Source: Magnetococcales bacterium (GTDB taxonomy: Bacteria > Pseudomonadota > Magnetococcia > Magnetococcales > UBA8363). Taken from it: DNA of 64,000 bases. Below the pieces are notes generated by a model. That model made no database searches and was not told where the DNA came from. It worked only from the letters and a program-made list of their open reading frames with translations. Below, one piece after another: positions 1-64,000 of this stretch (position 1 is the stretch's first letter; each line of letters opens with the position of its first letter). Made by a program: the position numbers and the translations under genes. The stretch covers positions 62,001-126,000 of the forward strand of contig JADGCV010000001.1 in the NCBI GenBank assembly GCA_015228815.1. Direction: 5' to 3'.

Positions 1-330
1 ATAGGAACGGGCAAGGTCTGCAACGCGCACCCCGTTATTGTATTTGGCGACAATTTCCCTGTTGCGCAAATTGCGCAGGGCAGGTGCGCCACGGACAACC
101 GTCAGACTTTCACCACCAAAGCGGCGACTCAGTTGTCGGGCCGCCTTCAATCCAAGCAGATTGGCCAGACGATGCTGGGCGCTGATTCTTTTGGGAACGA
201 AAATGCGTGTACCTCCGCAATTTGTTACCAATTTCAAGGTATTCTCCAAGCCGATGGCCTCGCGGATTTCCTTGAGCGATTCGGGAAAACGGGCATAAAA
301 CAGGGGATGTGGCATGTTCATGGGAGTCAT
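1..330 (-). CDS. Mor-like transcription activator (3' end outside window)
   Basis: The 110 visible codons match the layout of the Mor (Mu middle-operon regulator) family: an N-terminal dimerisation part with FPESLKEIREAIGLENTLKL, a GGTRIFVPK strand, RLANLLGLKAARQLSRRFGG, then the start of a helix-turn-helix (LRNREIVAKYNNGVRVADLARSY) cut by the window edge. Family members are DNA-binding activators in Mu-like phages and related chromosomal elements. The ATG at 330 overlaps the stop of the upstream gene as ATGA, so the two are translationally coupled. An internal ATG nine bases on is an alternative start. The operon runs away from a phage-type repressor, which supports an immunity/early-control region. 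The rest of the element lies outside the window. Confidence 0.7.
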   Translation of the reverse strand, partial: MTPMNMPHPLFYARFPESLKEIREAIGLENTLKLVTNCGGTRIFVPKRISAQHRLANLLGLKAARQLSRRFGGESLTVVRGAPALRNLRNREIVAKYNNGVRVADLARSY

Positions 331-602
331 CCTTCTTCGGTTACGGCCTTGTTGTTGTGTTCTACGCTGGATTGCCTTGTTTTTCTCGCCAGGGCCTCGA
401 CAAGAAGGCGAAGGCGTTGGCGGCGGGGTTCGGAAAAGGCGAAGGCTGCCTGGCGAATGTTCCGAATGCTGTGTTCCATATCGTTCTCGATGGCGTGAAG
501 GCTGTTGCAAAGGGCGAAGATTTCTCCCAGAAGCGTCTGGACTTCCGGTCCGAAATGACCAAAAGGTTCGCATCGGTCGGGATGAAGAGTGCGGTATACC
601 AT
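327..602 (-). CDS. Small protein of phage-like operon, unknown function
   Basis: A 91-residue, highly charged protein with no family I recognise. The ATG at 602 follows an AGGAG ribosome site seven bases upstream, so I prefer it to a start 27 codons earlier that would lie across the operator region. The centre (about residues 25-75) is predicted helical and Arg/Glu-rich. It is the first gene of a leftward operon with the Mor-like gene (ATGA overlap). Position directly after the repressor-controlled promoter suggests an early regulatory or accessory phage protein, but nothing in the sequence shows its role. Confidence 0.6.
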   Translation of the reverse strand: MVYRTLHPDRCEPFGHFGPEVQTLLGEIFALCNSLHAIENDMEHSIRNIRQAAFAFSEPRRQRLRLLVEALARKTRQSSVEHNNKAVTEEG

Positions 603-635
603 GGCGGTCTCCTGGGGATGGGATTGTTTGAAAAA

Positions 636-652
636 ACGAACGATGAGTTCGT
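636..652. promoter_or_regulatory. Operator copy 1 (ACGAAC-N5-GTTCGT)
   Basis: Perfect 6-bp inverted repeat with a 5-bp spacer, 17 bp in total, flanked by A/T runs. An identical architecture recurs at 707-723. It lies between the predicted -10 box and the first gene of the leftward operon, where repressor binding would block transcription. Likely ligand: the S24-type repressor encoded at 977-1699 (inference). Confidence 0.6.
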
Positions 653-671
653 AAAAAAATGCCAGAAGACG

Positions 672-700
672 ATTTTCTCGCAAAGAAGGGCATCAGTCAA
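672..700 (-). promoter_or_regulatory. Predicted sigma-70 promoter of the leftward phage-like operon
   Basis: On the minus strand TTGACT (695-700) is followed after 17 bp by GAAAAT (672-677), a good -35 and a four-of-six -10. It sits exactly between the two 17-bp operators (636-652 and 707-723). The rest of 603-976, between the two divergent genes, holds no coding sequence I can support; it is A/T-rich around 700-790. Confidence 0.5.
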
Positions 701-706
701 CAAAAA

Positions 707-723
707 ACGAACTAAAAGTTCGT
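707..723. promoter_or_regulatory. Operator copy 2 (ACGAAC-N5-GTTCGT)
   Basis: Second copy of the 17-bp dyad; here the symmetry extends one further base pair (ACGAACT/AGTTCGT). It is 71 bp, close to seven helical turns, from copy 1 and lies just upstream of the -35 box, a spacing that would permit co-operative binding or looping by a dimeric repressor. Confidence 0.6.
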
Positions 724-976
724 AAAAATAAATTTGAGTTTCGGTAATAGGGAATGTTAGACTGAAATAGTTCATCATTTATCGACAACGGTTCGGAAAT
801 AATTCATGTCGGTCCGTTTCACCGTTGTTTCACTCGCGAGGCGTTGCCAATGACGAACCCATTCCAGATCGAAAGGCCCGGTCGTGCCGCCAACGACTCA
901 TCGACCGGAGCGGATCAACCGGGATGGGACGCCACCGCTTCGATGTCTTGGAATGCCACAATTTCTGGAGCGTGAA

Positions 977-1699
977 ATGTCTGAAACCTCTTCCCTCGAA
1001 AGGCTCAAGGAACGTCTGGAGTTCGTGATCGGCAGGGAGGCGCCGTATGCCTGGGCCACCCGAATCGGATTGGGAAAATCGACCCTTGCGGGAATTCTCA
1101 ACAATGGCGCCTGTCCCCGCACCAGTACCCTGATCAAGATTGCCATGAACACCAATATTTCGCTCAACTGGCTGCTGACGGGACGGGGGTCGCCGTGGAT
1201 GGAACATTCATCGACGCTCCCTCCCGAAGATCCGATGACCATGGCACGCGAACCGGAAACCCATTATCGGGTCTCGCCGCAATCCTATGTAGTGGTTCCG
1301 CGGTTCAGCATTGTAGCGGACGGATTGGAAAACGAACCGTTCCATAGTGGACAGATTGTCGATCACATCGCCTTCAAATCGGATTGGATCCTTGGAGTCA
1401 TGGGGTTGGATCCGAAGAAGGTTGTTTTGGTGAGCATCATTGGCGATTCCATGGAACCGACCTTGAAGGATGGTGACTTGGTCCTTCTGGATCAAAGGGA
1501 TCAGAGCATGCGCAATGATGCCATTTATGTATTGCGCCGCGGCGAGGATCTGGTTGCCAAACGATTGCAGCGGGGGTTCGATGGTTCGATCGCCATCAAA
1601 AGTGACAATGAGGCGTATGAAGATATACGAGTGACTGCCGAACAGGTGCGGCAGATTTCGATCATTGGCAGAGTGGTTTGGACGGGACGGAGAATCTGA
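977..1699 (+). CDS. Phage-type repressor, HTH plus S24/LexA-like peptidase domain
   Basis: 240 residues. The N-terminal 65 residues form a compact helix-turn-helix (AWATRIGLGKSTLAGILNNGACPRTSTLIKIA, ending in NWLLTGRG), typical of CI-like repressors. The C-terminal half is an S24 peptidase domain with the catalytic Ser motif GDSMEPTLKDGD and the general-base Lys in DLVAKRLQR. Such repressors dimerise and are removed by RecA-stimulated self-cleavage. The ATG at 977 is chosen because GGAG stands seven bases upstream; an in-frame start 31 codons earlier adds an unconserved tail. It is divergent from the Mor-like operon and probably binds the two 17-bp dyads at 636 and 707. The domain assignment is firm; the target sites are inferred. 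Confidence 0.85.
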   Translation: MSETSSLERLKERLEFVIGREAPYAWATRIGLGKSTLAGILNNGACPRTSTLIKIAMNTNISLNWLLTGRGSPWMEHSSTLPPEDPMTMAREPETHYRVSPQSYVVVPRFSIVADGLENEPFHSGQIVDHIAFKSDWILGVMGLDPKKVVLVSIIGDSMEPTLKDGDLVLLDQRDQSMRNDAIYVLRRGEDLVAKRLQRGFDGSIAIKSDNEAYEDIRVTAEQVRQISIIGRVVWTGRRI

Positions 1700-1787
1700 A
1701 AAACCAGTCGATGATACGGCAGATTTGTCGGGAAGCCATATGTCACTGCCAATCATCTTGCTTCAGGCAATGGGACGTCTTCCACGG

Positions 1788-3080
1788 TCAGGCTTCGCCA
1801 TGTCCGAAATCCGTCGCATTGGCCGCATGGATAGCCAGCAACAGCTCTGTATGATCAAGCAGACGATATTCAGGCAACCGTCCAGAAATCCTGAAACTTT
1901 CATCCATGATGATCGGTACGCCCTCGCCACGTTTTTCCATGAAATACTGGCGCATCAGTTTCTCCGCGCCTTCTTCGACCGGACATCGTCCCAACAACGT
2001 GGTCAGCAGCTCGTTCCTGGTAAACTGACGCAGTGGCAAACTCTCGATGGTCATCGTGTTGGGAAGTGCGCCAGGCGAATAGAGTTCGAGGCGATCATCA
2101 AACATGAAAAGCCGGATTTTTGATCCGGAAATGGAATAATCCCGGTGCGCAACGGCATTGACTATCGCCTCGAAGATGGCGCGCGTGCTGAACTGGGGAA
2201 TCTCGACCCGTCCTGGCCGTTTCTTGGCCGCCACACTCATATTGCGACGCACGAAGAGCATGGACTGCCTGATTTGTTCGTCCAGAGGACCATGGATATC
2301 CATGGCATCGAGTTGTTGATTGGAATCCTGCCGCACTCCCCGATAGCGAACGGCCATGATGAACGCGCTCGACATCCACTGGGCTGGTTTCCTGGAACAC
2401 ATCAACACCCCGGCGACAGTGGCCCGTTCCGTTCCTTCATCATCCGTTTTGAGCAGCCCCAGTTTGTGAACGGTCGTCAAATCACCATCGATACCAAAGG
2501 CCGATAAACATGCCGGCCCCCATGGATTCTTCAAAAAACGGCGCAACAAGACCTCATCCAGGTCGGATCGAGCGGTTCCGGGAACCGGTTGTTCGTCGAA
2601 CCGGATCAGTTGGGCTTGACTGCGTTGCTGAAGCAGGCGGGATAACACCGGAGTGTCCATCTCGCGCTTTGAACTGCCCTGACGATGGAAATATCCCCCA
2701 GGACTTTTATGAACAAACAAACTGCGGGGGATCTCGACCTTCAAGACGGCCTTCGGCGAGCCCATGGTGTCTGGCAGTTCCATGCGAAGGGAACGGAACA
2801 GGACCGGCGGCTTGATGCTTTCATGACACACCTCGAAGACATAACGTTCGACATCATCGAGCTGCTGCCTGGGAATGCCGGTGATCTCCCGCGTCTTGTC
2901 ATCCACGCCAAAAACGATGACTCCTCTGGCTGTGTTGGCAATGGCCGCGATTTCATCCGCCAGGTCGGCGCGGGAGGGAGCCTTGACCTTGTTCCCCGCC
3001 ATGACCACGGTCTTGAGTTCGAGAGAGGTATCCTCTCCCAATTGAATTTTCCGAAGCAGTTCTTCCGCGCCGTCAAACAC
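1788..3080 (-). CDS. AlbA_2 (Schlafen-type) / RecG-like ATP-binding protein, probable defence partner
   Basis: 430 residues from a GTG at 3080. The N-terminal 130 residues are an AlbA_2 domain (TSLELKTVV, then ADEIAAIANTARGVIVFGVDD), the DNA-binding module of Schlafen-like proteins. The C-terminal part carries the RecG-like HATPase segment (EAIVNAVAHRDYSISGSKIRLF). Such proteins are annotated as putative transcriptional regulators or ATP-binding proteins, and many lie in defence islands. The GTG is preceded by GGAGG at good spacing and overlaps the stop of the upstream PHP-ATPase gene by eight bases. The longer reading from 3251 would overlap that gene by about 180 bp and is unlikely. The tight coupling suggests that the two proteins work together; the function is inferred. 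Confidence 0.8.
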   Translation of the reverse strand: MFDGAEELLRKIQLGEDTSLELKTVVMAGNKVKAPSRADLADEIAAIANTARGVIVFGVDDKTREITGIPRQQLDDVERYVFEVCHESIKPPVLFRSLRMELPDTMGSPKAVLKVEIPRSLFVHKSPGGYFHRQGSSKREMDTPVLSRLLQQRSQAQLIRFDEQPVPGTARSDLDEVLLRRFLKNPWGPACLSAFGIDGDLTTVHKLGLLKTDDEGTERATVAGVLMCSRKPAQWMSSAFIMAVRYRGVRQDSNQQLDAMDIHGPLDEQIRQSMLFVRRNMSVAAKKRPGRVEIPQFSTRAIFEAIVNAVAHRDYSISGSKIRLFMFDDRLELYSPGALPNTMTIESLPLRQFTRNELLTTLLGRCPVEEGAEKLMRQYFMEKRGEGVPIIMDESFRISGRLPEYRLLDHTELLLAIHAANATDFGHGEA

Positions 3081-5829
3081 GTCGGCCTCCGTGAGCAATA
3101 CGGCGATAGCGTCGTTCAAAGGCTTCCTTGCCCCCTTCCATGATGCGGCAGATTTCCTCGCGCACCGTCTGTTCCTGCAGGCTTCCGTCGCAGGTCCGGC
3201 ACGTTTGACCGTTACTGACGGCAAGGGCCATGACCTGCTCGGCATCGCCATTGACCACGATGTTGGCGTTGTGCGTCACCACGATGATCTGACGGCGCTT
3301 CTTGATGGCCCTGAATTGAGTCACGATCAACTCATAGATCAAATGATTGTCGAGATCATCCTCGGGCTGATCCAGGATCAGAGGTTCCGCTCCGTGCGAC
3401 AGGAGAAAGGCAAGCATGGCTGCCGTCTTCTGTCCTGGCGAACCCTTGTCGATGCTTTGGAAGTTGTTCCTGTCACTTGAAATGCTGTAGCGCACATCCA
3501 AGACATCATCCGGGAACCAGACCTCCAGCCGATCCAACCGCTCGGGGGGCAATCCCTGTACTTTGGTGACAAACCGTTGGTCCTTGGCAGTGTATTCACG
3601 GCTTTTCCCTGTTGCCGCAAGATCTCGAAGAACCCGCTTCAATTGGAGGACGCCCTCCTCGGGTTTGTTTGGTTTGATCATTCCAAGCAAACCGTCCTGT
3701 CCAGCCGTGCCAACATCCTTATCGAATTTTCCTGCGTCACAGTCGATCCGTTCCCGTAATTGGCTCTCGCAAAGATCAGTGTCGCCAAACTGCACGACGG
3801 ATATCCTTACATACGGATTGTTTTCCAAAATCTTTTCAAGAAACTGATGGCGCTTCCGGGTCAATTCTTGACGCAATTCGGTAAGCTGACTCAGTTTCTC
3901 GGCGGCCTGGAAGCGCACGTCATTCTGGAGCTTGCGACGCGATTCCATATTGGCAAGTTGCTGCTCCAGGGTCTGACGTTGCTGGAGCAGTTTTCCGAAC
4001 TCGCTGGGTTCCCCGACGTTTTCCTCCCGAAGCCTGTGCCGCAAAGACACGTATTTTTCTTCCGCATCATGAAGAACCTGTTTCCAAGATGGGGCAGACT
4101 GTGCCGACTTCCAATGGCTCAAACAAAGATCGGCCTGGACAGCCAACTTCTCCACAATTCTGGCCATTTTCTCCAGGCGATGAATGATGCGGCTGGTCTC
4201 TGTCACCACTTCGCGGTCGGAGGTATCCTCTGGGGCAAACAAAGTCGGCTCAATGGAGGCCGGGGCGATCTCTTCTGCCACGGACCGTAATTGGTCTCCC
4301 AGGCCTGACCAGGAATTCTCCCAGGTTTCCAGGGCACGTTGTTGCTGTTTGCGATGCTGATAAGTTCTCAGAATGCGCGCATGTTCCGCCTGCTCGAACG
4401 CGGCCAAGCGGTGTTTTACATCCAGCAGTTCGCCCTTGATACGTTCCTCATCCTTCAGACCGACGGCAATCTCCCGTTCCTTGGCGCGCAAGGAGAGATA
4501 GGCCGATTCCGCTTCCTTCCAACTTCCCACCCAATTCTGGTGTTCATTGCCCAGGGCGCTGTCGATAATTTTCAGGAGGTCGCCAGGAGTTCTGGCAAGT
4601 TCGAAAATCTGCTTCTGGCTGAAGATGCGGGCGGGAAAGCGATCGGCAACAACCCCTTGCGTCGGCTGCCAAGCGCCGTGCTCATCCATTTCGGAAAGGA
4701 TTTGTTCTCCACCGCCAGGAGACCATTGAATGCGGTATCTGCCGCCGTGCTTGCGATAGATGATCGTCAAGGCGGACTCCCTGGTCAGCAGGCCCTCATC
4801 CTGACGAGACAGGGAGACCTTGCCATACTTCTCGAAGTCCTTTTTCAGACTTTCCGGCCACTCCCCTTCCCGGCGCAATGCCAGTCGGAGAAATTCCACC
4901 AGCGTGGACTTGCCAGAGCCTCGCCCGCCGATAAGCGCATTCATCCAAGGGTTGAAGCCCCATTCGAAAGACTTTACGCACCCCATGTACCGGGCCCTGC
5001 TCACGGTCAAGGATTCAAGACACAGAGGCCCGTGGTCATTCGGCTTGATCCCTGGAAACTGGTCCGAACGTTTGATGGACATTTCCCCATCCAGCAACGC
5101 CAGACGCAACCCCTCCAGGGTGGGCTGTCCCATTTTAACCCAGGTGAAATGGCTTCCAGGACAACGTTCTCCGCTGGGATGATGGGCATCCGAACCCAGA
5201 ATCTCGGTCCAGTCTGGTTTTTTGTCTCTATAGAGTTGGGGTTTGTCGAGAACGGGATCATGGATTTCCATGGCAAACAGGTGTTCGCATTCAATCAATT
5301 GCGCCAGGGTCTGTCCGGTCAGTTTCTCGAAAAGCCCACTGTCACCGTTCGCATGAGCGGGGATGGCGATTCCACCTGCCTTGACAATCTCCTCGACAAC
5401 CTCCACGGCGCCCTTGCGCGTAAGTCTGCCATCACCGCTCCGAGTGTCAAGATCGACAGCTCCCAACAGACGGTCGATATCCGAGGTATTTGTTCTCTCG
5501 GGCTTGAACAACGCCAACAAATGAAAGCCTCCATGGACCGCCAGTTCGATACCGGGAAACAGCACCAAAGGACGGAACCCATCAGGCTGCTCGTCGGTCA
5601 TCCGTGACAATTCCGCTCGCAACGGATCGATCCACCTCCCCGTGTTGTGATCCGTAACGGCCACGCAATCCACTTCGGCACGCATATGGTCCAGCAACCA
5701 CTCCCTGGGAGTGCGTTGCCGCAAGGTTGCTTGATCCGGTCCCTTGCCATAATCGTGCGATGCGGGCGTATGGGTATGAAAATCGAATTTCCACCAGCGG
5801 GCTCCCGGCCATGACCACATCGTATTCAT
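3073..5829 (-). CDS. PHP phosphoesterase-SMC-like ATPase (Ppl/TrlF-type antiphage protein)
   Basis: 918 residues. A PHP domain occupies about residues 12-260: FDFHTHTP, VTDHNTG, IPAHANGDSG and GSDAHHPSGE supply the metal-binding His and Asp residues. Next come a Walker A (GGRGSGKST, near 300), a coiled-coil section (about 430-720), an SPGQK signature, Walker B LILDQPEDDLDN and a switch histidine in VVTHNANI. This is the architecture of the Ppl defence protein and of TrlF-family ATPases: a phosphoesterase controlled by an ABC/SMC-type ATPase. GGAGAAGGGC precedes the ATG. All expected metal and nucleotide motifs are intact. The gene overlaps an AlbA_2 gene and follows a sigma-54 activator. A role in phage defence is inferred from family and context. 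Confidence 0.88.
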   Translation of the reverse strand: MNTMWSWPGARWWKFDFHTHTPASHDYGKGPDQATLRQRTPREWLLDHMRAEVDCVAVTDHNTGRWIDPLRAELSRMTDEQPDGFRPLVLFPGIELAVHGGFHLLALFKPERTNTSDIDRLLGAVDLDTRSGDGRLTRKGAVEVVEEIVKAGGIAIPAHANGDSGLFEKLTGQTLAQLIECEHLFAMEIHDPVLDKPQLYRDKKPDWTEILGSDAHHPSGERCPGSHFTWVKMGQPTLEGLRLALLDGEMSIKRSDQFPGIKPNDHGPLCLESLTVSRARYMGCVKSFEWGFNPWMNALIGGRGSGKSTLVEFLRLALRREGEWPESLKKDFEKYGKVSLSRQDEGLLTRESALTIIYRKHGGRYRIQWSPGGGEQILSEMDEHGAWQPTQGVVADRFPARIFSQKQIFELARTPGDLLKIIDSALGNEHQNWVGSWKEAESAYLSLRAKEREIAVGLKDEERIKGELLDVKHRLAAFEQAEHARILRTYQHRKQQQRALETWENSWSGLGDQLRSVAEEIAPASIEPTLFAPEDTSDREVVTETSRIIHRLEKMARIVEKLAVQADLCLSHWKSAQSAPSWKQVLHDAEEKYVSLRHRLREENVGEPSEFGKLLQQRQTLEQQLANMESRRKLQNDVRFQAAEKLSQLTELRQELTRKRHQFLEKILENNPYVRISVVQFGDTDLCESQLRERIDCDAGKFDKDVGTAGQDGLLGMIKPNKPEEGVLQLKRVLRDLAATGKSREYTAKDQRFVTKVQGLPPERLDRLEVWFPDDVLDVRYSISSDRNNFQSIDKGSPGQKTAAMLAFLLSHGAEPLILDQPEDDLDNHLIYELIVTQFRAIKKRRQIIVVTHNANIVVNGDAEQVMALAVSNGQTCRTCDGSLQEQTVREEICRIMEGGKEAFERRYRRIAHGGRRV

Positions 5830-5976
5830 TGCCCTTCTCCACCCGGTTCACCCGCCTGGTCGTACCATGCCATGGCATCGCCGCAACCAAACAAGGGAAC
5901 AGACGTTCCACCTTTTGCATGCCCGCCTTCGCCTGGAATGACGTTTGGAAATAACGCATCGCAAAATGATTGCGGG

Positions 5977-7032
5977 CTACGTTTTTTTCCAGGGATATTT
6001 TCGTTTCCAGTTGGAAAAGGTGGTCGCATTGGGCAAGCCCAGGAGGCGCGTCGCCAACGATTTATTGCCGCCACTTTCCTTCAGGGCCTTGTCGAAATAA
6101 TGATCGGCCACCTGAGTCAACAGATCGGTCAAACGAAATTCCCGACCAAACTCCCGACCAAGAATGGTGGCTGGCGGGGTGATGTGAATGCCGAACAGGG
6201 CATCCTGGATGTCCCTGGATTTGACCACATGGTTTTCACTCCAGAGAATGGCCCGCAACAGGGTATTGTAGAGTTCGCGTATGTTTCCCGGCCAGGAATG
6301 ATGCCGCAGGAGGGTACGGGCATTGTCGGTCAATTTTCTTTTCTTGTATCCTGGATGTTGCAGCATGTCCCGATTGATCCGGGCGATGAACTCGTGGATC
6401 AGCTCTTCCAGATCCTCGGGACGCTCGCGTAGCGGAGGAATGGTGAAGACCGCTACCGCCAGCCGGTGGAAAAGATCGTTGCGAAAACGACCCCGGGCAA
6501 CCTCCTGCAACAGATCGCGATTGGTTGCCGCAAGAATCCTGAAATCGACCTTGCGCGGATGAACCGATCCGACCGCGGTCACTTCCCGCTCCTGGATGAC
6601 CCGGAGAAGTTTGACCTGGGTCGATAAAGGCAACTCGCCAATTTCATCAAGAAACAAGGTCCCCTTGTCCGCTTCGGCAATGTAGCCGTTGCGCGCCATG
6701 ACCGCCCCGGTAAAGGCCCCCTTCTCATGACCAAACAATTCCGCCTCGACCAGATTGTCGGGAATGGCACCACAATTGACACAAATGAACGGGTGATTCC
6801 TGCGACCGGAGGATTGATGAACCATGCGTGCCAGAACATCCTTGCCCGTCCCCGACTCCCCCTGAATGAGTACCGGAAGATCAAAACCCGCCACATGACG
6901 GGCGCGCTTGATCAGGGTTTTCATCGAGGGACTGTCGAACACCAGGCTTGGCGGCAACGATTCCCGGTCAAACGCGGAATCCGGTTCCAGAGGTGAGACC
7001 TCGTGGGTTGCATCGTCATCATCGCCGTCCAC
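5977..7032 (-). CDS. Sigma-54-dependent activator without receiver domain
   Basis: 351 residues from a GTG at 7032, preceded by AGGAGG. An ATG 28 codons earlier would add a Cys-rich stretch that looks non-coding. The AAA+ domain is complete: Walker A GESGTGKD, the sigma-54 contact loop GAFTGA, Walker B GTLFLDEIGE and the arginine-finger region RNDLFHRLAV. The C-terminus has a short helix-turn-helix (LATRLLGLPNATTFSNWKRKY). There is no receiver, PAS or GAF domain; the acidic N-terminus is only about 40 residues, so the activator may be constitutive or controlled by a partner. It reads toward the Ppl/AlbA_2 pair and could control it, but I found no convincing -24/-12 site before that pair. Confidence 0.85.
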   Translation of the reverse strand: MDGDDDDATHEVSPLEPDSAFDRESLPPSLVFDSPSMKTLIKRARHVAGFDLPVLIQGESGTGKDVLARMVHQSSGRRNHPFICVNCGAIPDNLVEAELFGHEKGAFTGAVMARNGYIAEADKGTLFLDEIGELPLSTQVKLLRVIQEREVTAVGSVHPRKVDFRILAATNRDLLQEVARGRFRNDLFHRLAVAVFTIPPLRERPEDLEELIHEFIARINRDMLQHPGYKKRKLTDNARTLLRHHSWPGNIRELYNTLLRAILWSENHVVKSRDIQDALFGIHITPPATILGREFGREFRLTDLLTQVADHYFDKALKESGGNKSLATRLLGLPNATTFSNWKRKYPWKKT

Positions 7033-7127
7033 GGAGTTCTTTTCCTCCTGCAAATGGTCAACGCGGAAAAAAATGGGACATGAACACACAGAAGGGCAAC
7101 AGACCGGCTGACACATTCGCGAGGAAT

Positions 7128-7178
7128 CCGGGGGAGAAATCTCCCCCCGGAAAGGTCTGGGGCATTACCCCAAGGTTC
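7128..7178. repeat. Dispersed GC-rich double-hairpin repeat, copy 1
   Basis: Two adjacent inverted repeats, CCGGGGG...CCCCCCGG and CTGGGGCATTACCCCAAGG, in the gap after the atpF-like gene. The same two-hairpin layout, reverse-complemented, occurs at 57871-57925, and shorter one-hairpin relatives are at 28951 and 46397. It could fold in RNA and attenuate read-through; it has no T-run toward the leftward genes. Confidence 0.55.
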
Positions 7179-7229
7179 TACCGAAGTCGTTCAGGGCGGG
7201 CCACCCATGCGATGATCGTCCGGCATGCC

Positions 7230-7793
7230 TCAATGAACCTGCCCCGAATGGTCCTGGATCGCGGCAATCGCTTCCAGAACCATTTTATTGGTTTCCGCTT
7301 TGCTCATGTTTTTGGCGATGAGTTTTTCGGTCGCCATCATGGCAATATCGACGGCGGCTTCGTGCAGTTCCGTCACCGCTTTTTGCTTGGCGGTTTCGAT
7401 TTCCGCCAGGGCGACGCTTTTTTTCTTGGCCAGTTCCTGACTCAGGGCTTCCCTGGCCATGTCCCGGTATTTGGCCGCTTCGAGTCGGGCTTCCTCGATG
7501 GTCTGCTCGGCCATTCTCCGGGCGGCGTTGAGCTGCTTCTGCATGTCGTTGGCCGCTTTTTCCGCATCCCTCCGGCTGTGTTCGGCGTTTTCAAGATCGT
7601 TGCGAATCTTGCTGTTGCGGGCATCGAGAACTTTTTCGATGGCGGGAAGGACGTGTTTCTTGAGCAACGCCACAAGAATGATGAAAGAGGCAATCGACCA
7701 GAAAATCTGATGTTCGAACACCGATGGCTCAAACTGCGGCATTCCCGAACTGGCGGCGTGTTCCGCGGTGGCGGCATAGGCGGCGGCGATCAT
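7230..7793 (-). CDS. atpF: ATP synthase F0 subunit b (b/b' type)
   Basis: 187 residues. After a short Ala-rich leader comes one membrane helix (QIFWSIASFIILVALL, about residues 28-48), then a long charged helical stalk rich in Glu, Lys and Arg, typical of the peripheral stalk. The MPQF...QIFW start of the domain recalls b' subunits of alphaproteobacteria, while the following KKHVLPAIEKVLDAR fits either type. It is the last gene of a leftward F0 operon (atpI-atpB-atpE-atpF), starting six bases after the atpE stop. The F1 genes and any second b gene do not follow, so they must lie elsewhere, as in alphaproteobacteria. Confidence 0.9.
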   Translation of the reverse strand: MIAAAYAATAEHAASSGMPQFEPSVFEHQIFWSIASFIILVALLKKHVLPAIEKVLDARNSKIRNDLENAEHSRRDAEKAANDMQKQLNAARRMAEQTIEEARLEAAKYRDMAREALSQELAKKKSVALAEIETAKQKAVTELHEAAVDIAMMATEKLIAKNMSKAETNKMVLEAIAAIQDHSGQVH

Positions 7794-7798
7794 GGGGG

Positions 7799-8026
7799 TC
7801 AGGCCTTGCCCATGATGATGAACGCAACGACCAGGCCATACAGCGCCACCGCTTCCACGAAGGCCATGCCGATCCAGATGTATTTGGCCAGTTGCGCCTC
7901 GGCGGCGGGCTGGCGGGCGATCGCTTCGATGGCCTTGCCGAAAAGGACTCCGAGTCCGACACCGGATCCGGCAAACCCCAGTGCGGCAAGTCCCATTCCG
8001 ATCAAAGCAGCGGCTGTTGCATCCAT
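7799..8026 (-). CDS. atpE: ATP synthase F0 subunit c
   Basis: 75 residues forming two hydrophobic helices joined by the polar loop (ARQPAAEAQL). The proton-carrying carboxylate is the Glu in MAFVEAVALYG of helix 2. The glycine-rich helix 1 (AALGFAGSGVGLGVLFG) is typical of a proton-type c-ring. The ATG at 8026 follows AAGGAGAG and gives the family's normal length; an upstream in-frame start would add 19 residues. It is central to the F0 operon and normally the most highly translated of these genes. Confidence 0.95.
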   Translation of the reverse strand: MDATAAALIGMGLAALGFAGSGVGLGVLFGKAIEAIARQPAAEAQLAKYIWIGMAFVEAVALYGLVVAFIIMGKA

Positions 8027-8098
8027 TGAAATCTCTCCTTCCGAAGGCAGGCTTGAAAATGAACGAGGGTCCATGTGTGCCACGATCCCATGTCGCTG

Positions 8099-8887
8099 TC
8101 AATGCATGTGTATGGCATCATTGATGTAGACACAGGTCAGAATGGTGAAGATGTAGGCCTGGATGAACCCGATGAAAATTTCCACTCCGGTAAAAACGAT
8201 GGTAAACCCGAAGGGAACCCAGGCGCCCCACCATGGCAGGGTGACGACATAGAAAAACATGACCGCGAGCATGGTATGGCCAGCAGTCATGTTGGCGAAC
8301 AGACGAACCGCCAACGAAACCGGTCGAGCCAGAAAGGAGATGATCTCGATCGGAATCATCAGGGGCATCAGCAGAACCGGAACCCCGCTCGGGACGAAAA
8401 ATTTGAGAAAATGGCTTCCATGCCTCATGAAACCATAAACGAACGAAAAACCGACGATCGTCAACGAGAAGGTCGCCGTGACGATCAGCTGCGAGGTCAC
8501 CGTGAACGACCCGGGGATCAGTCCCGCCAGATTGCAGAAAAGGATGAAAAAAAACAGGCTGAAAATGTAGGGAAAGAACGGACGCCCCTTGTCGCCGATG
8601 ATCTCGGTGACAATTCCATGAACAAACAGGTAGCCGATCTCCCCAAGGCTTTGCAGACGTCCAGGGACGATGGTCGGTTGTTTGAAGGCGTGATGGAAGA
8701 AAAACATGACCAGAGCGATGGCAATCCACATCCACAGCACCGAATTGGAAATGGAAATGTCGAACAGGCCCAGAAACGACACATCCAACTGTTTGGCGAC
8801 CTGGAAATGGTGCAGTGGATCCATCCTGGGAGCCACGGCGGCGACCGCCTGGCTGGAGACATCCATGGGGGTGACGGTTGCGCTCAT
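8099..8887 (-). CDS. atpB: ATP synthase F0 subunit a
   Basis: 262 residues, multi-spanning membrane protein that forms the proton half-channels beside the c-ring. The essential arginine lies in RPVSLAVRLFANMTAGH, followed by the conserved C-terminal helix GVEIFIGFIQAYIFTILTCVYINDA. Length and motifs are standard. AGAGGAA precedes the ATG. It stands between atpI (27-bp gap) and atpE (72-bp gap). Confidence 0.95.
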   Translation of the reverse strand: MSATVTPMDVSSQAVAAVAPRMDPLHHFQVAKQLDVSFLGLFDISISNSVLWMWIAIALVMFFFHHAFKQPTIVPGRLQSLGEIGYLFVHGIVTEIIGDKGRPFFPYIFSLFFFILFCNLAGLIPGSFTVTSQLIVTATFSLTIVGFSFVYGFMRHGSHFLKFFVPSGVPVLLMPLMIPIEIISFLARPVSLAVRLFANMTAGHTMLAVMFFYVVTLPWWGAWVPFGFTIVFTGVEIFIGFIQAYIFTILTCVYINDAIHMH

Positions 8888-8914
8888 GATTCCTCTGCTG
8901 CCAAGGCGTTCAAG

Positions 8915-9181
8915 TCAGGTTGACGCGGAATGGGACTGGACCAGACGATAGGCATTGCGCAGCCCCGCGGCGGCGCCGAAAAACAGAAAGACCACGGTAC
9001 ACCAGGGACCGGTTCGCAGCCAGTGATCAAGGACATGCCCCATGCCCGCTCCGATCATGGTGGCCACCACGAACTCCGTGCCGAGCCGCATGGCGAGTCC
9101 GGCGCCGGTCGTTTCCTTTCCCGACCGTTGCCGACGGACGAACCCCTTGTCGCCGCCATTGGCCATGGGTTCGGTCATCAT
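8915..9181 (-). CDS. atpI: AtpI/AtpZ-like F0 assembly protein
   Basis: 88 residues with two membrane helices (about 30-50 and 58-78): GTEFVVATMIGAGMGHVLDHWL and TVVFLFFGAAAGLRNAYRLV. This is the small accessory protein that commonly opens F0 operons and helps c-ring assembly or Mg uptake. GGAGAGCA precedes tandem ATGs; either could start translation. It is the first gene of the F0 operon, 112 bp after ntrC on the same strand. Confidence 0.85.
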   Translation of the reverse strand: MMTEPMANGGDKGFVRRQRSGKETTGAGLAMRLGTEFVVATMIGAGMGHVLDHWLRTGPWCTVVFLFFGAAAGLRNAYRLVQSHSAST

Positions 9182-9293
9182 TGCTCTCCACGGAAAGACA
9201 GGTTCCGGAATTTCGGATCCTCATGGGTCCACATCCTAGGAAACCTTTTTTATTCTGTCAACGTTCCGTCCCGCGAAACGGTCATGAAAGTCG

Positions 9294-10757
9294 TCAATCC
9301 AATCCCAGATCGGAACATTTTTTTCGCAATGTATTGCGATTGAGTCCCAGAATTCGCGCCGCCTTGACCCGATTGCCCCGGGTTTCGCGCAGGACCCGGG
9401 TGAACAGGGCCGATTCCATTTGCCGCAGAATGATTTCGTGAAGATTGGTCAGGTCGGATGAATTGGCGCTGGCCAGGTGGCGATCGACGAGGGCGATGAC
9501 GCAATCTTCCAGAGTGGGACCGGGCGGAGGACGGGGGGCCGGCGGGGGTTCCGGGGCAAGAGGCAGGGAGGCCGGTGGGGGGACGGACTGGGAATCGGTG
9601 CCGATAAAATCGAGACGGTCGCAACCAATGGTGTCGTGCGGTGCCAGAATCATCAGCCGTTGAATAAGATTTTCAAGTTCGCGAACATTGCCGGGCCAGT
9701 TGTAGGATTGCAGGACCAGGATCGCCTCGGGGGTGAACCATTTGGGGGGAATGTTGACCTTCTTGGAAACCTGGGCGAAAAAATAATCACACAAAAGCGG
9801 TATGTCCTCGGGCCGAGACCGCAGCGAAGGGACGTTCAGCGGAATGACATTCAATCGATAGAACAGATCTTCGCGAAAACGACCGCTGGCGATGGCCTGG
9901 GGCAGATCCTGATGGGTGGCGGCGATGATACGAACGTTGGCGCTGATGGTCTCGGTGCCGCCGATCCGGGTGAAGGTGCCATTCTGCAATACCCGCAGAA
10001 GACGTGTCTGGGCCTCCATCGGCATGTCGCCGATCTCGTCGAGAAACAGCGTCCCTTCACGGGTCCGTTCAAAATGGCCCGTCCTCCGGGAAATGGCACC
10101 GGTGAAGGCCCCTTTCTCGTGACCGAACAATTCGCTTTCCACCAGATTCCGGGGAATGGCGGCCATGTTGATGGCGGTGAACGGGCCGTGGCGCCGCGGA
10201 CTGTGGGCGTGGATGGCCCGGGCCACCAGTTCCTTGCCCGTTCCCGACTCACCGTGGATCAATACCGTCATTTCCGAATTCGCAAGCCGACCGATGGTGC
10301 GAAACAACTCCTGCATCGCCCGCGACGAACCGATGATGCCGCCGAAACGGTCCATGTCCACCCCCCTTTTCGGGGTGTGCGGGGTGGAGCCATCGAGGGC
10401 GCGTCCCACCAATTCGACCACCTTGATGATGTCGAAAGGCTTGGACAGGTATTCGAAGGCCCCCCGTTCGAAAGCGCCGACCGCGTTTCTCAAGGTGCTT
10501 TGCGCCGTGATCACGATCACCGGCAGTTCCGGACGCAGCGTCTTGAGGGTCTTGAGCAGGTCGAGTCCCGAGCCGCCGGGCATGACGATGTCGGTGATGA
10601 CCAGGTCTCCCGTTCCATGCGTCGCCCGCGCCAGAAGATCCTTGCAGGTGTTGAACGTCTCGACCGAAAAACCCGCCTGGCTCAAGGCGGCATCGAGCAC
10701 GAAACGGATGGAAGCGTCATCGTCGGCGACCAGAATGGTTTTTTGTTGGCGGCTCAT
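9294..10757 (-). CDS. ntrC: Nitrogen regulation response regulator NtrC
   Basis: 487 residues: a receiver (residues 5-120, phospho-acceptor Asp in LVITDIVMPGGSG), an AAA+ domain (about 145-380 with GESGTGKE, GAFTGA and GTLFLDEIGD), a Pro-rich linker and a C-terminal Fis-type HTH (NRVKAARILGLNRNTLRKK). It activates sigma-54 promoters of nitrogen-assimilation genes when phosphorylated by NtrB. The start MSRQQKT lies one base after the ntrB stop; an upstream in-frame start inside ntrB is unlikely. It is the third gene of dusB-ntrB-ntrC, the usual alphaproteobacterial arrangement. Confidence 0.93.
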   Translation of the reverse strand: MSRQQKTILVADDDASIRFVLDAALSQAGFSVETFNTCKDLLARATHGTGDLVITDIVMPGGSGLDLLKTLKTLRPELPVIVITAQSTLRNAVGAFERGAFEYLSKPFDIIKVVELVGRALDGSTPHTPKRGVDMDRFGGIIGSSRAMQELFRTIGRLANSEMTVLIHGESGTGKELVARAIHAHSPRRHGPFTAINMAAIPRNLVESELFGHEKGAFTGAISRRTGHFERTREGTLFLDEIGDMPMEAQTRLLRVLQNGTFTRIGGTETISANVRIIAATHQDLPQAIASGRFREDLFYRLNVIPLNVPSLRSRPEDIPLLCDYFFAQVSKKVNIPPKWFTPEAILVLQSYNWPGNVRELENLIQRLMILAPHDTIGCDRLDFIGTDSQSVPPPASLPLAPEPPPAPRPPPGPTLEDCVIALVDRHLASANSSDLTNLHEIILRQMESALFTRVLRETRGNRVKAARILGLNRNTLRKKCSDLGLD

Positions 10758-10758
10758 G

Positions 10759-11853
10759 TCAGGGTATCGGCAGAAAGATGCGGAAAACCGTCCGGCCCGG
10801 ATGACTGTCCACCTCGATCTGACCGCCGTGATCATGAACGATCTTCTGACAGATGGTCAGGCCCAGGCCGGTTCCCTTGGATTTGGTGGTGACGAATGGA
10901 AGAAAGATTCGTTTTCTTATTTCATCGGGAATTCCCGGTCCGTTGTCCTGGATCTCGATGATGATCTGTTTGCGCCGTCGTCCCTGTTCGAAGCGGATCC
11001 GTTCGGAAATGCGGGTCACAAGATGCAGGGATGGATTCTGCACCCCGCGCAGCGCTTCGAGGGCGTTTTGCAAAAGATTCAAAAACAATTGAACCAATTG
11101 ATCGCGGTCGCCGCGGATGAAGGGGAGGGAAGGGTCGAAATCGACGATCGGTTCCGGGGTCATCGGACCGATGATCTTCTGGACATGGTTGAGAATCTCA
11201 TGAATATTGGTCTCCCGTTCCATGACCGGTTGGTTGTCGGCGAGTCCCAAGAGCGAGTCGAGCAGACGGCTGATCCGATCGACCTCGGAGCGGATCAGTT
11301 GGGTGCAGGTGATCGCCGAGGGGCTGGGCGACTGCATTTCGATGAGCTGGGCAGCGCCGCGGATGCCGGCAAGGGGATTTTTCACCTCGTGCGCCACCGA
11401 CATCGCCAGAAAACCCAATGAATCGAGGGTTTCATTCAAACGTTCTCCCGCCTCCAGCCGTTCCGAGTCACCCATCTCCTCCAACTGCAACAGAGTCCCC
11501 ATGGGATACCCTTCGGCGCTGCGCAGCGGCACCACCGTCAGGGAAACCGAGAGCAACCGGTCGGGAGCGGGAGAAATGTGCGACGAACGGCTGCGAAAGG
11601 GCATGTTCAGGTTCTGCGCCCGATGGATCAGATCGAGCGCCACCGGATAGCCGGGCAGGAGCGTTTCGATCGATTGCCCCAACAACCAGCGCCGCGTCTT
11701 GCCGAACAACCGTTCACTGGCGGCATTGACGTTTTGAACCTTGAGGTTGTTGTCCAGCGCCAGCAGGGCCAGGTCAAGGTGGTCCCAGAGCATCGCCAGG
11801 GGAAAAGGGATGACCTCGCCTGATTTCTCCTCGGGTTTGGCGGGGGGCGTCAT
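10759..11853 (-). CDS. ntrB: Nitrogen sensor histidine kinase NtrB
   Basis: 364 residues, soluble. A PAS domain (about 25-140) is followed by a dimerisation domain with the phospho-accepting His in MSVAHEVKNPLAGIRG and by an HATPase domain with N box LLQNALEAL, G1 DNGPGIP and G2 GTGLGLTICQKIV. It phosphorylates or dephosphorylates NtrC in response to the nitrogen state, signalled by PII. The ATG at 11853 overlaps the dusB stop as ATGA. There is no membrane segment, as expected for NtrB rather than NtrY. Confidence 0.92.
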   Translation of the reverse strand: MTPPAKPEEKSGEVIPFPLAMLWDHLDLALLALDNNLKVQNVNAASERLFGKTRRWLLGQSIETLLPGYPVALDLIHRAQNLNMPFRSRSSHISPAPDRLLSVSLTVVPLRSAEGYPMGTLLQLEEMGDSERLEAGERLNETLDSLGFLAMSVAHEVKNPLAGIRGAAQLIEMQSPSPSAITCTQLIRSEVDRISRLLDSLLGLADNQPVMERETNIHEILNHVQKIIGPMTPEPIVDFDPSLPFIRGDRDQLVQLFLNLLQNALEALRGVQNPSLHLVTRISERIRFEQGRRRKQIIIEIQDNGPGIPDEIRKRIFLPFVTTKSKGTGLGLTICQKIVHDHGGQIEVDSHPGRTVFRIFLPIP

Positions 11854-12854
11854 GGTGCCCGGCCTTCGGGTTGAACGTCGAAAAAACGTTGGATCATGGC
11901 AACCGTGGTGTTGGGATCGGGTGAATGATTGATTGCATCGCGGAAACGGGCGCCATCGGCGAGGCCTCGTGTATGCCAGGCCAGATGTTTGCGGGCGGTC
12001 CGGTTTCCGATCACCGGCCCCCAGTGTCGTATCAGCGCCGCGAAATGATCCAGCACCAGTTGACGCCGGGTTTCGTGTCCCGGAGGGGGCAGGCAGGTGC
12101 CATCGGCAAGAAAGGAGGCAACCTGCGAAAAAATCCACGGACGTCCCAGGGCGCCCCGACCGATCATGATGCCGTCGGCGCCGGTGACGCGGAGCATTTC
12201 CAGGGCGCTTGACGGATCGACGACATCGCCGTTGCCGACGACCGGAATGGAAACCGCTTCCTTGATGACGGCGATGGCCGCCCAGTCCGCCTTCCCCTGG
12301 TACATGTCGGCGCGGGTGCGCCCGTGGACCGTCACCATTCGAGCGCCGTTGTCCGCGGCGATCCGGGCGATGTCGCGGCCATTTTTGTGGTGGTGGTCCC
12401 AGCCCAGACGAATCTTGACCGTCACCGGCACCGGCACCGCCGTCACAACCGCGGCGATGATGGCCGCGGCGTGTGCTTCATCCTTGAGCAGGGCCGCTCC
12501 CCCACCAGTATTGCAGATCTTGCGCACCGGACATCCCATGTTGATGTCGATGATTCGCGCACCCAGATCGACGTTCATGCGCGCCGCGTCCGCCATGATG
12601 TTTGGATCGGAACCGACAATCTGCACGGCGGGGATCGATTCGGGATGATGGATACTGGCAATTTTAAGGCTTTTTGGAGTATGACGGACCATGGCTTGGG
12701 ATGCCACCATTTCCGAGAACGCCAGATCCGCCCCATGACTCAAGGCCAGGCCGCGAAATGGCGCATCGGTGACTCCAGCCATCGGGGCAAGCATCAGGGG
12801 AACGGATCCTCCCGGACGGTCGGTGGCGGAAAAAAGCGTTGCGATAGGGTCCAT
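11850..12854 (-). CDS. dusB: tRNA-dihydrouridine synthase B (NifR3)
   Basis: 334 residues from the ATG at 12854 (a TTG nine codons upstream is possible). A flavin-dependent TIM barrel reduces uridine in the tRNA D-loop. Seen are LAPMAGVTDAPFRGLA at the N-terminus, MGCPVRKICNTGGGAALLKD with the catalytic Cys, and GADGIMIGRGALGRPWIF for FMN binding. It is the first gene of the dusB-ntrB-ntrC operon and divergent from engB, with an A/T-rich 128-bp gap that must hold both promoters. Confidence 0.93.
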   Translation of the reverse strand: MDPIATLFSATDRPGGSVPLMLAPMAGVTDAPFRGLALSHGADLAFSEMVASQAMVRHTPKSLKIASIHHPESIPAVQIVGSDPNIMADAARMNVDLGARIIDINMGCPVRKICNTGGGAALLKDEAHAAAIIAAVVTAVPVPVTVKIRLGWDHHHKNGRDIARIAADNGARMVTVHGRTRADMYQGKADWAAIAVIKEAVSIPVVGNGDVVDPSSALEMLRVTGADGIMIGRGALGRPWIFSQVASFLADGTCLPPPGHETRRQLVLDHFAALIRHWGPVIGNRTARKHLAWHTRGLADGARFRDAINHSPDPNTTVAMIQRFFDVQPEGRAP

Positions 12855-12982
12855 GGGTCCAGATCTCGAATTGATTGCCAAAAGGCACCACGTTCAACCG
12901 GTCAGGTCAAGGGTTCTATGACACACTCTCGCTCAATAATTAGGCGATTTTATCACATTTTGTTAGTCTTTTTCAAGATCCC

Positions 12983-13612
12983 ATGAACCGCCATCCTGAT
13001 TCCGATCTGAATGCCCGATTCGTCACCGGCGCGGTCGATGTCACGGGTTTTCCCACGACGGGTTTTCCCGAGATCGCCTTTGCAGGCCGGTCCAACGTGG
13101 GCAAGTCGTCCCTTTTGAATCGTCTTCTCAACCGCAAAACCCTGGCCCGGGTCAGCCGGACTCCCGGGAGAACCCGGGAGATCAATTTTTTTTCGGTGGG
13201 GCAACGTTGGATGTTCGTCGATCTGCCGGGGTACGGTTATGCCAAGGTGGCCCGTGACCAGAGGCGCTCCTGGGATCGGGTGATGGATCATTATCTGGGA
13301 CAGCGCCCGGTCTTGCGAGCGGTGGTTTTGTTGCTCGATGTGCGGCGGGGCATCACCGACATGGATCGGGAATTGATGTCCCTGATGGCGGACAAGGGGA
13401 TTGCCTGGCTTCCGGTCGCCACCAAGATCGACAAACTCAAAGCCAATCCGCGTCGGCAGGCCCTCGGGAAGCTTGAGGAAATGGTGACCCGGATTCCCGG
13501 TTATGGCATGCCGCCGGTGGTTGCGGTCTCTTCCCTCACCGATGATGGCATGGATGTCTTGTGGCGGCGTTTGAAGGAACTTCTCGATCCACCGTCGAAG
13601 GAAGAGGGATGA
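12983..13612 (+). CDS. engB: Ribosome biogenesis GTPase EngB (YihA)
   Basis: 209 residues with the G-motifs of the TrmE-Era-EngA-EngB family: G1 GRSNVGKSS, G2 TPGRTREI, G3 DLPGYGYAKV, G4 TKIDKL and G5 VSSL. It helps 50S subunit assembly. The length is normal. It starts a rightward operon; the last base pairs overlap the rsmB start (ATGA at 13609). Confidence 0.95.
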   Translation: MNRHPDSDLNARFVTGAVDVTGFPTTGFPEIAFAGRSNVGKSSLLNRLLNRKTLARVSRTPGRTREINFFSVGQRWMFVDLPGYGYAKVARDQRRSWDRVMDHYLGQRPVLRAVVLLLDVRRGITDMDRELMSLMADKGIAWLPVATKIDKLKANPRRQALGKLEEMVTRIPGYGMPPVVAVSSLTDDGMDVLWRRLKELLDPPSKEEG

Positions 13613-15066
13613 TGGGGATGGGACCTGACCATCCGGGCGCCGAGCCTCGGGAATCGGTAAAACGGCGACCGCATGTTCGAAGGCGGGTTCGCGGCATGCT
13701 CGAATCGGTGGAATCGCTTCCCGCGGATCCCCGTGTGCGCGCGGTGGCGGCATTGCTGCGGGTATTCGAGGAACGGCGTCCGCTTCGGGAATTCCAATGG
13801 TTGGAGGGATTGTCGGGACGCGATCGGGGGCTTGCGTTCCAGATCGTCATGGGATCGTTGCGGCACCATGCCCTGTTGACCGCGGTACTCGATCATTGCA
13901 TGCCCCGTCCGCTGCCCTCCAGGCGCCACTTTATCCGGTCTGTCCTGGTGACGGCCCTGTTCCAGGCCAGGTATCTCAGGATTCCCGAACGGGCGGCGGT
14001 TTTCGAGGCGGTCCGATTGGTCAAGGAGTCGCATGAACAGGGGATGGCCCCTTTTTGCAATGCGGTATTGCGCAGGGCGCTGGCTCTGGACGACGCGGCA
14101 GTCCTCCAGGGAGTGGAGGATCGGGTCACGCGATTGGCCCTGGAAACCTCTCATCCACAATGGCTGGTGCGGCGCTGGTGTCATCGGGTAGGCGCGGACG
14201 TCTGCCGTCAGTGGCTTCTGGCCAACAATCGTCCCGCGCCCCTGACCTTGCGTCTGCACGGCGATGCCGCGACCATGGTCATGGCGCGGCAACGGTTGTT
14301 CGAGGTGGGGGCCCGTCCGTGTCCGGCGACCCCCGAAGCCCTTTTCCTTGACGGGACCCGGGGGGTGGAGGATCTTCCGGGATATGCGTCGGGAGCGTTT
14401 GCCGTCGCCGATCAGGGGGCGCAGTGGATCGCCAGACTTCTCGCTCCCAGACCGGGGCAACGGGTGTTGGATGCCTGTGCCGCTCCCGGGGGAAAGACGG
14501 CGCATCTGGCACATCTGGCGCAAATGGCCGGCGGTGACATACACTTGACGGCGCTTGAGAAAAATCCTTCCCGATTGCATCGACTGCGTGAAAACCTGGC
14601 GCGGTTGCGTGTCGCGGGGGTGGAAATCATCGCCGGCGATGCCACGGAGGCCGGTCTGTTCGCCGGGTACACTTTTCATCGTGTCCTGGTGGATGCCCCA
14701 TGCACGGGAACCGGAATCATCCGCCGCCATCCGGAAATCAAATGGTTGCGCGGAGAGGAGGAACCGGTCCTCATGCAGCGGCAACAGTGTGCCATCCTGG
14801 CGGCTTCGGCGCGACAAATCGTGCCGGACGGCGTGTTGGTCTATGCCACATGTTCCATGGAACCGGAGGAAAACGAAGAGGTCGTCCGGGAATTCCTCGC
14901 CACCCATCCCGATTGGTCGCTCGATCCCATCGATCCCCGGGTGGAGGGAATGCCGACCGAATGGATCGATGCGGCGGGCCTGTTTCGAACATGGCCGGGG
15001 CTTTGCGACATGGATGGTTTTTTTGCCGCGCGACTGGTACGAAGGTTTGGAAAAAATGCCGACTGA
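13609..15066 (+). CDS. rsmB: 16S rRNA (cytosine-967-C5)-methyltransferase RsmB
   Basis: 485 residues. An N-terminal NusB-like RNA-binding domain (about 20-170) precedes a Rossmann methyltransferase with the SAM motif DACAAPGGKTAHL, the first Cys motif VDAPCTGTG and the catalytic Cys motif YATCSMEPEEN. The ATG at 13609 overlaps the engB stop and follows AAGGAAGAGGG; the longer reading from a GTG at 13561 is not needed. It begins with unusual repeated Met codons (MMGMG). Confidence 0.92.
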   Translation: MMGMGPDHPGAEPRESVKRRPHVRRRVRGMLESVESLPADPRVRAVAALLRVFEERRPLREFQWLEGLSGRDRGLAFQIVMGSLRHHALLTAVLDHCMPRPLPSRRHFIRSVLVTALFQARYLRIPERAAVFEAVRLVKESHEQGMAPFCNAVLRRALALDDAAVLQGVEDRVTRLALETSHPQWLVRRWCHRVGADVCRQWLLANNRPAPLTLRLHGDAATMVMARQRLFEVGARPCPATPEALFLDGTRGVEDLPGYASGAFAVADQGAQWIARLLAPRPGQRVLDACAAPGGKTAHLAHLAQMAGGDIHLTALEKNPSRLHRLRENLARLRVAGVEIIAGDATEAGLFAGYTFHRVLVDAPCTGTGIIRRHPEIKWLRGEEEPVLMQRQQCAILAASARQIVPDGVLVYATCSMEPEENEEVVREFLATHPDWSLDPIDPRVEGMPTEWIDAAGLFRTWPGLCDMDGFFAARLVRRFGKNAD

Positions 15067-15099
15067 AAAGGAATTGCTTTTTTTTGCCCTCGGGGCATC

Positions 15100-15687
15100 A
15101 TGTTCGACATGGATGGGACTCAAGTGGAAGAATTTCTCCTGGAATATGGCTATCTGGTTCTCTTCATCGGCACGTTCCTGGAGGGAGAAACGATTCTTCT
15201 CGTGGCGGCCTATCTGGCTTCCCGGGGTTACCTGGATCTTTGGACCTCGGTGGCGGTGGCGGGAACGGGCACCTTTCTCGGTGATCAACTGACTTTCTGG
15301 ATCGGTCGGCGTCTGGGCAAGGAATGGTTCTGGAAACGGGAACGACAATGGACCAAAGGGGTGCGGCGGGTCGTGGCATTGATCGAACGATGGGACATCT
15401 GGTTCATTCTGAGCTATCGATTTTTTTATGGCGTGCGCAATGTCAGCTCCTTTGCCCTGGGGATCAGCGATCTTTCCTTCATCCGGTTCATGGGTCTGAA
15501 TTTCCTGGCCAGCGTCATCTGGGCCATCTCCTTCGGCATGGCCGGTTTTTTCTTCGGCAAGGCGGTCGAAAAGGTCCTGGGACAGGTCAAGGAATACGAG
15601 ATGTACATTCTGGCGGGTTTTGGCCTTTTCGCCGTCCTGGTCTGGCTGATCAATCGTTTGCTGGCAAGAAGAAAACAGACCGGCTGA
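15100..15687 (+). CDS. DedA family membrane protein
   Basis: 195 residues with the DedA/VTT hallmarks: E-F-L-x-x-G/Y start (EEFLLEYGYLVLFIGTFLEGE), a re-entrant G-F/Y-x4-R-F/Y region (ILSYRFFYGVRNVSSFALGIS) and C-terminal hydrophobic helices. DedA proteins act as lipid scramblases or transporters (for example undecaprenyl-phosphate recycling). It follows rsmB by 33 bp. Its stop codon abuts, with no gap, the stop of the convergent amidotransferase gene at 15688, so neither gene has a private terminator. Confidence 0.85.
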   Translation: MFDMDGTQVEEFLLEYGYLVLFIGTFLEGETILLVAAYLASRGYLDLWTSVAVAGTGTFLGDQLTFWIGRRLGKEWFWKRERQWTKGVRRVVALIERWDIWFILSYRFFYGVRNVSSFALGISDLSFIRFMGLNFLASVIWAISFGMAGFFFGKAVEKVLGQVKEYEMYILAGFGLFAVLVWLINRLLARRKQTG

Positions 15688-17577
15688 TCAGGGAAAGGCG
15701 TTCTTCAGACACGCATCCAGTTGCATCACCGCCCAAAGAGGTTGGCTGAACTCACTCCGGCCATGAAGGTGTTCGTCGATCATCCAGCCGAGAAACCGGG
15801 AATCGATGCCTCCCAGGGTCGTCAGACGGGGTTCGGCGACAAGTTTTTTCAGCCGGTCGGCCAACGGCTGGCGCAACCATTGGCCGATGGGAGCGATAAA
15901 GCCCATCTTCGGGCGATCGAGAATCTCCCTGCCCAAGAGTGTGGTCAATCCTTCCTTGAGCAGGGCCTTGCCCGAACCGTGATGCAGTTTGAATTCCGCC
16001 GGAAGTTGCAGCATCCACGCAACCAGTTCGTGATCGAGCAGCGGCACCCGGACCTCCAGCCCATGGGCCATGCTGGCGCGATCCACCTTGACAAGGACCC
16101 GTCCTGCCAGAAAAGTCTTGAAATCAAGATATTGGAGGCGGGCCAAAGGATGGAGCGGGGCATGCGGGGCCAGTTGCCGGAAAACCTCCACGGCGCGGTA
16201 ACCCTGGAGCGAACGGTTCATGGATCCGGAAAAAAGACGCCGCCGCAAGGCCTCGGGCATGATGGCGACCGCCTGGAAATAACCGTCGATGCTGTCCCTG
16301 GCGAGCGATGAAAAGGTGGACCTGGCCCGGAGAAACCGTGGCAGCCGGTCCCCTTTGGGATAGAGCCGTCCCAACGGGCCGAAGATCATCCGGCGCAAAC
16401 TCAAGGGAAGGATGGCCTTGATTTTTTCCTCCACCATCACCCGGCGGTAACGGTCATACCCCGCCATCGCCTCGTCGCCGCCGTCCCCCGAAAGGACAAC
16501 CTTGACCCGCTTTCGGGCCATCTCGCAGACGATCCAGGTGGGGATGGAGGAATGGTCGGCGAACGGTTCGTCATGATGATACGCCAGCCGTTCCAATAGA
16601 TGAAAATGATGCGGTTCGGCCCGTTCGATTTCGTGACGCATTCCCTGGGCGCGGGCAACCTGGGCGGCCCATCGGGTTTCATCGAAGGCGGGATCGGCGA
16701 AGGAGACGGTACAGGCGGTAACCGGGGTGGACTGCGATCGGGCCATGAGGGTGGCGACGGCGCTGGAATCGACCCCCCCCGACAGGAAAGCGGCGCGTTC
16801 GACATCGGCCACCATGTGGCTTCGCACCGATTCCTGCAAGCGTGACATCAATTCGTCACGAGCGGCATTGCGGTCGGGATGGTGTTGCGGTTCAAACGCC
16901 GGTTCCCAGTAGCTTTGGGAACGGGCCAGTGGTTGTCCCGCCTTGAGTTCAAGCCGGTGACCGGGGGGAAGTTTGTGGGCCGCGGCATAGAGCGTCATCG
17001 GGTCGGGAACATACCCCAGGGCAAGGAAGCATTCGAGCGCCCGCGGTTCCAGGAGACGCTGAAATCGCGGATGGGTGGTGATGCCCTTCAGTTCCGAGGA
17101 AAAAGCGAGCCAGCCATCACTCAGAATCCCCCAGTAAAGCGGCTTGATCCCCAGGGGGTCGCGTGCCAGAAACAGGGTCGATCGCCTCCGGTCGTGAATG
17201 GCAAAGGCGAACATGCCGCGCAGTCGTGTGACAAGTTCCGGCCCCCAGGCCTCCCAGCCATGCACCAGGACCTCGGTATCGGAGCGGGTGGCGAACTGGT
17301 GTCCCAGGTCGGCCAGTTCCCGGGTCAATGCCTGGAAATTGTATATCTCGCCGTTGAATACCACGGCCACCGTCCCATCCTCGTTGAACAGGGGTTGCTT
17401 TCCCCCTTCCAGGTCGATGATCGACAGACGCCGATGTCCCAGACCGATTCCGGGACCGATATGAAGCCCCGCCCCATCGGGACCACGGTGGCTTTGGCTT
17501 TGGTTCATGGCTTCGAGGATCGCCCGGTCGGGGATTCTCGGTCCCGTCGGATCAAACAATCCTACGATTCCGCACAT
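15688..17577 (-). CDS. Asparagine synthetase-like amidotransferase (XrtA/PEP-CTERM type)
   Basis: 629 residues: an N-terminal class II glutamine amidotransferase domain (nucleophile Cys2 in MCGIVGLFD, then SHRGPDG and FNGEIYNF) and a C-terminal synthetase domain with the PP-loop SGGVDSSAVATLM and GDGGDEAMAGYDRY. It would transfer ammonia from glutamine to an acyl-adenylate. The N-terminal sequence resembles the amidotransferase 1 genes found with exosortase A and exopolysaccharide loci more than housekeeping AsnB, but no exosortase or glycosyltransferase gene is in the window. It overlaps the upstream nucleotidyltransferase gene by 26 bp, so the two form a unit. Confidence 0.82.
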   Translation of the reverse strand: MCGIVGLFDPTGPRIPDRAILEAMNQSQSHRGPDGAGLHIGPGIGLGHRRLSIIDLEGGKQPLFNEDGTVAVVFNGEIYNFQALTRELADLGHQFATRSDTEVLVHGWEAWGPELVTRLRGMFAFAIHDRRRSTLFLARDPLGIKPLYWGILSDGWLAFSSELKGITTHPRFQRLLEPRALECFLALGYVPDPMTLYAAAHKLPPGHRLELKAGQPLARSQSYWEPAFEPQHHPDRNAARDELMSRLQESVRSHMVADVERAAFLSGGVDSSAVATLMARSQSTPVTACTVSFADPAFDETRWAAQVARAQGMRHEIERAEPHHFHLLERLAYHHDEPFADHSSIPTWIVCEMARKRVKVVLSGDGGDEAMAGYDRYRRVMVEEKIKAILPLSLRRMIFGPLGRLYPKGDRLPRFLRARSTFSSLARDSIDGYFQAVAIMPEALRRRLFSGSMNRSLQGYRAVEVFRQLAPHAPLHPLARLQYLDFKTFLAGRVLVKVDRASMAHGLEVRVPLLDHELVAWMLQLPAEFKLHHGSGKALLKEGLTTLLGREILDRPKMGFIAPIGQWLRQPLADRLKKLVAEPRLTTLGGIDSRFLGWMIDEHLHGRSEFSQPLWAVMQLDACLKNAFP

Positions 17578-18670
17578 CGAAACGCCATCGTCGCAATCCC
17601 TTCCGGGTCAGGTGGGTCAACAGCATTCCCGGCGGCATCCGCAGCCAGTGGGAACGGACATAAAGCAGGCTCCAGGCGAGCCAGGATACGAACTCCAGTC
17701 GATCAGGGTCACCCGGAACCATGATTCGGGCGATGAGCCGGTCCATGACCACCCGGGCGACCACTCCCGGGCCTCCGGGATCACGGGCCATCTCCTGGAG
17801 GATGGCATCGGGAATCGGACTTGCCAACAGTTTTTTGCAATAATGGAGCGAATAATACAGCGGTCGCACCAGATCCAGCGCCCGGGCACGAGGCAGCAGC
17901 CGGTCCCAGAAATCGCCATCCGTCCGTCTCCAGGTGAAAAGACCATCCAGGTCCAGCAATCCGCGCAGGCCCTTGTCAAAATCGCCGTCGTAAAACAGAT
18001 GGACCGCGGCATGAATGGCCATATCGACGGGACAGAGGGTCTTGAGCGGCCCGTGACCGGGAAGATCGACGGCCGAGGCGAACAGCAATCCAGGATCGGG
18101 GTGCAGCCGGCTTGTCTTCGGCAGGATGGTATGATGGATGTCCAGTTCGGTCATCCGTTGGCGATGTCTGAGGGGGGGAAGTTCGTGCATCCATTCGCGG
18201 TAGTAGCGTTGATCGTAGGGATGGAGTTTGGCCGGTTCCCAACCGTGTCGCGCCATGAGGGTTTCGACGAGGGGAAAATCCTCGGGTTTCATCAGGATGT
18301 CCAGGTCAGAGACATGACGTCCCCGGGACAGAGGCAAATCCAGGAAAACATAAGCGCCCCCCTTGAGCAAAATGATCGGAAGGCCCGTGCCCCACAGCGC
18401 CCGTCGGACACGATCGACCTCCCAGAGCAGCATTCGCCGGTCTTCCAATGCCAGCATCCGGGCGCTTTCAAGATGATTGCGGACCCTGGGATGGAGTTGT
18501 TCCAGAAGATTTCCATCACGGAAGAGCGTTTCCATCCGTCCCAGAAGTCCGGCACGGCGTCCCTGTCGCAACACCAGGTCCTGATCCGGAGCGGTCAATT
18601 GGGGAAAAAGATCCGGCTGGCGATACACCCGAAGCAGCAGGGGGATGGGATGGGCTGGAAAATGGGTCAT
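17552..18670 (-). CDS. Nucleotidyltransferase-fold family protein
   Basis: 372 residues. The central motif ILLKGGAYVFLDLP...RHVSDLDILMKPEDF is that of the uncharacterised nucleotidyltransferase family (NTP_transf_5), with Asp residues of the D-x-D pair in SDLDIL. The surrounding helices are Arg- and Leu-rich, and no membrane segment is clear. These proteins accompany surface-polysaccharide, exosortase or peptide-modification loci; their substrate is unknown. The gene overlaps the amidotransferase by 26 bp, suggesting a shared pathway. No strong ribosome site precedes the ATG at 18670. Confidence 0.75.
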   Translation of the reverse strand: MTHFPAHPIPLLLRVYRQPDLFPQLTAPDQDLVLRQGRRAGLLGRMETLFRDGNLLEQLHPRVRNHLESARMLALEDRRMLLWEVDRVRRALWGTGLPIILLKGGAYVFLDLPLSRGRHVSDLDILMKPEDFPLVETLMARHGWEPAKLHPYDQRYYREWMHELPPLRHRQRMTELDIHHTILPKTSRLHPDPGLLFASAVDLPGHGPLKTLCPVDMAIHAAVHLFYDGDFDKGLRGLLDLDGLFTWRRTDGDFWDRLLPRARALDLVRPLYYSLHYCKKLLASPIPDAILQEMARDPGGPGVVARVVMDRLIARIMVPGDPDRLEFVSWLAWSLLYVRSHWLRMPPGMLLTHLTRKGLRRWRFDVRNRRIV

Positions 18671-18760
18671 GGTGGCACAGGATTGCCCGAATCAACCAAA
18701 CGTTCAGAATCGTTCCCGACACATGCTCCAGGGAAAACACGCCGTCCCATGACACATGTT

Positions 18761-19516
18761 TCAACGTGGGAGAGAGACGGCAGGAGACCCTGGGAGTGGA
18801 ACCGGCAAACGCATCTCCTGAACGGCTTGGGTGTTGAAGGGGGGAAAGGAAGGTGGAAAATACCGGTTGATCGTTGCGATCCCTCCCAGGATGATGATTC
18901 CCGTGGCAACGACCCATTTGATGGTTTCCACCTTGGCGGTCTCGATGTCCTTGCGCAATTCCAACCGGGTCAACTCGATCCGGGCGTCCACTTCCTTGAT
19001 ATCCCGTTTTAATTCTGCCTTCACGACCTCGATATCCCGTTTCAGTTCTGTCTTCACGACCTCGATATCCCGTTTCAGCTCCGCCTTCGTCGCTTCGATC
19101 TTGGAATCGAGCTCCTTGATATCCCGTTTCAGCTCCGCCTTCGTCGCTTCGATCTTGGAATCGAGCTCCTTGATATCCCGTTTCAGCTCCGCCTTCGTCG
19201 CTTCGATCTTGGAATCAAGCTCCTTGATATCCCGTTTCAGTTCTGTCTTCACGACCTCGATGTCCCGTTGCAGCTCCGCCTTCGTCGCTTCGATCTTGGA
19301 ATCGATTTCCTTCATATCCCTTCGGATCCACTCGATATCCCGCTTCAATTCCAGGACCCGTGCGTCCACCTTGGCCAGATCGGCCATGATGAAACGTTGC
19401 CCCTCCAGGACTTCGGTCAACAGACGGACCTGGGTTTCCGCCTGCTCCTCGGTAAATCCCGTGGAAACGAGTTTCTTGACGAATGAATGCGTGTCGAACA
19501 CAAGCGATCCGCTCAT
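18761..19516 (-). CDS. DUF1640/CCDC90-like coiled-coil membrane protein
   Basis: 251 residues with a head-stalk-anchor layout. Residues 6-40 (FDTHSFVKKLVSTGFTEEQA) match the head of DUF1640/CCDC90 proteins. Residues about 50-195 form a long coiled coil built from near-identical 11- and 18-residue units (ELKRDIEVVK and KRDIKELDSKIEATKAEL). One membrane helix follows (WVVATGIIILGGIATI), then a Pro-rich tail. AAGGAAA precedes the ATG. The DNA of the stalk is tandemly repeated (18998-19258), so the stalk length probably varies between strains. The function of the bacterial family is unknown. It lies between the nucleotidyltransferase gene and the large cNMP-domain gene on the same strand. Confidence 0.8.
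   Translation of the reverse strand: MSGSLVFDTHSFVKKLVSTGFTEEQAETQVRLLTEVLEGQRFIMADLAKVDARVLELKRDIEWIRRDMKEIDSKIEATKAELQRDIEVVKTELKRDIKELDSKIEATKAELKRDIKELDSKIEATKAELKRDIKELDSKIEATKAELKRDIEVVKTELKRDIEVVKAELKRDIKEVDARIELTRLELRKDIETAKVETIKWVVATGIIILGGIATINRYFPPSFPPFNTQAVQEMRLPVPLPGSPAVSLPR
18998..19258. repeat. Tandem coding repeat, 33-bp and 54-bp units
   Basis: Three 54-bp units start at 19064, 19118 and 19172; the third differs from the others by one base. They are flanked by 33-bp units starting at 18998, 19031 and 19226. All units begin GATATCCCGTTT on the plus strand and keep the reading frame (18 and 11 residues). The copies are nearly identical at DNA level, which points to recent slippage or unequal recombination. 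Confidence 0.9.
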
Positions 19517-19647
19517 ACCATTTCCTTCGCGATTCCAGGATGATCAGGGTGACCCGATCACCCAGTCAGGGAACAAGACCGTGTCCCAGAGGAAGCAAGG
19601 CAGGGAGCACCCCTTCCGGAACCCGTCGTCATGCACGGGTCTTTCCA

Positions 19648-22600
19648 CTATTTTTTCAAGGCTTTTCCTGTCGTTTGCAACAGACGTTGGGTCAACTTGA
19701 TGAGAAACTGGTCCTTGAGTTTTTCACGGATCTCCGAGCCCATCCGTTTCATCAGATCCTGATCGATCCGCATGACCAGCACCTCTCCCTGACTGATGAC
19801 ACTGGTCGTTCTCTGGGAATTGGTGAGAAAGGCCATGTCGCCGAAAAACTCCCCGGGTCCCAACTGGGCGATGACTACGTCTCCCTTGACGACATCCACT
19901 TTGCCATTGATGAGGATGAAGAAGGAGGTATCCAGGGTCCCTTCGCGGATGATCTCTCCCTTGGCCTTGAACGTGCGGAAACTGGTATTGAAGGCGGTGA
20001 TCCGTTTTTTTTCATAGCTGGAAAACTGGGAAAAAAACGGCAACCGGTCGATCAATCCCATTGCGGTATCCCGGTCCAGATTGCGCAGTTCCCCTTCGAG
20101 GGGATGGGCGATCACGGTGGTCACATTGACGGCATCGGGGCCGACGAGTTTGTCGGTGGTCTCGGCAAGTCGCGCCACCTGGCGATTGATGATGTGATCC
20201 TTGAATTTCTCCCGGCTCTCCTGTTCCAGCTGGCTCATCATGTCCTGATCGACCCTCAGGACCACCACCTGTTCATTGGCCTTGATGTTCATGGTGCGTG
20301 GGGTGTTGGTGAGGAAGGAAATTTCGCCGAACATTTCGCCCGGGGTCAGTTTGGCGACAATTTTGTTGTTCTTGGTGACGCTGACGGTTCCCCGGATCAG
20401 CACGAAAAAGGCGGTATCGCGCGTTCCATCCTCGATGATCAGGGCATCCTTCTGAAAAATCTTGAAACTGACATCGCGTTCGGTGATCCGTTTTTTTTCG
20501 TACTCGGAAAAGCGGGAAAAGAAGGGCAGGCTGTTGATCAACTTGAAGATGACGGCGCGATTGTCCTTGGCGGGTTCGGAGGTCGGGCGCGCCTGCTGGG
20601 GCTTGCCCTGTGGCTGGGCTGGCGTGGCGGTTCCGGCGACGGCGGGTTTTACGCCGGTACGGGTCAGGGTGGTGGTATCGGAAGTTTCGGCGGCGGCGCC
20701 ATCGGGGTTTTGCACCAGTCGGATCGCCTTGGAAAAGCCCTCGTCATTGAACCTGGCATCCAGGTTGATCAGCCCCGCCTGGGCGCGAATGACGATCGGC
20801 AATACCACCTTGTCCTGATTCTTCCCCCCCCCCATCAGGGCAAAAGACCGGACACGCTGCTTGAAACGAAATGAATCCTTTTCCAGTTGCCCCTCCTTTT
20901 CCATGGCCAAAAGCATCTGCCGCAGATCATGACGAATGTTGAACGCCGGTTCGGCGAGGGTCTTGGGACGATTGCGCACATCGAGCAGTTCGTCATCGGC
21001 GGATTCCCCGGCACGAACCGTCAAAATTCCGACAGCCTTCTCCAGGACCTCCTGGAGATTGTCGAAATCCGTGCGTGATGGAATGTTCTGAAGTCCACGA
21101 TAGAGATTGAGAACCTTGAGAAGGAACAATTTTGTAAAGGTGGTCGTGGCCAGATTGATCTGATCGCGATCCCGTTTCTTTTGCGATTCCCCCGTCAGAT
21201 AAAAATCCATGATCCGTTCCGCCAGATCCCGAAAGGCGAACCAGACGTTGTTGGCCACTCCCTCGGGCGCAGACCCGGAACGGGGCGCCATGGCGAATTC
21301 CGTCTCCAGAAGCACCCCCTCGCGATGGACCACGCGCACCATCCCCTTGGGTGTACCCGGATCGGGCTGGGAAATCTGAATATCGGGAATGGCGTCGGGA
21401 AGGGCTTGCAGGCTCGATACCGCCGGGACATTATCCGCCTTTTCGCTGACCGTTCCCCCGGAAGTCCTCAGGGCGACGAGATAGGCCAGAAAACTCTTGG
21501 TGGAAAGGGAGTGCATCTGTTCATCGTTGGTGCCAATCTGAAAATCGCGGATGATCCCCGACAGCATTTTGTTGATCCGCGCTTCGTAGGCGCGGTCAAG
21601 ATACTCGGAATAGGCATCGTAGCGGGTCAGGATGGTTTCCAGTTCGCGATCCGAAATTCCCTGATCGCTGACCTGGGCCGGGTCGAATTTCAACTGTTCA
21701 CGCTTGGCCTTCTCGATGTCCAGCAGATGGTCTTTCACTGCCAGGCGGACGAGGGCCTTCTGCAATAAATTCCGGGCATGTCGGACGATGTTGGCCTCCA
21801 GGGCGGTCGCCAGGGATTCCTTCACGTTCCTGTCCTGGGCCGCGGCGACATCCTTGGCCAACAGTCGGGTCTCCTTGGCGAACAGCTTCGACGAAAGGGT
21901 CCGGCCCACCATGACCACGACCTCTTCGAACAGGGGTGTCCCGGTCTCGGCGGATCCGGAGTCGCCCCGAGGCAAGACCGCCATCATTTTTTCATCGATT
22001 CCTTCTCCCTTCAGGTGCTCCGCGCCTCCGATGCCCCGTGCCAGGGCCGCCACGGCGGTATCCCGAGTCGGATCGGCATCGACCCAACCCGTCAGGTCGC
22101 TGGTGATGGCATTGAGCAGGCGAAGGGTTTCGTGACTGACATTCATCGATGTTTCACTGCCACTGGCCCCGGCATAGGAAGGGGCCAGAACCTCCTTCAC
22201 CGCCAGTTCCAGCGCCAGAATGCAGACACCATCCCTGTTTTCCTTGTGGAGCGCCGCCCCGGCCCGACGGACGATGGACTTGCGATCGCGCGCCAGGGCC
22301 ATTTCCAGCGCGTGGGCAACGAGGCCCTCGCGCAGGGAATCACGAATCTCCAGAGCGATCTTTTCGCATTCCTTCAGATGGGCTTCCTGCTGCTCCGGCG
22401 TCTGACCATTGACAAGGCCGAAATAGCGCACCTTCTCCATGTCTTCAAGGGTCGTCAACCCATTGACGGTAAACATTTCCTCGATGGTCATCACAAGATT
22501 GCCATCGACATGGACTTCCATGAGAATCGGATCCGGGACATCACGATTCCAGGTCCGGGCATCGATGCCACCACCGCTGGTCCCCGCCAACTGAGTAAAA

Positions 22601-23331
22601 AACGCCCGGTCGATCCGTTGTCTGACACCCTTTCCAAGAATCAGTATCGGTTTGCTGTCGTCCCGAACGACCCCCTTGGGACTCGAAATGAACATTCCCC
22701 ATTGATCATCCCCATCCGACTCCAGAAGCCGGATCTGGAAGTGCATGTGCTCCTTGTTGATCGCCACCACCAACGGCTTGTCGGGAGTGCATCGATGAAG
22801 GTCATAGGAAAAAAAACGTCGGGCACGCAAGGTTTCGATCTCTTCCGGCGGATTGGCCCCGACGATTTCCAGCGGCGGCTGATTGGCACGAGGCTGCCCC
22901 TGCATGTTTTTTTCCTGCTCCAGGGTAAGGACCATCCCCGCCGGATGCAGATGGATGCCGATCATCCCTTTGAACATGAATTCGGTGACCGCCTTTTTCT
23001 TGCGATCGGTCGGCGGAATGAGCTCCGAGGAGATCTCTCGTTGTCCCGAAAAGGTCCGAACCTGATAATCAGCGCCGACCATGTCGATGTGGCAGCTCAA
23101 TCCCTCCCCCTTGAGGGTCATGGGACAGTAGACGTTTTCCAGCGCGATGAATTGAAGCGGTTCCAGAGGCGGAAGGGATGCCTGTCCTGCGCCCCCTTTG
23201 CCTTTCGGGGGGGCGTTCCCGGAGAGGACGGCCTCTTTTCCGACCGGGCCGGAGGTTTCACTCTTTCCCTTGGCGGGGGCTTCGCTTTTGGCTTTCGGCG
23301 GGACAGGGGCGCTCTTCTTGAACAGGCTCAT
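19648..23331 (-). CDS. Large protein with two C-terminal cyclic-nucleotide-binding domains
   Basis: 1227 residues from an ATG preceded by GGGAG. Residues 1-60 are Lys/Pro/Ala-rich and probably disordered. About 60-900 is a region I cannot assign; its first 100 residues form beta-rich segments that might be PilZ-like. A Pro/Ala/Gln-rich linker follows. Two cNMP-binding (CAP_ED) domains end the protein, each opening with LPFFS(R/Q)FSxYEKKRIT and carrying phosphate-cassette loops GEMFGEISFLTNTPRT and GEFFGDMAFLTNSQRT. No membrane segment or HTH is seen. This suggests a cytosolic scaffold or regulator responding to a cyclic nucleotide, possibly linked to the adjacent coiled-coil protein. Confidence 0.75.
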   Translation of the reverse strand: MSLFKKSAPVPPKAKSEAPAKGKSETSGPVGKEAVLSGNAPPKGKGGAGQASLPPLEPLQFIALENVYCPMTLKGEGLSCHIDMVGADYQVRTFSGQREISSELIPPTDRKKKAVTEFMFKGMIGIHLHPAGMVLTLEQEKNMQGQPRANQPPLEIVGANPPEEIETLRARRFFSYDLHRCTPDKPLVVAINKEHMHFQIRLLESDGDDQWGMFISSPKGVVRDDSKPILILGKGVRQRIDRAFFTQLAGTSGGGIDARTWNRDVPDPILMEVHVDGNLVMTIEEMFTVNGLTTLEDMEKVRYFGLVNGQTPEQQEAHLKECEKIALEIRDSLREGLVAHALEMALARDRKSIVRRAGAALHKENRDGVCILALELAVKEVLAPSYAGASGSETSMNVSHETLRLLNAITSDLTGWVDADPTRDTAVAALARGIGGAEHLKGEGIDEKMMAVLPRGDSGSAETGTPLFEEVVVMVGRTLSSKLFAKETRLLAKDVAAAQDRNVKESLATALEANIVRHARNLLQKALVRLAVKDHLLDIEKAKREQLKFDPAQVSDQGISDRELETILTRYDAYSEYLDRAYEARINKMLSGIIRDFQIGTNDEQMHSLSTKSFLAYLVALRTSGGTVSEKADNVPAVSSLQALPDAIPDIQISQPDPGTPKGMVRVVHREGVLLETEFAMAPRSGSAPEGVANNVWFAFRDLAERIMDFYLTGESQKKRDRDQINLATTTFTKLFLLKVLNLYRGLQNIPSRTDFDNLQEVLEKAVGILTVRAGESADDELLDVRNRPKTLAEPAFNIRHDLRQMLLAMEKEGQLEKDSFRFKQRVRSFALMGGGKNQDKVVLPIVIRAQAGLINLDARFNDEGFSKAIRLVQNPDGAAAETSDTTTLTRTGVKPAVAGTATPAQPQGKPQQARPTSEPAKDNRAVIFKLINSLPFFSRFSEYEKKRITERDVSFKIFQKDALIIEDGTRDTAFFVLIRGTVSVTKNNKIVAKLTPGEMFGEISFLTNTPRTMNIKANEQVVVLRVDQDMMSQLEQESREKFKDHIINRQVARLAETTDKLVGPDAVNVTTVIAHPLEGELRNLDRDTAMGLIDRLPFFSQFSSYEKKRITAFNTSFRTFKAKGEIIREGTLDTSFFILINGKVDVVKGDVVIAQLGPGEFFGDMAFLTNSQRTTSVISQGEVLVMRIDQDLMKRMGSEIREKLKDQFLIKLTQRLLQTTGKALKK

Positions 23332-23362
23332 ACACGTTTCTCCCCCAGTCAAAATCGGGTCG

Positions 23363-23392
23363 TTATCATGGTGGAAACTTGGACAAAGTCAA
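23363..23392 (-). promoter_or_regulatory. Possible sigma-70 promoter of the 1227-residue protein gene
   Basis: Minus strand: TTGACT (23387-23392) and TGATAA (23363-23368) are 18 bp apart and end about 30 bp before the start codon. The -10 match is modest. A second TTGACA lies about 30 bp further upstream. Confidence 0.35.
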
Positions 23393-23497
23393 TGGAACCG
23401 TATGGCGCGGCATGTGTCAAGAATAACATGGCCGAAAAAAAATCACAGCAAATGTTTCCGTGAAATGATCACGGGACCATTGCGCATCCGGGCCGGA

Positions 23498-23534
23498 GGA
23501 TGATGGCCGTGAGGGGCGGGAACGGCCATCATCC
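23498..23534. other. Perfect 13-bp inverted repeat in a 460-bp gene-free gap
   Basis: The gap between 23332 and 23790 holds no coding sequence I can support. Its main structure is GGATGATGGCCGT / ACGGCCATCATCC with an 11-base loop. It sits downstream of the leftward pqi operon and upstream of the 1227-residue protein gene. With no T-run it is not a standard terminator; it may be a factor-dependent terminator, a processing site or a protein-binding dyad. Confidence 0.6.
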
Positions 23535-23790
23535 GGACTTTCCAGCCCACCCGTGGTCCGGGGTTGGGGAAACCCCATGAAAACCACAAGCTTTTCCAGA
23601 ACCATCGAGGGATGGCCCGGGGAAACAACCTTCTCCGCGACTCCATGCGCGGATCGTGCCGTTTCCATGGACCATCATGCACAAAACCATGGAACAAGAT
23701 AAGGTGAACGGTTGCAGCATCTTTGACTTGAGGGGGCGATTCCCGAAGAAAACCTCTTTCGGGAAGGCCATGATCATTTCATCATCGGGA

Positions 23791-24504
23791 TCATGGTCGG
23801 GGCAACGGCGCCACATCGGGCAGGGAAGGGAGGAACGAAGACATCGGTGCCGCAATCGATGCGGATTGTTTCAGCCGCAGCCCGGTCAGCCGCGCGGCGA
23901 CCCGGCGGCTGAAGGTTTCGAGCAGGGCACTCAATGCGGCGACCTGGGCCTCCTGATCGTTGCGTCCGACCGGATCACCCCGGATCTCGGTCATCTCTCC
24001 CACGACCGCCCCCTCCTGGTCTCCCGGCCCCTGAAGACGCCAGCGGGCCGCAAACCAGGGACGCCCCAGGGCATCGATCTCGAAACCGACCATCCGGATC
24101 CACAGGCGAAAATCGGGCCTCCCGCCCCGTTTGACCGGCAGGTGCCATATCTGATCGGAATCCAGAAGCAGCGACAGATTTTCCACCATGACCCTGGCCA
24201 ATCCCGCCGCCAATTCCTCGGCCCAAAGATCGGACTCCGCCACCATCAGACGATGATCGCCCTGACGCGAAACAATTTGCGGACGGGAAAGATAATCGGG
24301 CAACTCCACCGGTTCCAGCGCCAGGCGGACGGCGCCACGGGGCTGATGATCCGCCACCGTTCGCCCCGTCATGGCCGACAACAGATAATACCGCGTCGGG
24401 GGCGAACCGTCCCCGGCGACCATCGAGGCACACCCCGCCACAAGAAGGGACCATCCCATCCAGGAAATTCCCCAAAGCAACCATCCCAGACGATTGACGT
24501 TCAT
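23791..24504 (-). CDS. pqiC: PqiC-like outer-membrane lipoprotein
   Basis: 237 residues with a signal peptide ending in the lipobox LVAGC (Cys25), then the ABC-type transport auxiliary (DUF330/PqiC) domain: TRYYLLSAM, RLALEPVELPDYLSRPQIV, and LWAEELAAGLARVMVENL. PqiC anchors the periplasmic PqiB tunnel to the outer membrane in envelope lipid transport. A C-terminal Ala/Pro-rich extension is unremarkable. The ATG overlaps the pqiB stop by four bases; last gene of pqiA-pqiB-pqiC. Confidence 0.85.
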   Translation of the reverse strand: MNVNRLGWLLWGISWMGWSLLVAGCASMVAGDGSPPTRYYLLSAMTGRTVADHQPRGAVRLALEPVELPDYLSRPQIVSRQGDHRLMVAESDLWAEELAAGLARVMVENLSLLLDSDQIWHLPVKRGGRPDFRLWIRMVGFEIDALGRPWFAARWRLQGPGDQEGAVVGEMTEIRGDPVGRNDQEAQVAALSALLETFSRRVAARLTGLRLKQSASIAAPMSSFLPSLPDVAPLPRP

Positions 24505-26231
24505 TCCTGTTTCTTCTCCTTGCCAAACACCAATGCCTCGGGCCGACGGTTCATGATATCGACGAACGTGCGGATGGCCCGCGAGGTCAGGGTCAATTCC
24601 CGGGTCAGTTCCAGCATGCGATAATTCAACGGCGCATCGGGATCGGCCAGATCGTTGAGATTCCCCATCAACCGGTCGGTCGAAGCCAAGGCCCGGGTAG
24701 CTGCCTGGGTGGCCTGGGCCAGGTCCCGTCCGAGGGGTTCGACCTTGCCGTCAAGACGGGCCATGGTCGTTTTCAGAGTGGCCAGGGCATCGCGCATGGC
24801 GCCCGCCGCTTCGAGGATTACCGGGGCGTTGACGGTCCGGTTCATGCCGGCCAGCGTTTCGTTCAGATTCCGGCCAATCTCCTCGGCGGGAAAGGTCGAA
24901 AGCTTTTTCAGCAATGCCGTCGCCGACGCGCTGATTTCATCCAGATTGGAAGGGACCGTGGGCAACTCCCGGTAACGTGTATCCCGTCCCACCCGATGGA
25001 TCGGGGTATCGGGACGCATCACCAGATTGACGAACAACTGTCCGGTCAGATAATTGGCCGTTTCCAACTGCCCGCGCAATCCCCGATCGATCAATGTCTG
25101 GAGCAGATCGTTGGCCGATTCCAGCGAATTGCGATCATCGGCGTCGGCAACCCGTTCCGGTTCGAGTTCCACAAGAACCTCGATGCGAAAGGTCGTGTTG
25201 GCCTGGTCGAACTCCATGTGAATATCCCGAACCGATCCAATCTTGATGCCACGGAATTCCACCGGCGCCCCGGTTTTCAGACCACGGACCGAACCATCGA
25301 AATACATCACGCATGGAATTTTCTTGCGGTAGGCCGCTTCGGTAACGGCATTCTGATCCTCGAACAGGGTGAACAGGTGGCCGGTATGGACCGGTTCCAG
25401 AGGTTCCTGGGTTTCGGGCGTCTCGAAGGCGATCCCCCCCAACAGAAGCGCCGACAGGGATGAGGCGGTCACGCGCACGCCGTCGGCATCCACGGACAGA
25501 TCGATACCGCTCACCTTCCAGAACCGACTGTTGGGCTTGACCCGCTCCTGGTAGGGTTCCTTGATGAAGGCATGAACGACCACGCCGTCCGAAGTGTTGT
25601 TCAGGTCGAACCCCAGCACTTCGCCGGCGGGGATCCCCAGATAATAGACCGGCGATCCCGCCGTCAGTCCCCCCAACCGTTCCGTCGCCAGACGTATCTT
25701 GGTACCCGCCGCGCCCGACCGGATCAGGGGCGGACTTTCCAACCCCGTGAACCATTCCTTGACCGGCCCCTCGGTCCCCGGTTCCATTTCGATGTAGGCC
25801 CCCGAAACCAGGGTTCCCAAACCCGAGACCCCCTGAAGGGACAGACGCGGCTGGACAACCCAGAACCTGGCATTGGCGGCGAGAAAATTTTCGGTCCCCG
25901 CCACCAGGCGGACCGACAGCTCCACCCGGGAAAAATCGGGGCTCAATCGCACCGATTCGACCCGTCCCACATCCACCGCCTTGTGACGCACCCGGGTCTT
26001 TCCCGCCTCGATCCCTTCGGCGGTACCGAAGGTGATGGTGATGAGCGGTCCCCGGGAGGAAAGGGTATCGTGGATCAACCATATCCCGACCGCGGCGACG
26101 ATCAATGGTATCAACCAGAACAAAGACAGGGACCGCCCGGCGCTCCGGATCACCGGATCGACCGCGAACCCATCGCCCTGGATGGACCGTCCCCCATGTG
26201 TGGCATCATCGTTACCCTCGGTCGTGATCAT
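24501..26231 (-). CDS. pqiB: PqiB, MCE-domain intermembrane lipid transport protein
   Basis: 576 residues. One N-terminal membrane helix (LSLFWLIPLIVAAVGIWLI, about 34-54) is followed by three MCE/MlaD domains beginning near TITFGTAEGIEAGKTRVRHK, IRLATERLGGLTAGSPVYYLG and CVMYFDGSVRGLKTGAPVEFRG, then a long C-terminal helical region forming the needle. Three MCE repeats distinguish PqiB from single-domain MlaD. It overlaps pqiA by 20 bp and pqiC by 4 bp, a tightly coupled operon. Confidence 0.92.
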   Translation of the reverse strand: MITTEGNDDATHGGRSIQGDGFAVDPVIRSAGRSLSLFWLIPLIVAAVGIWLIHDTLSSRGPLITITFGTAEGIEAGKTRVRHKAVDVGRVESVRLSPDFSRVELSVRLVAGTENFLAANARFWVVQPRLSLQGVSGLGTLVSGAYIEMEPGTEGPVKEWFTGLESPPLIRSGAAGTKIRLATERLGGLTAGSPVYYLGIPAGEVLGFDLNNTSDGVVVHAFIKEPYQERVKPNSRFWKVSGIDLSVDADGVRVTASSLSALLLGGIAFETPETQEPLEPVHTGHLFTLFEDQNAVTEAAYRKKIPCVMYFDGSVRGLKTGAPVEFRGIKIGSVRDIHMEFDQANTTFRIEVLVELEPERVADADDRNSLESANDLLQTLIDRGLRGQLETANYLTGQLFVNLVMRPDTPIHRVGRDTRYRELPTVPSNLDEISASATALLKKLSTFPAEEIGRNLNETLAGMNRTVNAPVILEAAGAMRDALATLKTTMARLDGKVEPLGRDLAQATQAATRALASTDRLMGNLNDLADPDAPLNYRMLELTRELTLTSRAIRTFVDIMNRRPEALVFGKEKKQE

Positions 26232-27498
26232 CGGCGCGGTCCCAGATCAATCGTGGATCGAAGGCACGAGCGGCAAACAGGGTCAGGATGACCACCGCCC
26301 CAAAAAAGGAGACACCGATTTCCGGTTCGATGGTGGCCAGGGTCCCCATCTTGACCAGGGAAGCCAGGATCGTCACGAGAAAAATATCGACCATCGACCA
26401 ATGGCCGAAGGTTTCCATCAAACGATAGAGAATCATCCGCTCCTTGAAACGTCCGTCGTGACCGCGCTGCACCGAAACCAGAAGATAGATCAGGATCATG
26501 ATCTTGCCCAGGGGAACGACGACGCTCGCCATGAAGACGATCATGGCCAACGGCCACATGTCCTCCTCGATCAGGGCGATCACGCCGGAGAGAATGGTAT
26601 TGGGTTCACCCTGCCCCAACCGGGTCACCGTCATGATGGGATACAGATTGGCGGGAACATAAAGAATGGCCGCGGCGAGTGTCAGGGTCCAGGTTCTTTG
26701 CAGGCTACGTGGTTTACGCCGATGCAGTGGCGCGCGACAACGGGGACAGGGATGTTTTTCCGGCGCCCGGGTCACCAGACCACAGGCATGACAGCGGATC
26801 AGCCCCGCTTTGCAACGCGACTCATGCAAGGTCATGACGCCGATGCGCCGCCATACATCGGCGCCATCCAGCGCGTGACCGGCGGCGGTGCTGCAAAACA
26901 CAAGCCCACCAAGGGCATAGGTCGCGATCCCCGGCGTCACTGTCGCCAGATCGGCCAATTTGACCACCGCCACCATGACCCCAAGCATGTACACCCCGAT
27001 CATCCCCCAGGGAGAAAACAATTCCGCTGCCCGAAACCACAACGCCGCCCCCGGCACACAATGCCCGAACGACAAGGGAAGCAAAACATAAAGCAGGGCG
27101 GAAAAATGCAACAATGGAAACAGAACACTCGTCAAAACGACCAGAACCACCACATCCCAAAGTCCATGTTGCCCCAGTTCCAAGGCCCCCTCCAGGAGGG
27201 TCATGGAGGTTTCACGCCCGCCCAGCCGCAGCATCAACAGGGGAGACACGTTGGCCATGGCAAAAAGAAGCGCCGCCGCCAACGTCAAGGAAAGGCAACG
27301 TTTCAAATGATCCGGTCGATGCCGCGCCAATACCCCGCCACAGCGCCGGCAGCAAGCCTCCTCTCCGGCGGCCAGAAGCGGTGGCCGGTGCAACAGGTCG
27401 CATTCGGGACAGGCAAGCCAGTGTTCTTCTTCCCGGACCGCCTCCGAAAGACGACAGGATGACCGTAATGCCATGTTCCAGGATTCCATCTCATGCAT
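26212..27498 (-). CDS. pqiA: PqiA, paraquat-inducible membrane protein (two PqiA domains)
   Basis: 428 residues with two PqiA units. Each has a rubredoxin-like Cys cluster (CPECDLLHRPP with CCRRCG; CHACGLV with CPRCRAPL) followed by four membrane helices. The helices carry the conserved ANVSPLLML / ANLYPIMTV and SVLFPLLHF / SVVVPLGKI motifs. It is the inner-membrane partner of PqiB in lipid trafficking between the membranes. First gene of the operon; its own upstream gap of 75 bp follows the ParB-like gene on the same strand, so co-transcription from further upstream is possible. Confidence 0.92.
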   Translation of the reverse strand: MHEMESWNMALRSSCRLSEAVREEEHWLACPECDLLHRPPLLAAGEEACCRRCGGVLARHRPDHLKRCLSLTLAAALLFAMANVSPLLMLRLGGRETSMTLLEGALELGQHGLWDVVVLVVLTSVLFPLLHFSALLYVLLPLSFGHCVPGAALWFRAAELFSPWGMIGVYMLGVMVAVVKLADLATVTPGIATYALGGLVFCSTAAGHALDGADVWRRIGVMTLHESRCKAGLIRCHACGLVTRAPEKHPCPRCRAPLHRRKPRSLQRTWTLTLAAAILYVPANLYPIMTVTRLGQGEPNTILSGVIALIEEDMWPLAMIVFMASVVVPLGKIMILIYLLVSVQRGHDGRFKERMILYRLMETFGHWSMVDIFLVTILASLVKMGTLATIEPEIGVSFFGAVVILTLFAARAFDPRLIWDRADDHDRG

Positions 27499-27573
27499 GA
27501 AACACCATCAGTCGCGCCATTTCAATGTGTACGAGAATCGAAAAGACCGCAAGGTCCGTCCGGTCGTCCCCGC

Positions 27574-28221
27574 CTACCCCGGATTCAAGGTATTCGGATT
27601 GCTTTTCTTGCGCTCTTTCTGAACCCCCTCGAAAACGGCGTTAAACTCGCGGAACAACGCCTTGTACTGTTCAGGATCACGGTAGGTTTTCTTGACGAAA
27701 TGATCCGGCAGTTGCGGCAGGATGGATACGTCGGCCCAACCATTGGGCAAGGCAAAGGCATAATAGGGATATTCGGGGGGAACTTCGTGGACCAGGACCA
27801 CGTTGATCCTCTGCCCCAGCGTCATCGCGGCATGGACACGATGCATGCCATCGTTGATCAAGGGCAGGGTACGTCCATCCGGTTCGCGTGACATTTCCAC
27901 GATGGGGGGAATGAAGGGAATGGGACCCTCTTCTTGCGAAGAAATTCCGGAACGGGCCAGCCAGAACCACAATCCCCCTTCCAGGGCAAAAAGATCGATG
28001 CCCCGCTCCAGAAAGAGACGATGCAGATCGACAATCGTTCGGTGGTCGGCGTCGAGTACGTAACGTTGCGCCGGAAACAGGGTCCGCGGATCAACCCCAC
28101 GCACCAGTTCCAGGCGGGAACGGGCGTAGATCAGGGGTTGACCATGACCGCGCAATCGGGTCGTCGCAAGACGGGCGAGCAATTCTTGTTCGTCGAACGT
28201 TTCGATACGGGTTATCTTCAT
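27574..28221 (-). CDS. ParB/sulfiredoxin-fold-like protein, unknown function
   Basis: 215 residues from an ATG with GGGAG upstream. The central part, PPIVEMSREPDGRTLPLINDGMHRVHAAMTLG, looks like the nucleotide-binding strand-loop-helix of ParB/Srx-fold proteins (G-x-H-R motif). The rest has no family I recognise; the tail is Lys/Asn-rich. It follows the HAD gene by 15 bp, so the two are probably co-expressed, and it may act on nucleotides or phosphorylated substrates. Function unknown. Confidence 0.65.
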   Translation of the reverse strand: MKITRIETFDEQELLARLATTRLRGHGQPLIYARSRLELVRGVDPRTLFPAQRYVLDADHRTIVDLHRLFLERGIDLFALEGGLWFWLARSGISSQEEGPIPFIPPIVEMSREPDGRTLPLINDGMHRVHAAMTLGQRINVVLVHEVPPEYPYYAFALPNGWADVSILPQLPDHFVKKTYRDPEQYKALFREFNAVFEGVQKERKKSNPNTLNPG

Positions 28222-28236
28222 GGTTGAACTCCCGCT

Positions 28237-28923
28237 CTATCGATGAATCGACCAAAGCGCTTCGATCATCTCGGTGCGCAACTGGTCGATTCCCGCCACG
28301 GTCCGATCCGGAGGCGGCATCGTTTTATTCAAGACGGCAATCAGATCGCTTCGTTCCTTCTCGGGGCGACTGAGAACCCAGATGGTCTTCATCCCCAGTT
28401 TCCGGGCCGGGGCAATATCATTTTCGTAGGTATCGCCGATCATGACGGCATCCCGAGGATCGATTCCGGTATGGCTCAGGGCCTTCCGATAAAGTTGGAG
28501 GTCCGGTTTCGAACACCCCAGGCGGCACGAGGCGAAAAGAGGGCAGTCCTGGTATTCCTCGGGAAACAATCGGGCAAATCCGGCCAGGAACGGTTCCCAG
28601 ATGTTGGTGACGAAACCAAAGGGAATCCCCGCGTCCCGCAGCCGCCGAAGCCCCTCCCGTGATCCCGGCAGAGGATCGGCTTCATCCACCTGCCGTCGCC
28701 ACAGATCGGCCACGATCGGAAAAGGATCGATGCCATGGACATCGAACCGCCGTGAAAGCCCCTGGGCCAGTTCGGCGGGATCGGCAAAAAAACTTTCGAA
28801 CAACAGTCGGTTCAGCTCCGTTTTGGCCGAATCCGGCAACCCCAGGTGGCGCAGCAACCGTCGCCCCGGTCCCTCGGACGGACCGCCCATGAGGGTAAAT
28901 CCTATATCCAGAAAAACAAACAT
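28237..28923 (-). CDS. HAD-superfamily hydrolase
   Basis: 228 residues with HAD motif I as FLDIGFTLMGG (nucleophile Asp, but Gly where phosphatases have the second Asp), motif II VTNIWEP, Lys in SCRLGCSKPDLQLYRKAL and motif IV MIGDTYENDIAPARKLGMKTIWV. The D-x-G-x-T form resembles haloacid-dehalogenase-like subgroups rather than typical phosphatases, so substrate and even reaction are open. AAGGATTTC precedes the ATG. Paired with the ParB-like gene. Confidence 0.85.
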   Translation of the reverse strand: MFVFLDIGFTLMGGPSEGPGRRLLRHLGLPDSAKTELNRLLFESFFADPAELAQGLSRRFDVHGIDPFPIVADLWRRQVDEADPLPGSREGLRRLRDAGIPFGFVTNIWEPFLAGFARLFPEEYQDCPLFASCRLGCSKPDLQLYRKALSHTGIDPRDAVMIGDTYENDIAPARKLGMKTIWVLSRPEKERSDLIAVLNKTMPPPDRTVAGIDQLRTEMIEALWSIHR

Positions 28924-28950
28924 GAAATCCTTACGGAGAAAAACAAAAAC

Positions 28951-28981
28951 CCTGGGGGAAATCCTCCAGACCCCTTTTTTC
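28951..28981. repeat. Dispersed hairpin repeat, short copy
   Basis: CCTGGGGG...CCTCCAG followed by ACCCC and a run of six T on the plus strand; closely matches 46397-46425, including the T-run and the following CT-TCAAT. In both places it lies just after the stop of a leftward gene (here radA), with the T-run pointing toward that gene, i.e. against transcription. Confidence 0.6.
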
Positions 28982-29009
28982 TTTCAATCATTTTCCCGCC
29001 ATCTCCCCC

Positions 29010-30377
29010 TCACGGCAGCCGCCGAAACATATCCGTCACCGAGGATACCGCAATCAAAGTCATTTTCTGGGTCTCCGCAACATGTTTCATGCACTTTTCC
29101 GGCAACAACGCCCGCTCGAAGCCCAATTTTTCCGCTTCGCGCAAACGGGTCGAAACATGACGCACCGCACGCACCTCTCCCCCCAAACCAATCTCGCCGA
29201 TGACCACCAGGGCCGGATCAAGGCTCAGATTTTTCAACGATCCGAACAACGACGCCGCCACCGCCAGGTCCGCCGCCGGTTCCGTCACCCGAAATCCACC
29301 CGCAATGTTCAAAAAGATGTCATGGTTGTGAAATCCCAGACCCGACCGTTTTTCCAAAACCGCCGTCAACATCGCCAGACGATTGGGATCCCATCCCAGG
29401 GTGTTGCGCCGCGGTTGCGGCAGAACGCTCGGCGCCACCAAGGATTGAATCTCCACCAGGACCGGACGGGTCCCCTCGATCCCCGGAAACACCACCGACC
29501 CCGCCGCACCCCGAATCCGCTCCGACAGGAACAACTCCGAAGGATTGGCCACCTCCTTCAACCCGCTTTGCGTCATCTCGAAGACGCCGATTTCATTGGA
29601 GGGACCGAAACGGTTCTTGACCGCCCTCAGGATACGGTAATCATGTCCCCGCTCCCCCTCGAAATAAAGGACCGTATCCACCATGTGTTCCAGAACCCGC
29701 GGTCCGGCGATCTGGCCATCCTTGGTCACATGGCCCACCAGAAACACCGCCATGTTGCGGTTCTTGGCCAGATGAATCAACTGCCCGGCACATTCCCGGA
29801 CCTGATTGACCGTCCCCGCCGCCGACGGCGACGATTCACTGGCAAGGGTCTGAATCGAATCGACAACCAGAATTTCAGGCCCGACCTCCTCCACCGCCTG
29901 CCGCACAACCTCCAGACGGTTTTCCATCAGGACCGGAAACCGTTCGCCCTTCACCCCGAGACGATCGCCCCGTTGTTTCAATTGTTCCACCGATTCCTCT
30001 CCGGAAACATACAAAACCGGCCAGGAATGGGAAAACCCCGCCAGGGTTTCCATGAGCAGGGTCGATTTGCCAATACCCGGGTCGCCCGCCACCAACACCA
30101 CCGAACCAGGGGTCAGACCGCCCCCCAATACCCGATTCAGCTCCGCACCGGAACCGATCAACCGTTTGAACGATTCCTCCGACCGGACCTCGGACAATGG
30201 TTGTGGCCGTGCCGCCACGACCGGTCCCCCCTTGCGCCGGGCGCCACCCGTCGAACCCGGACGAAATTCCTTGATGGTGTTCCAGGCATCGCACACACCG
30301 CAACGGCCCTCCCAGCGCACCGAGGAAGCGCCACAGGATTCACAGAAAAATTGTGGTTTGTCTTTTTCCCGGCTCAT
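29010..30377 (-). CDS. radA: DNA repair protein RadA (Sms)
   Basis: 455 residues: N-terminal zinc finger (CESC...CGVC), RecA-like ATPase with Walker A GDPGIGKST and the RadA signature KNRFGPSNEIGVF, and a C-terminal Lon-like P domain (VAASLFGSLKNLSLDPALVVIGEIGLGGEVR). RadA is a hexameric helicase that drives branch migration in homologous recombination. The ATG at 30377 gives the normal length; the longer reading upstream is non-conserved. Confidence 0.95.
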   Translation of the reverse strand: MSREKDKPQFFCESCGASSVRWEGRCGVCDAWNTIKEFRPGSTGGARRKGGPVVAARPQPLSEVRSEESFKRLIGSGAELNRVLGGGLTPGSVVLVAGDPGIGKSTLLMETLAGFSHSWPVLYVSGEESVEQLKQRGDRLGVKGERFPVLMENRLEVVRQAVEEVGPEILVVDSIQTLASESSPSAAGTVNQVRECAGQLIHLAKNRNMAVFLVGHVTKDGQIAGPRVLEHMVDTVLYFEGERGHDYRILRAVKNRFGPSNEIGVFEMTQSGLKEVANPSELFLSERIRGAAGSVVFPGIEGTRPVLVEIQSLVAPSVLPQPRRNTLGWDPNRLAMLTAVLEKRSGLGFHNHDIFLNIAGGFRVTEPAADLAVAASLFGSLKNLSLDPALVVIGEIGLGGEVRAVRHVSTRLREAEKLGFERALLPEKCMKHVAETQKMTLIAVSSVTDMFRRLP

Positions 30378-30524
30378 GGACCCTGGGCAATCGGAATGGT
30401 GAGAAGATTCGGGAAAAGGCGGTATTCCCCGAGTTCGCAGCTGAACATCACGCCCCAACCGTCCGTTATCCGGTCCAGTCCATGGATGTACCGGCAACCG
30501 ACCCGACGCTTCGGGTTATTCGGG

Positions 30525-31061
30525 TTATTTGACCACCCGGAGCTTTGGTCGCGACCTGCCCGGTCCCGGTTCCGGCGGGTTGGTACCACCACTGCCTTCG
30601 ATTACCGTAAGGGTCGGCCCCCCTTTGGACACTTCGGAGGACCCGGAGGCGTGCTGTTGCGGCTGGCCCTTGACCGGCCACTGGTCGTCATCCGGCAAAG
30701 GCTTGAGTGGCCCCGTCGGATAGGCGCCATGCTGCTGACGGATGATGGGCGGAATGGATTCCTGCCACAGGACACCATGCCCCGAATCGGGATTGAAGGC
30801 GCTCCAAAGGGCGGTATAGGGGATGATGCAATAATGAGGTATGCCGCCAAAACGAAGCTCCGACTCGATGGCCACCGGCCCGATTTCGATGGGCTGGGGC
30901 ATATTGACGTTGATGACCAGCATCAGGCCAGGATCCGAAGCAAAGCGGCGCGGAACCTCCACCCCCTGACAGGTGGCATCCAGACACAGCATCACCCGAC
31001 CTTCATGTTCCAGAAGGCGCTGCACCACCCGGGCTTTTTCTCTTGCAAGATTTTCTTTCAT
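30525..31061 (-). CDS. sspB: SspB-family ClpXP adaptor (specificity-enhancing factor)
   Basis: 178 residues. The first 110 match the SspB fold: VMLCLDATCQGVEVPRRFASDPGLMLVINVNMPQPIEI, then a strand ESELRFGGIPHYCIIPYTALWSAFN. SspB binds ssrA-tagged proteins and hands them to ClpXP. The tail (about 120-178) is Pro/Gly-rich and ends in PKLRVVK, consistent with the ClpX-tethering peptide of SspB proteins. clpX and clpP are present at 41-43 kb in this window. The start is supported mainly by domain length. Confidence 0.8.
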   Translation of the reverse strand: MKENLAREKARVVQRLLEHEGRVMLCLDATCQGVEVPRRFASDPGLMLVINVNMPQPIEIGPVAIESELRFGGIPHYCIIPYTALWSAFNPDSGHGVLWQESIPPIIRQQHGAYPTGPLKPLPDDDQWPVKGQPQQHASGSSEVSKGGPTLTVIEGSGGTNPPEPGPGRSRPKLRVVK

Positions 31062-31149
31062 GGCCAGACACAGATAACCATTTTATCGCCCGCCGTCAAT
31101 ACGAATGCAGCGAAATCGCCTCACCGAACCGCGCCGAAATGGCCCCGGT

Positions 31150-32016
31150 TCAACCGGCCCCTCCAGTGCGCCGACCCAGGGCCGACAAACGTTCCCACTC
31201 CGACAGATAGTCCAGCAGATGCGGTCTTCCCACCCCCTCTGTCCGGATCAATTCCCGTACCATATCCTGTTCCCTGGCATATTGCGCCGCATCGAACAAT
31301 CCAATGAGATGGCCCATCCGCAACCAGATCAGATAGGTCGTCAAGGCGTCGAATTCGTTGTAGGCGATGATCGCCTCCAGTCGGCCTTCGAGCCATAACC
31401 GCGGTACATCGTCACCATGAGTATCCATCTTGCCGGGTATTCCCGACAACACCGCCAGTTCATGCAACGAAGGCGTCCCCGGTCCCCAACCCGGAGCGGC
31501 ATGGTCCTTGAGATCGACATGCCATTCCCCCCCCTTGACAAAATAATCGACCCCTTCCCAGGGCTTGTTGGGGCGACGGGCAAAGCCGGGCAGATGAAGG
31601 CCGTGAATGATCCCCCGCTGCACGAGAATCCGCAAATCCGCCGCCAAGGAATTGAATCCCACCAATTGCGGTTGCCGATCCCCCAAAGCCCCGAGGAATG
31701 TTTCGACGATCGACCGCTCCGAGGTTTCGACACGGTGTCCGCCCTCGGCCTTCGGCAACGCCAGAAGCCGCAGTTGCACCCGGCCATCGCGATGGGCCTG
31801 TCGCTGCACCATGGCAATCGATACCAGACGGCACATCACCGTCTTGAGGTAGGGGGTGGGATCCTCATCGGTCGCGCCATTGCGGCGCCACATCTCCCGC
31901 ATGATCGACGCATCATCCAGATCATCCGCCAACCCATAGAGCACCCGTCCCGCATCTGGATCGGGAACCCACTCGGCATCGAAAGCCCATACCAGATTCT
32001 TGACCGATTTGAACAC
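31150..32016 (-). CDS. Predicted 3'-5' exonuclease, PolB-related
   Basis: 288 residues from a GTG. DnaQ-like exonuclease motifs are present: ExoI D-x-E in VWAFDAEWVPD, ExoII VGFNSLAADLRIL and ExoIII YNEFDALTTY. This is the stand-alone 'DNA_pol_B_exo2' family related to the exonuclease domain of family B polymerases, whose cellular role is poorly defined. It is separate from sspB by about 90 bp on the same strand. Confidence 0.85.
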   Translation of the reverse strand: MFKSVKNLVWAFDAEWVPDPDAGRVLYGLADDLDDASIMREMWRRNGATDEDPTPYLKTVMCRLVSIAMVQRQAHRDGRVQLRLLALPKAEGGHRVETSERSIVETFLGALGDRQPQLVGFNSLAADLRILVQRGIIHGLHLPGFARRPNKPWEGVDYFVKGGEWHVDLKDHAAPGWGPGTPSLHELAVLSGIPGKMDTHGDDVPRLWLEGRLEAIIAYNEFDALTTYLIWLRMGHLIGLFDAAQYAREQDMVRELIRTEGVGRPHLLDYLSEWERLSALGRRTGGAG

Positions 32017-32068
32017 GTCCTTGCACCTGTTCCGAGTGATTGTCCCGGCACCGCCACCGGGTCATGAT

Positions 32069-32884
32069 TCATTTGGCCGCGAAGGCTTTCCTGAACCAAC
32101 CGTGAACCCGGTCCATGGCCGGCATATCCTCCTTGGGCGGCAGCGGGGCGCCGGGAAAATTCAATGTTTCGATGGGAAACTGGGCCAGGAAGAGAAGCTG
32201 CCGCGTCGCCAGTTCGGTCATCAATTCCAGAGGCTTTCCGGTTTCCGGAGGTTTGGCATTGGCCGTTCCCACGACCGCCGCGGTCGCGGCTGCCGCGCCG
32301 ATGAATCCCCCCGAGGAAGCCGCCCCCGAGGCCACCATGATCGTGCCCATGGTGATTCCCTTCTCCGCCGCGTCATCACGCGCCACCGGCGCCGAGGAGA
32401 CCCGGATCCGCAGATTGCGGACCAGTTGTCCCCGCGAAACGATATAGACATCCCAATCCACCACTCCGGGACCCGCGGCACTGCTGTTCTTCAGGATCCG
32501 CGGTGAAATCCACAGAACCGCCGGCCACCCCCCTTCCCTGCTCCGAACCAGGGCCTGTTCCAGATTATAGACAGGGACCCATTCGGGTACCAGGTATTCC
32601 GCCAGATTTCCCGGCATCAACTGTTTGAATACGTCCCGGGTATAGTCCTCCAGGATCTCTTCCTGCCCGGCGATGGTGCGCGAAATGGGCAGCATGTGCA
32701 ATTCATCGAAGGGGGCATGACTGGTCCCCAACCCCGCCGTCGCCTCCCAGCAGACCTCGACCCCGGGATAGGGAAACTCGCACCCCTTGCGATGCAGCGG
32801 ACTGGCAACCGCCGCCGTCATGATCATCCCCAACATGATCGCCGATGCCGTCACCTGGAAAATCAGTTGGTTTCGTCTCGTCAT
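32069..32884 (-). CDS. Exported protein of unknown function
   Basis: 271 residues with an N-terminal signal peptide (hydrophobic core FQVTASAIMLGMIMTAAVA, cleavage likely after AVAS). The mature part contains two Cys near its start (GCEFPYPGVEVCWE) and an Ala/Gly-rich hydrophobic segment (about 186-212, GTIMVASGAASSGGFIGAAAATAAVVG), perhaps a membrane hairpin. I do not recognise a family. The mixed hydrophobic segment suggests an envelope-associated periplasmic protein. It is followed by the exonuclease gene on the same strand. Confidence 0.65.
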   Translation of the reverse strand: MTRRNQLIFQVTASAIMLGMIMTAAVASPLHRKGCEFPYPGVEVCWEATAGLGTSHAPFDELHMLPISRTIAGQEEILEDYTRDVFKQLMPGNLAEYLVPEWVPVYNLEQALVRSREGGWPAVLWISPRILKNSSAAGPGVVDWDVYIVSRGQLVRNLRIRVSSAPVARDDAAEKGITMGTIMVASGAASSGGFIGAAAATAAVVGTANAKPPETGKPLELMTELATRQLLFLAQFPIETLNFPGAPLPPKEDMPAMDRVHGWFRKAFAAK

Positions 32885-33171
32885 GTGTGCATCCCCTGGT
32901 TATCGCCACGATCCGGTCCGATCCGGGATCAAGGCATGTCCTCCACGTGCTCTTGCCCGCGAATCATGCAACAATCAAACCAGTTCCCCGACCTCCCACG
33001 TTCCGGCACGATCGCTCCAACACCCGTCAATTTCCTTGACATTTCCTTGCGTCCAAGTGATCACCCGTTCAATAACAGAAATTGACCCATCCTGGAAAAA
33101 ACCATTCTGGGGAAAGAAAATATCATGTAATCTGATGACATCCGCCGAAAAACAGCCCAGAGCCAGAAACC

Positions 33172-34230
33172 ATGGAAACAACCCCGATCGAAGAGACCGT
33201 TCAACAGCAGCTCGAAGCGCAGCTCAAGGAATTGTTGGACGACGCGGAATCCCGACCCTTTGTCGCCCCCAGCGTCCACCTGAGCGAGGAGTCGAACAAG
33301 GCGGCCGAGATCAAGAAACTGGCAAAGAAACTTGTCGCCAGCGCCCTGGAAGATGCCCGGATGGGACGCAAGGTCGTCATGAAACCCATCCACGACCTCA
33401 CCGGGAAAATGATGGAATCCCTGCTCAACAACGATGATGCCCTGCTCAATTTCAGCCTGATCAAACGGCGCGACGACTACCTGTTTCAACATTCGGTCAA
33501 CGTCGGCGTGTTCCTGATGGCGGTCGCCCGGTCGCTCGGTTTCGAGGAAAACGCCATCATCGCCTCCGGCATTGGCGGGATGATGCATGACATCGGCATG
33601 GTGCGCATTCCCGAGGACATCTACAACAAACCGACCAAACTCACCGAGTATGAATTTCGTCAGGTGCAAAAACATGTCGAACTCGGCCATCGCCTGCTGG
33701 CGCGCACTCCGGGCGTTCCCGACCTTGCACTGTTGATCGCCGGGGGCCATCATACCCGCCTCGACGGTTCCGGATATTCCCTGAACCATGCCCAGGGAAA
33801 ATACACCCGGATCCAACAACTTTCCGCCATCGTCGATATTTACGACGCCCTGACCTCCCACCGTCCCTACCGCAGGGCCTGGGCCGCCACCAATGCCCTC
33901 AAGAAAATCCACGAAATGTCCATCCGCGGACAACTCAGCCCCGAACTGGTCCAGATTTTCATCCGTCACATCGGAATTTTTCCGGTCGGATCGGTGGTAC
34001 GCCTGGAAAACCAGTTGATCGGATTGGTCGTCCAGACCAATCGCAATCACCTGCTCTATCCCAGGGTCCGTCTCCTCGTGGACGCACGTGACAAAAAAAC
34101 GATCGAGCCCCGCGAGGTCGATCTCATGGAATGGCGCGACAAACAACAAGGATATGTCATCATCTCCGGCGAGCAACCCGAAGATTGGGGCATCGATCCA
34201 GAGTCGGCCCTGCCGCACCCGGAACACTGA
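33172..34230 (+). CDS. Divergent HD-GYP-domain protein
   Basis: 352 residues. A helical N-terminal region (1-95) precedes an HD-GYP domain (about 100-270): HSVNVGVFLMAVA, MMHDIGMVRIPEDI, QKHVELGHRLL, AGGHHTRLDGSGYS, IVDIYDALTSHRPYRRA. HD-GYP proteins hydrolyse cyclic di-GMP. Metal-binding His and Asp residues are kept, but three hallmarks differ: HDIGK is HDIGM, HHER is HHTR and GYP is GYS. Activity may be altered or lost. A C-terminal beta-rich segment (about 275-340) is usual for DUF3391-less types. It converges with a GAF histidine kinase. No clear ribosome site precedes the ATG. Confidence 0.85.
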   Translation: METTPIEETVQQQLEAQLKELLDDAESRPFVAPSVHLSEESNKAAEIKKLAKKLVASALEDARMGRKVVMKPIHDLTGKMMESLLNNDDALLNFSLIKRRDDYLFQHSVNVGVFLMAVARSLGFEENAIIASGIGGMMHDIGMVRIPEDIYNKPTKLTEYEFRQVQKHVELGHRLLARTPGVPDLALLIAGGHHTRLDGSGYSLNHAQGKYTRIQQLSAIVDIYDALTSHRPYRRAWAATNALKKIHEMSIRGQLSPELVQIFIRHIGIFPVGSVVRLENQLIGLVVQTNRNHLLYPRVRLLVDARDKKTIEPREVDLMEWRDKQQGYVIISGEQPEDWGIDPESALPHPEH

Positions 34231-34282
34231 TGCCGACACGGCAAACACCCGACGGTATCGCCTCTGCCACGAAATGCCCAGA

Positions 34283-35665
34283 TTACAGGCCGGTCGATCC
34301 AGGACGGGGCAGTTCGATGGTCAAGGTCGTCCCCTCCTCCTCGGAACTGGTCATGGCGATGCTTCCCTTCAACGTTTCGGCGATCAGCCTGGCCGAGTAG
34401 GTTCCAAGCCCGGTGCCAAATTTTTTGCCGAAGGTGACGAATTTCTCGAAAAACCGATCCCGAATGCCGGGATCGACCGCCTGGGCATTGTGAATCGTCA
34501 CCCGCGCCTTGTCCGACGTCGTGGTCATGGCAATCGTGATTTTCTCTCCGGGACGGGCGGCTTCGACGGCATTCTTGACCAGGTTGGCCATCATGGAATA
34601 GACCAACAGCTCCTCCCCGAAAAAGATGAACCGATCCCCTTTCGCCACGGGCTGTCCATCAAGGGTGATCTCCATGGTCGCCTTGGCCCGCTGGATCTGC
34701 TGGGCCAGTTCCCTGAGAATCCGGTGGATCACCGCAATCATGTCGATGAGTTCCGGATTCAATTTATAGGTCCCCTGTTCCATCTGGAACAGGTACAACG
34801 ACAGATTGACCATGTGCAGGGCGCGATAGCCGCTATCCAGGATGATTTCCAAGCCCCTGCGGGTGTTCTCGTCCAGATTGGTATGCTCCAGAAGCATGTC
34901 GGCAAAACTGACGATCCCCGCCAAGGGTGTTTTCAGATCATGGCGGGTGATGTGCTCCACCGAGGCCCGCAACCGATCGGCCTCTAGGAGTTTTTCGTGT
35001 TGCCGCGCCAACTGACGGGAAGCCTCCTCGGCCTTGATCTTGGCCTGGGTCAGTTGTTCTTCCTGATTGAAACGGATGATGGCACTGGAAATGGTGCTGG
35101 CAATGGCACGAAAAAAGGTCATTTCCTGTTCATCGAACTGCCATCCCGGAACCGGATTGAGGTGCAACACCCCGAGAAGGGACTCCTCGGTAACCAGTGG
35201 TATGCAGCAATCCCGGTGCTCCTCCCGTCCTTGCGGATGGAGGGTATGCTGCGCGTCCACCCGCTCGGAAACGATCATCTGGCGGGTCATCGCCGCCTGC
35301 CCGCACAGGCATTGACCCAAAGCAAGGTTCTGACACAGATTCACTTGGTCGCGACTCATGTTGACGTGCGCTGCCAGGCGCAGCTGCCTTTCCCGGTCGT
35401 CCCAAAGAAAGATCGCCCCCCGGTCTTCGATCGGCAACCACGGCGCCGCCGTCAACACATAGATGACCTCGTCCAGATATTCGACCAGGGTCAAGGGCTC
35501 CAGGGACAATTGCAGCAAGCGGTTGATGATCACATTGATCTGCTGAACCGTCATGATCATCTCCTGGGTCTCCCCTGCGATCGATTCCTCGTGCATGGCC
35601 TGATCATCCACGTCGATGGTGATTGTCCCTTCGTATTCGCCCCGACCCCATTGTGACGTTTCCAC
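34283..35665 (-). CDS. GAF-domain sensor histidine kinase
   Basis: 460 residues from a GTG. A GAF domain spans about 55-205 (WLPIEDRGAIFLWDD, CQNLALGQCLCGQAAMT), with several Cys residues (LCQNLALGQCLCG, RDCCIPLV) that could sense redox state or bind a cofactor. A short coiled coil leads to the HisKA domain (VEHITRHDLKTPLAGI) and an HATPase with N box NLVKNAVEAARPG and G-box GTGLGTYSARLIAETLKGS. No membrane helix, no receiver and no adjacent response regulator; it may be part of a phosphorelay with an unlinked partner. Confidence 0.85.
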   Translation of the reverse strand: METSQWGRGEYEGTITIDVDDQAMHEESIAGETQEMIMTVQQINVIINRLLQLSLEPLTLVEYLDEVIYVLTAAPWLPIEDRGAIFLWDDRERQLRLAAHVNMSRDQVNLCQNLALGQCLCGQAAMTRQMIVSERVDAQHTLHPQGREEHRDCCIPLVTEESLLGVLHLNPVPGWQFDEQEMTFFRAIASTISSAIIRFNQEEQLTQAKIKAEEASRQLARQHEKLLEADRLRASVEHITRHDLKTPLAGIVSFADMLLEHTNLDENTRRGLEIILDSGYRALHMVNLSLYLFQMEQGTYKLNPELIDMIAVIHRILRELAQQIQRAKATMEITLDGQPVAKGDRFIFFGEELLVYSMMANLVKNAVEAARPGEKITIAMTTTSDKARVTIHNAQAVDPGIRDRFFEKFVTFGKKFGTGLGTYSARLIAETLKGSIAMTSSEEEGTTLTIELPRPGSTGL

Positions 35666-35693
35666 GGATCATGAATCAAATAGAAAATGATGG

Positions 35694-36311
35694 TCATTCA
35701 TGGATTTCTGATTTGTCATGTGTTTCAAGTTCCCGGGATTCCTGGTGAATACGGCTGGAAAGGGGGGTATCCTGACGAAAATATTTGGCCCCTTTTTTGT
35801 CTCCGTAGGGACGATCGGTCGGGGAAGAGAGGGTTTCAAAGGAGATGGCGCCGATGCGCAATCCCGGTTTGAGCGCCAGAGGAAGGCGTCCGGCATTGAA
35901 AAATTCGAAGGTGATATGGCCATCCCAACCGGGATCGATGGAATGGGCGGTGATGTGAACCATCAGTCCGACCCGGGCCAGGCTGCTCCTGCCATCGAGC
36001 CAACCGACCAGGTCGTCGGCGATGCGGACCCGCTCGCGGGTCATCCCCAGAGCGAATTCACCCGGATGCAGAAAAAATTGTTCCTGTCCCTCGATGACCA
36101 GCCGTTCCATCCCCTCCCGAGCCACATGGCACAGGCTTTCCTGATCGGAAAGGTCGAGGAAGGGAATCTTGATATGGCGAAATGTCTGAAAAACGTTGCC
36201 CAGACGAACATCAATCGAAAACGATCCAAAACATTCCTCCGTGGGGAGGGGATCGATGACGATCCGTCCCTGTTTCATGGCCGCCAGAATGTCCCGATCG
36301 GATAATCGCAC
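35694..36311 (-). CDS. dcd: dCTP deaminase
   Basis: 205 residues from a GTG. It converts dCTP to dUTP in thymidylate supply. The signature GRSSLARVGLMVHITAHSIDPGWDGHITFEFFN contains the nucleotide-binding and catalytic residues (Arg/Ser, His, Glu). The N-terminus (MRLSDRDILAAMKQGRIVIDP) is also standard. The C-terminus is slightly longer than the E. coli enzyme and ends in charged residues. It lies immediately upstream of the histidine kinase gene on the same strand. Confidence 0.95.
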   Translation of the reverse strand: MRLSDRDILAAMKQGRIVIDPLPTEECFGSFSIDVRLGNVFQTFRHIKIPFLDLSDQESLCHVAREGMERLVIEGQEQFFLHPGEFALGMTRERVRIADDLVGWLDGRSSLARVGLMVHITAHSIDPGWDGHITFEFFNAGRLPLALKPGLRIGAISFETLSSPTDRPYGDKKGAKYFRQDTPLSSRIHQESRELETHDKSEIHE

Positions 36312-36484
36312 GGAATGTTCCCGAATTTATCGTTACCACGAAACCGCAATCATCGACGGGAGTCCTGGGCTGGCCTGCTGGGAAATCTGCTTGATCTTTT
36401 CCGCGCCGAGAATTTTCTTGCTCCATCTTTATCTGGATGGGAAGAATGGGCGAAACTTCGATGACGATGGTGGCAATCCGATGA

Positions 36485-36561
36485 TGGCGGGAGCGACGGG
36501 ACTTGAACCCGCGACCTCCGGCGTGACAGGCCGGCATTCTAACCAGCTGAACTACGCCCCC
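36485..36561 (-). tRNA. tRNA-Asp (GTC)
   Basis: 77 nt including an encoded CCA. Seven-base-pair acceptor (GGGGGCG/CGCTCCC, with one G-T pair), D-arm AGTTCAGCTGGTTAGAAT, anticodon loop CTGTCAC with GTC, T-arm GGGTTCAAGTCCC. In many related genomes it directly follows tRNA-Val; here 1.6 kb separates them. Confidence 0.95.
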
Positions 36562-36663
36562 GTTGAATCGAGACTATAGCGATCGTTCCATCAATCCGCA
36601 AGGCAAAAAGGCTCATTTCAAGAAAGATTGGCCGCGGTAGCACCTTTTGGATCGACGTGTACT

Positions 36664-37983
36664 TCAAAGGTAATTGTCCGGCCAGGGAACCAGGCGATGG
36701 TTGGCCAGATGGCTTCGGATCGTCAATGGCGAAACACTGAAATGCTCCCCGGCCTCCTCAATACGCTCCTCATCCGCAAGCGCCCCGCCCAGAAACTCCT
36801 TCAGTGCCTCGATGGGAACCAGGAATTCGGCGGCGAAGGCCCGCTGCATTTTTTGTCGCGCCGTTTTGGCATCGGTGGCAGGCAACCATCGATCGCCGGA
36901 CGGTGCCATCAACGCATCACCCATCCATCGAGCGACCTCGAAACGCCTTTCCGTGCAACTTTTGCTCCGAAAGAAAAGACGACTCCGCTGCTCGCCTTCC
37001 CCCTTGATCGCCAAACCCAAAGGGGCACCGGCCATGGGGGCCTCCTTGCCATTCAATTCCCGTTCCGTGAACTCCATGATTTGCGTCAAACAACCACTCG
37101 TGACGGGCCTCGAATCGAGGCCCAACCGCCGATGTGATGCCTGCGCCCAATCCCAACCCCTTTTCCAGGGAGGATCCGCGGCCCCAGGCATTCCCGACAG
37201 TTCATCCCGCAGCTTGAATAATTCAGAAAGGCGGACCGGAACGCCGGATGTATCAGCAGTCCCCCTCCGGATTCCCTTCAGAAGTTCACCAGGTCGCATA
37301 CCGGCACATGCGGCGGCAACCTCGATGACAGCCTCCGGACCCGCTTCCAGGGAGAGCCCCTGAAAATCATCCATGACATCATCCGGCGCTTCGTCAGACT
37401 CCCACCCCAGCAAGGCTTCCATTCTGCGATACGCAGCCGTTTCCGGATCGACTCGTTCTCCGGTCACCTCCCGCCACAGCATCCGCAACGGTGTTTCGCG
37501 GATTCCCGAATCTTCCAGGCGGTCGATGACGGTCTGGATAAACGTCGCAATGCCCTCGGTAAAACCGGCAACCGGCATGGATGTTACGAATCGGTTCAAA
37601 TATCGAATGGGTTCGGGGACATCCAGATCGGGAGGGGTGCATCGGACGGTGACCATGGCACCGTCCGGTTCAAACCGAAGAGGAGGCCAAAGGAAACCAT
37701 GACCCGCGCCACGCATTTCGTGCGCCAGACGCCAACCGACATCGGACCGCTGTTCCGACAGCGACTCCCAATGCAGCCGCCACCAGGAAGATACCAGCCA
37801 CAAGGCCAGTGGGTAGGCAGAAAGCGGGACCGACTCTTCGACCGTCCGGGTCCAATCATTGAAAACCTTTGTTGCCAGATGACCATTGACGCGAACGTAC
37901 AAATGCGCGGACGTATGACAAATCGGATCGGAACCGTGATCCGGAGTCAACCACCGAGGTTCAATGACAAGGGAAGCGTTCAC
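36664..37983 (-). CDS. Degenerate ImmA/IrrE-like protein, accessory module
   Basis: 439 residues from a GTG that overlaps the stop of a small upstream ORF. The C-terminal 100 residues resemble the distal half of ImmA/IrrE metallopeptidase domains: FEVARWMGDALMAPSG at the place of the zinc helix, then RQKMQRAFAAEFLVPIEALKEFL, and an HTH-like end (FSVSPLTIRSHLANHRLV). The zinc-binding HExxH is absent, so catalysis is unlikely. The N-terminal 300 residues are unassigned. Such proteins usually accompany toxin-antitoxin, phage or restriction loci. It lies between tRNA-Val and tRNA-Asp, a likely insertion site. The family assignment is tentative. Confidence 0.6.
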   Translation of the reverse strand: MNASLVIEPRWLTPDHGSDPICHTSAHLYVRVNGHLATKVFNDWTRTVEESVPLSAYPLALWLVSSWWRLHWESLSEQRSDVGWRLAHEMRGAGHGFLWPPLRFEPDGAMVTVRCTPPDLDVPEPIRYLNRFVTSMPVAGFTEGIATFIQTVIDRLEDSGIRETPLRMLWREVTGERVDPETAAYRRMEALLGWESDEAPDDVMDDFQGLSLEAGPEAVIEVAAACAGMRPGELLKGIRRGTADTSGVPVRLSELFKLRDELSGMPGAADPPWKRGWDWAQASHRRLGLDSRPVTSGCLTQIMEFTERELNGKEAPMAGAPLGLAIKGEGEQRSRLFFRSKSCTERRFEVARWMGDALMAPSGDRWLPATDAKTARQKMQRAFAAEFLVPIEALKEFLGGALADEERIEEAGEHFSVSPLTIRSHLANHRLVPWPDNYL

Positions 37984-38108
37984 GACTTACCCCAACGTTC
38001 CAGAGCCTCGCGGCGAAAAGGATCTCCCTCAGGCATGGGATATCCATGGTAGACCCCCTGGGTCTCGTTCTCCAACTGGGCCTCGAACGGCACCCCTTGA
38101 TCGCTCAC
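37980..38108 (-). CDS. Small ORF coupled to the ImmA/IrrE-like gene
   Basis: About 42 residues if started at the GTG at 38108. The reading frame stays open into the end of the tRNA-Val gene, reading ...IEKWPKNVWAVSDQGVPFEAQ and ending RREALERWGKS. Its stop overlaps the GTG start of the next gene (GTGA), as in coupled pairs. The sequence (VPFEAQ, YHGYPMPEGDPF) reads like a genuine compact beta-rich domain rather than a random frame. No ribosome site is visible before the GTG, so the true start is unknown. It could be a toxin or antitoxin subunit, but this is only a guess from context. Confidence 0.4.
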   Translation of the reverse strand: MSDQGVPFEAQLENETQGVYHGYPMPEGDPFRREALERWGKS

Positions 38109-38150
38109 GGCCCAGACATTCTTGGGCCACTTCTCTATTGAGTGTAAGAG

Positions 38151-38226
38151 TGGTAGGCGGAACAGGGTTTGAACCTGTGACCTCCGGCTTGTAAGGCCGA
38201 TGCTCTCCCGGCTGAGCTATCCGCCC
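38151..38226 (-). tRNA. tRNA-Val (TAC)
   Basis: 76 nt including CCA. Acceptor GGGCGGA/TCCGCCT, D-arm TAGCTCAGCCGGGAGAGCA, anticodon loop CTTACAA with TAC, T-arm CAGGTTCAAACCCTG. It lies 20 bp downstream of hupB on the same strand, the usual position in proteobacteria. Confidence 0.96.
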
Positions 38227-38246
38227 CTGCGCCCTGGACCTCGACC

Positions 38247-38519
38247 TCAGGCGACAGCGTCCTTCAATCCCTTGCCGGGGCGAAATTTTGGTTGTTTGGC
38301 GGCGGGGATCTGGATTTCGGCCCCAGTACGCGGATTGCGTCCGGTACGGGCAGCCCGCTCCGACACGCTGAATGTCCCAAAGCCCACCAGGCTGACCTGA
38401 TCGCCCCCCTTCAAGGCCCCCTCGATGGCACCCACAACGGCGTCGATGGCATCCGAGGATTGGGCCTTGGTCAGCCCCGTCCTGGCAGCCACGGCATCTA
38501 CGAGTTCGGTTTTGTTCAA
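38247..38519 (-). CDS. hupB: DNA-binding protein HU
   Basis: 90 residues with the complete HU fold: [49 protein letters not shown] (the DNA-binding arm) and the C-terminal helix. It is a dimeric nucleoid protein. The start appears to be a TTG at 38519, preceded by GGAGGG eight bases upstream; no ATG fits. It follows lon by about 160 bp and precedes tRNA-Val. Confidence 0.95.
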   Translation of the reverse strand: MNKTELVDAVAARTGLTKAQSSDAIDAVVGAIEGALKGGDQVSLVGFGTFSVSERAARTGRNPRTGAEIQIPAAKQPKFRPGKGLKDAVA

Positions 38520-38681
38520 AGGTCAGCCCTCCCCATTTTTGTCCTCAATGATTGGCCCCAACAAAGAAGCCCCCGTTATGGTCCGACGTGTGAATGGCGG
38601 CATAAAGACCATTCCAGTCTTGTACTTACGGTTGGTATAAAACGCAAGGGCGTCTGGTGTCAAGTGTTGCTCTCAAGTGAC

Positions 38682-41120
38682 TCAGTGGGTAATGGAAGGG
38701 GGGTCCACATGGGCGATTTCCTCGGGAAGAACGGCTGGAGCCACCTTTTCCACCGGTTCCCCACTCTTGACCGTCGCTATTTCACGGATCAGGGCCATTT
38801 TCAACACCTCATCCATGTGATTGACGGGATGGACCTCGATGTCCCTGAGAATCGACAGGGGAATTTCCTTCAAATCCTTGACATTTTCATGGGGAATCAG
38901 CACATGGCGAATACCGGCGCGGTGCGCCGCCAGCAGTTTTTCCTTGAGCCCGCCAATGACCAACACCCGCCCCCTCAGAGTGATTTCCCCCGTCATGGCG
39001 ACATCCTTGCGCACCGGGATGCCGGTCAGGATGCTGGCAATGGTCGTCGTGATGGCGATTCCCGCCGAAGGCCCATCCTTGGGAGTCGCCCCTTCGGGGA
39101 CGTGAATGTGAAAATCATGCTTCTGAAAAAAATCATCCCCGATCATCCCCCAGTCCTTCGACCGGGAACGGGCGTAGGTCATGGCCGCCTGCGCCGATTC
39201 CTGCATGACATCCCCCAGCTTGCCGGTAATGGTCAGCTTGCCCTTGCCATCGAGAATCGAGGCCTCGATGGAAAGCAGTTCCCCACCCACTTCCGTCCAC
39301 GCCAGTCCCGTCGTGACCCCGATCAGATCGGTCTCTTCCGCCAAGCCAAAACGATATTTCTTGACCCCCAGGAACTTGCCCAAGCCCTTGGCGCCAATGG
39401 TCATCCCGACACGCCCCTCCTCGGTCAGAAGGATTCGCGCCGTCTTGCGGCACAGGCTGGCGATCTCACGCTCCAGATTCCGCACCCCCGCTTCGCGGGT
39501 ATAATAACGGATGATGTCGATGATCCCCCCCTCGGACAGATGAAACTCCCCATCCTCAAGGCCATGCGCCTCCATTTGCTTGGGAATCAGATACTTCAAC
39601 GCAATGCGCAACTTCTCCTGCTCGGTGTAGCCCGCCAGACGGATCACCTCCATCCGATCGAGCAAAGGCCGGGGAATGTTGAGACTGTTGGCGGTCGTCA
39701 AAAACATCACCTGGGAAAGATCGTAATCGACCTCCAGGTAATGATCGTTGAAGGTATTGTTCTGTTCCGGATCCAAAACCTCCAACAAGGCCGAAGAAGG
39801 GTCGCCACGGTAGTCGGAACCGACCTTGTCGATCTCGTCGAGCAGAAAAAGAGGATTGTTGGAACCCGCCTTCTTCATCGACTGGATGATCTTTCCCGGC
39901 AACGAACCAATGTAGGTCCGGCGATGGCCGCGAATTTCCGCCTCGTCGCGGATTCCCCCCAGGGACATCCGGACATATTCCCGCCCCGAGGCCCGGGCGA
40001 TCGACTTGGCCAGCGACGTCTTGCCCACCCCCGGAGGACCCACCAGGCACAAAATCGGTCCCTTGATCTTCTTGACCTTCTGTTGCACCGCCAACTGTTC
40101 CAGAATCCGTTCCTTGACCTTTTCCAGCCCCCAGTGATCCTCTTCGAGAATCTCCTCCGCCTCCTTGAGATCATGCTTGAGTTCGGTGGACTTGCTCCAG
40201 GGAAGCGAAACCAGCCAATCGACATAGTTGCGCACCACCGTCGCCTCGGCGGACATAGGCGCCATCTGCTTGAGTTTCTTGAGCTCCCCTTCCGCCTTCG
40301 CCTTGGCCTCCTCCGTCATCCCCACCTCGTTGATGCGGGTGGCCAGATCGTTCAATTCATCCTTGTCGTCATCGCGATCGCCAAGCTCCTTCTGGATCGC
40401 CTTCATCTGTTCGTTCAGATAATAATCGCGGTGACTTTTTTCCATCTGCCGTTTGACACGCCCGCGAACCCGTTTTTCCACCTGCAATACATCGATTTCC
40501 TGCTCCAATGCCAGCAGCAACCGTTCCAGGCGGTCATACACCGTGTCCAGTTCCAACAACTCCTGCTTGTCGGGAACCTTGAGATTGATATGGGTCGCGG
40601 CAATGTCGGCAAGACGTTCCGGGTCCTCCAGCGATTGGAAGGTCATCAACACTTCCGGAGCGAGCTTCTTGTTCAGTTTGGCGTAGGCCTCGAACTGCGC
40701 CACCACCGTGCGCATGATGGCGCGGGTCTCGGTCTGATTGCCCGCCTTGGTCGGAATCCCTTCCGCCTCCACCAGAAGATAGGGCTCGAATTGCAGATAA
40801 CGCTTGATGCGCATCCGCCGGTTCCCCTCCACCAACACCTTGACCGTATTGTCAGGCAATTTCAAAACCTGAAGAATCGATCCCTCGACACCGATGTCAT
40901 AGACGTCGGCATCCTCGGGGGTATCGGTGGCAGGATTTTTCTGCGTGACCAGCAGAATCTTGCGGTCCTCCTCCTTGGCAGTCACCGCATCCAGCGCCCG
41001 TATCGACCGATCCCGTCCCACGAACAAAGGTACGATCATCTGCGGAAAGACGACAATATCACGCAATGGCAGAACCGCAATGCGAACGGTGTTGGCCAGT
41101 GCGCCGGGTGACGTGATCAT
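38682..41120 (-). CDS. lon: ATP-dependent protease Lon
   Basis: 812 residues: N-terminal substrate domain ([21 protein letters not shown]), a central coiled coil, an AAA+ module with Walker [10 protein letters not shown] and Walker [12 protein letters not shown], and a C-terminal protease domain with the Ser-Lys dyad (PKDGPSAG and the downstream Lys in [14 protein letters not shown]). It degrades misfolded and regulatory proteins. The ATG at 41120 is chosen; the upstream extension to 41165 is short and unconserved. A 939-codon open frame on the opposite strand is only its shadow. Confidence 0.97.
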
Positions 41121-41133
41121 GGTGTGGCCTTTC

Positions 41134-42402
41134 TCAAGCCTGGGCCTCCATCTGTCGCTCTTCATAGATCAGCAGAGGTTTGGCTTCGTTGTCGATGGCT
41201 TCCTGATTGACCACCACTTCCCGAACATCGGGCAGTGACGGTACATTGTACATGACATCAAGCAGAACCGTTTCCAGGATTGCCCGCAATCCGCGGGCGC
41301 CGGTCTTGAGTTTTACCGCCTTGCCGGCCACCGCCTTGACCGCGTCCGCCGTGATCGTCAGCCGGACCCCTTCGAGTTCCAGGAGTTTCCGATACTGTTT
41401 GATCAGGGCATTCCTGGGTTCCTCCAGAATGCGGATCAATGCCGCCTCATCCAGGTCGGTCAGGGTCGCAATCACCGGCAACCGACCGACGAACTCGGGA
41501 ATCAGACCGAACTGGATCAGGTCTTCCGGTTCCAGAAGCGGCAGAAGATCGTTGATTTCCCGGTCCCCGGCGGTAAACTTGACCTCCGCGCCAAAACCAA
41601 TGCCGTGATGCTTGTTGGAGCGACGCTCGATCACCTTGCCCAGGCCGTTGAACGCCCCACCGCAAATGAACAAAATGTTCGAGGTGTCTACCTGAAGATA
41701 TTCCTGCTGCGGATGCTTGCGTCCCCCCTGGGGTGGCACGTTGGCGACCGTCCCTTCGATAATCTTCAACAGCGCCTGTTGCACCCCCTCCCCCGAAACA
41801 TCGCGGGTGATCGAGGGATTGTCGGACTTGCGCGAGATCTTGTCGATCTCGTCGATGAACACGATCCCCTTCTGCGCCTTCTCGACATCATTGTCCGCCG
41901 CCTGCAACAGCCGCAGAATGATGTTTTCCACATCCTCGCCCACATATCCCGCCTCGGTCAGGGTCGTGGCATCGGTGATGGTGAAGGGAACGTCGAGAAT
42001 ACGCGCCAGGGTCTGCGCCAGCAACGTCTTGCCCGATCCGGTGGGACCGACAAGCAATATGTTGGACTTGGCGATTTCCACCTCGTCCTTGCCGCCGACG
42101 TCCACCCCCAACCGCTTGTAATGATTGTAGACCGCAACCGCCAGGACCTTCTTGGCATGCTCCTGGCCGATGACATGGTCGTCGAGGATCTCATTGATTT
42201 CCAGCGGCGTCGGAATCCCGATCTTGCGCTTGTCCTCTTTGCCCGGCCCCTTCTCCTCGGTGATGATGTCCTGGCAAAGATCGACGCATTCATTGCATAT
42301 AAACACGGACGGTCCGGCTATGAGCTTGCGTACCTCATGCTGTGTCTTGCCGCAAAAGGAACAATGAAGAACGCTTCCTGATTCCGATCTTTTCTTCGCC
42401 AT
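41134..42402 (-). CDS. clpX: ClpXP ATPase subunit ClpX
   Basis: 422 residues: an N-terminal zinc-binding domain ([30 protein letters not shown]), an AAA+ domain with Walker A GPTGSGKT, Walker [12 protein letters not shown], and the IGF loop ([11 protein letters not shown]) that docks on ClpP. The last residues contain EERQMEAQA. It lies 66 bp after clpP and 13 bp before lon. Confidence 0.97.
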
Positions 42403-42468
42403 GATGTCTCTCGATCTGAAAGTGCCGTCTTCCATCCGCGACGGGGCGTTGAACGTGACACCGCCCCG

Positions 42469-43068
42469 TCATCGATCCGGTGGTGCCTCCCTTTTTTCGA
42501 TCACCTTGTCGGCCAGCCCGTAGTCACAAGCCTCCTGACCGCTCAGGAAATAGTCCCGCTCGGTATCCTTGGCGATCCGACGCAGCGGTTGCCCGGTATG
42601 CTTGACCAGAATCCCGTTCAAACGTTCCCGAACCTTGAGCATTTCCCGGGCATGAATCTCGACCTCGGTCGCCTGCCCCTGGTAGCCTCCCAGAGGCTGG
42701 TGGATCATGACCCGTGAATTGGGAAGAACCAGGCGTTTGCCCGCAGCTCCGGCCGCCAGCAATACCGCCCCCATGCTCGACGCCTGACCCAGGCACAAGG
42801 TGCCGACATCGGGACGGATGAACTGCATGGTATCATAAATGGCCAAGCCTGCCGTGACATGCCCTCCGGGAGAGTTGATGTACAGGTGGATGTCCTTCTC
42901 CGGATTCTCCGACTCCAGAAACAAAAGCTGCGCAACCACCAGATTGGCGACGTTGTCGTCGATGGCGCCAATCAGAAAAATCAAACGCTCCTTCAAGAGC
43001 CTCGAATAAATGTCGTAGGCCCGCTCACCGCGGTTGGTGGTTTCCACCACCATTGGAACCAGGTTCAT
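42469..43068 (-). CDS. clpP: ClpXP proteolytic subunit ClpP
   Basis: 199 residues, serine protease forming double heptamer rings. Catalytic Ser in [15 protein letters not shown], His in [10 protein letters not shown], Asp in the later [10 protein letters not shown] segment. The ATG follows GAGGTGATGG. It lies between tig and clpX; the 183-bp gap before it holds no gene (a tRNA-like T-loop motif there does not fold). Confidence 0.97.
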
Positions 43069-43251
43069 CCATCACCTCACAACGTTCCCATTGCAGGATT
43101 CGAACCAATGAATCCCTGTCAACACAACCTGTCCCCATCGAACAGAATCCACCCCTGACAACCGACTCCCGCCAGTCTCTCCGCGATGACCGATCCCTGG
43201 GCGTTCCTGTTGCCCGGGAAAAAGGATCCCCATCGGCAGACTTTTCCCACC

Positions 43252-44577
43252 TCAGCGTCGCTTGCCACCCATCAGTTCATCCAGGGTACAGGGTTCCTGG
43301 GTCACCGTGCTGTTTTTGACGATCCACTCGATCACCATCTCCTGAAGCACCGCGTGGCGCAAGGAATCCATCCGTTCCCGATTGTCCCGCACCATGCGCC
43401 GCACCTCGGCGGACCGATCCCCAAAGGCCAGGGTCATTTCATTCAACCGATCCTCGACCCGGGTTTCGTCCACTTCGACCTTTTCCTTGTCGGCGATACG
43501 CGCCAGCAGCAGCTCCAAACGCACCTGGTCTCCCGCCGAATCGCCAAAAAGACCCAGCAACCGGGCGTCATCAAGCCCCATTCGCGAGACATCAATCCCC
43601 TGGGCCTGATAATCCCGTTTCATCTGGGCCAGCATGTTCCTGCGCTGACGTTCCTCCAGACGGCTTGGAATCTCGAACACATTGGCCTTGAGCAAAGCCT
43701 CGTGGACACCCGTTTGAACCTTCTTCTCCACCGCGACCCGGACATCCTGTTCCAACCGTTCCCGAATCATTTCCCTGAGCCGGACCAATCCCCCCTCGGC
43801 AACACCTGCCTTTCGCGCCAGTTCATCGTCGATTTCCGGCTTGACCGGAACACGGACCTCATGAACGGTGCATTGAAACACCGCATCCTTCCCCGCCAGT
43901 TCCTTTTTTCCATATTCGGAAGGAAAGGTGACCTTCACCTCGCGACGGTCCCCCCCCCGGGCTGACAGCAGTTGATCCTCGAAACCGGGAATGAATTGTC
44001 CACTCCCCAATTCCAAGACATACTTATCCGCCTTGCCACCGGCAAAAGGAGCACCGTCGATGAACCCCTCGAAGTCCATGACCACCTGATCCCCGGTAAC
44101 CGCCTCCCGTCCGGGAACCGCATCGAAACGTCCGTGACTCGACTGGATCTCGCCCAATACCCTGTCGATGTCCTCCCCTGTAATATCCACCTTGGGCTGG
44201 CTCAGGGACAGGCCGGTATAGCCGGTCGGTTCGATTGTCGGAAAAATCTGAATGTTGGCGGTAAAGGAAAACTCCCTGCCCCGTTCCAGCGTCCCGAAGG
44301 ACAATTCCGGCTGATCGACCGGATTCAGATTGTGCCGCGTCAAGGCTTCGGGAAAACTTTCGCGAAAAAATTCCTCGGCGATGGCACTGGTCAGGTGATC
44401 CTTGAAACGCGATTCGAGAATCTTTCTCGGGATCTTGCCGGGACGAAACCCGGGCAGGCGAACCGTGGTGGCGAGTCGGGCAAGTTCCTGGTCGATCCGC
44501 CGGTCCACTTCCGCCGACGGCAGGACAAACTTCAGTTCCCGATCAAACGTGGCTTTTTCTTCGATGGTGACTTCCAT
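43252..44577 (-). CDS. tig: Trigger factor
   Basis: 441 residues: ribosome-binding N domain with the signature GFRPGKIPRKI, an FKBP-type peptidyl-prolyl isomerase domain (about 155-240, VTGDQVVMDFEGFIDGAPF and FIPGFEDQLLSARGGD), and a long helical C domain. It is the ribosome-associated chaperone for nascent chains. The ATG at 44577 starts the conserved MEVTIEE; the upstream reading is not supported. Confidence 0.96.
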   Translation of the reverse strand: MEVTIEEKATFDRELKFVLPSAEVDRRIDQELARLATTVRLPGFRPGKIPRKILESRFKDHLTSAIAEEFFRESFPEALTRHNLNPVDQPELSFGTLERGREFSFTANIQIFPTIEPTGYTGLSLSQPKVDITGEDIDRVLGEIQSSHGRFDAVPGREAVTGDQVVMDFEGFIDGAPFAGGKADKYVLELGSGQFIPGFEDQLLSARGGDRREVKVTFPSEYGKKELAGKDAVFQCTVHEVRVPVKPEIDDELARKAGVAEGGLVRLREMIRERLEQDVRVAVEKKVQTGVHEALLKANVFEIPSRLEERQRRNMLAQMKRDYQAQGIDVSRMGLDDARLLGLFGDSAGDQVRLELLLARIADKEKVEVDETRVEDRLNEMTLAFGDRSAEVRRMVRDNRERMDSLRHAVLQEMVIEWIVKNSTVTQEPCTLDELMGGKRR

Positions 44578-44747
44578 GTATTCTTGCTTTGGCTGGTCGT
44601 TGCTGGAAAATTCAGAATAACCTTCCGGAATTGTATTTTCAACGGAATCGTGACAACAAGGGCATTTATCTTCCCTTCGGGCACCGTGGTCCAAGCCCGA
44701 CACGCCATTATCTTGAAAAAAAGAATTCTTCCCACCTCCGGATCGTG

Positions 44748-44791
44748 CGACCCATCCCGTCCCTTCGGGGGGCACAAGACGGAATGGGTCG
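44748..44791. other. Strong imperfect hairpin upstream of tig
   Basis: Arms CGACCCATCCCGTC (44748-44761) and GACGGAATGGGTCG (44778-44791) pair over 14 positions with one mismatch and a 16-base loop. On the minus strand a run of seven T follows about 25 bases later, too far for a classical terminator. It lies in the 276-bp gap between the 114-residue gene and tig; no coding sequence is seen in that gap. Confidence 0.55.
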
Positions 44792-44853
44792 TTGCGGCGC
44801 GGCCTGTCTTCTCCTGGAACTCAGGCGCTTCAATCCGCGGGGTGTCAACCCGT

Positions 44854-45198
44854 TCAGGCGAGAATATCCACACTCCCCAGGTGCGCACCGCCGGGAACAG
44901 AGGGAGGATTGCGCGCGGCGCGGGCATTGGCACGGATTTCCGCCGAATCCTGCGCCGGAGTGAAATGGGCATTGCGGCTCGACCGCCGGGTCTCTCCGGC
45001 AAGTTCGGGCGGGGTGGTGCGGGGATTTCGGCTCGCCTGCTGGACATCATCCGCTTTTTCACGCGGCGTCACCCGGGCTTCATTGTTGGCCGTCTTGGTC
45101 CCCTGGGCCAGTTTTCCGACATCTCCGGCAAAAAAATTAAGCATTGGGCCATTGGCATTCTGCAGGACGGGGCTGGACAGTTCACCGATCGATGGCAT
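44854..45198 (-). CDS. Small soluble protein, unknown function
   Basis: 114 residues, polar and probably disordered after the first 30 residues: MPSIGELSSPVLQNANGPMLNFFAGDVGKLAQGTK then a stretch rich in Ala, Asn, Arg and Thr with R-N-x-R-T/H-F-T-P patterns. AGGAG precedes the ATG, and a near-consensus promoter stands about 100 bp upstream (45305-45333), which supports a real gene. I recognise no family. The stop is followed by the large hairpin at 44748-44791. Confidence 0.6.
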   Translation of the reverse strand: MPSIGELSSPVLQNANGPMLNFFAGDVGKLAQGTKTANNEARVTPREKADDVQQASRNPRTTPPELAGETRRSSRNAHFTPAQDSAEIRANARAARNPPSVPGGAHLGSVDILA

Positions 45199-45304
45199 GG
45201 CGGCGTGACTCCTTTGTTCGGTCTCCCGACGTCAGAAAGACAATCCTCGCTGAAATCGGGGTGGCTTGAAAAATTCGACGATTTCGTGACCACATTTTAA
45301 TGAA

Positions 45305-45333
45305 AGTGTAATGGCATAATTATGGAAAGTCAA
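45305..45333 (-). promoter_or_regulatory. Near-consensus sigma-70 promoter
   Basis: Minus strand TTGACT (45328-45333), 17-bp spacer, TACACT (45305-45310), surrounded by A/T-rich DNA. It reads toward the 114-residue gene with a leader of about 100 bases. The remaining part of the 45199-45509 gap shows no gene. Confidence 0.6.
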
Positions 45334-45509
45334 GGCAGCCCCTCCCCGTCCTATGCCGACGGCAGGAGAATCCACCCTTGAAATCCACTTTGACTTGAGT
45401 TGCCGCATCATAACAGAGGCAGGGACCGGACAGTAGGAAAAACGTCCCATGATTGTCGATCCGATGCCACTTCCCGGTGACCACGCCTTCCGTCACGACT
45501 CAGGTCTGT

Positions 45510-46364
45510 TCACACGGAACGGGCCGCTTGGACGGTATTGGCCAGCAGCATGGCGATGGTCATCGGACCGACCCCTCCCGGAGAGGGGGACACGGCGCCC
45601 GCCCGGGGATAAACGGAGGCAAAATCGCAGTCACCGCAAAGGGATCCATCGGCAAGCCTGTTGGTACCGACATCGATGACGGTGGCTCCCTCCCGGATCC
45701 ATTCTCCCGGGACGAATCGAGGCCGACCGATGGCGGCAACGACAATTTCTCCCTGGGCCACGACCCGATCCAGATTCCTTGTTCGGGAATGGCACAGGGT
45801 CACGGTGGCGTTGGCCTGCAACAGCAACATCGCGACCGGTTTGCCGACAATGTTGGAACGACCGAGAACGACGGCGTGTTTTCCGGCGCAATCGACCCCG
45901 GCAGACTCGATAAGGGCCATCACCCCCAACGGAGTGCAAGGGCGAAGACCGGGACGACCAATCGCCAGAAGACCTGCGTTGGCAGGATGAAACCCATCCA
46001 CGTCCTTGGCGGGGGCGATGGCTTCGATAATCCGGGCCTCGCGAATCTGGGATGGCAGCGGCAATTGAACCAGGATTCCATGGACCCGTGGATCTTCATT
46101 GAGAGTCGCCACGCATTCGAGAAGTTGTTTTTCGGAAGTATCGGCGGAGAGTTCGTGTGCGAACGAGTCGATTCCGACCTCGGCGCAGGCTTTCTTTTTC
46201 ATCCGCACGTAGACCTCGGATGCGGGATTGTTGCCCACCAACACCACGGCAAGACCAGGAACGATGTTTCGTTCTTCCTTCAGCGCCGCGACCTCCCTGG
46301 CCAGACCTCCGCGAATATCGCCCGCCAATTTTTTTCCATCCAGAATCATCGCCATCAACTTCAT
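45510..46364 (-). CDS. folD: Bifunctional methylenetetrahydrofolate dehydrogenase/cyclohydrolase
   Basis: 284 residues. Interconverts 5,10-methylene- and 10-formyl-THF with NADP. The active-site motif S-x-x-Y-V-x4-K is present (ASEVYVRMKKKAC), as are ILVQLPLP and the NADP motif VVLGRSNIVGKPVAMLL, and SPSPGGVGPMT near the end. The second ATG, three codons in (46355), has the better AGGA spacing and may be the true start. Standard length. Confidence 0.94.
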   Translation of the reverse strand: MKLMAMILDGKKLAGDIRGGLAREVAALKEERNIVPGLAVVLVGNNPASEVYVRMKKKACAEVGIDSFAHELSADTSEKQLLECVATLNEDPRVHGILVQLPLPSQIREARIIEAIAPAKDVDGFHPANAGLLAIGRPGLRPCTPLGVMALIESAGVDCAGKHAVVLGRSNIVGKPVAMLLLQANATVTLCHSRTRNLDRVVAQGEIVVAAIGRPRFVPGEWIREGATVIDVGTNRLADGSLCGDCDFASVYPRAGAVSPSPGGVGPMTIAMLLANTVQAARSV

Positions 46365-46396
46365 CCTGTAAAAATTAATTCCATGTCGTGGAAAGA

Positions 46397-46425
46397 CTGG
46401 GGGATTGCCCCCAGACCCCTTTTTT
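46397..46425. repeat. Dispersed hairpin repeat, short copy
   Basis: CTGGGGG-ATTG-CCCCCAG followed by ACCCC and T6 on the plus strand; matches the copy at 28951 and the core of 7128 and 57871. It lies between the leftward diguanylate cyclase gene and folD. Confidence 0.6.
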
Positions 46426-46440
46426 CTCTCAATAATTCAT

Positions 46441-48048
46441 TCACCCCGATCCGGGTTGCGCCAGAAACACCCCATTGCGCCCCCCCTGCTTGACCCGGTA
46501 CAACGCCCGGTCCGCCTCCTTGACCAACGCCTCAAGATTCGAACAATGAACATGATTGGAAATACCAATGCTCACCGTCACCTGCAACCCGTCCACTTCA
46601 CTCTGGGCAATTTTCTGTCGAAACCGCTCCGCCGCCTCGAAAACCTGTTGCGGCTGGGTATTGGGAAGGATGACGGCAAACTCCTCGCCACCATAACGGC
46701 AACAACTATCCACGGAACGAAAATGACTCTTCATCGCCTGGGCCAGGTGGATCAAAACCCGATCTCCCTGGTCATGTCCATATTCATCATTGAAACGCTT
46801 GAAATGATCGACGTCAATGATCAAAAACCCGAAATTGTGACCATATCGATCGGCACGACCGAATTCACTGTACAACAATTCGTCCAAACGACGCCGATTG
46901 AGCAAACCCGTCAAGGCATCGGTATAGGAAAGACTGCGCAGCTTCTCCTCCAACTGTTTCTCGGAAGTCACATCGCGCAGCAACGCCATCGATCCAACCA
47001 ACCCGCCCCCGCCATCGTGAATGGTGGCGGCATGGACGTTGAGAACCTTTTGATTGTAAACGACCGTGGTCGGGACATCGATACTCGAACGCCGTACCGA
47101 GGTCGAAACGAACTCGGGGTCATCGAGGATATAGAAAAAACCATCGTCGATGATCTGCTGCCTGGTTTTTCCCAAAAGCGTCTCCGCCGCCGGATTGACC
47201 AACACCACCGCCCCGGAAGAATCGGTCGAGACAATCCCCTCGCGCGCGCCAATCAGAATGGTGTTGAGTTTGTCCCGCTCCTGCTTGAGGCCCGAATGGG
47301 CATGATGCAACTGCTGACACATCTGATTGAAAATCCTGGCCATGTCCCCGATTTCATCCTGTCCCACAACGGGTACCCGGTGCTCCAGATCCCCCTGCGC
47401 CATCCGGGTCATGGCATTGGTGACCCGGGCAATCGGTTGCACCACCGAACGACGAACCAGCAGCACAAGCGCAGTCAACGCCAAACTCAACCCAACCATG
47501 ATCACCGAACCCTGCAACACCATCCAATCCATCCTTTTCCGATCTTCCGTCGTCTCGAAATAAATCTCGAAAGCCCCAACAAAACGACCCTGGAACATGA
47601 CCGGAACGTAGGTCTCGACAACATCGATGGGAATCCTTTCCCCCTCCAGAGAGTTCTTCTCCTTGGTGACGGTACGGGTCAGATGCTGCCCCTTGGCGAC
47701 AATATCCTGGAAATAATCGTGACGGTTGACCTCTCCTATTTCACGTTGATCCGAGGAATGGATGATTTCACCACGAAAGTCGAACAGACGGTATTTATAC
47801 AACCCAAAATCATCGGCGATTTTTTTCATCTCCTCCACGAACCCAACCGAAAGCGGATGAATACCGTCGGCATCGACGGTGATCAACCGTTGCAGATGGG
47901 TGGCGATGCGCACCGCGGACCGCTCCGTCTGTTCCGTCAACAGAATGGAAAAACTGGGAAAGGCGATGAAAATGGCATAGAGTGGCACAAGGATCGTCAC
48001 CAGAAAGGACAGCAGAAAACTGTTGCGCAAAAATCGATATTTCAACAT
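46441..48048 (-). CDS. Membrane diguanylate cyclase (HAMP-PAS-GGDEF)
   Basis: 535 residues. Two membrane helices (about 7-32, SFLLSFLVTILVPLYAIFIAF, and about 175-200) flank a periplasmic sensor region; HAMP (about 200-255), PAS (about 275-370) and GGDEF (about 375-530) follow. The active site is RYGGEEFAVI and an inhibitory site RxxD (RSVD) lies five residues upstream, so product inhibition is expected. It makes cyclic di-GMP. The ATG at 48048 is preferred over a TTG six codons upstream. Divergent from lhgO. Confidence 0.9.
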   Translation of the reverse strand: MLKYRFLRNSFLLSFLVTILVPLYAIFIAFPSFSILLTEQTERSAVRIATHLQRLITVDADGIHPLSVGFVEEMKKIADDFGLYKYRLFDFRGEIIHSSDQREIGEVNRHDYFQDIVAKGQHLTRTVTKEKNSLEGERIPIDVVETYVPVMFQGRFVGAFEIYFETTEDRKRMDWMVLQGSVIMVGLSLALTALVLLVRRSVVQPIARVTNAMTRMAQGDLEHRVPVVGQDEIGDMARIFNQMCQQLHHAHSGLKQERDKLNTILIGAREGIVSTDSSGAVVLVNPAAETLLGKTRQQIIDDGFFYILDDPEFVSTSVRRSSIDVPTTVVYNQKVLNVHAATIHDGGGGLVGSMALLRDVTSEKQLEEKLRSLSYTDALTGLLNRRRLDELLYSEFGRADRYGHNFGFLIIDVDHFKRFNDEYGHDQGDRVLIHLAQAMKSHFRSVDSCCRYGGEEFAVILPNTQPQQVFEAAERFRQKIAQSEVDGLQVTVSIGISNHVHCSNLEALVKEADRALYRVKQGGRNGVFLAQPGSG

Positions 48049-48191
48049 TTTTATTGACCATCGCAAAAGAAAACATGAATGCGTCGATAAGAAATTTTAC
48101 GACATATCGTTCTTGGAAAACAATGATTTAAAAACAAACAAGAATTAAAGTGAAATTTATATTTCCCCGACCCTGCCAAAAGAGCCCCCCC

Positions 48192-49397
48192 ATGACAACC
48201 CGTTACGATTTTTTGATCATCGGCGCCGGAATCATCGGCATGGCCATCGCTCTTTCCTTGCGGGAGCGCTTTCCCAAGGCTTCAATCGCGGTGGCGGACA
48301 AGGAGGATCAGGGGGGAAGGCATGCCAGCGGTCGCAACAGCGGCGTCCTGCACGCCGGTTTCTACTATCCCGCCGACACCCTGAAGGCCCGTTTCACCCT
48401 GGAGGGAAACCGCGTCCTGACCGAGTATTGTCTGGAGCGCGGTCTGCCGATCCGTCGTTGTGGAAAAATGGTAGTCGCCGTTACGGAACAGGACTTGCCG
48501 GGGATCGAACTTTTGAAAAAGCGGGCCCATCACAACGGAGTAACCCTGGAATCGCTCGACCTCGCCCAGGCCCGCGCCATGGAACCGGCATTGAACGATC
48601 TCCTGGCAGTCCTCCATTCCCCGGCCACGGCGGTCGTGGATCCCCGAATCGTCCTGGGTTCCCTGACCGGCGATGCCAGAGCCAAAGGAATCGACCTTCA
48701 CTACGGCGCCCCTTTTCTTGGACGCACCCGATCGGGCATCCGCATCGGCCAAACAGAAATGACGTGTGGTTATTGCATCAATGCCGCCGGCCTGTACGCC
48801 GACCGGATCGCCCGGGCCTTCGGCTTTTCCCAGGACATGGCCATCCTTCCCTTCAAGGGGCTGTACCTGAAACTGGCTGCGAAAATCGCTCCATCGTTAC
48901 GCACCCATCTTTATCCGGTTCCCAATCTCAACAACCCTTTCCTCGGCGTCCATTATACCGTGACCGTCGATGGCGGCCTCAAGATCGGTCCTACCGCCAT
49001 TCCCGCCCTGTGGCGCGAACACTATCAGGGTTTTTCTCGCTTTGATCTTCTTGAAATGATGGATATTTTTCTCCGCGAAAGTCGCCTGTTCCTCAACAAC
49101 TCCTTCGGATTTCGCCATCTGGCCTGGAACGAGTTGGGCAAGCTCCACAAACGGGGAATGCTCCGCCAGGCAACACCCCTGGCCACCCCCCCCGGACCAG
49201 TCAATGCTTGGCATTGGGGACCTCCAGGCATACGCGCCCAACTGATCCGTCTGAGCGATCACTCCCTGGTCATGGATTTTCACCATGAGGGAGACCAACA
49301 CTCCTTTCACGTCCTCAACGCCGTTTCACCGGGATTCACCTGTGCCATCCCGTTCGCCCGCTACCTCTGCGACCAGATGGAAAAACTCATGGCATGA
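48192..49397 (+). CDS. lhgO: L-2-hydroxyglutarate oxidase LhgO-like
   Basis: 401 residues, FAD-dependent oxidoreductase of the DAO family. Dinucleotide motif FLIIGAGIIGMAIALSLRERFP at the N-terminus, then HASGRNSGVLHAGFYYP, the characteristic flavin-site segment, and GPPGIRAQLI near the C-terminus. It oxidises L-2-hydroxyglutarate to 2-oxoglutarate, feeding electrons to the membrane. The ATG at 48192 is adjacent to the conserved start; the 14 upstream codons are not. Confidence 0.9.
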   Translation: MTTRYDFLIIGAGIIGMAIALSLRERFPKASIAVADKEDQGGRHASGRNSGVLHAGFYYPADTLKARFTLEGNRVLTEYCLERGLPIRRCGKMVVAVTEQDLPGIELLKKRAHHNGVTLESLDLAQARAMEPALNDLLAVLHSPATAVVDPRIVLGSLTGDARAKGIDLHYGAPFLGRTRSGIRIGQTEMTCGYCINAAGLYADRIARAFGFSQDMAILPFKGLYLKLAAKIAPSLRTHLYPVPNLNNPFLGVHYTVTVDGGLKIGPTAIPALWREHYQGFSRFDLLEMMDIFLRESRLFLNNSFGFRHLAWNELGKLHKRGMLRQATPLATPPGPVNAWHWGPPGIRAQLIRLSDHSLVMDFHHEGDQHSFHVLNAVSPGFTCAIPFARYLCDQMEKLMA

Positions 49398-49479
49398 TCG
49401 CATCAGCCCCTCTTCGACCCCTCTTCGACGGTCCTTGCCCGGCGCCCCGGTCTTTCCCGGAACCGGAAACGACCGTCCA

Positions 49480-49608
49480 TCACGGTGCGTGGCTGATCAT
49501 CCCCCAAACCACCAACCACCCGCCCAACGCCGCCACCAACGTCATGACAACATTGGCGATCACTTTACGCCGATGGAGACACTGCAAAGGTGTTTTGCAC
49601 TTGAACAT
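49480..49608 (-). CDS. Candidate 42-residue single-span membrane protein
   Basis: Reads MFKCKTPLQCLHRRKVIANV followed by a hydrophobic helix VMTLVAALGGWLVVWGMI and a short tail. Basic residues before and few after the helix predict a cytoplasmic N-terminus. It lies in an 800-bp gap between lhgO and the thymidylate-synthase-like gene. GGAAAGG stands 12 bases upstream, rather far. An FNR-type box is 140 bp upstream. No family recognised; could be a small regulatory membrane protein or a remnant. Confidence 0.4.
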   Translation of the reverse strand: MFKCKTPLQCLHRRKVIANVVMTLVAALGGWLVVWGMISHAP

Positions 49609-49749
49609 GATCCAGAAACGCCTTTCCGTTGGCAGGTTTGATCCGATCGATGGTCTTTTCCGCCACCGCCTTCTCCGGTTGAAAATAAATCCTCGGGAGA
49701 AATGTTAGCAAGTGTTCATAAACATGGTCGAACAAGGGCATCTCCCACC

Positions 49750-49763
49750 TTGATCCTGGTCAA
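49750..49763. promoter_or_regulatory. FNR/ANR-like box (TTGAT-CCTG-GTCAA)
   Basis: Nine of ten bases of the TTGAT-N4-ATCAA anaerobic-regulator consensus; the single difference gives the TTGAC half-site accepted by ANR/FnrL types. The only nearby leftward ORF is the 42-residue membrane protein. A single motif of this size can arise by chance. Confidence 0.35.
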
Positions 49764-50097
49764 GAATCATTGGAAAGAAGGCACCTGAACCAATCATTCT
49801 CCAACCATGTGTTCAATCCGACCTGGCTGCACCAACGATCCCATGCCGGAAAGAGCGCATGAATTGTTTAAGGCAAACTTCCATTAATGTCAATACCCTG
49901 CCCCTCCACGATACTCTTTTTTTGCATGAAGCGGCGATGATGCGTCACATTGATTGCTGGCAGGTGTCATCACCCTGACGATTTGTCACATATTTTATCA
50001 ATTTTCGACGGGGCGTTGGCATTGATCCAGAGGGGGTGCGATTTTTCAATATGTCATTGTCTATTAAGTGTTTTTTTATTATCCGCATCCCAAACAT
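49764..50097. other. Gene-free, A/T-richer stretch
   Basis: No coding sequence or RNA gene is recognisable here. Composition is more A/T-rich than the surroundings, with several A and T runs after 49915. It ends at the terminator of the thymidylate-synthase-like gene. Confidence 0.6.
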
Positions 50098-50145
50098 CGA
50101 AAAAAAAGAAAAAAAAATGGCCCGGCAGCTACAGCCATCGGGCCA
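50098..50145 (-). terminator. Rho-independent terminator
   Basis: On the minus strand the stem TGGCCCG/CGGGCCA with a 14-base loop (50118-50145) is followed directly by T9-C-T8. Located about 50 bp after the stop of the thymidylate-synthase-like gene; the best terminator in the window. Confidence 0.9.
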
Positions 50146-50195
50146 GAGAGAGAGAGGGGTAATACCTGTCAACAAGCAATGCTTGTGCCAGAAAT

Positions 50196-51734
50196 TTAGA
50201 AACCTTCCCCCCCTTCTTCCACCTTTTGTCGATTTTTCTCATCGATGCGCCGTTTCCCCAGGCGTTGCAGCCGCTCTTCGGCATGCGCGAGCGTCCTGCC
50301 CAGATAGAGCGCATGGGCGATGTCGGAAAGGGCCATGTCCGCCACCAGTTGCCGCTCCAGTTCGAGGGCGCTGGAACCGGTATAACGGGTCAGGCGTTGT
50401 CCCTCGAAACGATGTTCGACGACGATCCTCCCCTGCGCCTCATCGACCGTTACCAGGAAGTCACCATGGGGGTCGGGAATGAAATAGTCAGGATGCAGTC
50501 GTTCCCCACGGCGAAATTCATGGATGGTCCGGGCCCGTTCATGGGCGTTTCCCTTGGGATCGATGCTCAGGGAATGGCTGATGATGGTGATCGCCCCGGG
50601 AGTCATGGGAATGGCCAGGGCGACCTTGCGTTGAATGGCGATCAACCCATAGACGTTTTCAGGCCAGGCCCGGAGGGCATTATGGGTGCGAAAGGTTGCG
50701 GTCAGCGTCAGATGCTGGTCAAATTTGCGGAAAAAAAGCGAGACAAGACAGGGATGTCCTTCGTTGACGGAAAGAAAATCCCGGGTGGTATCCCATAGCG
50801 AAATATAGACATGCCGCGATTCCGGGTTTGCCCGAAGCAAAGCGATCGCCTGTTCCAGGGCATCACCGTTTACCGGGGAATCTTCCCCCCGCGCACCAAA
50901 ATAACGCCGCAGTCGGTGGCCGTAGCCATAATGCTGATCCGGGGGAAGGTCGGGAGTGAGGATTTGCCCTTGATACTTTTTGAATTTTTCCAGGGAAAAA
51001 CCGTGCTCCGCAAGAACCGCTTCCGATTCTTCCAGGGGTTGCCCGACGGTCACCTTGACCGACTGCAATTCGATCCGTTCCTCTCCGCCCCCCAGATCGA
51101 CACGATGACCAAAACGATAGATCCGGAAAATCAATTCCCTCCAGGCTTCCATGGGTGTTTGCGCCAGAATGGCATGGCAACGCGGTTCGGAAGGATAGCG
51201 ACTGATGGCCAGGGTGGGAAGAGGCACGCGGCGACGTTCCTCCACCGTGGACGGGCGCGGCCCAAGGGTAGAGAAAAAATGGCGCAGATTGTCGGCGCTG
51301 GCCCCATCCTTCGGCAGGCCAAGATCGGTCACGGTCAACCGATGGCGAAAATCATCGGGTCCCAGGGCATCATCGATCTTGTGCCGGGTGCCGGAAATTT
51401 GAAAAACCGTGGCCCCGAGACAGGTCGTTCGTTCCAGACCATGCTCGAAAAATCGCAACACCAGCTCCCGAGATCCCCCCAGATCGACGCCAAACAACAC
51501 CAAATGGCGAATCTGGGGATTATGGGCCAGATTGCGCAGCAATTCGGGCAACCCTTCGCCGTAGAGGGTCCCGATGGCGGCGATGCGCGAAGTCCGCCGT
51601 TCAAGGTCAATCCCGGCCTGGGTCAGGTATTTTCGGATCAGGGGACGGGGCGACCACAGGGTGACCATCCCGACATCGCCTTCCGGATTGATGATGTCCA
51701 ACCGATCGGAATAGAAAAGGGGAATGAATTCCAT
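50196..51734 (-). CDS. Thymidylate-synthase-like protein with MtrA-like N-terminal domain
   Basis: 512 residues from the ATG at 51734. The first 150 residues (IINPEGDVGMVTLWSPRPLI, AAIGTLYGEGLPELLRNLAHNPQIRHLVLFG) resemble the MtrA/DUF4346-type domain seen fused to divergent thymidylate synthases. Residues about 210-440 follow the ThyA fold: a catalytic-type Cys in EGHPCLVSLFFRKFDQHLTL, R-T-H-N-A (for R-S-x-D), and ISHSLSIDP for the dUMP-binding HxY-like end. Length and sequence are far from housekeeping ThyA. It may be a methylase or hydroxymethylase of dUMP/dCMP, possibly in nucleotide modification. A terminator follows and a 28-bp duplication precedes it. Confidence 0.75.
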   Translation of the reverse strand: MEFIPLFYSDRLDIINPEGDVGMVTLWSPRPLIRKYLTQAGIDLERRTSRIAAIGTLYGEGLPELLRNLAHNPQIRHLVLFGVDLGGSRELVLRFFEHGLERTTCLGATVFQISGTRHKIDDALGPDDFRHRLTVTDLGLPKDGASADNLRHFFSTLGPRPSTVEERRRVPLPTLAISRYPSEPRCHAILAQTPMEAWRELIFRIYRFGHRVDLGGGEERIELQSVKVTVGQPLEESEAVLAEHGFSLEKFKKYQGQILTPDLPPDQHYGYGHRLRRYFGARGEDSPVNGDALEQAIALLRANPESRHVYISLWDTTRDFLSVNEGHPCLVSLFFRKFDQHLTLTATFRTHNALRAWPENVYGLIAIQRKVALAIPMTPGAITIISHSLSIDPKGNAHERARTIHEFRRGERLHPDYFIPDPHGDFLVTVDEAQGRIVVEHRFEGQRLTRYTGSSALELERQLVADMALSDIAHALYLGRTLAHAEERLQRLGKRRIDEKNRQKVEEGGEGF

Positions 51735-51758
51735 TGGGAAAAGGGGTCCATGGCAGTC

Positions 51759-51814
51759 GATGCCCGGCAGAGCCGAAAATGATGCAGATGCCCGGCAGAG
51801 CCGAAAATGATGCA
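51759..51814. repeat. Perfect 28-bp tandem duplication
   Basis: Two exact head-to-tail copies of 28 bp (starting GATGCCCGGCAGAGCC, ending AAAATGATGCA) immediately upstream of the thymidylate-synthase-like gene. They begin 25 bp before its start codon, so they occupy the expected promoter/leader region. Exact identity indicates recent duplication. Confidence 0.95.
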
Positions 51815-51851
51815 GGGGCAAATTTCAGGATACCTTGTTCGATTCATTTTA

Positions 51852-51935
51852 TCATGGCACTGCTGAAATGAAGGAAGGAGCATACAGACATGAAACCGCA
51901 ACCATCACGGTGTACGCAGCCTCGGTAAGGATCAT
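51852..51935 (-). other. 27-codon ORF following the first HEPN gene
   Basis: Opens with ATGATCCT overlapping the HEPN stop (ATGA), exactly as a 28-codon ORF does after the second HEPN gene. The encoded peptide is not recognisable. The shared first codons and spacing look like a duplicated junction; it is probably a remnant rather than a gene. Confidence 0.3.
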
Positions 51936-52327
51936 GACGCCCCTCCTTTGACCATGCGGGTTACCTTCATCAACAGATCGGTCACTTGTTCGACGAGTCT
52001 TTCCCGGTTCAGGGGGGTATCGGCGGCGTCCCATGCCTCATAACGGAACTGCACGGCAAAAGCGGTCAGGTCGATAAAATCCCTCTCCCCGGTCACATCC
52101 TCACCAGACTGATTGAGCAAAACCAGCAACAACCGCAGGTTGTGGGTTCTGGGGACATCCTGATCCCGATGGGCCAGCCATGCCTTGAGGGACTTTTCCA
52201 CTGCCTGTTGGGCGTGCAACCCGAAAATCTCATCCGGAAAGCGTTCGGCGTCCTGCATATTGGCAATGGCTTGCAGGTCACGACCGGCGGCTTCCAGCAT
52301 GCGCCAGGCGGTTTCATGATCGGACAT
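51932..52327 (-). CDS. HEPN-domain protein (toxin-side of HEPN/MNT module 1)
   Basis: 131 residues, all helical, with the HEPN family signature LHAQQAVEKSLKAWLAHRD, THNLRLLLVLL and AFAVQFRYEAWD. HEPN proteins paired with minimal nucleotidyltransferases act as toxin-antitoxin or tRNA/RNA-targeting modules. The canonical C-terminal R-x4-6-H RNase motif is not visible, so nuclease activity is doubtful. It overlaps the upstream MNT gene by 14 bp. It is a diverged duplicate of the HEPN gene at 52729-53121 (similar QQA-EK-LKAWL and DxxDLxxxAVQxRY blocks). Confidence 0.85.
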   Translation of the reverse strand: MSDHETAWRMLEAAGRDLQAIANMQDAERFPDEIFGLHAQQAVEKSLKAWLAHRDQDVPRTHNLRLLLVLLNQSGEDVTGERDFIDLTAFAVQFRYEAWDAADTPLNRERLVEQVTDLLMKVTRMVKGGAS

Positions 52328-52646
52328 GAAGCACCTTCCCCTCCCGCAGGGCGCGGGCCACGACGTGGTTGGTGGAGGATTTCAACCGATCCACTTCATC
52401 ACTGGAATAGACCAGGATATCCGTCGCCACCGGAATGGTCCCCATGGCCCGCTCCAGACGGTTGATCTCCCGGAAACGGCTGCGGTGGGGACCGAAAGGT
52501 TCGGTTTCGATCACCAGCAGGTCCACGTCGGAATCGGTTTGGGCGTCGCCCCGCGCCTGGGAACCGAACAGAATGATGCGTTCCGGGTGGGCAGCGGCGA
52601 CGATGGCACGCACCATGGCGGCCAGATGAGTTTCGGTAGCGATCAT
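52314..52646 (-). CDS. Minimal nucleotidyltransferase (MNT, module 1)
   Basis: 110 residues from the ATG at 52646, preceded by GGGGGAAAT. The MNT signature is complete: HPERIILFGSQARGDAQTDSDVDLLVIE, with both catalytic Asp of D-x-D, and a third acid expected in PVATDILVYSS. MntA-type proteins AMPylate their HEPN partner to neutralise it. The start codon overlaps the stop of an MNT remnant (TAATG). Gene order MNT then HEPN with a 14-bp overlap is the same in module 2. Confidence 0.88.
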   Translation of the reverse strand: MIATETHLAAMVRAIVAAAHPERIILFGSQARGDAQTDSDVDLLVIETEPFGPHRSRFREINRLERAMGTIPVATDILVYSSDEVDRLKSSTNHVVARALREGKVLHVRS

Positions 52647-52732
52647 TACAATTTCCCCCGGAAGGTGTGCTGCCAAACGGTCTCCACGATTCGGACACTC
52701 ATGGCGGACTGTCGGCGTCTCATAAGGATCAT
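52646..52732 (-). pseudogene. Remnant of an MNT gene between the two modules
   Basis: A 28-codon ORF starting with ATG overlapping the HEPN-2 stop. Its middle, MSVRIVETVW, closely resembles LSARIVETVH at the start of the module-2 MNT and then loses similarity. This suggests that a third MNT copy, or the 5' end of one, was left behind when the modules duplicated. Confidence 0.5.
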
Positions 52733-53121
52733 GACGCCCCTCCCTCGACCCTGCCGGTCACCCTCACCAGCAGGGCGGTCACCTGTTCGATGACATCCTC
52801 CCGGTCCAGGGGCGCCTCTTCCGGCGTCCAGTCGTAGCGCAACTGTACGGCGTAGGAGTTGAACTCCAGGAGATCCCACAGTTCTTTCACCTCCTGATTC
52901 CGTTCTTCCAGGAGCGTCAACAACAGGTTCAGGTCGTGGGTTTTCGGATAGGCGGCACCAAGAATGGACAGCCACGCCTTCAATCCCTTTTCAATTGCCT
53001 GCTGGGCATGAAAACCGAAAATGGCGTCGGTGAACGTTTCCGGATCGCGCATGCCGGAAAGGGCCTTGAGATCGGCCTGGGCCAGCTTGAGCAGGCCGCA
53101 GGCGTGGTCAATGTCGTTCAT
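52729..53121 (-). CDS. HEPN-domain protein (HEPN/MNT module 2)
   Basis: 130 residues, helical: LLKLAQADLKALSGMRDPETF, FHAQQAIEKGLKAWLSILG, KTHDLNLLLTLLEE and NSYAVQLRYDWTPEE. Same family and layout as the product of 51932-52327. Again no C-terminal R-x4-6-H motif is seen. Overlaps its MNT gene by 14 bp. Confidence 0.85.
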   Translation of the reverse strand: MNDIDHACGLLKLAQADLKALSGMRDPETFTDAIFGFHAQQAIEKGLKAWLSILGAAYPKTHDLNLLLTLLEERNQEVKELWDLLEFNSYAVQLRYDWTPEEAPLDREDVIEQVTALLVRVTGRVEGGAS

Positions 53122-53440
53122 GGAGCACCTTGCCCTCCCGCAGAGCGCGAGCGATGAGGTGGTTGGTGGTGTCCCGCCACCGGGCCACCTCGTCCACGCT
53201 GTAAAGGATGATGTCCACCGGAATTCGGACCCGAGTCAGAGAACGCCACAGACGGGCCAGGACCTTGCGGCGACTGTTATGGGGACCGTAGGTTTCCGTG
53301 GTGACCACCAGCAGATCCACGTCCGAGTCGGGTGCAGCGTCGCCCCGGGCACGAGAGCCGAACAGGATGATCCGCTCCGGGTGGACGGTTTCCACAATAC
53401 GGGCGCTCAAGGCGGACAGATCGGCATCGGTGATGGTCAT
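53108..53440 (-). CDS. Minimal nucleotidyltransferase (MNT, module 2)
   Basis: 110 residues from the ATG at 53440. HPERIILFGSRARGDAAPDSDVDLLVVT contains the GS...D-x-D active site; the third acid lies in IPVDIILYSVDE. The C-terminal TTNHLIARALREGKVLHE is nearly identical to module 1 (STNHVVARALREGKVLHV). It starts 14 bp after the stop of the truncated PIN gene. Confidence 0.88.
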   Translation of the reverse strand: MTITDADLSALSARIVETVHPERIILFGSRARGDAAPDSDVDLLVVTTETYGPHNSRRKVLARLWRSLTRVRIPVDIILYSVDEVARWRDTTNHLIARALREGKVLHERH

Positions 53441-53453
53441 GGGGCGCTCTGTT

Positions 53454-53660
53454 TTAGTGCCATGATCTCCCATTACCGGGTCCATCATGCCTCCTCGAAT
53501 GGATTGAGAAGCGTCCGATTTCCCTCAGTACCTGGCCATTGATCACCGGCGTTTTCCCCAGTATCGCCAACCATTGCCGGGCCAACCCATGCCGCCGGTC
53601 TCCGGAAGCAACCAGGGCATAGACCCACAGGTTGGTATCAACGAAGACAGGCGCGGTCAT
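53454..53660 (-). pseudogene. Truncated PIN-domain toxin (VapC-like)
   Basis: 68 codons. The first 45 are the start of a PIN domain (VFVDTNLWVYALVASGDRRHGLARQW, with the first catalytic Asp), but the family is about 130 residues long and carries three or four acids. Similarity ends after NGQVLREIGR, followed by an unrelated basic tail. The cut lies next to HEPN/MNT module 2. It overlaps its antitoxin gene by 23 bp, as in intact pairs. Probably inactive. Confidence 0.75.
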
Positions 53661-53940
53661 GGATCTCCTCCCGCTTCATGGGCAGGCCATCTCCTTTGGG
53701 GGGATAGGGATTGGCCAGAAGGGCAGACATCGCGGCAGAACCAGCATTGACTCGCTCCCGATCGAAACGCCATACCCAAGTGTCGCGAACGGGAATATCA
53801 CCCTGTCCCCTCTCCGCTTCCTGGACCGCTTGCCCCACCGCATACCGCTGTTCCAGGAACAGGACAAAATCCAGCACCCGGTCCGCCAGAGCCTCGGGCA
53901 ACCTTTTGACCTCCACATAAATGCGTTCGGCGGTAGTCAT
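53638..53940 (-). CDS. DUF2281-type antitoxin-like protein
   Basis: 100 residues from an ATG with AAGGAG upstream. The first 35 residues (MTTAERIYVEVKRLPEALAD followed by RVLDFVLFLEQRY) match DUF2281/VapB-like antitoxins paired with PIN toxins. The rest is longer than usual and ends KREEIHDRACLR. It is translationally coupled with the truncated PIN gene. With the toxin broken, it may be relaxing or serve as a regulator. Confidence 0.7.
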   Translation of the reverse strand: MTTAERIYVEVKRLPEALADRVLDFVLFLEQRYAVGQAVQEAERGQGDIPVRDTWVWRFDRERVNAGSAAMSALLANPYPPKGDGLPMKREEIHDRACLR

Positions 53941-54092
53941 GGGGCATGCTCCTTGTCCAACAGGGTTTTTTAACTTGTTCAGATCCTGCATGACATTGCG
54001 CTCCCGGTCGATCATGCGCTCCAGGATCGTCGCAACCGTCCGCAGACACGTCCCGGAAGTGTCCCATCGATCCCAGACCCATCTCAAGACGT

Positions 54093-55367
54093 TCAGCCGT
54101 CTTTTTCGACGCGGTTTCTTCCCCGGGTCTTGGCCTGATACAACGCCCGGTCGGCGCGCTCCGTCAGGGTTCGGATCGAATCCTCCCTCCTTGCCTGGGA
54201 GACGCCGAAACTGCACGTCACTTTTCCCGCCCGGCCAAACGTCTCCCCCTCGATGAGACGCCTGAGTTTCTCGGCCAGCTTGCAGGTGGCATTCAGATCG
54301 TTGAGGGGTGAAACGATCATGAACTCCTCTCCCCCCCACCGGGCCACGATGTCCTCGATCCGGACGTTCTCCCGCAATGTCCTGGCAAACTTCTTCAACA
54401 CGTCGTCCCCGACCTGGTGGCCATGGGTGTCATTGATTTTCTTGAAATGATCGATGTCCCCAAGAATGATGGAAATGGCAAGATCATGGCGCCGGGCCCG
54501 ATGCAGTTCCGCCTCCAGAACGCCCTGCAACCGCGCCCGGTTGCAGACTCCGGTCAGGGCATCGGTGAAGGCCTGGGTTTCCAGTTGCCGTTTTTCGTTT
54601 TCAAGATGGGTGATGTCGATGAACGAAAACAGATGCCGATCCTGCTCGGGAAGCGAGTTGGTCTTGAGGGCAAAGGGGACCAGGTTTTCGGAGCGTTGGT
54701 TCTTGAGATAGACGACGGAAAACTTTTCGGGAGTTTGCAGAAGTTGATCAAGCCAATGCCCCTCCTCGTTGATGCCTTGACCCTGGGCAGTGAACATCAG
54801 ATCGCCGGCATTCTCCACCACCTCGTTGAAATGCTCGATCGAGGAAAACCCGAGAAAATCGAGAAATGCCTGATTGACATATTCGACGCAGCCGTCGGTG
54901 ATCACCATGAGCAGATTGGGCTGGGCATCCAGGAGAAAACGAACATAGCGGTTGGCCTCCTCCTTCTGACGGTTGCTGAACAACAGTTGCGCACATTTTT
55001 CCACCGCCTCGATCAGAAAACGGGGGTTGGTCGGCTTGAGGACATAGCGATCGATCCCCAGATCGATGGAGCGGATGAAATATTCGTCGTCGTTATGCGC
55101 CGTCATGACAACGATGGGAATGTCGCGACTTTTTTCGCGAATGGCCTTGGCCATCACCAGGCCGTCCATCTCCGGCATCATGATGTCGGTCACCACGATG
55201 TCGGGATCGAGGACGAGAAATTTGTCCAACCCCTCCCGACCATTCGCGGCAATCGCAAGCCTGGGCACCCGTCGCGAAAGAAATCGAACCATCTGAGTCC
55301 GAATGTCCGGATCATCCTCCACGTAAAGAAGGGTAAGCGATGACAGAAAATCCTGACGGGCTGCCAT
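54093..55367 (-). CDS. Response regulator with PAS and GGDEF domains
   Basis: 424 residues: receiver (about 10-125, LLYVEDDPDIR, phospho-Asp in DIVVTDIMMPEMDG, Lys in VLKPTN), PAS (about 135-250) and GGDEF (about 260-420). The active site is RWGGEEFMIV and an RIED inhibitory site lies five residues upstream. It is expected to make cyclic di-GMP on phosphorylation. No histidine kinase is adjacent. Confidence 0.92.
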   Translation of the reverse strand: MAARQDFLSSLTLLYVEDDPDIRTQMVRFLSRRVPRLAIAANGREGLDKFLVLDPDIVVTDIMMPEMDGLVMAKAIREKSRDIPIVVMTAHNDDEYFIRSIDLGIDRYVLKPTNPRFLIEAVEKCAQLLFSNRQKEEANRYVRFLLDAQPNLLMVITDGCVEYVNQAFLDFLGFSSIEHFNEVVENAGDLMFTAQGQGINEEGHWLDQLLQTPEKFSVVYLKNQRSENLVPFALKTNSLPEQDRHLFSFIDITHLENEKRQLETQAFTDALTGVCNRARLQGVLEAELHRARRHDLAISIILGDIDHFKKINDTHGHQVGDDVLKKFARTLRENVRIEDIVARWGGEEFMIVSPLNDLNATCKLAEKLRRLIEGETFGRAGKVTCSFGVSQARREDSIRTLTERADRALYQAKTRGRNRVEKDG

Positions 55368-55537
55368 GGGATCGGCTCATTTCCTTGAAATCGAACTCTT
55401 GGTTACCCTGCCAGAAACAAACTCCTGGCAACCGCGGCAAAATCCTGGATCCTTGCCTCAAACACCTCCAGAAGTGATCAACCGCTTCCGGACCCGTCCA
55501 TGATCATGAACAAATGGCATTGTTCCCTGGCGTTTTC

Positions 55538-56083
55538 CTAGGGCATGGGCCAGAAATCGGCCATAAGTCGGATCTGGACCGCAAGAATTTCCCGTCTCAT
55601 CCCTTCGATATTGATCACATGGTCCGCGGCCCGTTCGTAAAAAGGGCGACGGCGGCGCATGATGGTCTCCTCGCTTTCGGTAGCGCTCAGAGGTGGACGA
55701 CGCGGGTCGGCGGCAACCTTGGCAGCCAGACGCGGAATATCCCCTTCGAGCCAAAAGACCCTGCCATTTTTCCGGAGAAGGTCCATTTTGCGCCGACTGT
55801 AGACTTCACGTCCCTGGTCATCCAGATCGATCACCACCCCGCCACCGGTATCGACGATGACATCATTCATTCCCGCCACCTTCCGCACCACCTCCGCTTC
55901 CAGGTCGCGAAACGCCCGCCAGTCTCCTCCCAGGGAGGCGAGAATATTCGGGATCGTGGCCCCGCCCCGTTCATAGGAGATCAGGGCATCGGTAGACATC
56001 ACCGGTCGTTTGGTCAACAACGACAGCCGGCGCGACAGGTTGGATTTTCCCGCCCCCCGCATGCCGATCAGGATCAGATTCAC
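55538..56083 (-). CDS. aroK: Shikimate kinase
   Basis: 181 residues from a GTG that overlaps the stop of the upstream gene. P-loop LIGMRGAGKS, DTGGGVVIDLDD for shikimate binding, and DPRRPPLSA in the lid. Phosphorylates shikimate in aromatic amino acid synthesis. The sequence is somewhat divergent (GMRGAGKS for GLMGSGKS); no aroB follows. A related P-loop sugar kinase is less likely. Confidence 0.85.
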   Translation of the reverse strand: MNLILIGMRGAGKSNLSRRLSLLTKRPVMSTDALISYERGGATIPNILASLGGDWRAFRDLEAEVVRKVAGMNDVIVDTGGGVVIDLDDQGREVYSRRKMDLLRKNGRVFWLEGDIPRLAAKVAADPRRPPLSATESEETIMRRRRPFYERAADHVINIEGMRREILAVQIRLMADFWPMP

Positions 56084-56343
56084 GTCGTGTCACCCTTTCC
56101 CGAACGTACCTGCCGCACCCCTTTGACGATGACCAGAACGATCGGCGTCAGGTGCATGAAAAAATCGAAAATGTCGATGGGACGGGTCAAGGTGCCATGG
56201 ACAAGCATTTTTATTTTTTCCCACAAATGTGGTTCCGGAGCGACCGGAGCGATTCCCATGAAAATGGCGATGACAACAAGCGGCAGCCAGGGGATCCGAT
56301 CGATCACCGACTCCTTTCTTGGCGGTGGACTGTTTTGGTTCAT
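56080..56343 (-). CDS. Small two-span membrane protein
   Basis: 87 residues with two hydrophobic helices (IPWLPLVVIAIFMGIAPV and IFDFFMHLTPIVLVIVKGV) and a conserved EPHLWEKIKMLVHGTLTRPIDIFD segment between. Proteins of this pattern are sometimes labelled RND transporter, but they lack any RND feature; function unknown. Its stop overlaps the aroK start (GTGA). The ATG at 56343 gives the family length. Confidence 0.7.
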   Translation of the reverse strand: MNQNSPPPRKESVIDRIPWLPLVVIAIFMGIAPVAPEPHLWEKIKMLVHGTLTRPIDIFDFFMHLTPIVLVIVKGVRQVRSGKGDTT

Positions 56344-56519
56344 GGTATCCGGCGCTGCTGAAAAATGTAAATGGGAAAGTCCTCCCTTTCTATCCCAAGG
56401 CAGGGGTTCGGGGAAACCTTTTTCGGCAATTTTGTCGCAAGCGGTCGCGACGATGGTTGACCCACACCCCCATTGCGCCACATAATGGCGTGTCTCGACC
56501 GAAAGAAAAACACAATCCC

Positions 56520-56593
56520 GCGGGTGTCGTCCAATGGTAGGGCCTAAGCTTCCCAAGCTTAAGACGAGGGTTCGATTCCCTTCACCCGCTCCA
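56520..56593 (+). tRNA. tRNA-Gly (CCC)
   Basis: 74 nt with CCA. Acceptor GCGGGTG/CACCCGC, anticodon stem TAAGC/GCTTA around the loop TTCCCAA (CCC), T-arm AGGGTTCGATTCCCT. It faces dapE; the two ends are 15 bp apart. Confidence 0.95.
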
Positions 56594-56608
56594 AGTTGTC
56601 ACATGCGA

Positions 56609-57844
56609 TTACCCAACCAGACAGTTTCCCATCTCTTCGGATGTCCTTCTTCCCTGCTCCGATGGTGTGAGGAGCATTTTTTCAAGAATGCGTTGATAAA
56701 CCAATGCCAGGGTCTCAAGATCTCCGGCGGGGGTCGATTCATCGACCTTGTGCATGGTGGCCCCCACGAGGCCAAATTCAACCGTCTGGGGACAGAACCG
56801 GGAGATGAACCGGGCATCCGAAGTGCCACCGCCCGTGGAACGTTCCGGAATCCGGTCGAGGGTCTCGTGAATGGCCTCCTCGATCGCATCGAGCAGCGGT
56901 CCGCCCCGTGTCAGAAAAGGGAGTCCAGAAACCTGAAGGGTCAGTTCGAAACGACCGGGATCCCGGTCGAGGGGTTCGAGGAGGGAACGGATCCGGGCTT
57001 CGAGAGATTCGGGGGTGTGTTCGGTGGAAAAACGAATGTTGAAGCACGCAGTCAGCCGGGCCGGGATGACATTGGTGGCGCCGTCTCCCGCCTGGATGCG
57101 GGTGAACTGGAAAGAGGTCGGAGGAAAATGTGGGTTGACCGCCGCATCGAAGGAATGCCGGGCCAGAACATCGAATACCGCCAGACACTGGTGAATGGGA
57201 TTGCGGGCCAGATGGGGGTAGGCAACATGACCTTGCAGACCATGAACGACGATGGTTCCGTTGACCGAACCCCGGCGACCATTCTTCAGGCAGTCGCCCA
57301 GTTGGTGGACGCTTGTGGGTTCGCCGACCAGACAATAATCCAACCGTTCGTTCCGCGCCGCCATCCATTCGAGGACCCGGGCGGTACCGTCGATGGCCTG
57401 TCCCTCCTCGTCGCCGGTGACGAGAAATGAAAGGCTGTGGCGCTCGACGACGCCAGGATGCTCCTGTAGAAATCGCTCGACAGCGGTGACCATGGCGGCG
57501 AGCGCCCCCTTCATGTCACAGATCCCCCGTCCGAGGATCATCCCCTCACGATGTTCGGCGCCGAAGGGATCACCTTGCCAAAGGCCGGGTTCTCCGCTGG
57601 GGGTGACATCGGTGTGTCCCGCAAAGCAGAAGTTTTTCCCCTTTTCCCCAAGACGGGCATAAAAATTGTGGACCTGTCCGAAAATCAGGGGATGAACGGT
57701 AAATCCAAGCCGCTGCAACCGGTCGATGAGGATTTGCTGGCAGCCGTCATCGACGGGCGTGACCGAGGGGACGCGAACGAGTCGCCGGGCCAGCTCGACC
57801 GTTGCCGATGAAGAGGAATCGACCATTTTCACGTCCATGAACAT
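56609..57844 (-). CDS. dapE: Succinyl-diaminopimelate desuccinylase
   Basis: 411 residues from the ATG at 57844 (AAGGG upstream; ATGs 2 and 6 codons later are possible). M20 family metallohydrolase. Zinc ligands lie in FAGHTDVTPSGE, GRGICDMKGALAAM (bridging Asp), TGDEEGQAIDG (catalytic Glu) and the C-terminal GATMHKVDE. Removes succinate from N-succinyl-LL-DAP. Last gene of mpaA-dapC-dapD-dapE. Confidence 0.94.
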   Translation of the reverse strand: MFMDVKMVDSSSSATVELARRLVRVPSVTPVDDGCQQILIDRLQRLGFTVHPLIFGQVHNFYARLGEKGKNFCFAGHTDVTPSGEPGLWQGDPFGAEHREGMILGRGICDMKGALAAMVTAVERFLQEHPGVVERHSLSFLVTGDEEGQAIDGTARVLEWMAARNERLDYCLVGEPTSVHQLGDCLKNGRRGSVNGTIVVHGLQGHVAYPHLARNPIHQCLAVFDVLARHSFDAAVNPHFPPTSFQFTRIQAGDGATNVIPARLTACFNIRFSTEHTPESLEARIRSLLEPLDRDPGRFELTLQVSGLPFLTRGGPLLDAIEEAIHETLDRIPERSTGGGTSDARFISRFCPQTVEFGLVGATMHKVDESTPAGDLETLALVYQRILEKMLLTPSEQGRRTSEEMGNCLVG

Positions 57845-57870
57845 GATGCCCTTCGGGCAAAAAACCAAAA

Positions 57871-57925
57871 CCTTGGGGCGTTGCCCCAAACCCCACCGGG
57901 GGGGATGATCCCCCCCGGCCCCCCG
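57871..57925. repeat. Dispersed GC-rich double-hairpin repeat, copy 2
   Basis: CCTTGGGGCGTTGCCCCAA followed by CCGGGGGG-ATGAT-CCCCCCCGG. Reverse complement of the arrangement at 7128-7178; its first hairpin matches the short copies at 28951 and 46397. It lies between dapD and dapE. Confidence 0.6.
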
Positions 57926-57998
57926 CAAAAATTATTGCCAAACTTTTTTCCGATACATGGACAGGTCGTCCGGGGAGGAGAAAACAAACCTGGACGGC

Positions 57999-58850
57999 TC
58001 AGAATTCGCGCAGAAGATCATTGATGCCCGTCTTGGAGCGGGTCTGTTCATCGACCGTCTTGACGATGACGGCACAATAAAGATTGGGACCCGGCTTTCC
58101 GTCCGGCAGGGGTTTTCCCGGCATGGTGCCTGAAACGACGACCGAATAGGGGGGGACATATCCCATAAAGACCTCCCCCGTTTCACGATTGACGATCCGC
58201 GTCGAGGCGCCAAGGAAAACCCCCATCGACAAAACCGCCCCCCGTCCGACAATGACCCCTTCGGCCACCTCGGCACGGGCGCCGATGAAACAGTCGTCCT
58301 CGATGATGACCGGGTTGGCCTGGATCGGCTCCAGAACACCGCCGATCCCGGTCCCTCCCGAAATATGGACATTCCTGCCGATCTGGGCACACGAGCCTAC
58401 CGTGGCCCAGGTATCGATCATGGTTCCCGAATCGACATAGGCGCCGATGTTGACGAAGGAGGGCATGAGCACCACCCCCGGAGCGATATGGGCGCCCGCC
58501 CGGACGGTGGCGGTGGGGACCATGCGAAACCCCTTTTCGCGAAAATGAATCTCATCCCAATCATAGGTCTTGAGCGGAACCTTGTCGAAATGATTCTGCG
58601 GACCACCAGGGACGCAAACATTGTCGTTGATCTTGAACGAAAGCAGCACCGCCTTCTTGAGCCATTGATGGACGATCCATCCATGTTTGGCAAGGGGATG
58701 GTCGGGTTTGTGTTCGGCGATCCGCCGTTCGCCCGAATCCAGTTCTTCAAGCGTGGCCGCCACCGCATCCCTGACCTGGTCGGTAAAATCGTCGGCCAGG
58801 GCGTTTCTCTCTTCCCAGGCTTTTTCGATGATGGCTTGATGGTTGTTCAT
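57999..58850 (-). CDS. dapD: Tetrahydrodipicolinate N-succinyltransferase
   Basis: 283 residues. Left-handed beta-helix acyltransferase: [31 protein letters not shown], then [18 protein letters not shown] and hexapeptide repeats to VVVSGTMPG. Adds succinate to tetrahydrodipicolinate. The ATG at 58850 starts [16 protein letters not shown]; the upstream extension is non-conserved. Confidence 0.96.
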
Positions 58851-58954
58851 GGATAATCTCCCAAGAAAGATTGGATGGATGACCGCACGGGATCGACGAT
58901 CATGTCTCCACGCGAAGATTTCCGGATGGAACGGCATGGGGGATCGGGTGGCGA

Positions 58955-60151
58955 TCAGGCCAGATCGGCGACGGCAGCGGCGATGCGCAGAATTCCCTCC
59001 CTGTTCTCGTCACGAGGTTGGACCATGGCGACGCGGATGAAGGAGAAACCCGGATTTTCCGTCCCGTCTCCCCGGCCCAGATAAGTTCCAGGCAATACAG
59101 TGACATTGTACCACTGAAAAAGGTGGCGGGCAAATGATTCACCACCCCCGGGGACCTTGAGCCAAAGATAAAAGCCCGCCTCGGGGGCCTGAACGGAAAG
59201 CGACGGCTGGAGGATCTCCAGGGCGTCTTCCAGCTTGAGGCGGTATTGGGTGCGGTTTTCCGCGACATGGGATTCATCATTCCACGCGGCGATGGCCGCC
59301 TGCTGGATGAAGGGCGGCGTGGCGCAACCGGTGTAGGTCCTGAGCTTGAAATAGCCGTCGAGGATCCGGGCATCGCCCGCCACGAAGCCCGAACGGGCCC
59401 CCGGCATGTTGGAACGCTTGGACAGGGAATGAAACGCCAGACAACGCTCAAAGGCATCGCGGCCTGTCTTTCGCGCCACCTGCAACAATCCCGGAGGCGG
59501 TCGGTGGTACCATATTTCGGAATAACACTCGTCGGCGGCCAGGATGAAATCGTGGGTTTCGGCCAGTTCGAGCAGGCGGACCAGTTCGTCCTCCGGGGTG
59601 ACGGCGCCGGTCGGATTGGCGGGAGAACACAGGAAAAGAAGTCGCGTGCGTGCAAGCAGTTCGGCGGGAAGGGCGCCATAGTCTGGAAGAAAATGGTTCT
59701 TCTCCAGCGCGGGAACGTGAATCGGCGTCGCCCCCGCCATGATGGCCGCCCCCTCGTAGATCTGATAGAAAGGATTGGGCATCAGGACAACCGCGTCGGT
59801 CGCGTCGGGGCCGATGACCGCCTGGACAATGGAAAACAGCGCCTCCCGCGTCCCGTTGACCGGAAGAACCTGGGTCTGGGGATCGACCGTCCCGGATCCA
59901 AGATCGAAGCGCCGCTCCAGCCAACCCGCCGCCGCCCGTCGCAACCCCTCCTCGCCACGGACCGTGGGATAGCGGCTGATGCCGTCCAGGGAGCGCTCCA
60001 TGGTTTCCCGGATCCAGGGCGCGACGGGATGTCGCGGTTCGCCAATGGACAGATTGATCGGACGATGCCGCGGTGACGGAGTAACCTCCTGCAAAAGGGT
60101 ATGCAACTTTTCAAAAGGATAGGGTTGCAATCGACGGAGCAGGGTATTCAT
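58955..60151 (-). CDS. dapC: Succinyldiaminopimelate aminotransferase
   Basis: 398 residues, class I PLP aminotransferase. PLP Lys in [26 protein letters not shown] near the N-terminus, SPANPTGAV and [10 protein letters not shown]. The SLSKRSN motif is typical of DapC. Overlaps the upstream carboxypeptidase gene by four bases; dapD follows after about 100 bp. Confidence 0.93.
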
Positions 60152-61299
60152 CGTTGGGGCGTCCTTGCCAATCGGTTCGAAAAGGAGGCATCAGGGGGTA
60201 GGCGCCGTCGGACATGGGTCGTCAACCACTTGACAAGATCCATCCAGATGGCGGTAATCTCTTTTTTTTCAGGCATGATTCCGGCATACTCAAGCTCGAT
60301 GGTGATGATGGGAATCTTGATGTTGTCCCCGCAATACCGCCCCAGAGAGCCGGGATAGGTTCCCAACAGCGACAAATAAAGCCGTCCCAACCTTTCGGGA
60401 GGGGTGTTGGGCGGGCCATCGAAGTCCAACAAACCGTAAGGGGCATGAATGGAAACAACCGCGTCGGGCTTGAAGCGTACAATTTCCTCCGCGACCCAAC
60501 GCGATTCGGGCTCGCTCAAAGGACCGGGTCCAGGGTAGCGCCGCGGGTCCCGATGGGTCTGGTTGATCCAATAATCCCGACTCGCCTCGATCCATTCCAG
60601 GACCGTCGGCGCGGTGGGAAAGTTGCGGTTGAGATCGACATCGTGGGCATTCATCCGTTGCGAAACCGGTCGCAACAGACCGTCGGGGTTCACCAGGGGA
60701 GCGACACGCCAATGAAACATCCCCGAATGGTACCGGTTGAGAATCTCCATCCATTTGAAGACAACGCTGATGGACGAATATTCATCCCCGTGAATCCCCC
60801 CGAGCAACAGAATGCGCGCCCGCGATTCGCGACCCGGCAGCGGCGGGTATTCCTTGAGCAGAATCGGGATGCCATTGACCGAAACCCCGCCCGAAACGCC
60901 CAAACGATGAGAAAGGCATTCCTCAACACTGACGCTGCCCAGTTTCTCGCCAATCCTGGCGCAGGTCTGTTCCATCGTGAGGATGCCCCCGGTTGACCCA
61001 TCCATCCTGTTTGCCGGAAGGGCCGCCCCTGGAGAATCCATCACCGCCAACGGAATGACCGGAGGAGCCTGTTTGCCGACACCCGTTGCCTGGAGCGCAT
61101 CCTCCGCCGTCTTCTTGACGATTTCGTGAACCGCGTCCACCATGTCCTGGGATTCCCGATCGCCGGGACCCGCCGAATGCAGGCTGAATACCGGCGCCAA
61201 CAGCAAGGCAAGCACGCATGAAACCAACCACCAACCTCTCCCAGTGGCAAAAAACAGGAGGGAACGGTTTGCGTCGGATATTGGGAACGGTTTATGCAT
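60148..61299 (-). CDS. M14 zinc carboxypeptidase, murein peptide amidase (MpaA-like)
   Basis: 383 residues. A signal/anchor segment (WWLVSCVLALLLAPVFSLHSAG, about 22-43) precedes a DUF2817/M14 domain: zinc ligands in LLLGGIHGDEYSS and SIHAPYGLLDF, with DLNRNFPTA and a catalytic Glu in IITIELEYAG. MpaA releases DAP from the murein tripeptide. Unlike cytosolic E. coli MpaA this protein appears exported. It opens the dapC-dapD-dapE operon with a four-base overlap, so DAP release and synthesis are linked. Confidence 0.82.
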   Translation of the reverse strand: MHKPFPISDANRSLLFFATGRGWWLVSCVLALLLAPVFSLHSAGPGDRESQDMVDAVHEIVKKTAEDALQATGVGKQAPPVIPLAVMDSPGAALPANRMDGSTGGILTMEQTCARIGEKLGSVSVEECLSHRLGVSGGVSVNGIPILLKEYPPLPGRESRARILLLGGIHGDEYSSISVVFKWMEILNRYHSGMFHWRVAPLVNPDGLLRPVSQRMNAHDVDLNRNFPTAPTVLEWIEASRDYWINQTHRDPRRYPGPGPLSEPESRWVAEEIVRFKPDAVVSIHAPYGLLDFDGPPNTPPERLGRLYLSLLGTYPGSLGRYCGDNIKIPIITIELEYAGIMPEKKEITAIWMDLVKWLTTHVRRRLPPDASFSNRLARTPQR

Positions 61300-61512
61300 G
61301 TATCGGGAAGCCAGAATTGAAACCTATGAAAGACCGGTAACAAACATGAACCTCCAAGCGGTGGCCATTAAGCGGGATGACCGGTATCGATCGGCTCGGG
61401 ATACCATGCTCAAACTTCCGTTTCTACTTCAGATCGGGGATGGGCGTCAATCATCCCCGCATGAAATGAAGGATCCGGTGTGTGTTCACTTCAGAAGTCC
61501 CAAGGTCCGGCA

Positions 61513-62406
61513 ATGAACAGACGTGATTTTCTCAAGGTGGCGACCGTGACCGGTTCGGCACTGGGCCTCATGACCGTGTCCAGACCCGGTCTCGCGGCGG
61601 TGGGTGGCGCCATCGGGGATGCAACCTCGGACGGCGCTCTGCCACTGCCCCTGGCACGCCCGAAATCGAAGGATGACGATCTGGCCGATTACCTGAAAAA
61701 GGTCCGGCAGTTCGATGAAGACCATGAAGGGGATGTGTATTTCGACGAATACAACTGGGGATTGCTCAAATCATCACTGGAACGGTTCGTCCGTCTGCAA
61801 CGGGTCGTCGGACATGGCAACTTCTATCTCCTGGATTTCGACGAGGCGTTGCGTCAGGCCAACCTTTATCCCAGCGTCGGCGCCTTCACCACCCCCGAGT
61901 TGAACTTCCTGGAAACCCTGTTCTACGAACAAGCGGCCATCTATGGATTCTATGGCGAGAAACCCTTGAAAAACCTGACCGACCGCATCCCATTGCGCGA
62001 AGTGGTCAAGGTCCCCGACAGCGGCAATTATCTCTATCGGGGCAAGCCGATGGAAACCTTCGAAGCCATCCGCAAAATACTCGGCCCCGAGGTCATTCTG
62101 ACGTCGGGTGTCCGAAGCGTCATCAAGCAATTCTATCTGTTCCTGAACAAAGCCTATGAAAGCGGCGGCAATCTGTCCCGGGCGTCCCGTTCCCTGGCCC
62201 CTCCAGGATACTCGTTCCATGGCATCAGTGATTTCGACGTGGGTCAGGCAGGCTACGGCCACTACAACTTCACCGAGCGATTCATCGCGACCAAGGTGTA
62301 CCGAACCCTGCGCGAACTGGGCTACCTGACCCTTCGCTATCCACGCGACAACCTGCTTGGCGTCCGGTTCGAACCCTGGCATATCAAAGTGGGCACTCGG
62401 GTCTAA
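61513..62406 (+). CDS. Tat-exported M15 (VanY-type) D,D-carboxypeptidase-like protein
   Basis: 297 residues from the ATG at 61513. Tat signal RRDFLKVATVTGSALGLMTV. The C-terminal half carries the M15 zinc motifs: SFHGISDFDVG (His and Asp ligands) and FEPWHIKV (catalytic Glu and His ligand). Likely cleaves D-Ala-D-Ala or other murein peptides in the periplasm. Divergent from the mpaA-like gene, giving a small murein-peptide group. LTSGVRSVIKQF is the usual pre-motif strand. Confidence 0.85.
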   Translation: MNRRDFLKVATVTGSALGLMTVSRPGLAAVGGAIGDATSDGALPLPLARPKSKDDDLADYLKKVRQFDEDHEGDVYFDEYNWGLLKSSLERFVRLQRVVGHGNFYLLDFDEALRQANLYPSVGAFTTPELNFLETLFYEQAAIYGFYGEKPLKNLTDRIPLREVVKVPDSGNYLYRGKPMETFEAIRKILGPEVILTSGVRSVIKQFYLFLNKAYESGGNLSRASRSLAPPGYSFHGISDFDVGQAGYGHYNFTERFIATKVYRTLRELGYLTLRYPRDNLLGVRFEPWHIKVGTRV

Positions 62407-62415
62407 ACGCATCGC

Positions 62416-63123
62416 ATGATCCCCTGCTCCCGCCACGCGCGTCCCAGAATCGCGCCCGCTTCCAGCCATGACAAGACACCCCTCCCCCCTTCCGGAAACG
62501 GCGTTTTTCCGGCGTGGATCGGCATTGGCAGCAATCAGGGCAACCCCCTCCGACAGTGTCACCGGGTCCTGACCGCCCTGTCACGACATCGGCGACTTCG
62601 GCTGCTGGCGGTCTCCTCCTTCTATCGGACCGAACCGGTCGGATTCCTTCACCAACCCTGGTTCGTCAACGCCGTGGCACTGTTTTCCACCACCCTCCAC
62701 CCCTTGACACTGCTGAACCTTTTGCAATGTCTCGAAAGACGCTTCGGGCGCACTCGTCGCAACGAACCGAAAAATGGCCCCCGTGCCATGGACCTGGATC
62801 TTCTGTTCCACGGTCGGCGCATCCAACGCCATCCACGCCTGATCCTGCCCCATCCCGGCATTCCCCACCGCCGCTTCGTCCTCGTGCCTCTGGCGGAAAT
62901 TTCTCCCTGGCTCAAGCACCCTCTGTCTGATAAAATCATTGACTTGCTGCTTGAGGAAACCGATGATGTCTCACAGGTGATGGATTTCTCCCACTGCCGG
63001 AAAACGCAGGCGTTTCCCGTGACACCGACGCCAGGATACAGATCGGGCGCGGTGATCCAAAACCGGAAATCCAGAACCTTGAAGGTCGGACAGGCTTCCA
63101 GAATCCCCAGAATCCATGGATGA
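62416..63123 (+). CDS. folK: 2-amino-4-hydroxy-6-hydroxymethyldihydropteridine pyrophosphokinase
   Basis: 235 residues; the HPPK domain covers about 32-185: AWIGIGSNQGNP, SSFYRTEPVGF, FVNAVALF, NGPRAMDLDLLFHG and LPHPGIPHRRFVLVPLAEI. Pyrophosphorylates the pterin in folate synthesis. It is longer than usual: about 30 extra residues before and 45 after. No ATG lies nearer the domain and no ribosome site is evident at 62416, so the start is uncertain. Confidence 0.88.
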   Translation: MIPCSRHARPRIAPASSHDKTPLPPSGNGVFPAWIGIGSNQGNPLRQCHRVLTALSRHRRLRLLAVSSFYRTEPVGFLHQPWFVNAVALFSTTLHPLTLLNLLQCLERRFGRTRRNEPKNGPRAMDLDLLFHGRRIQRHPRLILPHPGIPHRRFVLVPLAEISPWLKHPLSDKIIDLLLEETDDVSQVMDFSHCRKTQAFPVTPTPGYRSGAVIQNRKSRTLKVGQASRIPRIHG

Positions 63124-63426
63124 AAACAATCCTCAAAAGGACTGTCCGTCGCCGATCACTTTCCCAGGGGTAGTTTTCAGACTTCAACAGGCAGGACGGC
63201 CTGGATCCCAACATCACATGGGTGGGACCGGGACTGTTAAGGACATGAATCCCGAGTTTACTTCATTCTCTTCATCGATTGGCGACAGGCATTGCCCTGG
63301 TTTGATCCCGGACCCCGCGCCCGCCCGTCGCATTTTCCCTGTTTCGGTCCCCGATCCGACGTTCCCCCGGCAGGCGCTGTCCCGACGCCGCGGCGCCCCA
63401 TCCTCCGGTATCTCGGGGAGTCTTCC
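63124..63426. other. Gene-free gap before panB
   Basis: About 300 bp with no coding sequence I can support. An ORF across it on the plus strand has low-complexity content and no ribosome site. The panB leader is expected here. Confidence 0.6.
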
Positions 63427-64000
63427 ATGTCCTCGCGACTGACAGTCCTCGATTTTCCGAGACTCAAGGCGGAACGCCGTCCCATCGTCTGCGTGACTGC
63501 CTACGACTACACCTTCGCCCGACTCCTGGACGATGCCGGCGTCGATTTACTGCTGGTCGGCGACTCCCTGGGAATGGTGATCCAGGGACACGACACCACC
63601 CTGCCGGTAACCCTCGACCAGATGATCTACCACACCCAGGCGGTGGTACGGGGATCGAAAAAGGCATTTGTCGCCTGCGATCTGCCGTTCGGCCTGTGTC
63701 ATCGCTCGGCGGAAGTGGTCCTGGAGGGATCGATTCGCGTCCTGAAGGAATCGGGGGCGCAGGCGGTCAAGGTCGAAGGGGGAACAGTGGTGGCGGAAAC
63801 CATCCATGCCCTGACCTCGCGTCACATTCCTGTTCTCGGCCATGTCGGATTGACCCCCCAATCGGTACATGCCTTCGGCGGTTTCAAGGTGCAGGGGCGC
63901 GGAGAGGCGGCCAATCGGGTATTGGCCGATGCGCTGGCGGTGGAACAGGCGGGGGCGTTCGCCGTGGTCCTGGAAGGGATTCCCGCCAGCCTTGCCGCAA
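63427..64000 (+). CDS. panB: Ketopantoate hydroxymethyltransferase (5' part)
   Basis: 191 codons before the window ends. CVTAYDYTFARLLDDAGVDLLLVGDSLGMVIQGHDTT is the N-terminal signature (Mg-binding Asp in VGDSLG), then ACDLPFG, KVEGG and PVLGHVGLTPQS. Transfers a hydroxymethyl group from methylene-THF to 2-oxoisovalerate in pantothenate synthesis. GGGGAG precedes the ATG. Confidence 0.95.
   Translation, partial: MSSRLTVLDFPRLKAERRPIVCVTAYDYTFARLLDDAGVDLLLVGDSLGMVIQGHDTTLPVTLDQMIYHTQAVVRGSKKAFVACDLPFGLCHRSAEVVLEGSIRVLKESGAQAVKVEGGTVVAETIHALTSRHIPVLGHVGLTPQSVHAFGGFKVQGRGEAANRVLADALAVEQAGAFAVVLEGIPASLAA

Follow-up and report, generated by a model that had tools for sequence, protein, structure and literature searches.

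An accessory gene pair with toxin-antitoxin-like anatomy, and its truncated copy in the tRNA-Val/tRNA-Asp interval of a Magnetococcales genome

The window, a 64,000-nt stretch of a Magnetococcales contig, carries between its tRNA-Val and tRNA-Asp genes an intact 439-codon gene and the 3' remnant of a smaller one, which in relatives form a conserved two-gene module. Where complete, the module is probably a toxin-antitoxin-type pair in toxin-first order, and the window copy a solitary antitoxin left by truncation. A wider proposal is plausible though more tentative: that the pair represents an undescribed toxin-antitoxin family reaching into 12 or more phylum-level groups, whose antitoxin is a protease fold that has permanently lost its active site and works through binding alone, whose toxin is of undescribed family and fold, and of which the window shows a stage with the toxin removed and the antitoxin retained. 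"Undescribed" refers here to open-access papers; subscription journals may contain a description.

The interval between tRNA-Val and tRNA-Asp

On the minus strand the gene order is lon, hupB, tRNA-Val, a 1,589-bp interval and tRNA-Asp (Table 1). As an earlier note on this DNA had observed, the interval holds a 439-residue gene on the same strand as the tRNAs, together with a small ORF coupled to it; the start codon of the large gene and the stop codon of the small ORF share four bases (GTGA, 37980-37983). The promoter-like sequence preceding tRNA-Asp resembles sequence in the empty spacers of relatives and was absent from the output of a stricter consensus scan.

Table 1. Features of the interval and its surroundings (window coordinates)
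Feature	Position	Strand	Basis or remark
tRNA-Asp (GTC)	36485..36561	-	ARAGORN; other interval boundary
tRNA-Asp promoter-like sequence (TTGCGG, 17 nt, TATAGT)	36573..36601	-	read from sequence
Large gene, 439 aa, GTG start, intact	36664..37983	-	ORF, structure model, alignment
Lost metal site, codons 352-377 of large gene	36853..36930	-	alignment columns; coordinates computed from codon numbers
Small-gene 3' remnant, about the last 50 codons plus stop	37980..38135	-	model match and full-length relatives
tRNA-Val (TAC)	38151..38226	-	ARAGORN; adjoins hupB in relatives too; 3' end bounds the insertion
hupB	38247..38519	-	upstream of tRNA-Val
lon	38682..41165	-	upstream of hupB

The earlier note had taken the small ORF to be a gene coupled to the large one. 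The coupling stands, but the ORF is not a complete gene: window positions 37986-38135 match only positions 92-141 of the 143-position model of the small-protein family. In relatives the whole gene runs to about 143 codons and stops shortly before the start of the large gene or inside it; in the window its first ~91 codons, about two thirds, are gone. The remnant begins about 15 nt past the end of tRNA-Val, lacks an upstream in-frame ATG, and has as its first in-frame start a GTG giving 42 aa. A profile search of the 96-contig assembly did not find the missing 5' part at any other place. An assembly error at the truncation is possible and would have to hit exactly that point.

Comparison was made with the 17 genomes of the order in which both tRNAs lie on one stretch; in several others no tRNA-Asp was found near tRNA-Val. 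The Val-Asp spacer measures 97, 107, 110, 175, 110 and 169 bp in six genomes of the same genus and 78-295 bp in ten further genomes of the order, so that the compact Val-Asp arrangement which the note regarded as usual is indeed found in 16 of the 17. The pair is missing from this site in all 17, the exception to the empty spacers being G027 (L197:9062-10860), which holds about 1.8 kb of different cargo between the two tRNAs. The sixteen empty spacers and the G027 cargo indicate an interval that is normally empty and sometimes loaded. This comparison of sister genomes, which the note had suggested, thus returned an empty site or alternative cargo in every case; the genes are not fixed at the site in relatives and the small protein is conserved at full length where the gene is whole, so neither outcome that the note named as refuting is seen, and the accessory nature of the two genes at the Val-Asp site is supported. 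Full-length large genes occur elsewhere in 12 other Magnetococcales genomes, at differing sites and with no tRNA within 1.5 kb.

The G027 cargo includes an ORF, 9269-10102(-), that matches the penicillin-binding transpeptidase domain and has class D beta-lactamase-like motifs. A second genome, G011, carries directly downstream of tRNA-Val (L198:6402-7007) a HicA-like ORF, slightly under the cut-off of Pfam HicA_toxin, and a HicB-like helix-turn-helix ORF; no tRNA-Asp was found nearby.

The note had further suggested a mobile stress or immunity module. An accessory, conserved pair with toxin-antitoxin-like anatomy fits this suggestion in part; that the copy is intact, phage-borne or a tRNA-integrating element is not supported. 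A phage origin was rejected, since searches of viral contigs and of phage records returned no relative. Integration into a tRNA was likewise rejected, as the tRNA 3' end is not repeated and no integrase-like gene lies between the tRNAs; the repeat comparison turns up nothing beyond the likeness that two tRNA genes normally share, in agreement with the note, which had seen no duplicated tRNA end either. Placement in a defence island was set aside; a raw count gave a few defence-like neighbours. A defence role for the pair is possible.

Pairing, distribution and the two protein families

A scan of named genomes returned 161 relatives of the small protein, and 80 loci were kept. The large gene directly follows the small gene in all 80, usually with an overlap of 4 or 8 nt. 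Three of these large genes are cut by contig ends, and the 77 large proteins entering the tree span 12 phylum-level groups. On plasmids, more distant copies (~30% identity) are again followed at once by a gene of comparable size. Purifying selection acts on both genes: across 15 close pairs dN/dS lies between 0.085 and 0.275 for either gene where computable, with one exception of 0.51 in a small-gene pair that has six changes in total. Within the Magnetococcales the small gene is present in 14 of 48 genomes and a full-length large gene in 13, against about 1% in the other Pseudomonadota sampled (Fisher test on approximate counts). Adjacent and usually coupled genes that co-occur, with patchy presence at varying sites, are traits of type II toxin-antitoxin systems. 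The tree of the large protein largely clusters by phylum, requiring 13 changes where the least possible is 11, and rampant transfer between phyla was rejected as unsupported, although the window copy falls among members from other families of its order. A distribution over many phyla is not in itself a sign of recent transfer.

The large protein consists of an N-terminal half that forms an unnamed conserved domain, followed by a C-terminal domain predicted to have an IrrE/ImmA-like fold. Its similarity to Peptidase_M78 (PF06114) is weak (E 0.012, under the Pfam cut-off), and neither protein of the pair reaches a curated family model. The AlphaFold2 model is confident (pLDDT 94.9). Its best Foldseek match in the PDB is CapP 7t5t (probability 1.00, E 0.03, TM-score <0.4), and IrrE is matched by 3dti and 3dte with probabilities of 0.89 and 0.77, E-values up to about 0.5 (0.47 for the 0.89 match) and TM-scores again <0.4. 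Since these E-values and TM-scores are modest, the fold assignment leans also on the sequence pattern and on the sub-threshold Pfam match. The N-terminal domain is confined to this family; it was not seen on active proteases in 299 genomes of the phylum, and no helix-turn-helix family matches this part of the protein.

The description of an ImmA/IrrE-like protein without HExxH, given in the earlier note, agrees with the weak PF06114 match and extends to the whole family: the motif is present in none of the 77 large proteins. When alignment columns are read against same-order kin that retain AHELAH...EKRANAFAA, the first histidine is replaced by arginine and the third ligand by glutamine in 77/77, the glutamate position is mostly hydrophobic, and the second histidine has become aspartate or glutamate in 74/77. 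The ligand set of an active M78 peptidase (His, Glu, His and a third Glu) is therefore not present in the family. In the window the corresponding residues are Arg352, a hydrophobic residue at 353, Asp356 and Gln377. Loss of the metal site in the same manner everywhere points to an old loss after which a new role was conserved. The window gene itself has a fully open frame and, of 68 strongly conserved columns, differs at 4 (median 3); its branch in the tree measures 0.54, with nearest kin at 0.27-0.50.

No named family in Pfam or NCBIfam takes in the small protein, and a PADLOC and PHROGs search for which the window remnant was the only query gave no match. A transposase identity was rejected, the match being weak and far below cut-off. 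Invariant or near-invariant residues of the family are His42, Lys43, Lys61, Cys64, Asp65, Glu111, Glu115, Tyr122 and His123. Structure prediction of both proteins, also suggested in the note, gave structural matches for the large protein only: no solved structure matched the small one by sequence or by fold, and its most conserved loop is predicted at low confidence.

Damage to the small gene and the proposed roles

In toxin-antitoxin systems the loss of the toxin is tolerated and that of the antitoxin is not. Of the 80 named loci, four (L041, L048, L061 and L104) have a broken small gene; all four come from metagenome-assembled genomes, so that some of these breaks could be sequence errors. 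None of the large genes readable whole is broken. Were breaks spread evenly over codons, the chance of all four landing in the small gene would be 0.004, and sequence errors should strike the longer, large gene more often. This concentration of damage in the small gene, together with the tolerable nature of toxin loss, favours the small protein as the toxin. The small gene is also broken, and the large gene retained, in the window, G008 and G027; these three were found through the large gene and add no independent statistic. In G008 the interruption (L005:2976-3122) is an element of about 145 bp with terminal inverted repeats (GGGCGTRTTGACATT), which has dozens of copies in that genome and was not found in three other genomes searched. 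A counterexample to damage confined to the small gene is G016, where part of the large gene survives alone as a relic.

In the proposed mechanism the toxin role would fall to the small protein, of ~143 aa and an unnamed family, which would probably be an enzyme; the large protein would be the antitoxin, its IrrE/ImmA-like fold neutralising the partner. As the protease site is lost throughout the family, neutralisation would be by binding. The large protein may also regulate the operon via a helix-turn-helix-like segment near its C-terminus. Since the small gene has lost its first ~91 codons, the window copy probably makes no active toxin, and the large gene, still open and conserved, would be a solitary antitoxin.

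Other roles for the two proteins can be envisaged. The module may lie outside the toxin-antitoxin category, the small protein being a stress-pathway enzyme or nucleic-acid binder whose loss is tolerated and the large protein its sensor or regulatory partner. Such an arrangement would suit the known behaviour of IrrE-fold proteins, which act as sensors, with PprI binding single-stranded DNA (PMC10904395), as well as the large protein's own conserved N-terminal domain and the mostly ordinary genes that neighbour copies elsewhere. We nevertheless regard it as unlikely, since the patchy presence, the dispersed sites and the recurrent loss of only the small gene better suit a selfish or defence module. 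A reversal of roles, with the large protein as toxin and the small as antitoxin, appears very improbable. It recalls the prediction that COG2856 (ImmA-like) proteins are toxins paired with Xre antitoxins (PMC2701414), but that prediction rests on a protease activity whose active site is gone here in 77/77 proteins, and later work identifies ImmA-domain proteins as antitoxins (PMC10440598). Moreover, the large gene is intact where the small gene is broken, a state that should be harmful if the small protein were the antitoxin.

Two further readings concern the fate and the use of a toxin-antitoxin pair. The window insertion may be a decaying, functionless relic, its large gene on the way out after truncation of the small one. 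This must be taken seriously, although on balance it is doubtful: most of the small gene is lost from the genome as searched, and because the module's own upstream region is missing, expression would need read-through from hupB or tRNA-Val; yet the large gene is fully open, with a near-median number of departures from conserved columns and a branch length near that of its kin. A recent truncation would give the same intact large gene. The pair may also serve against phages, by abortive infection, a function compatible with the toxin-antitoxin explanation and to which we would assign a rather low likelihood. RosmerTA systems protect against phages (PMC10440598), a Massilia plasmid copy (L146) sits immediately behind dptH, part of a DNA phosphorothioation system, and defence models (HerA, PtuA, ZorD and DpdE) are hit by a few neighbours; these are, however, few among 122 neighbours by raw count, and most neighbours are ordinary genes.

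Relation to known systems

The toxin-antitoxin reading of the pair has its nearest parallel in RosmerTA (RmrT/RmrA, including pneumococcal RipAB), the ImmA-antitoxin zone of toxin-antitoxin systems, in which a small toxin, here a candidate one, is likewise encoded beside an ImmA/IrrE-fold protein and the toxin gene often comes first (PMC10440598, PMC12795458). The antitoxins of these systems are ImmA-domain proteins, 58% of them in toxin-first order (PMC10440598), and RipB, an Xre plus ImmA protein, counteracts the pneumococcal toxin RipA (PMC12795458). The present pair differs from RosmerTA in that the large protein is without a metal site in all 77 cases and the small protein falls in no named family. 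It also differs from ImmA-type antitoxins with an N-terminal Xre domain, a frequent though not universal feature, in having the unnamed domain instead. The large protein has no match in PADLOC 2.0.0, whose model set may or may not include RosmerTA.

CapH/CapP and IrrE(PprI)/DdrO provide the closest solved structures to the predicted C-terminal domain. CapP and IrrE are, however, active proteases that cleave a repressor, whereas the large family lacks the catalytic residues, and unlike CapH and DdrO the partner of the large protein is not a recognised helix-turn-helix repressor. Discussion of ImmA-domain antitoxins usually treats them as proteases. If one widespread branch has uniformly lost the site, this fold would be shown to act as an antitoxin without cleavage, and the pair would also add a candidate toxin family that the searched family libraries do not contain. 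The window copy would then offer a natural case of a candidate antitoxin retained after loss of its partner.

The Xre-COG2856 proteins associated with PIN toxins (PMC2701414) resemble the pair in placing an M78-fold protein beside a candidate toxin, with overlapping genes. Loci of this kind (L163 and L164) occur in two other Magnetococcales genomes, where active-type M78 genes overlap PIN-domain genes; they differ from the pair in that HExxH is kept, the M78 gene comes first and the partner has a PIN domain.
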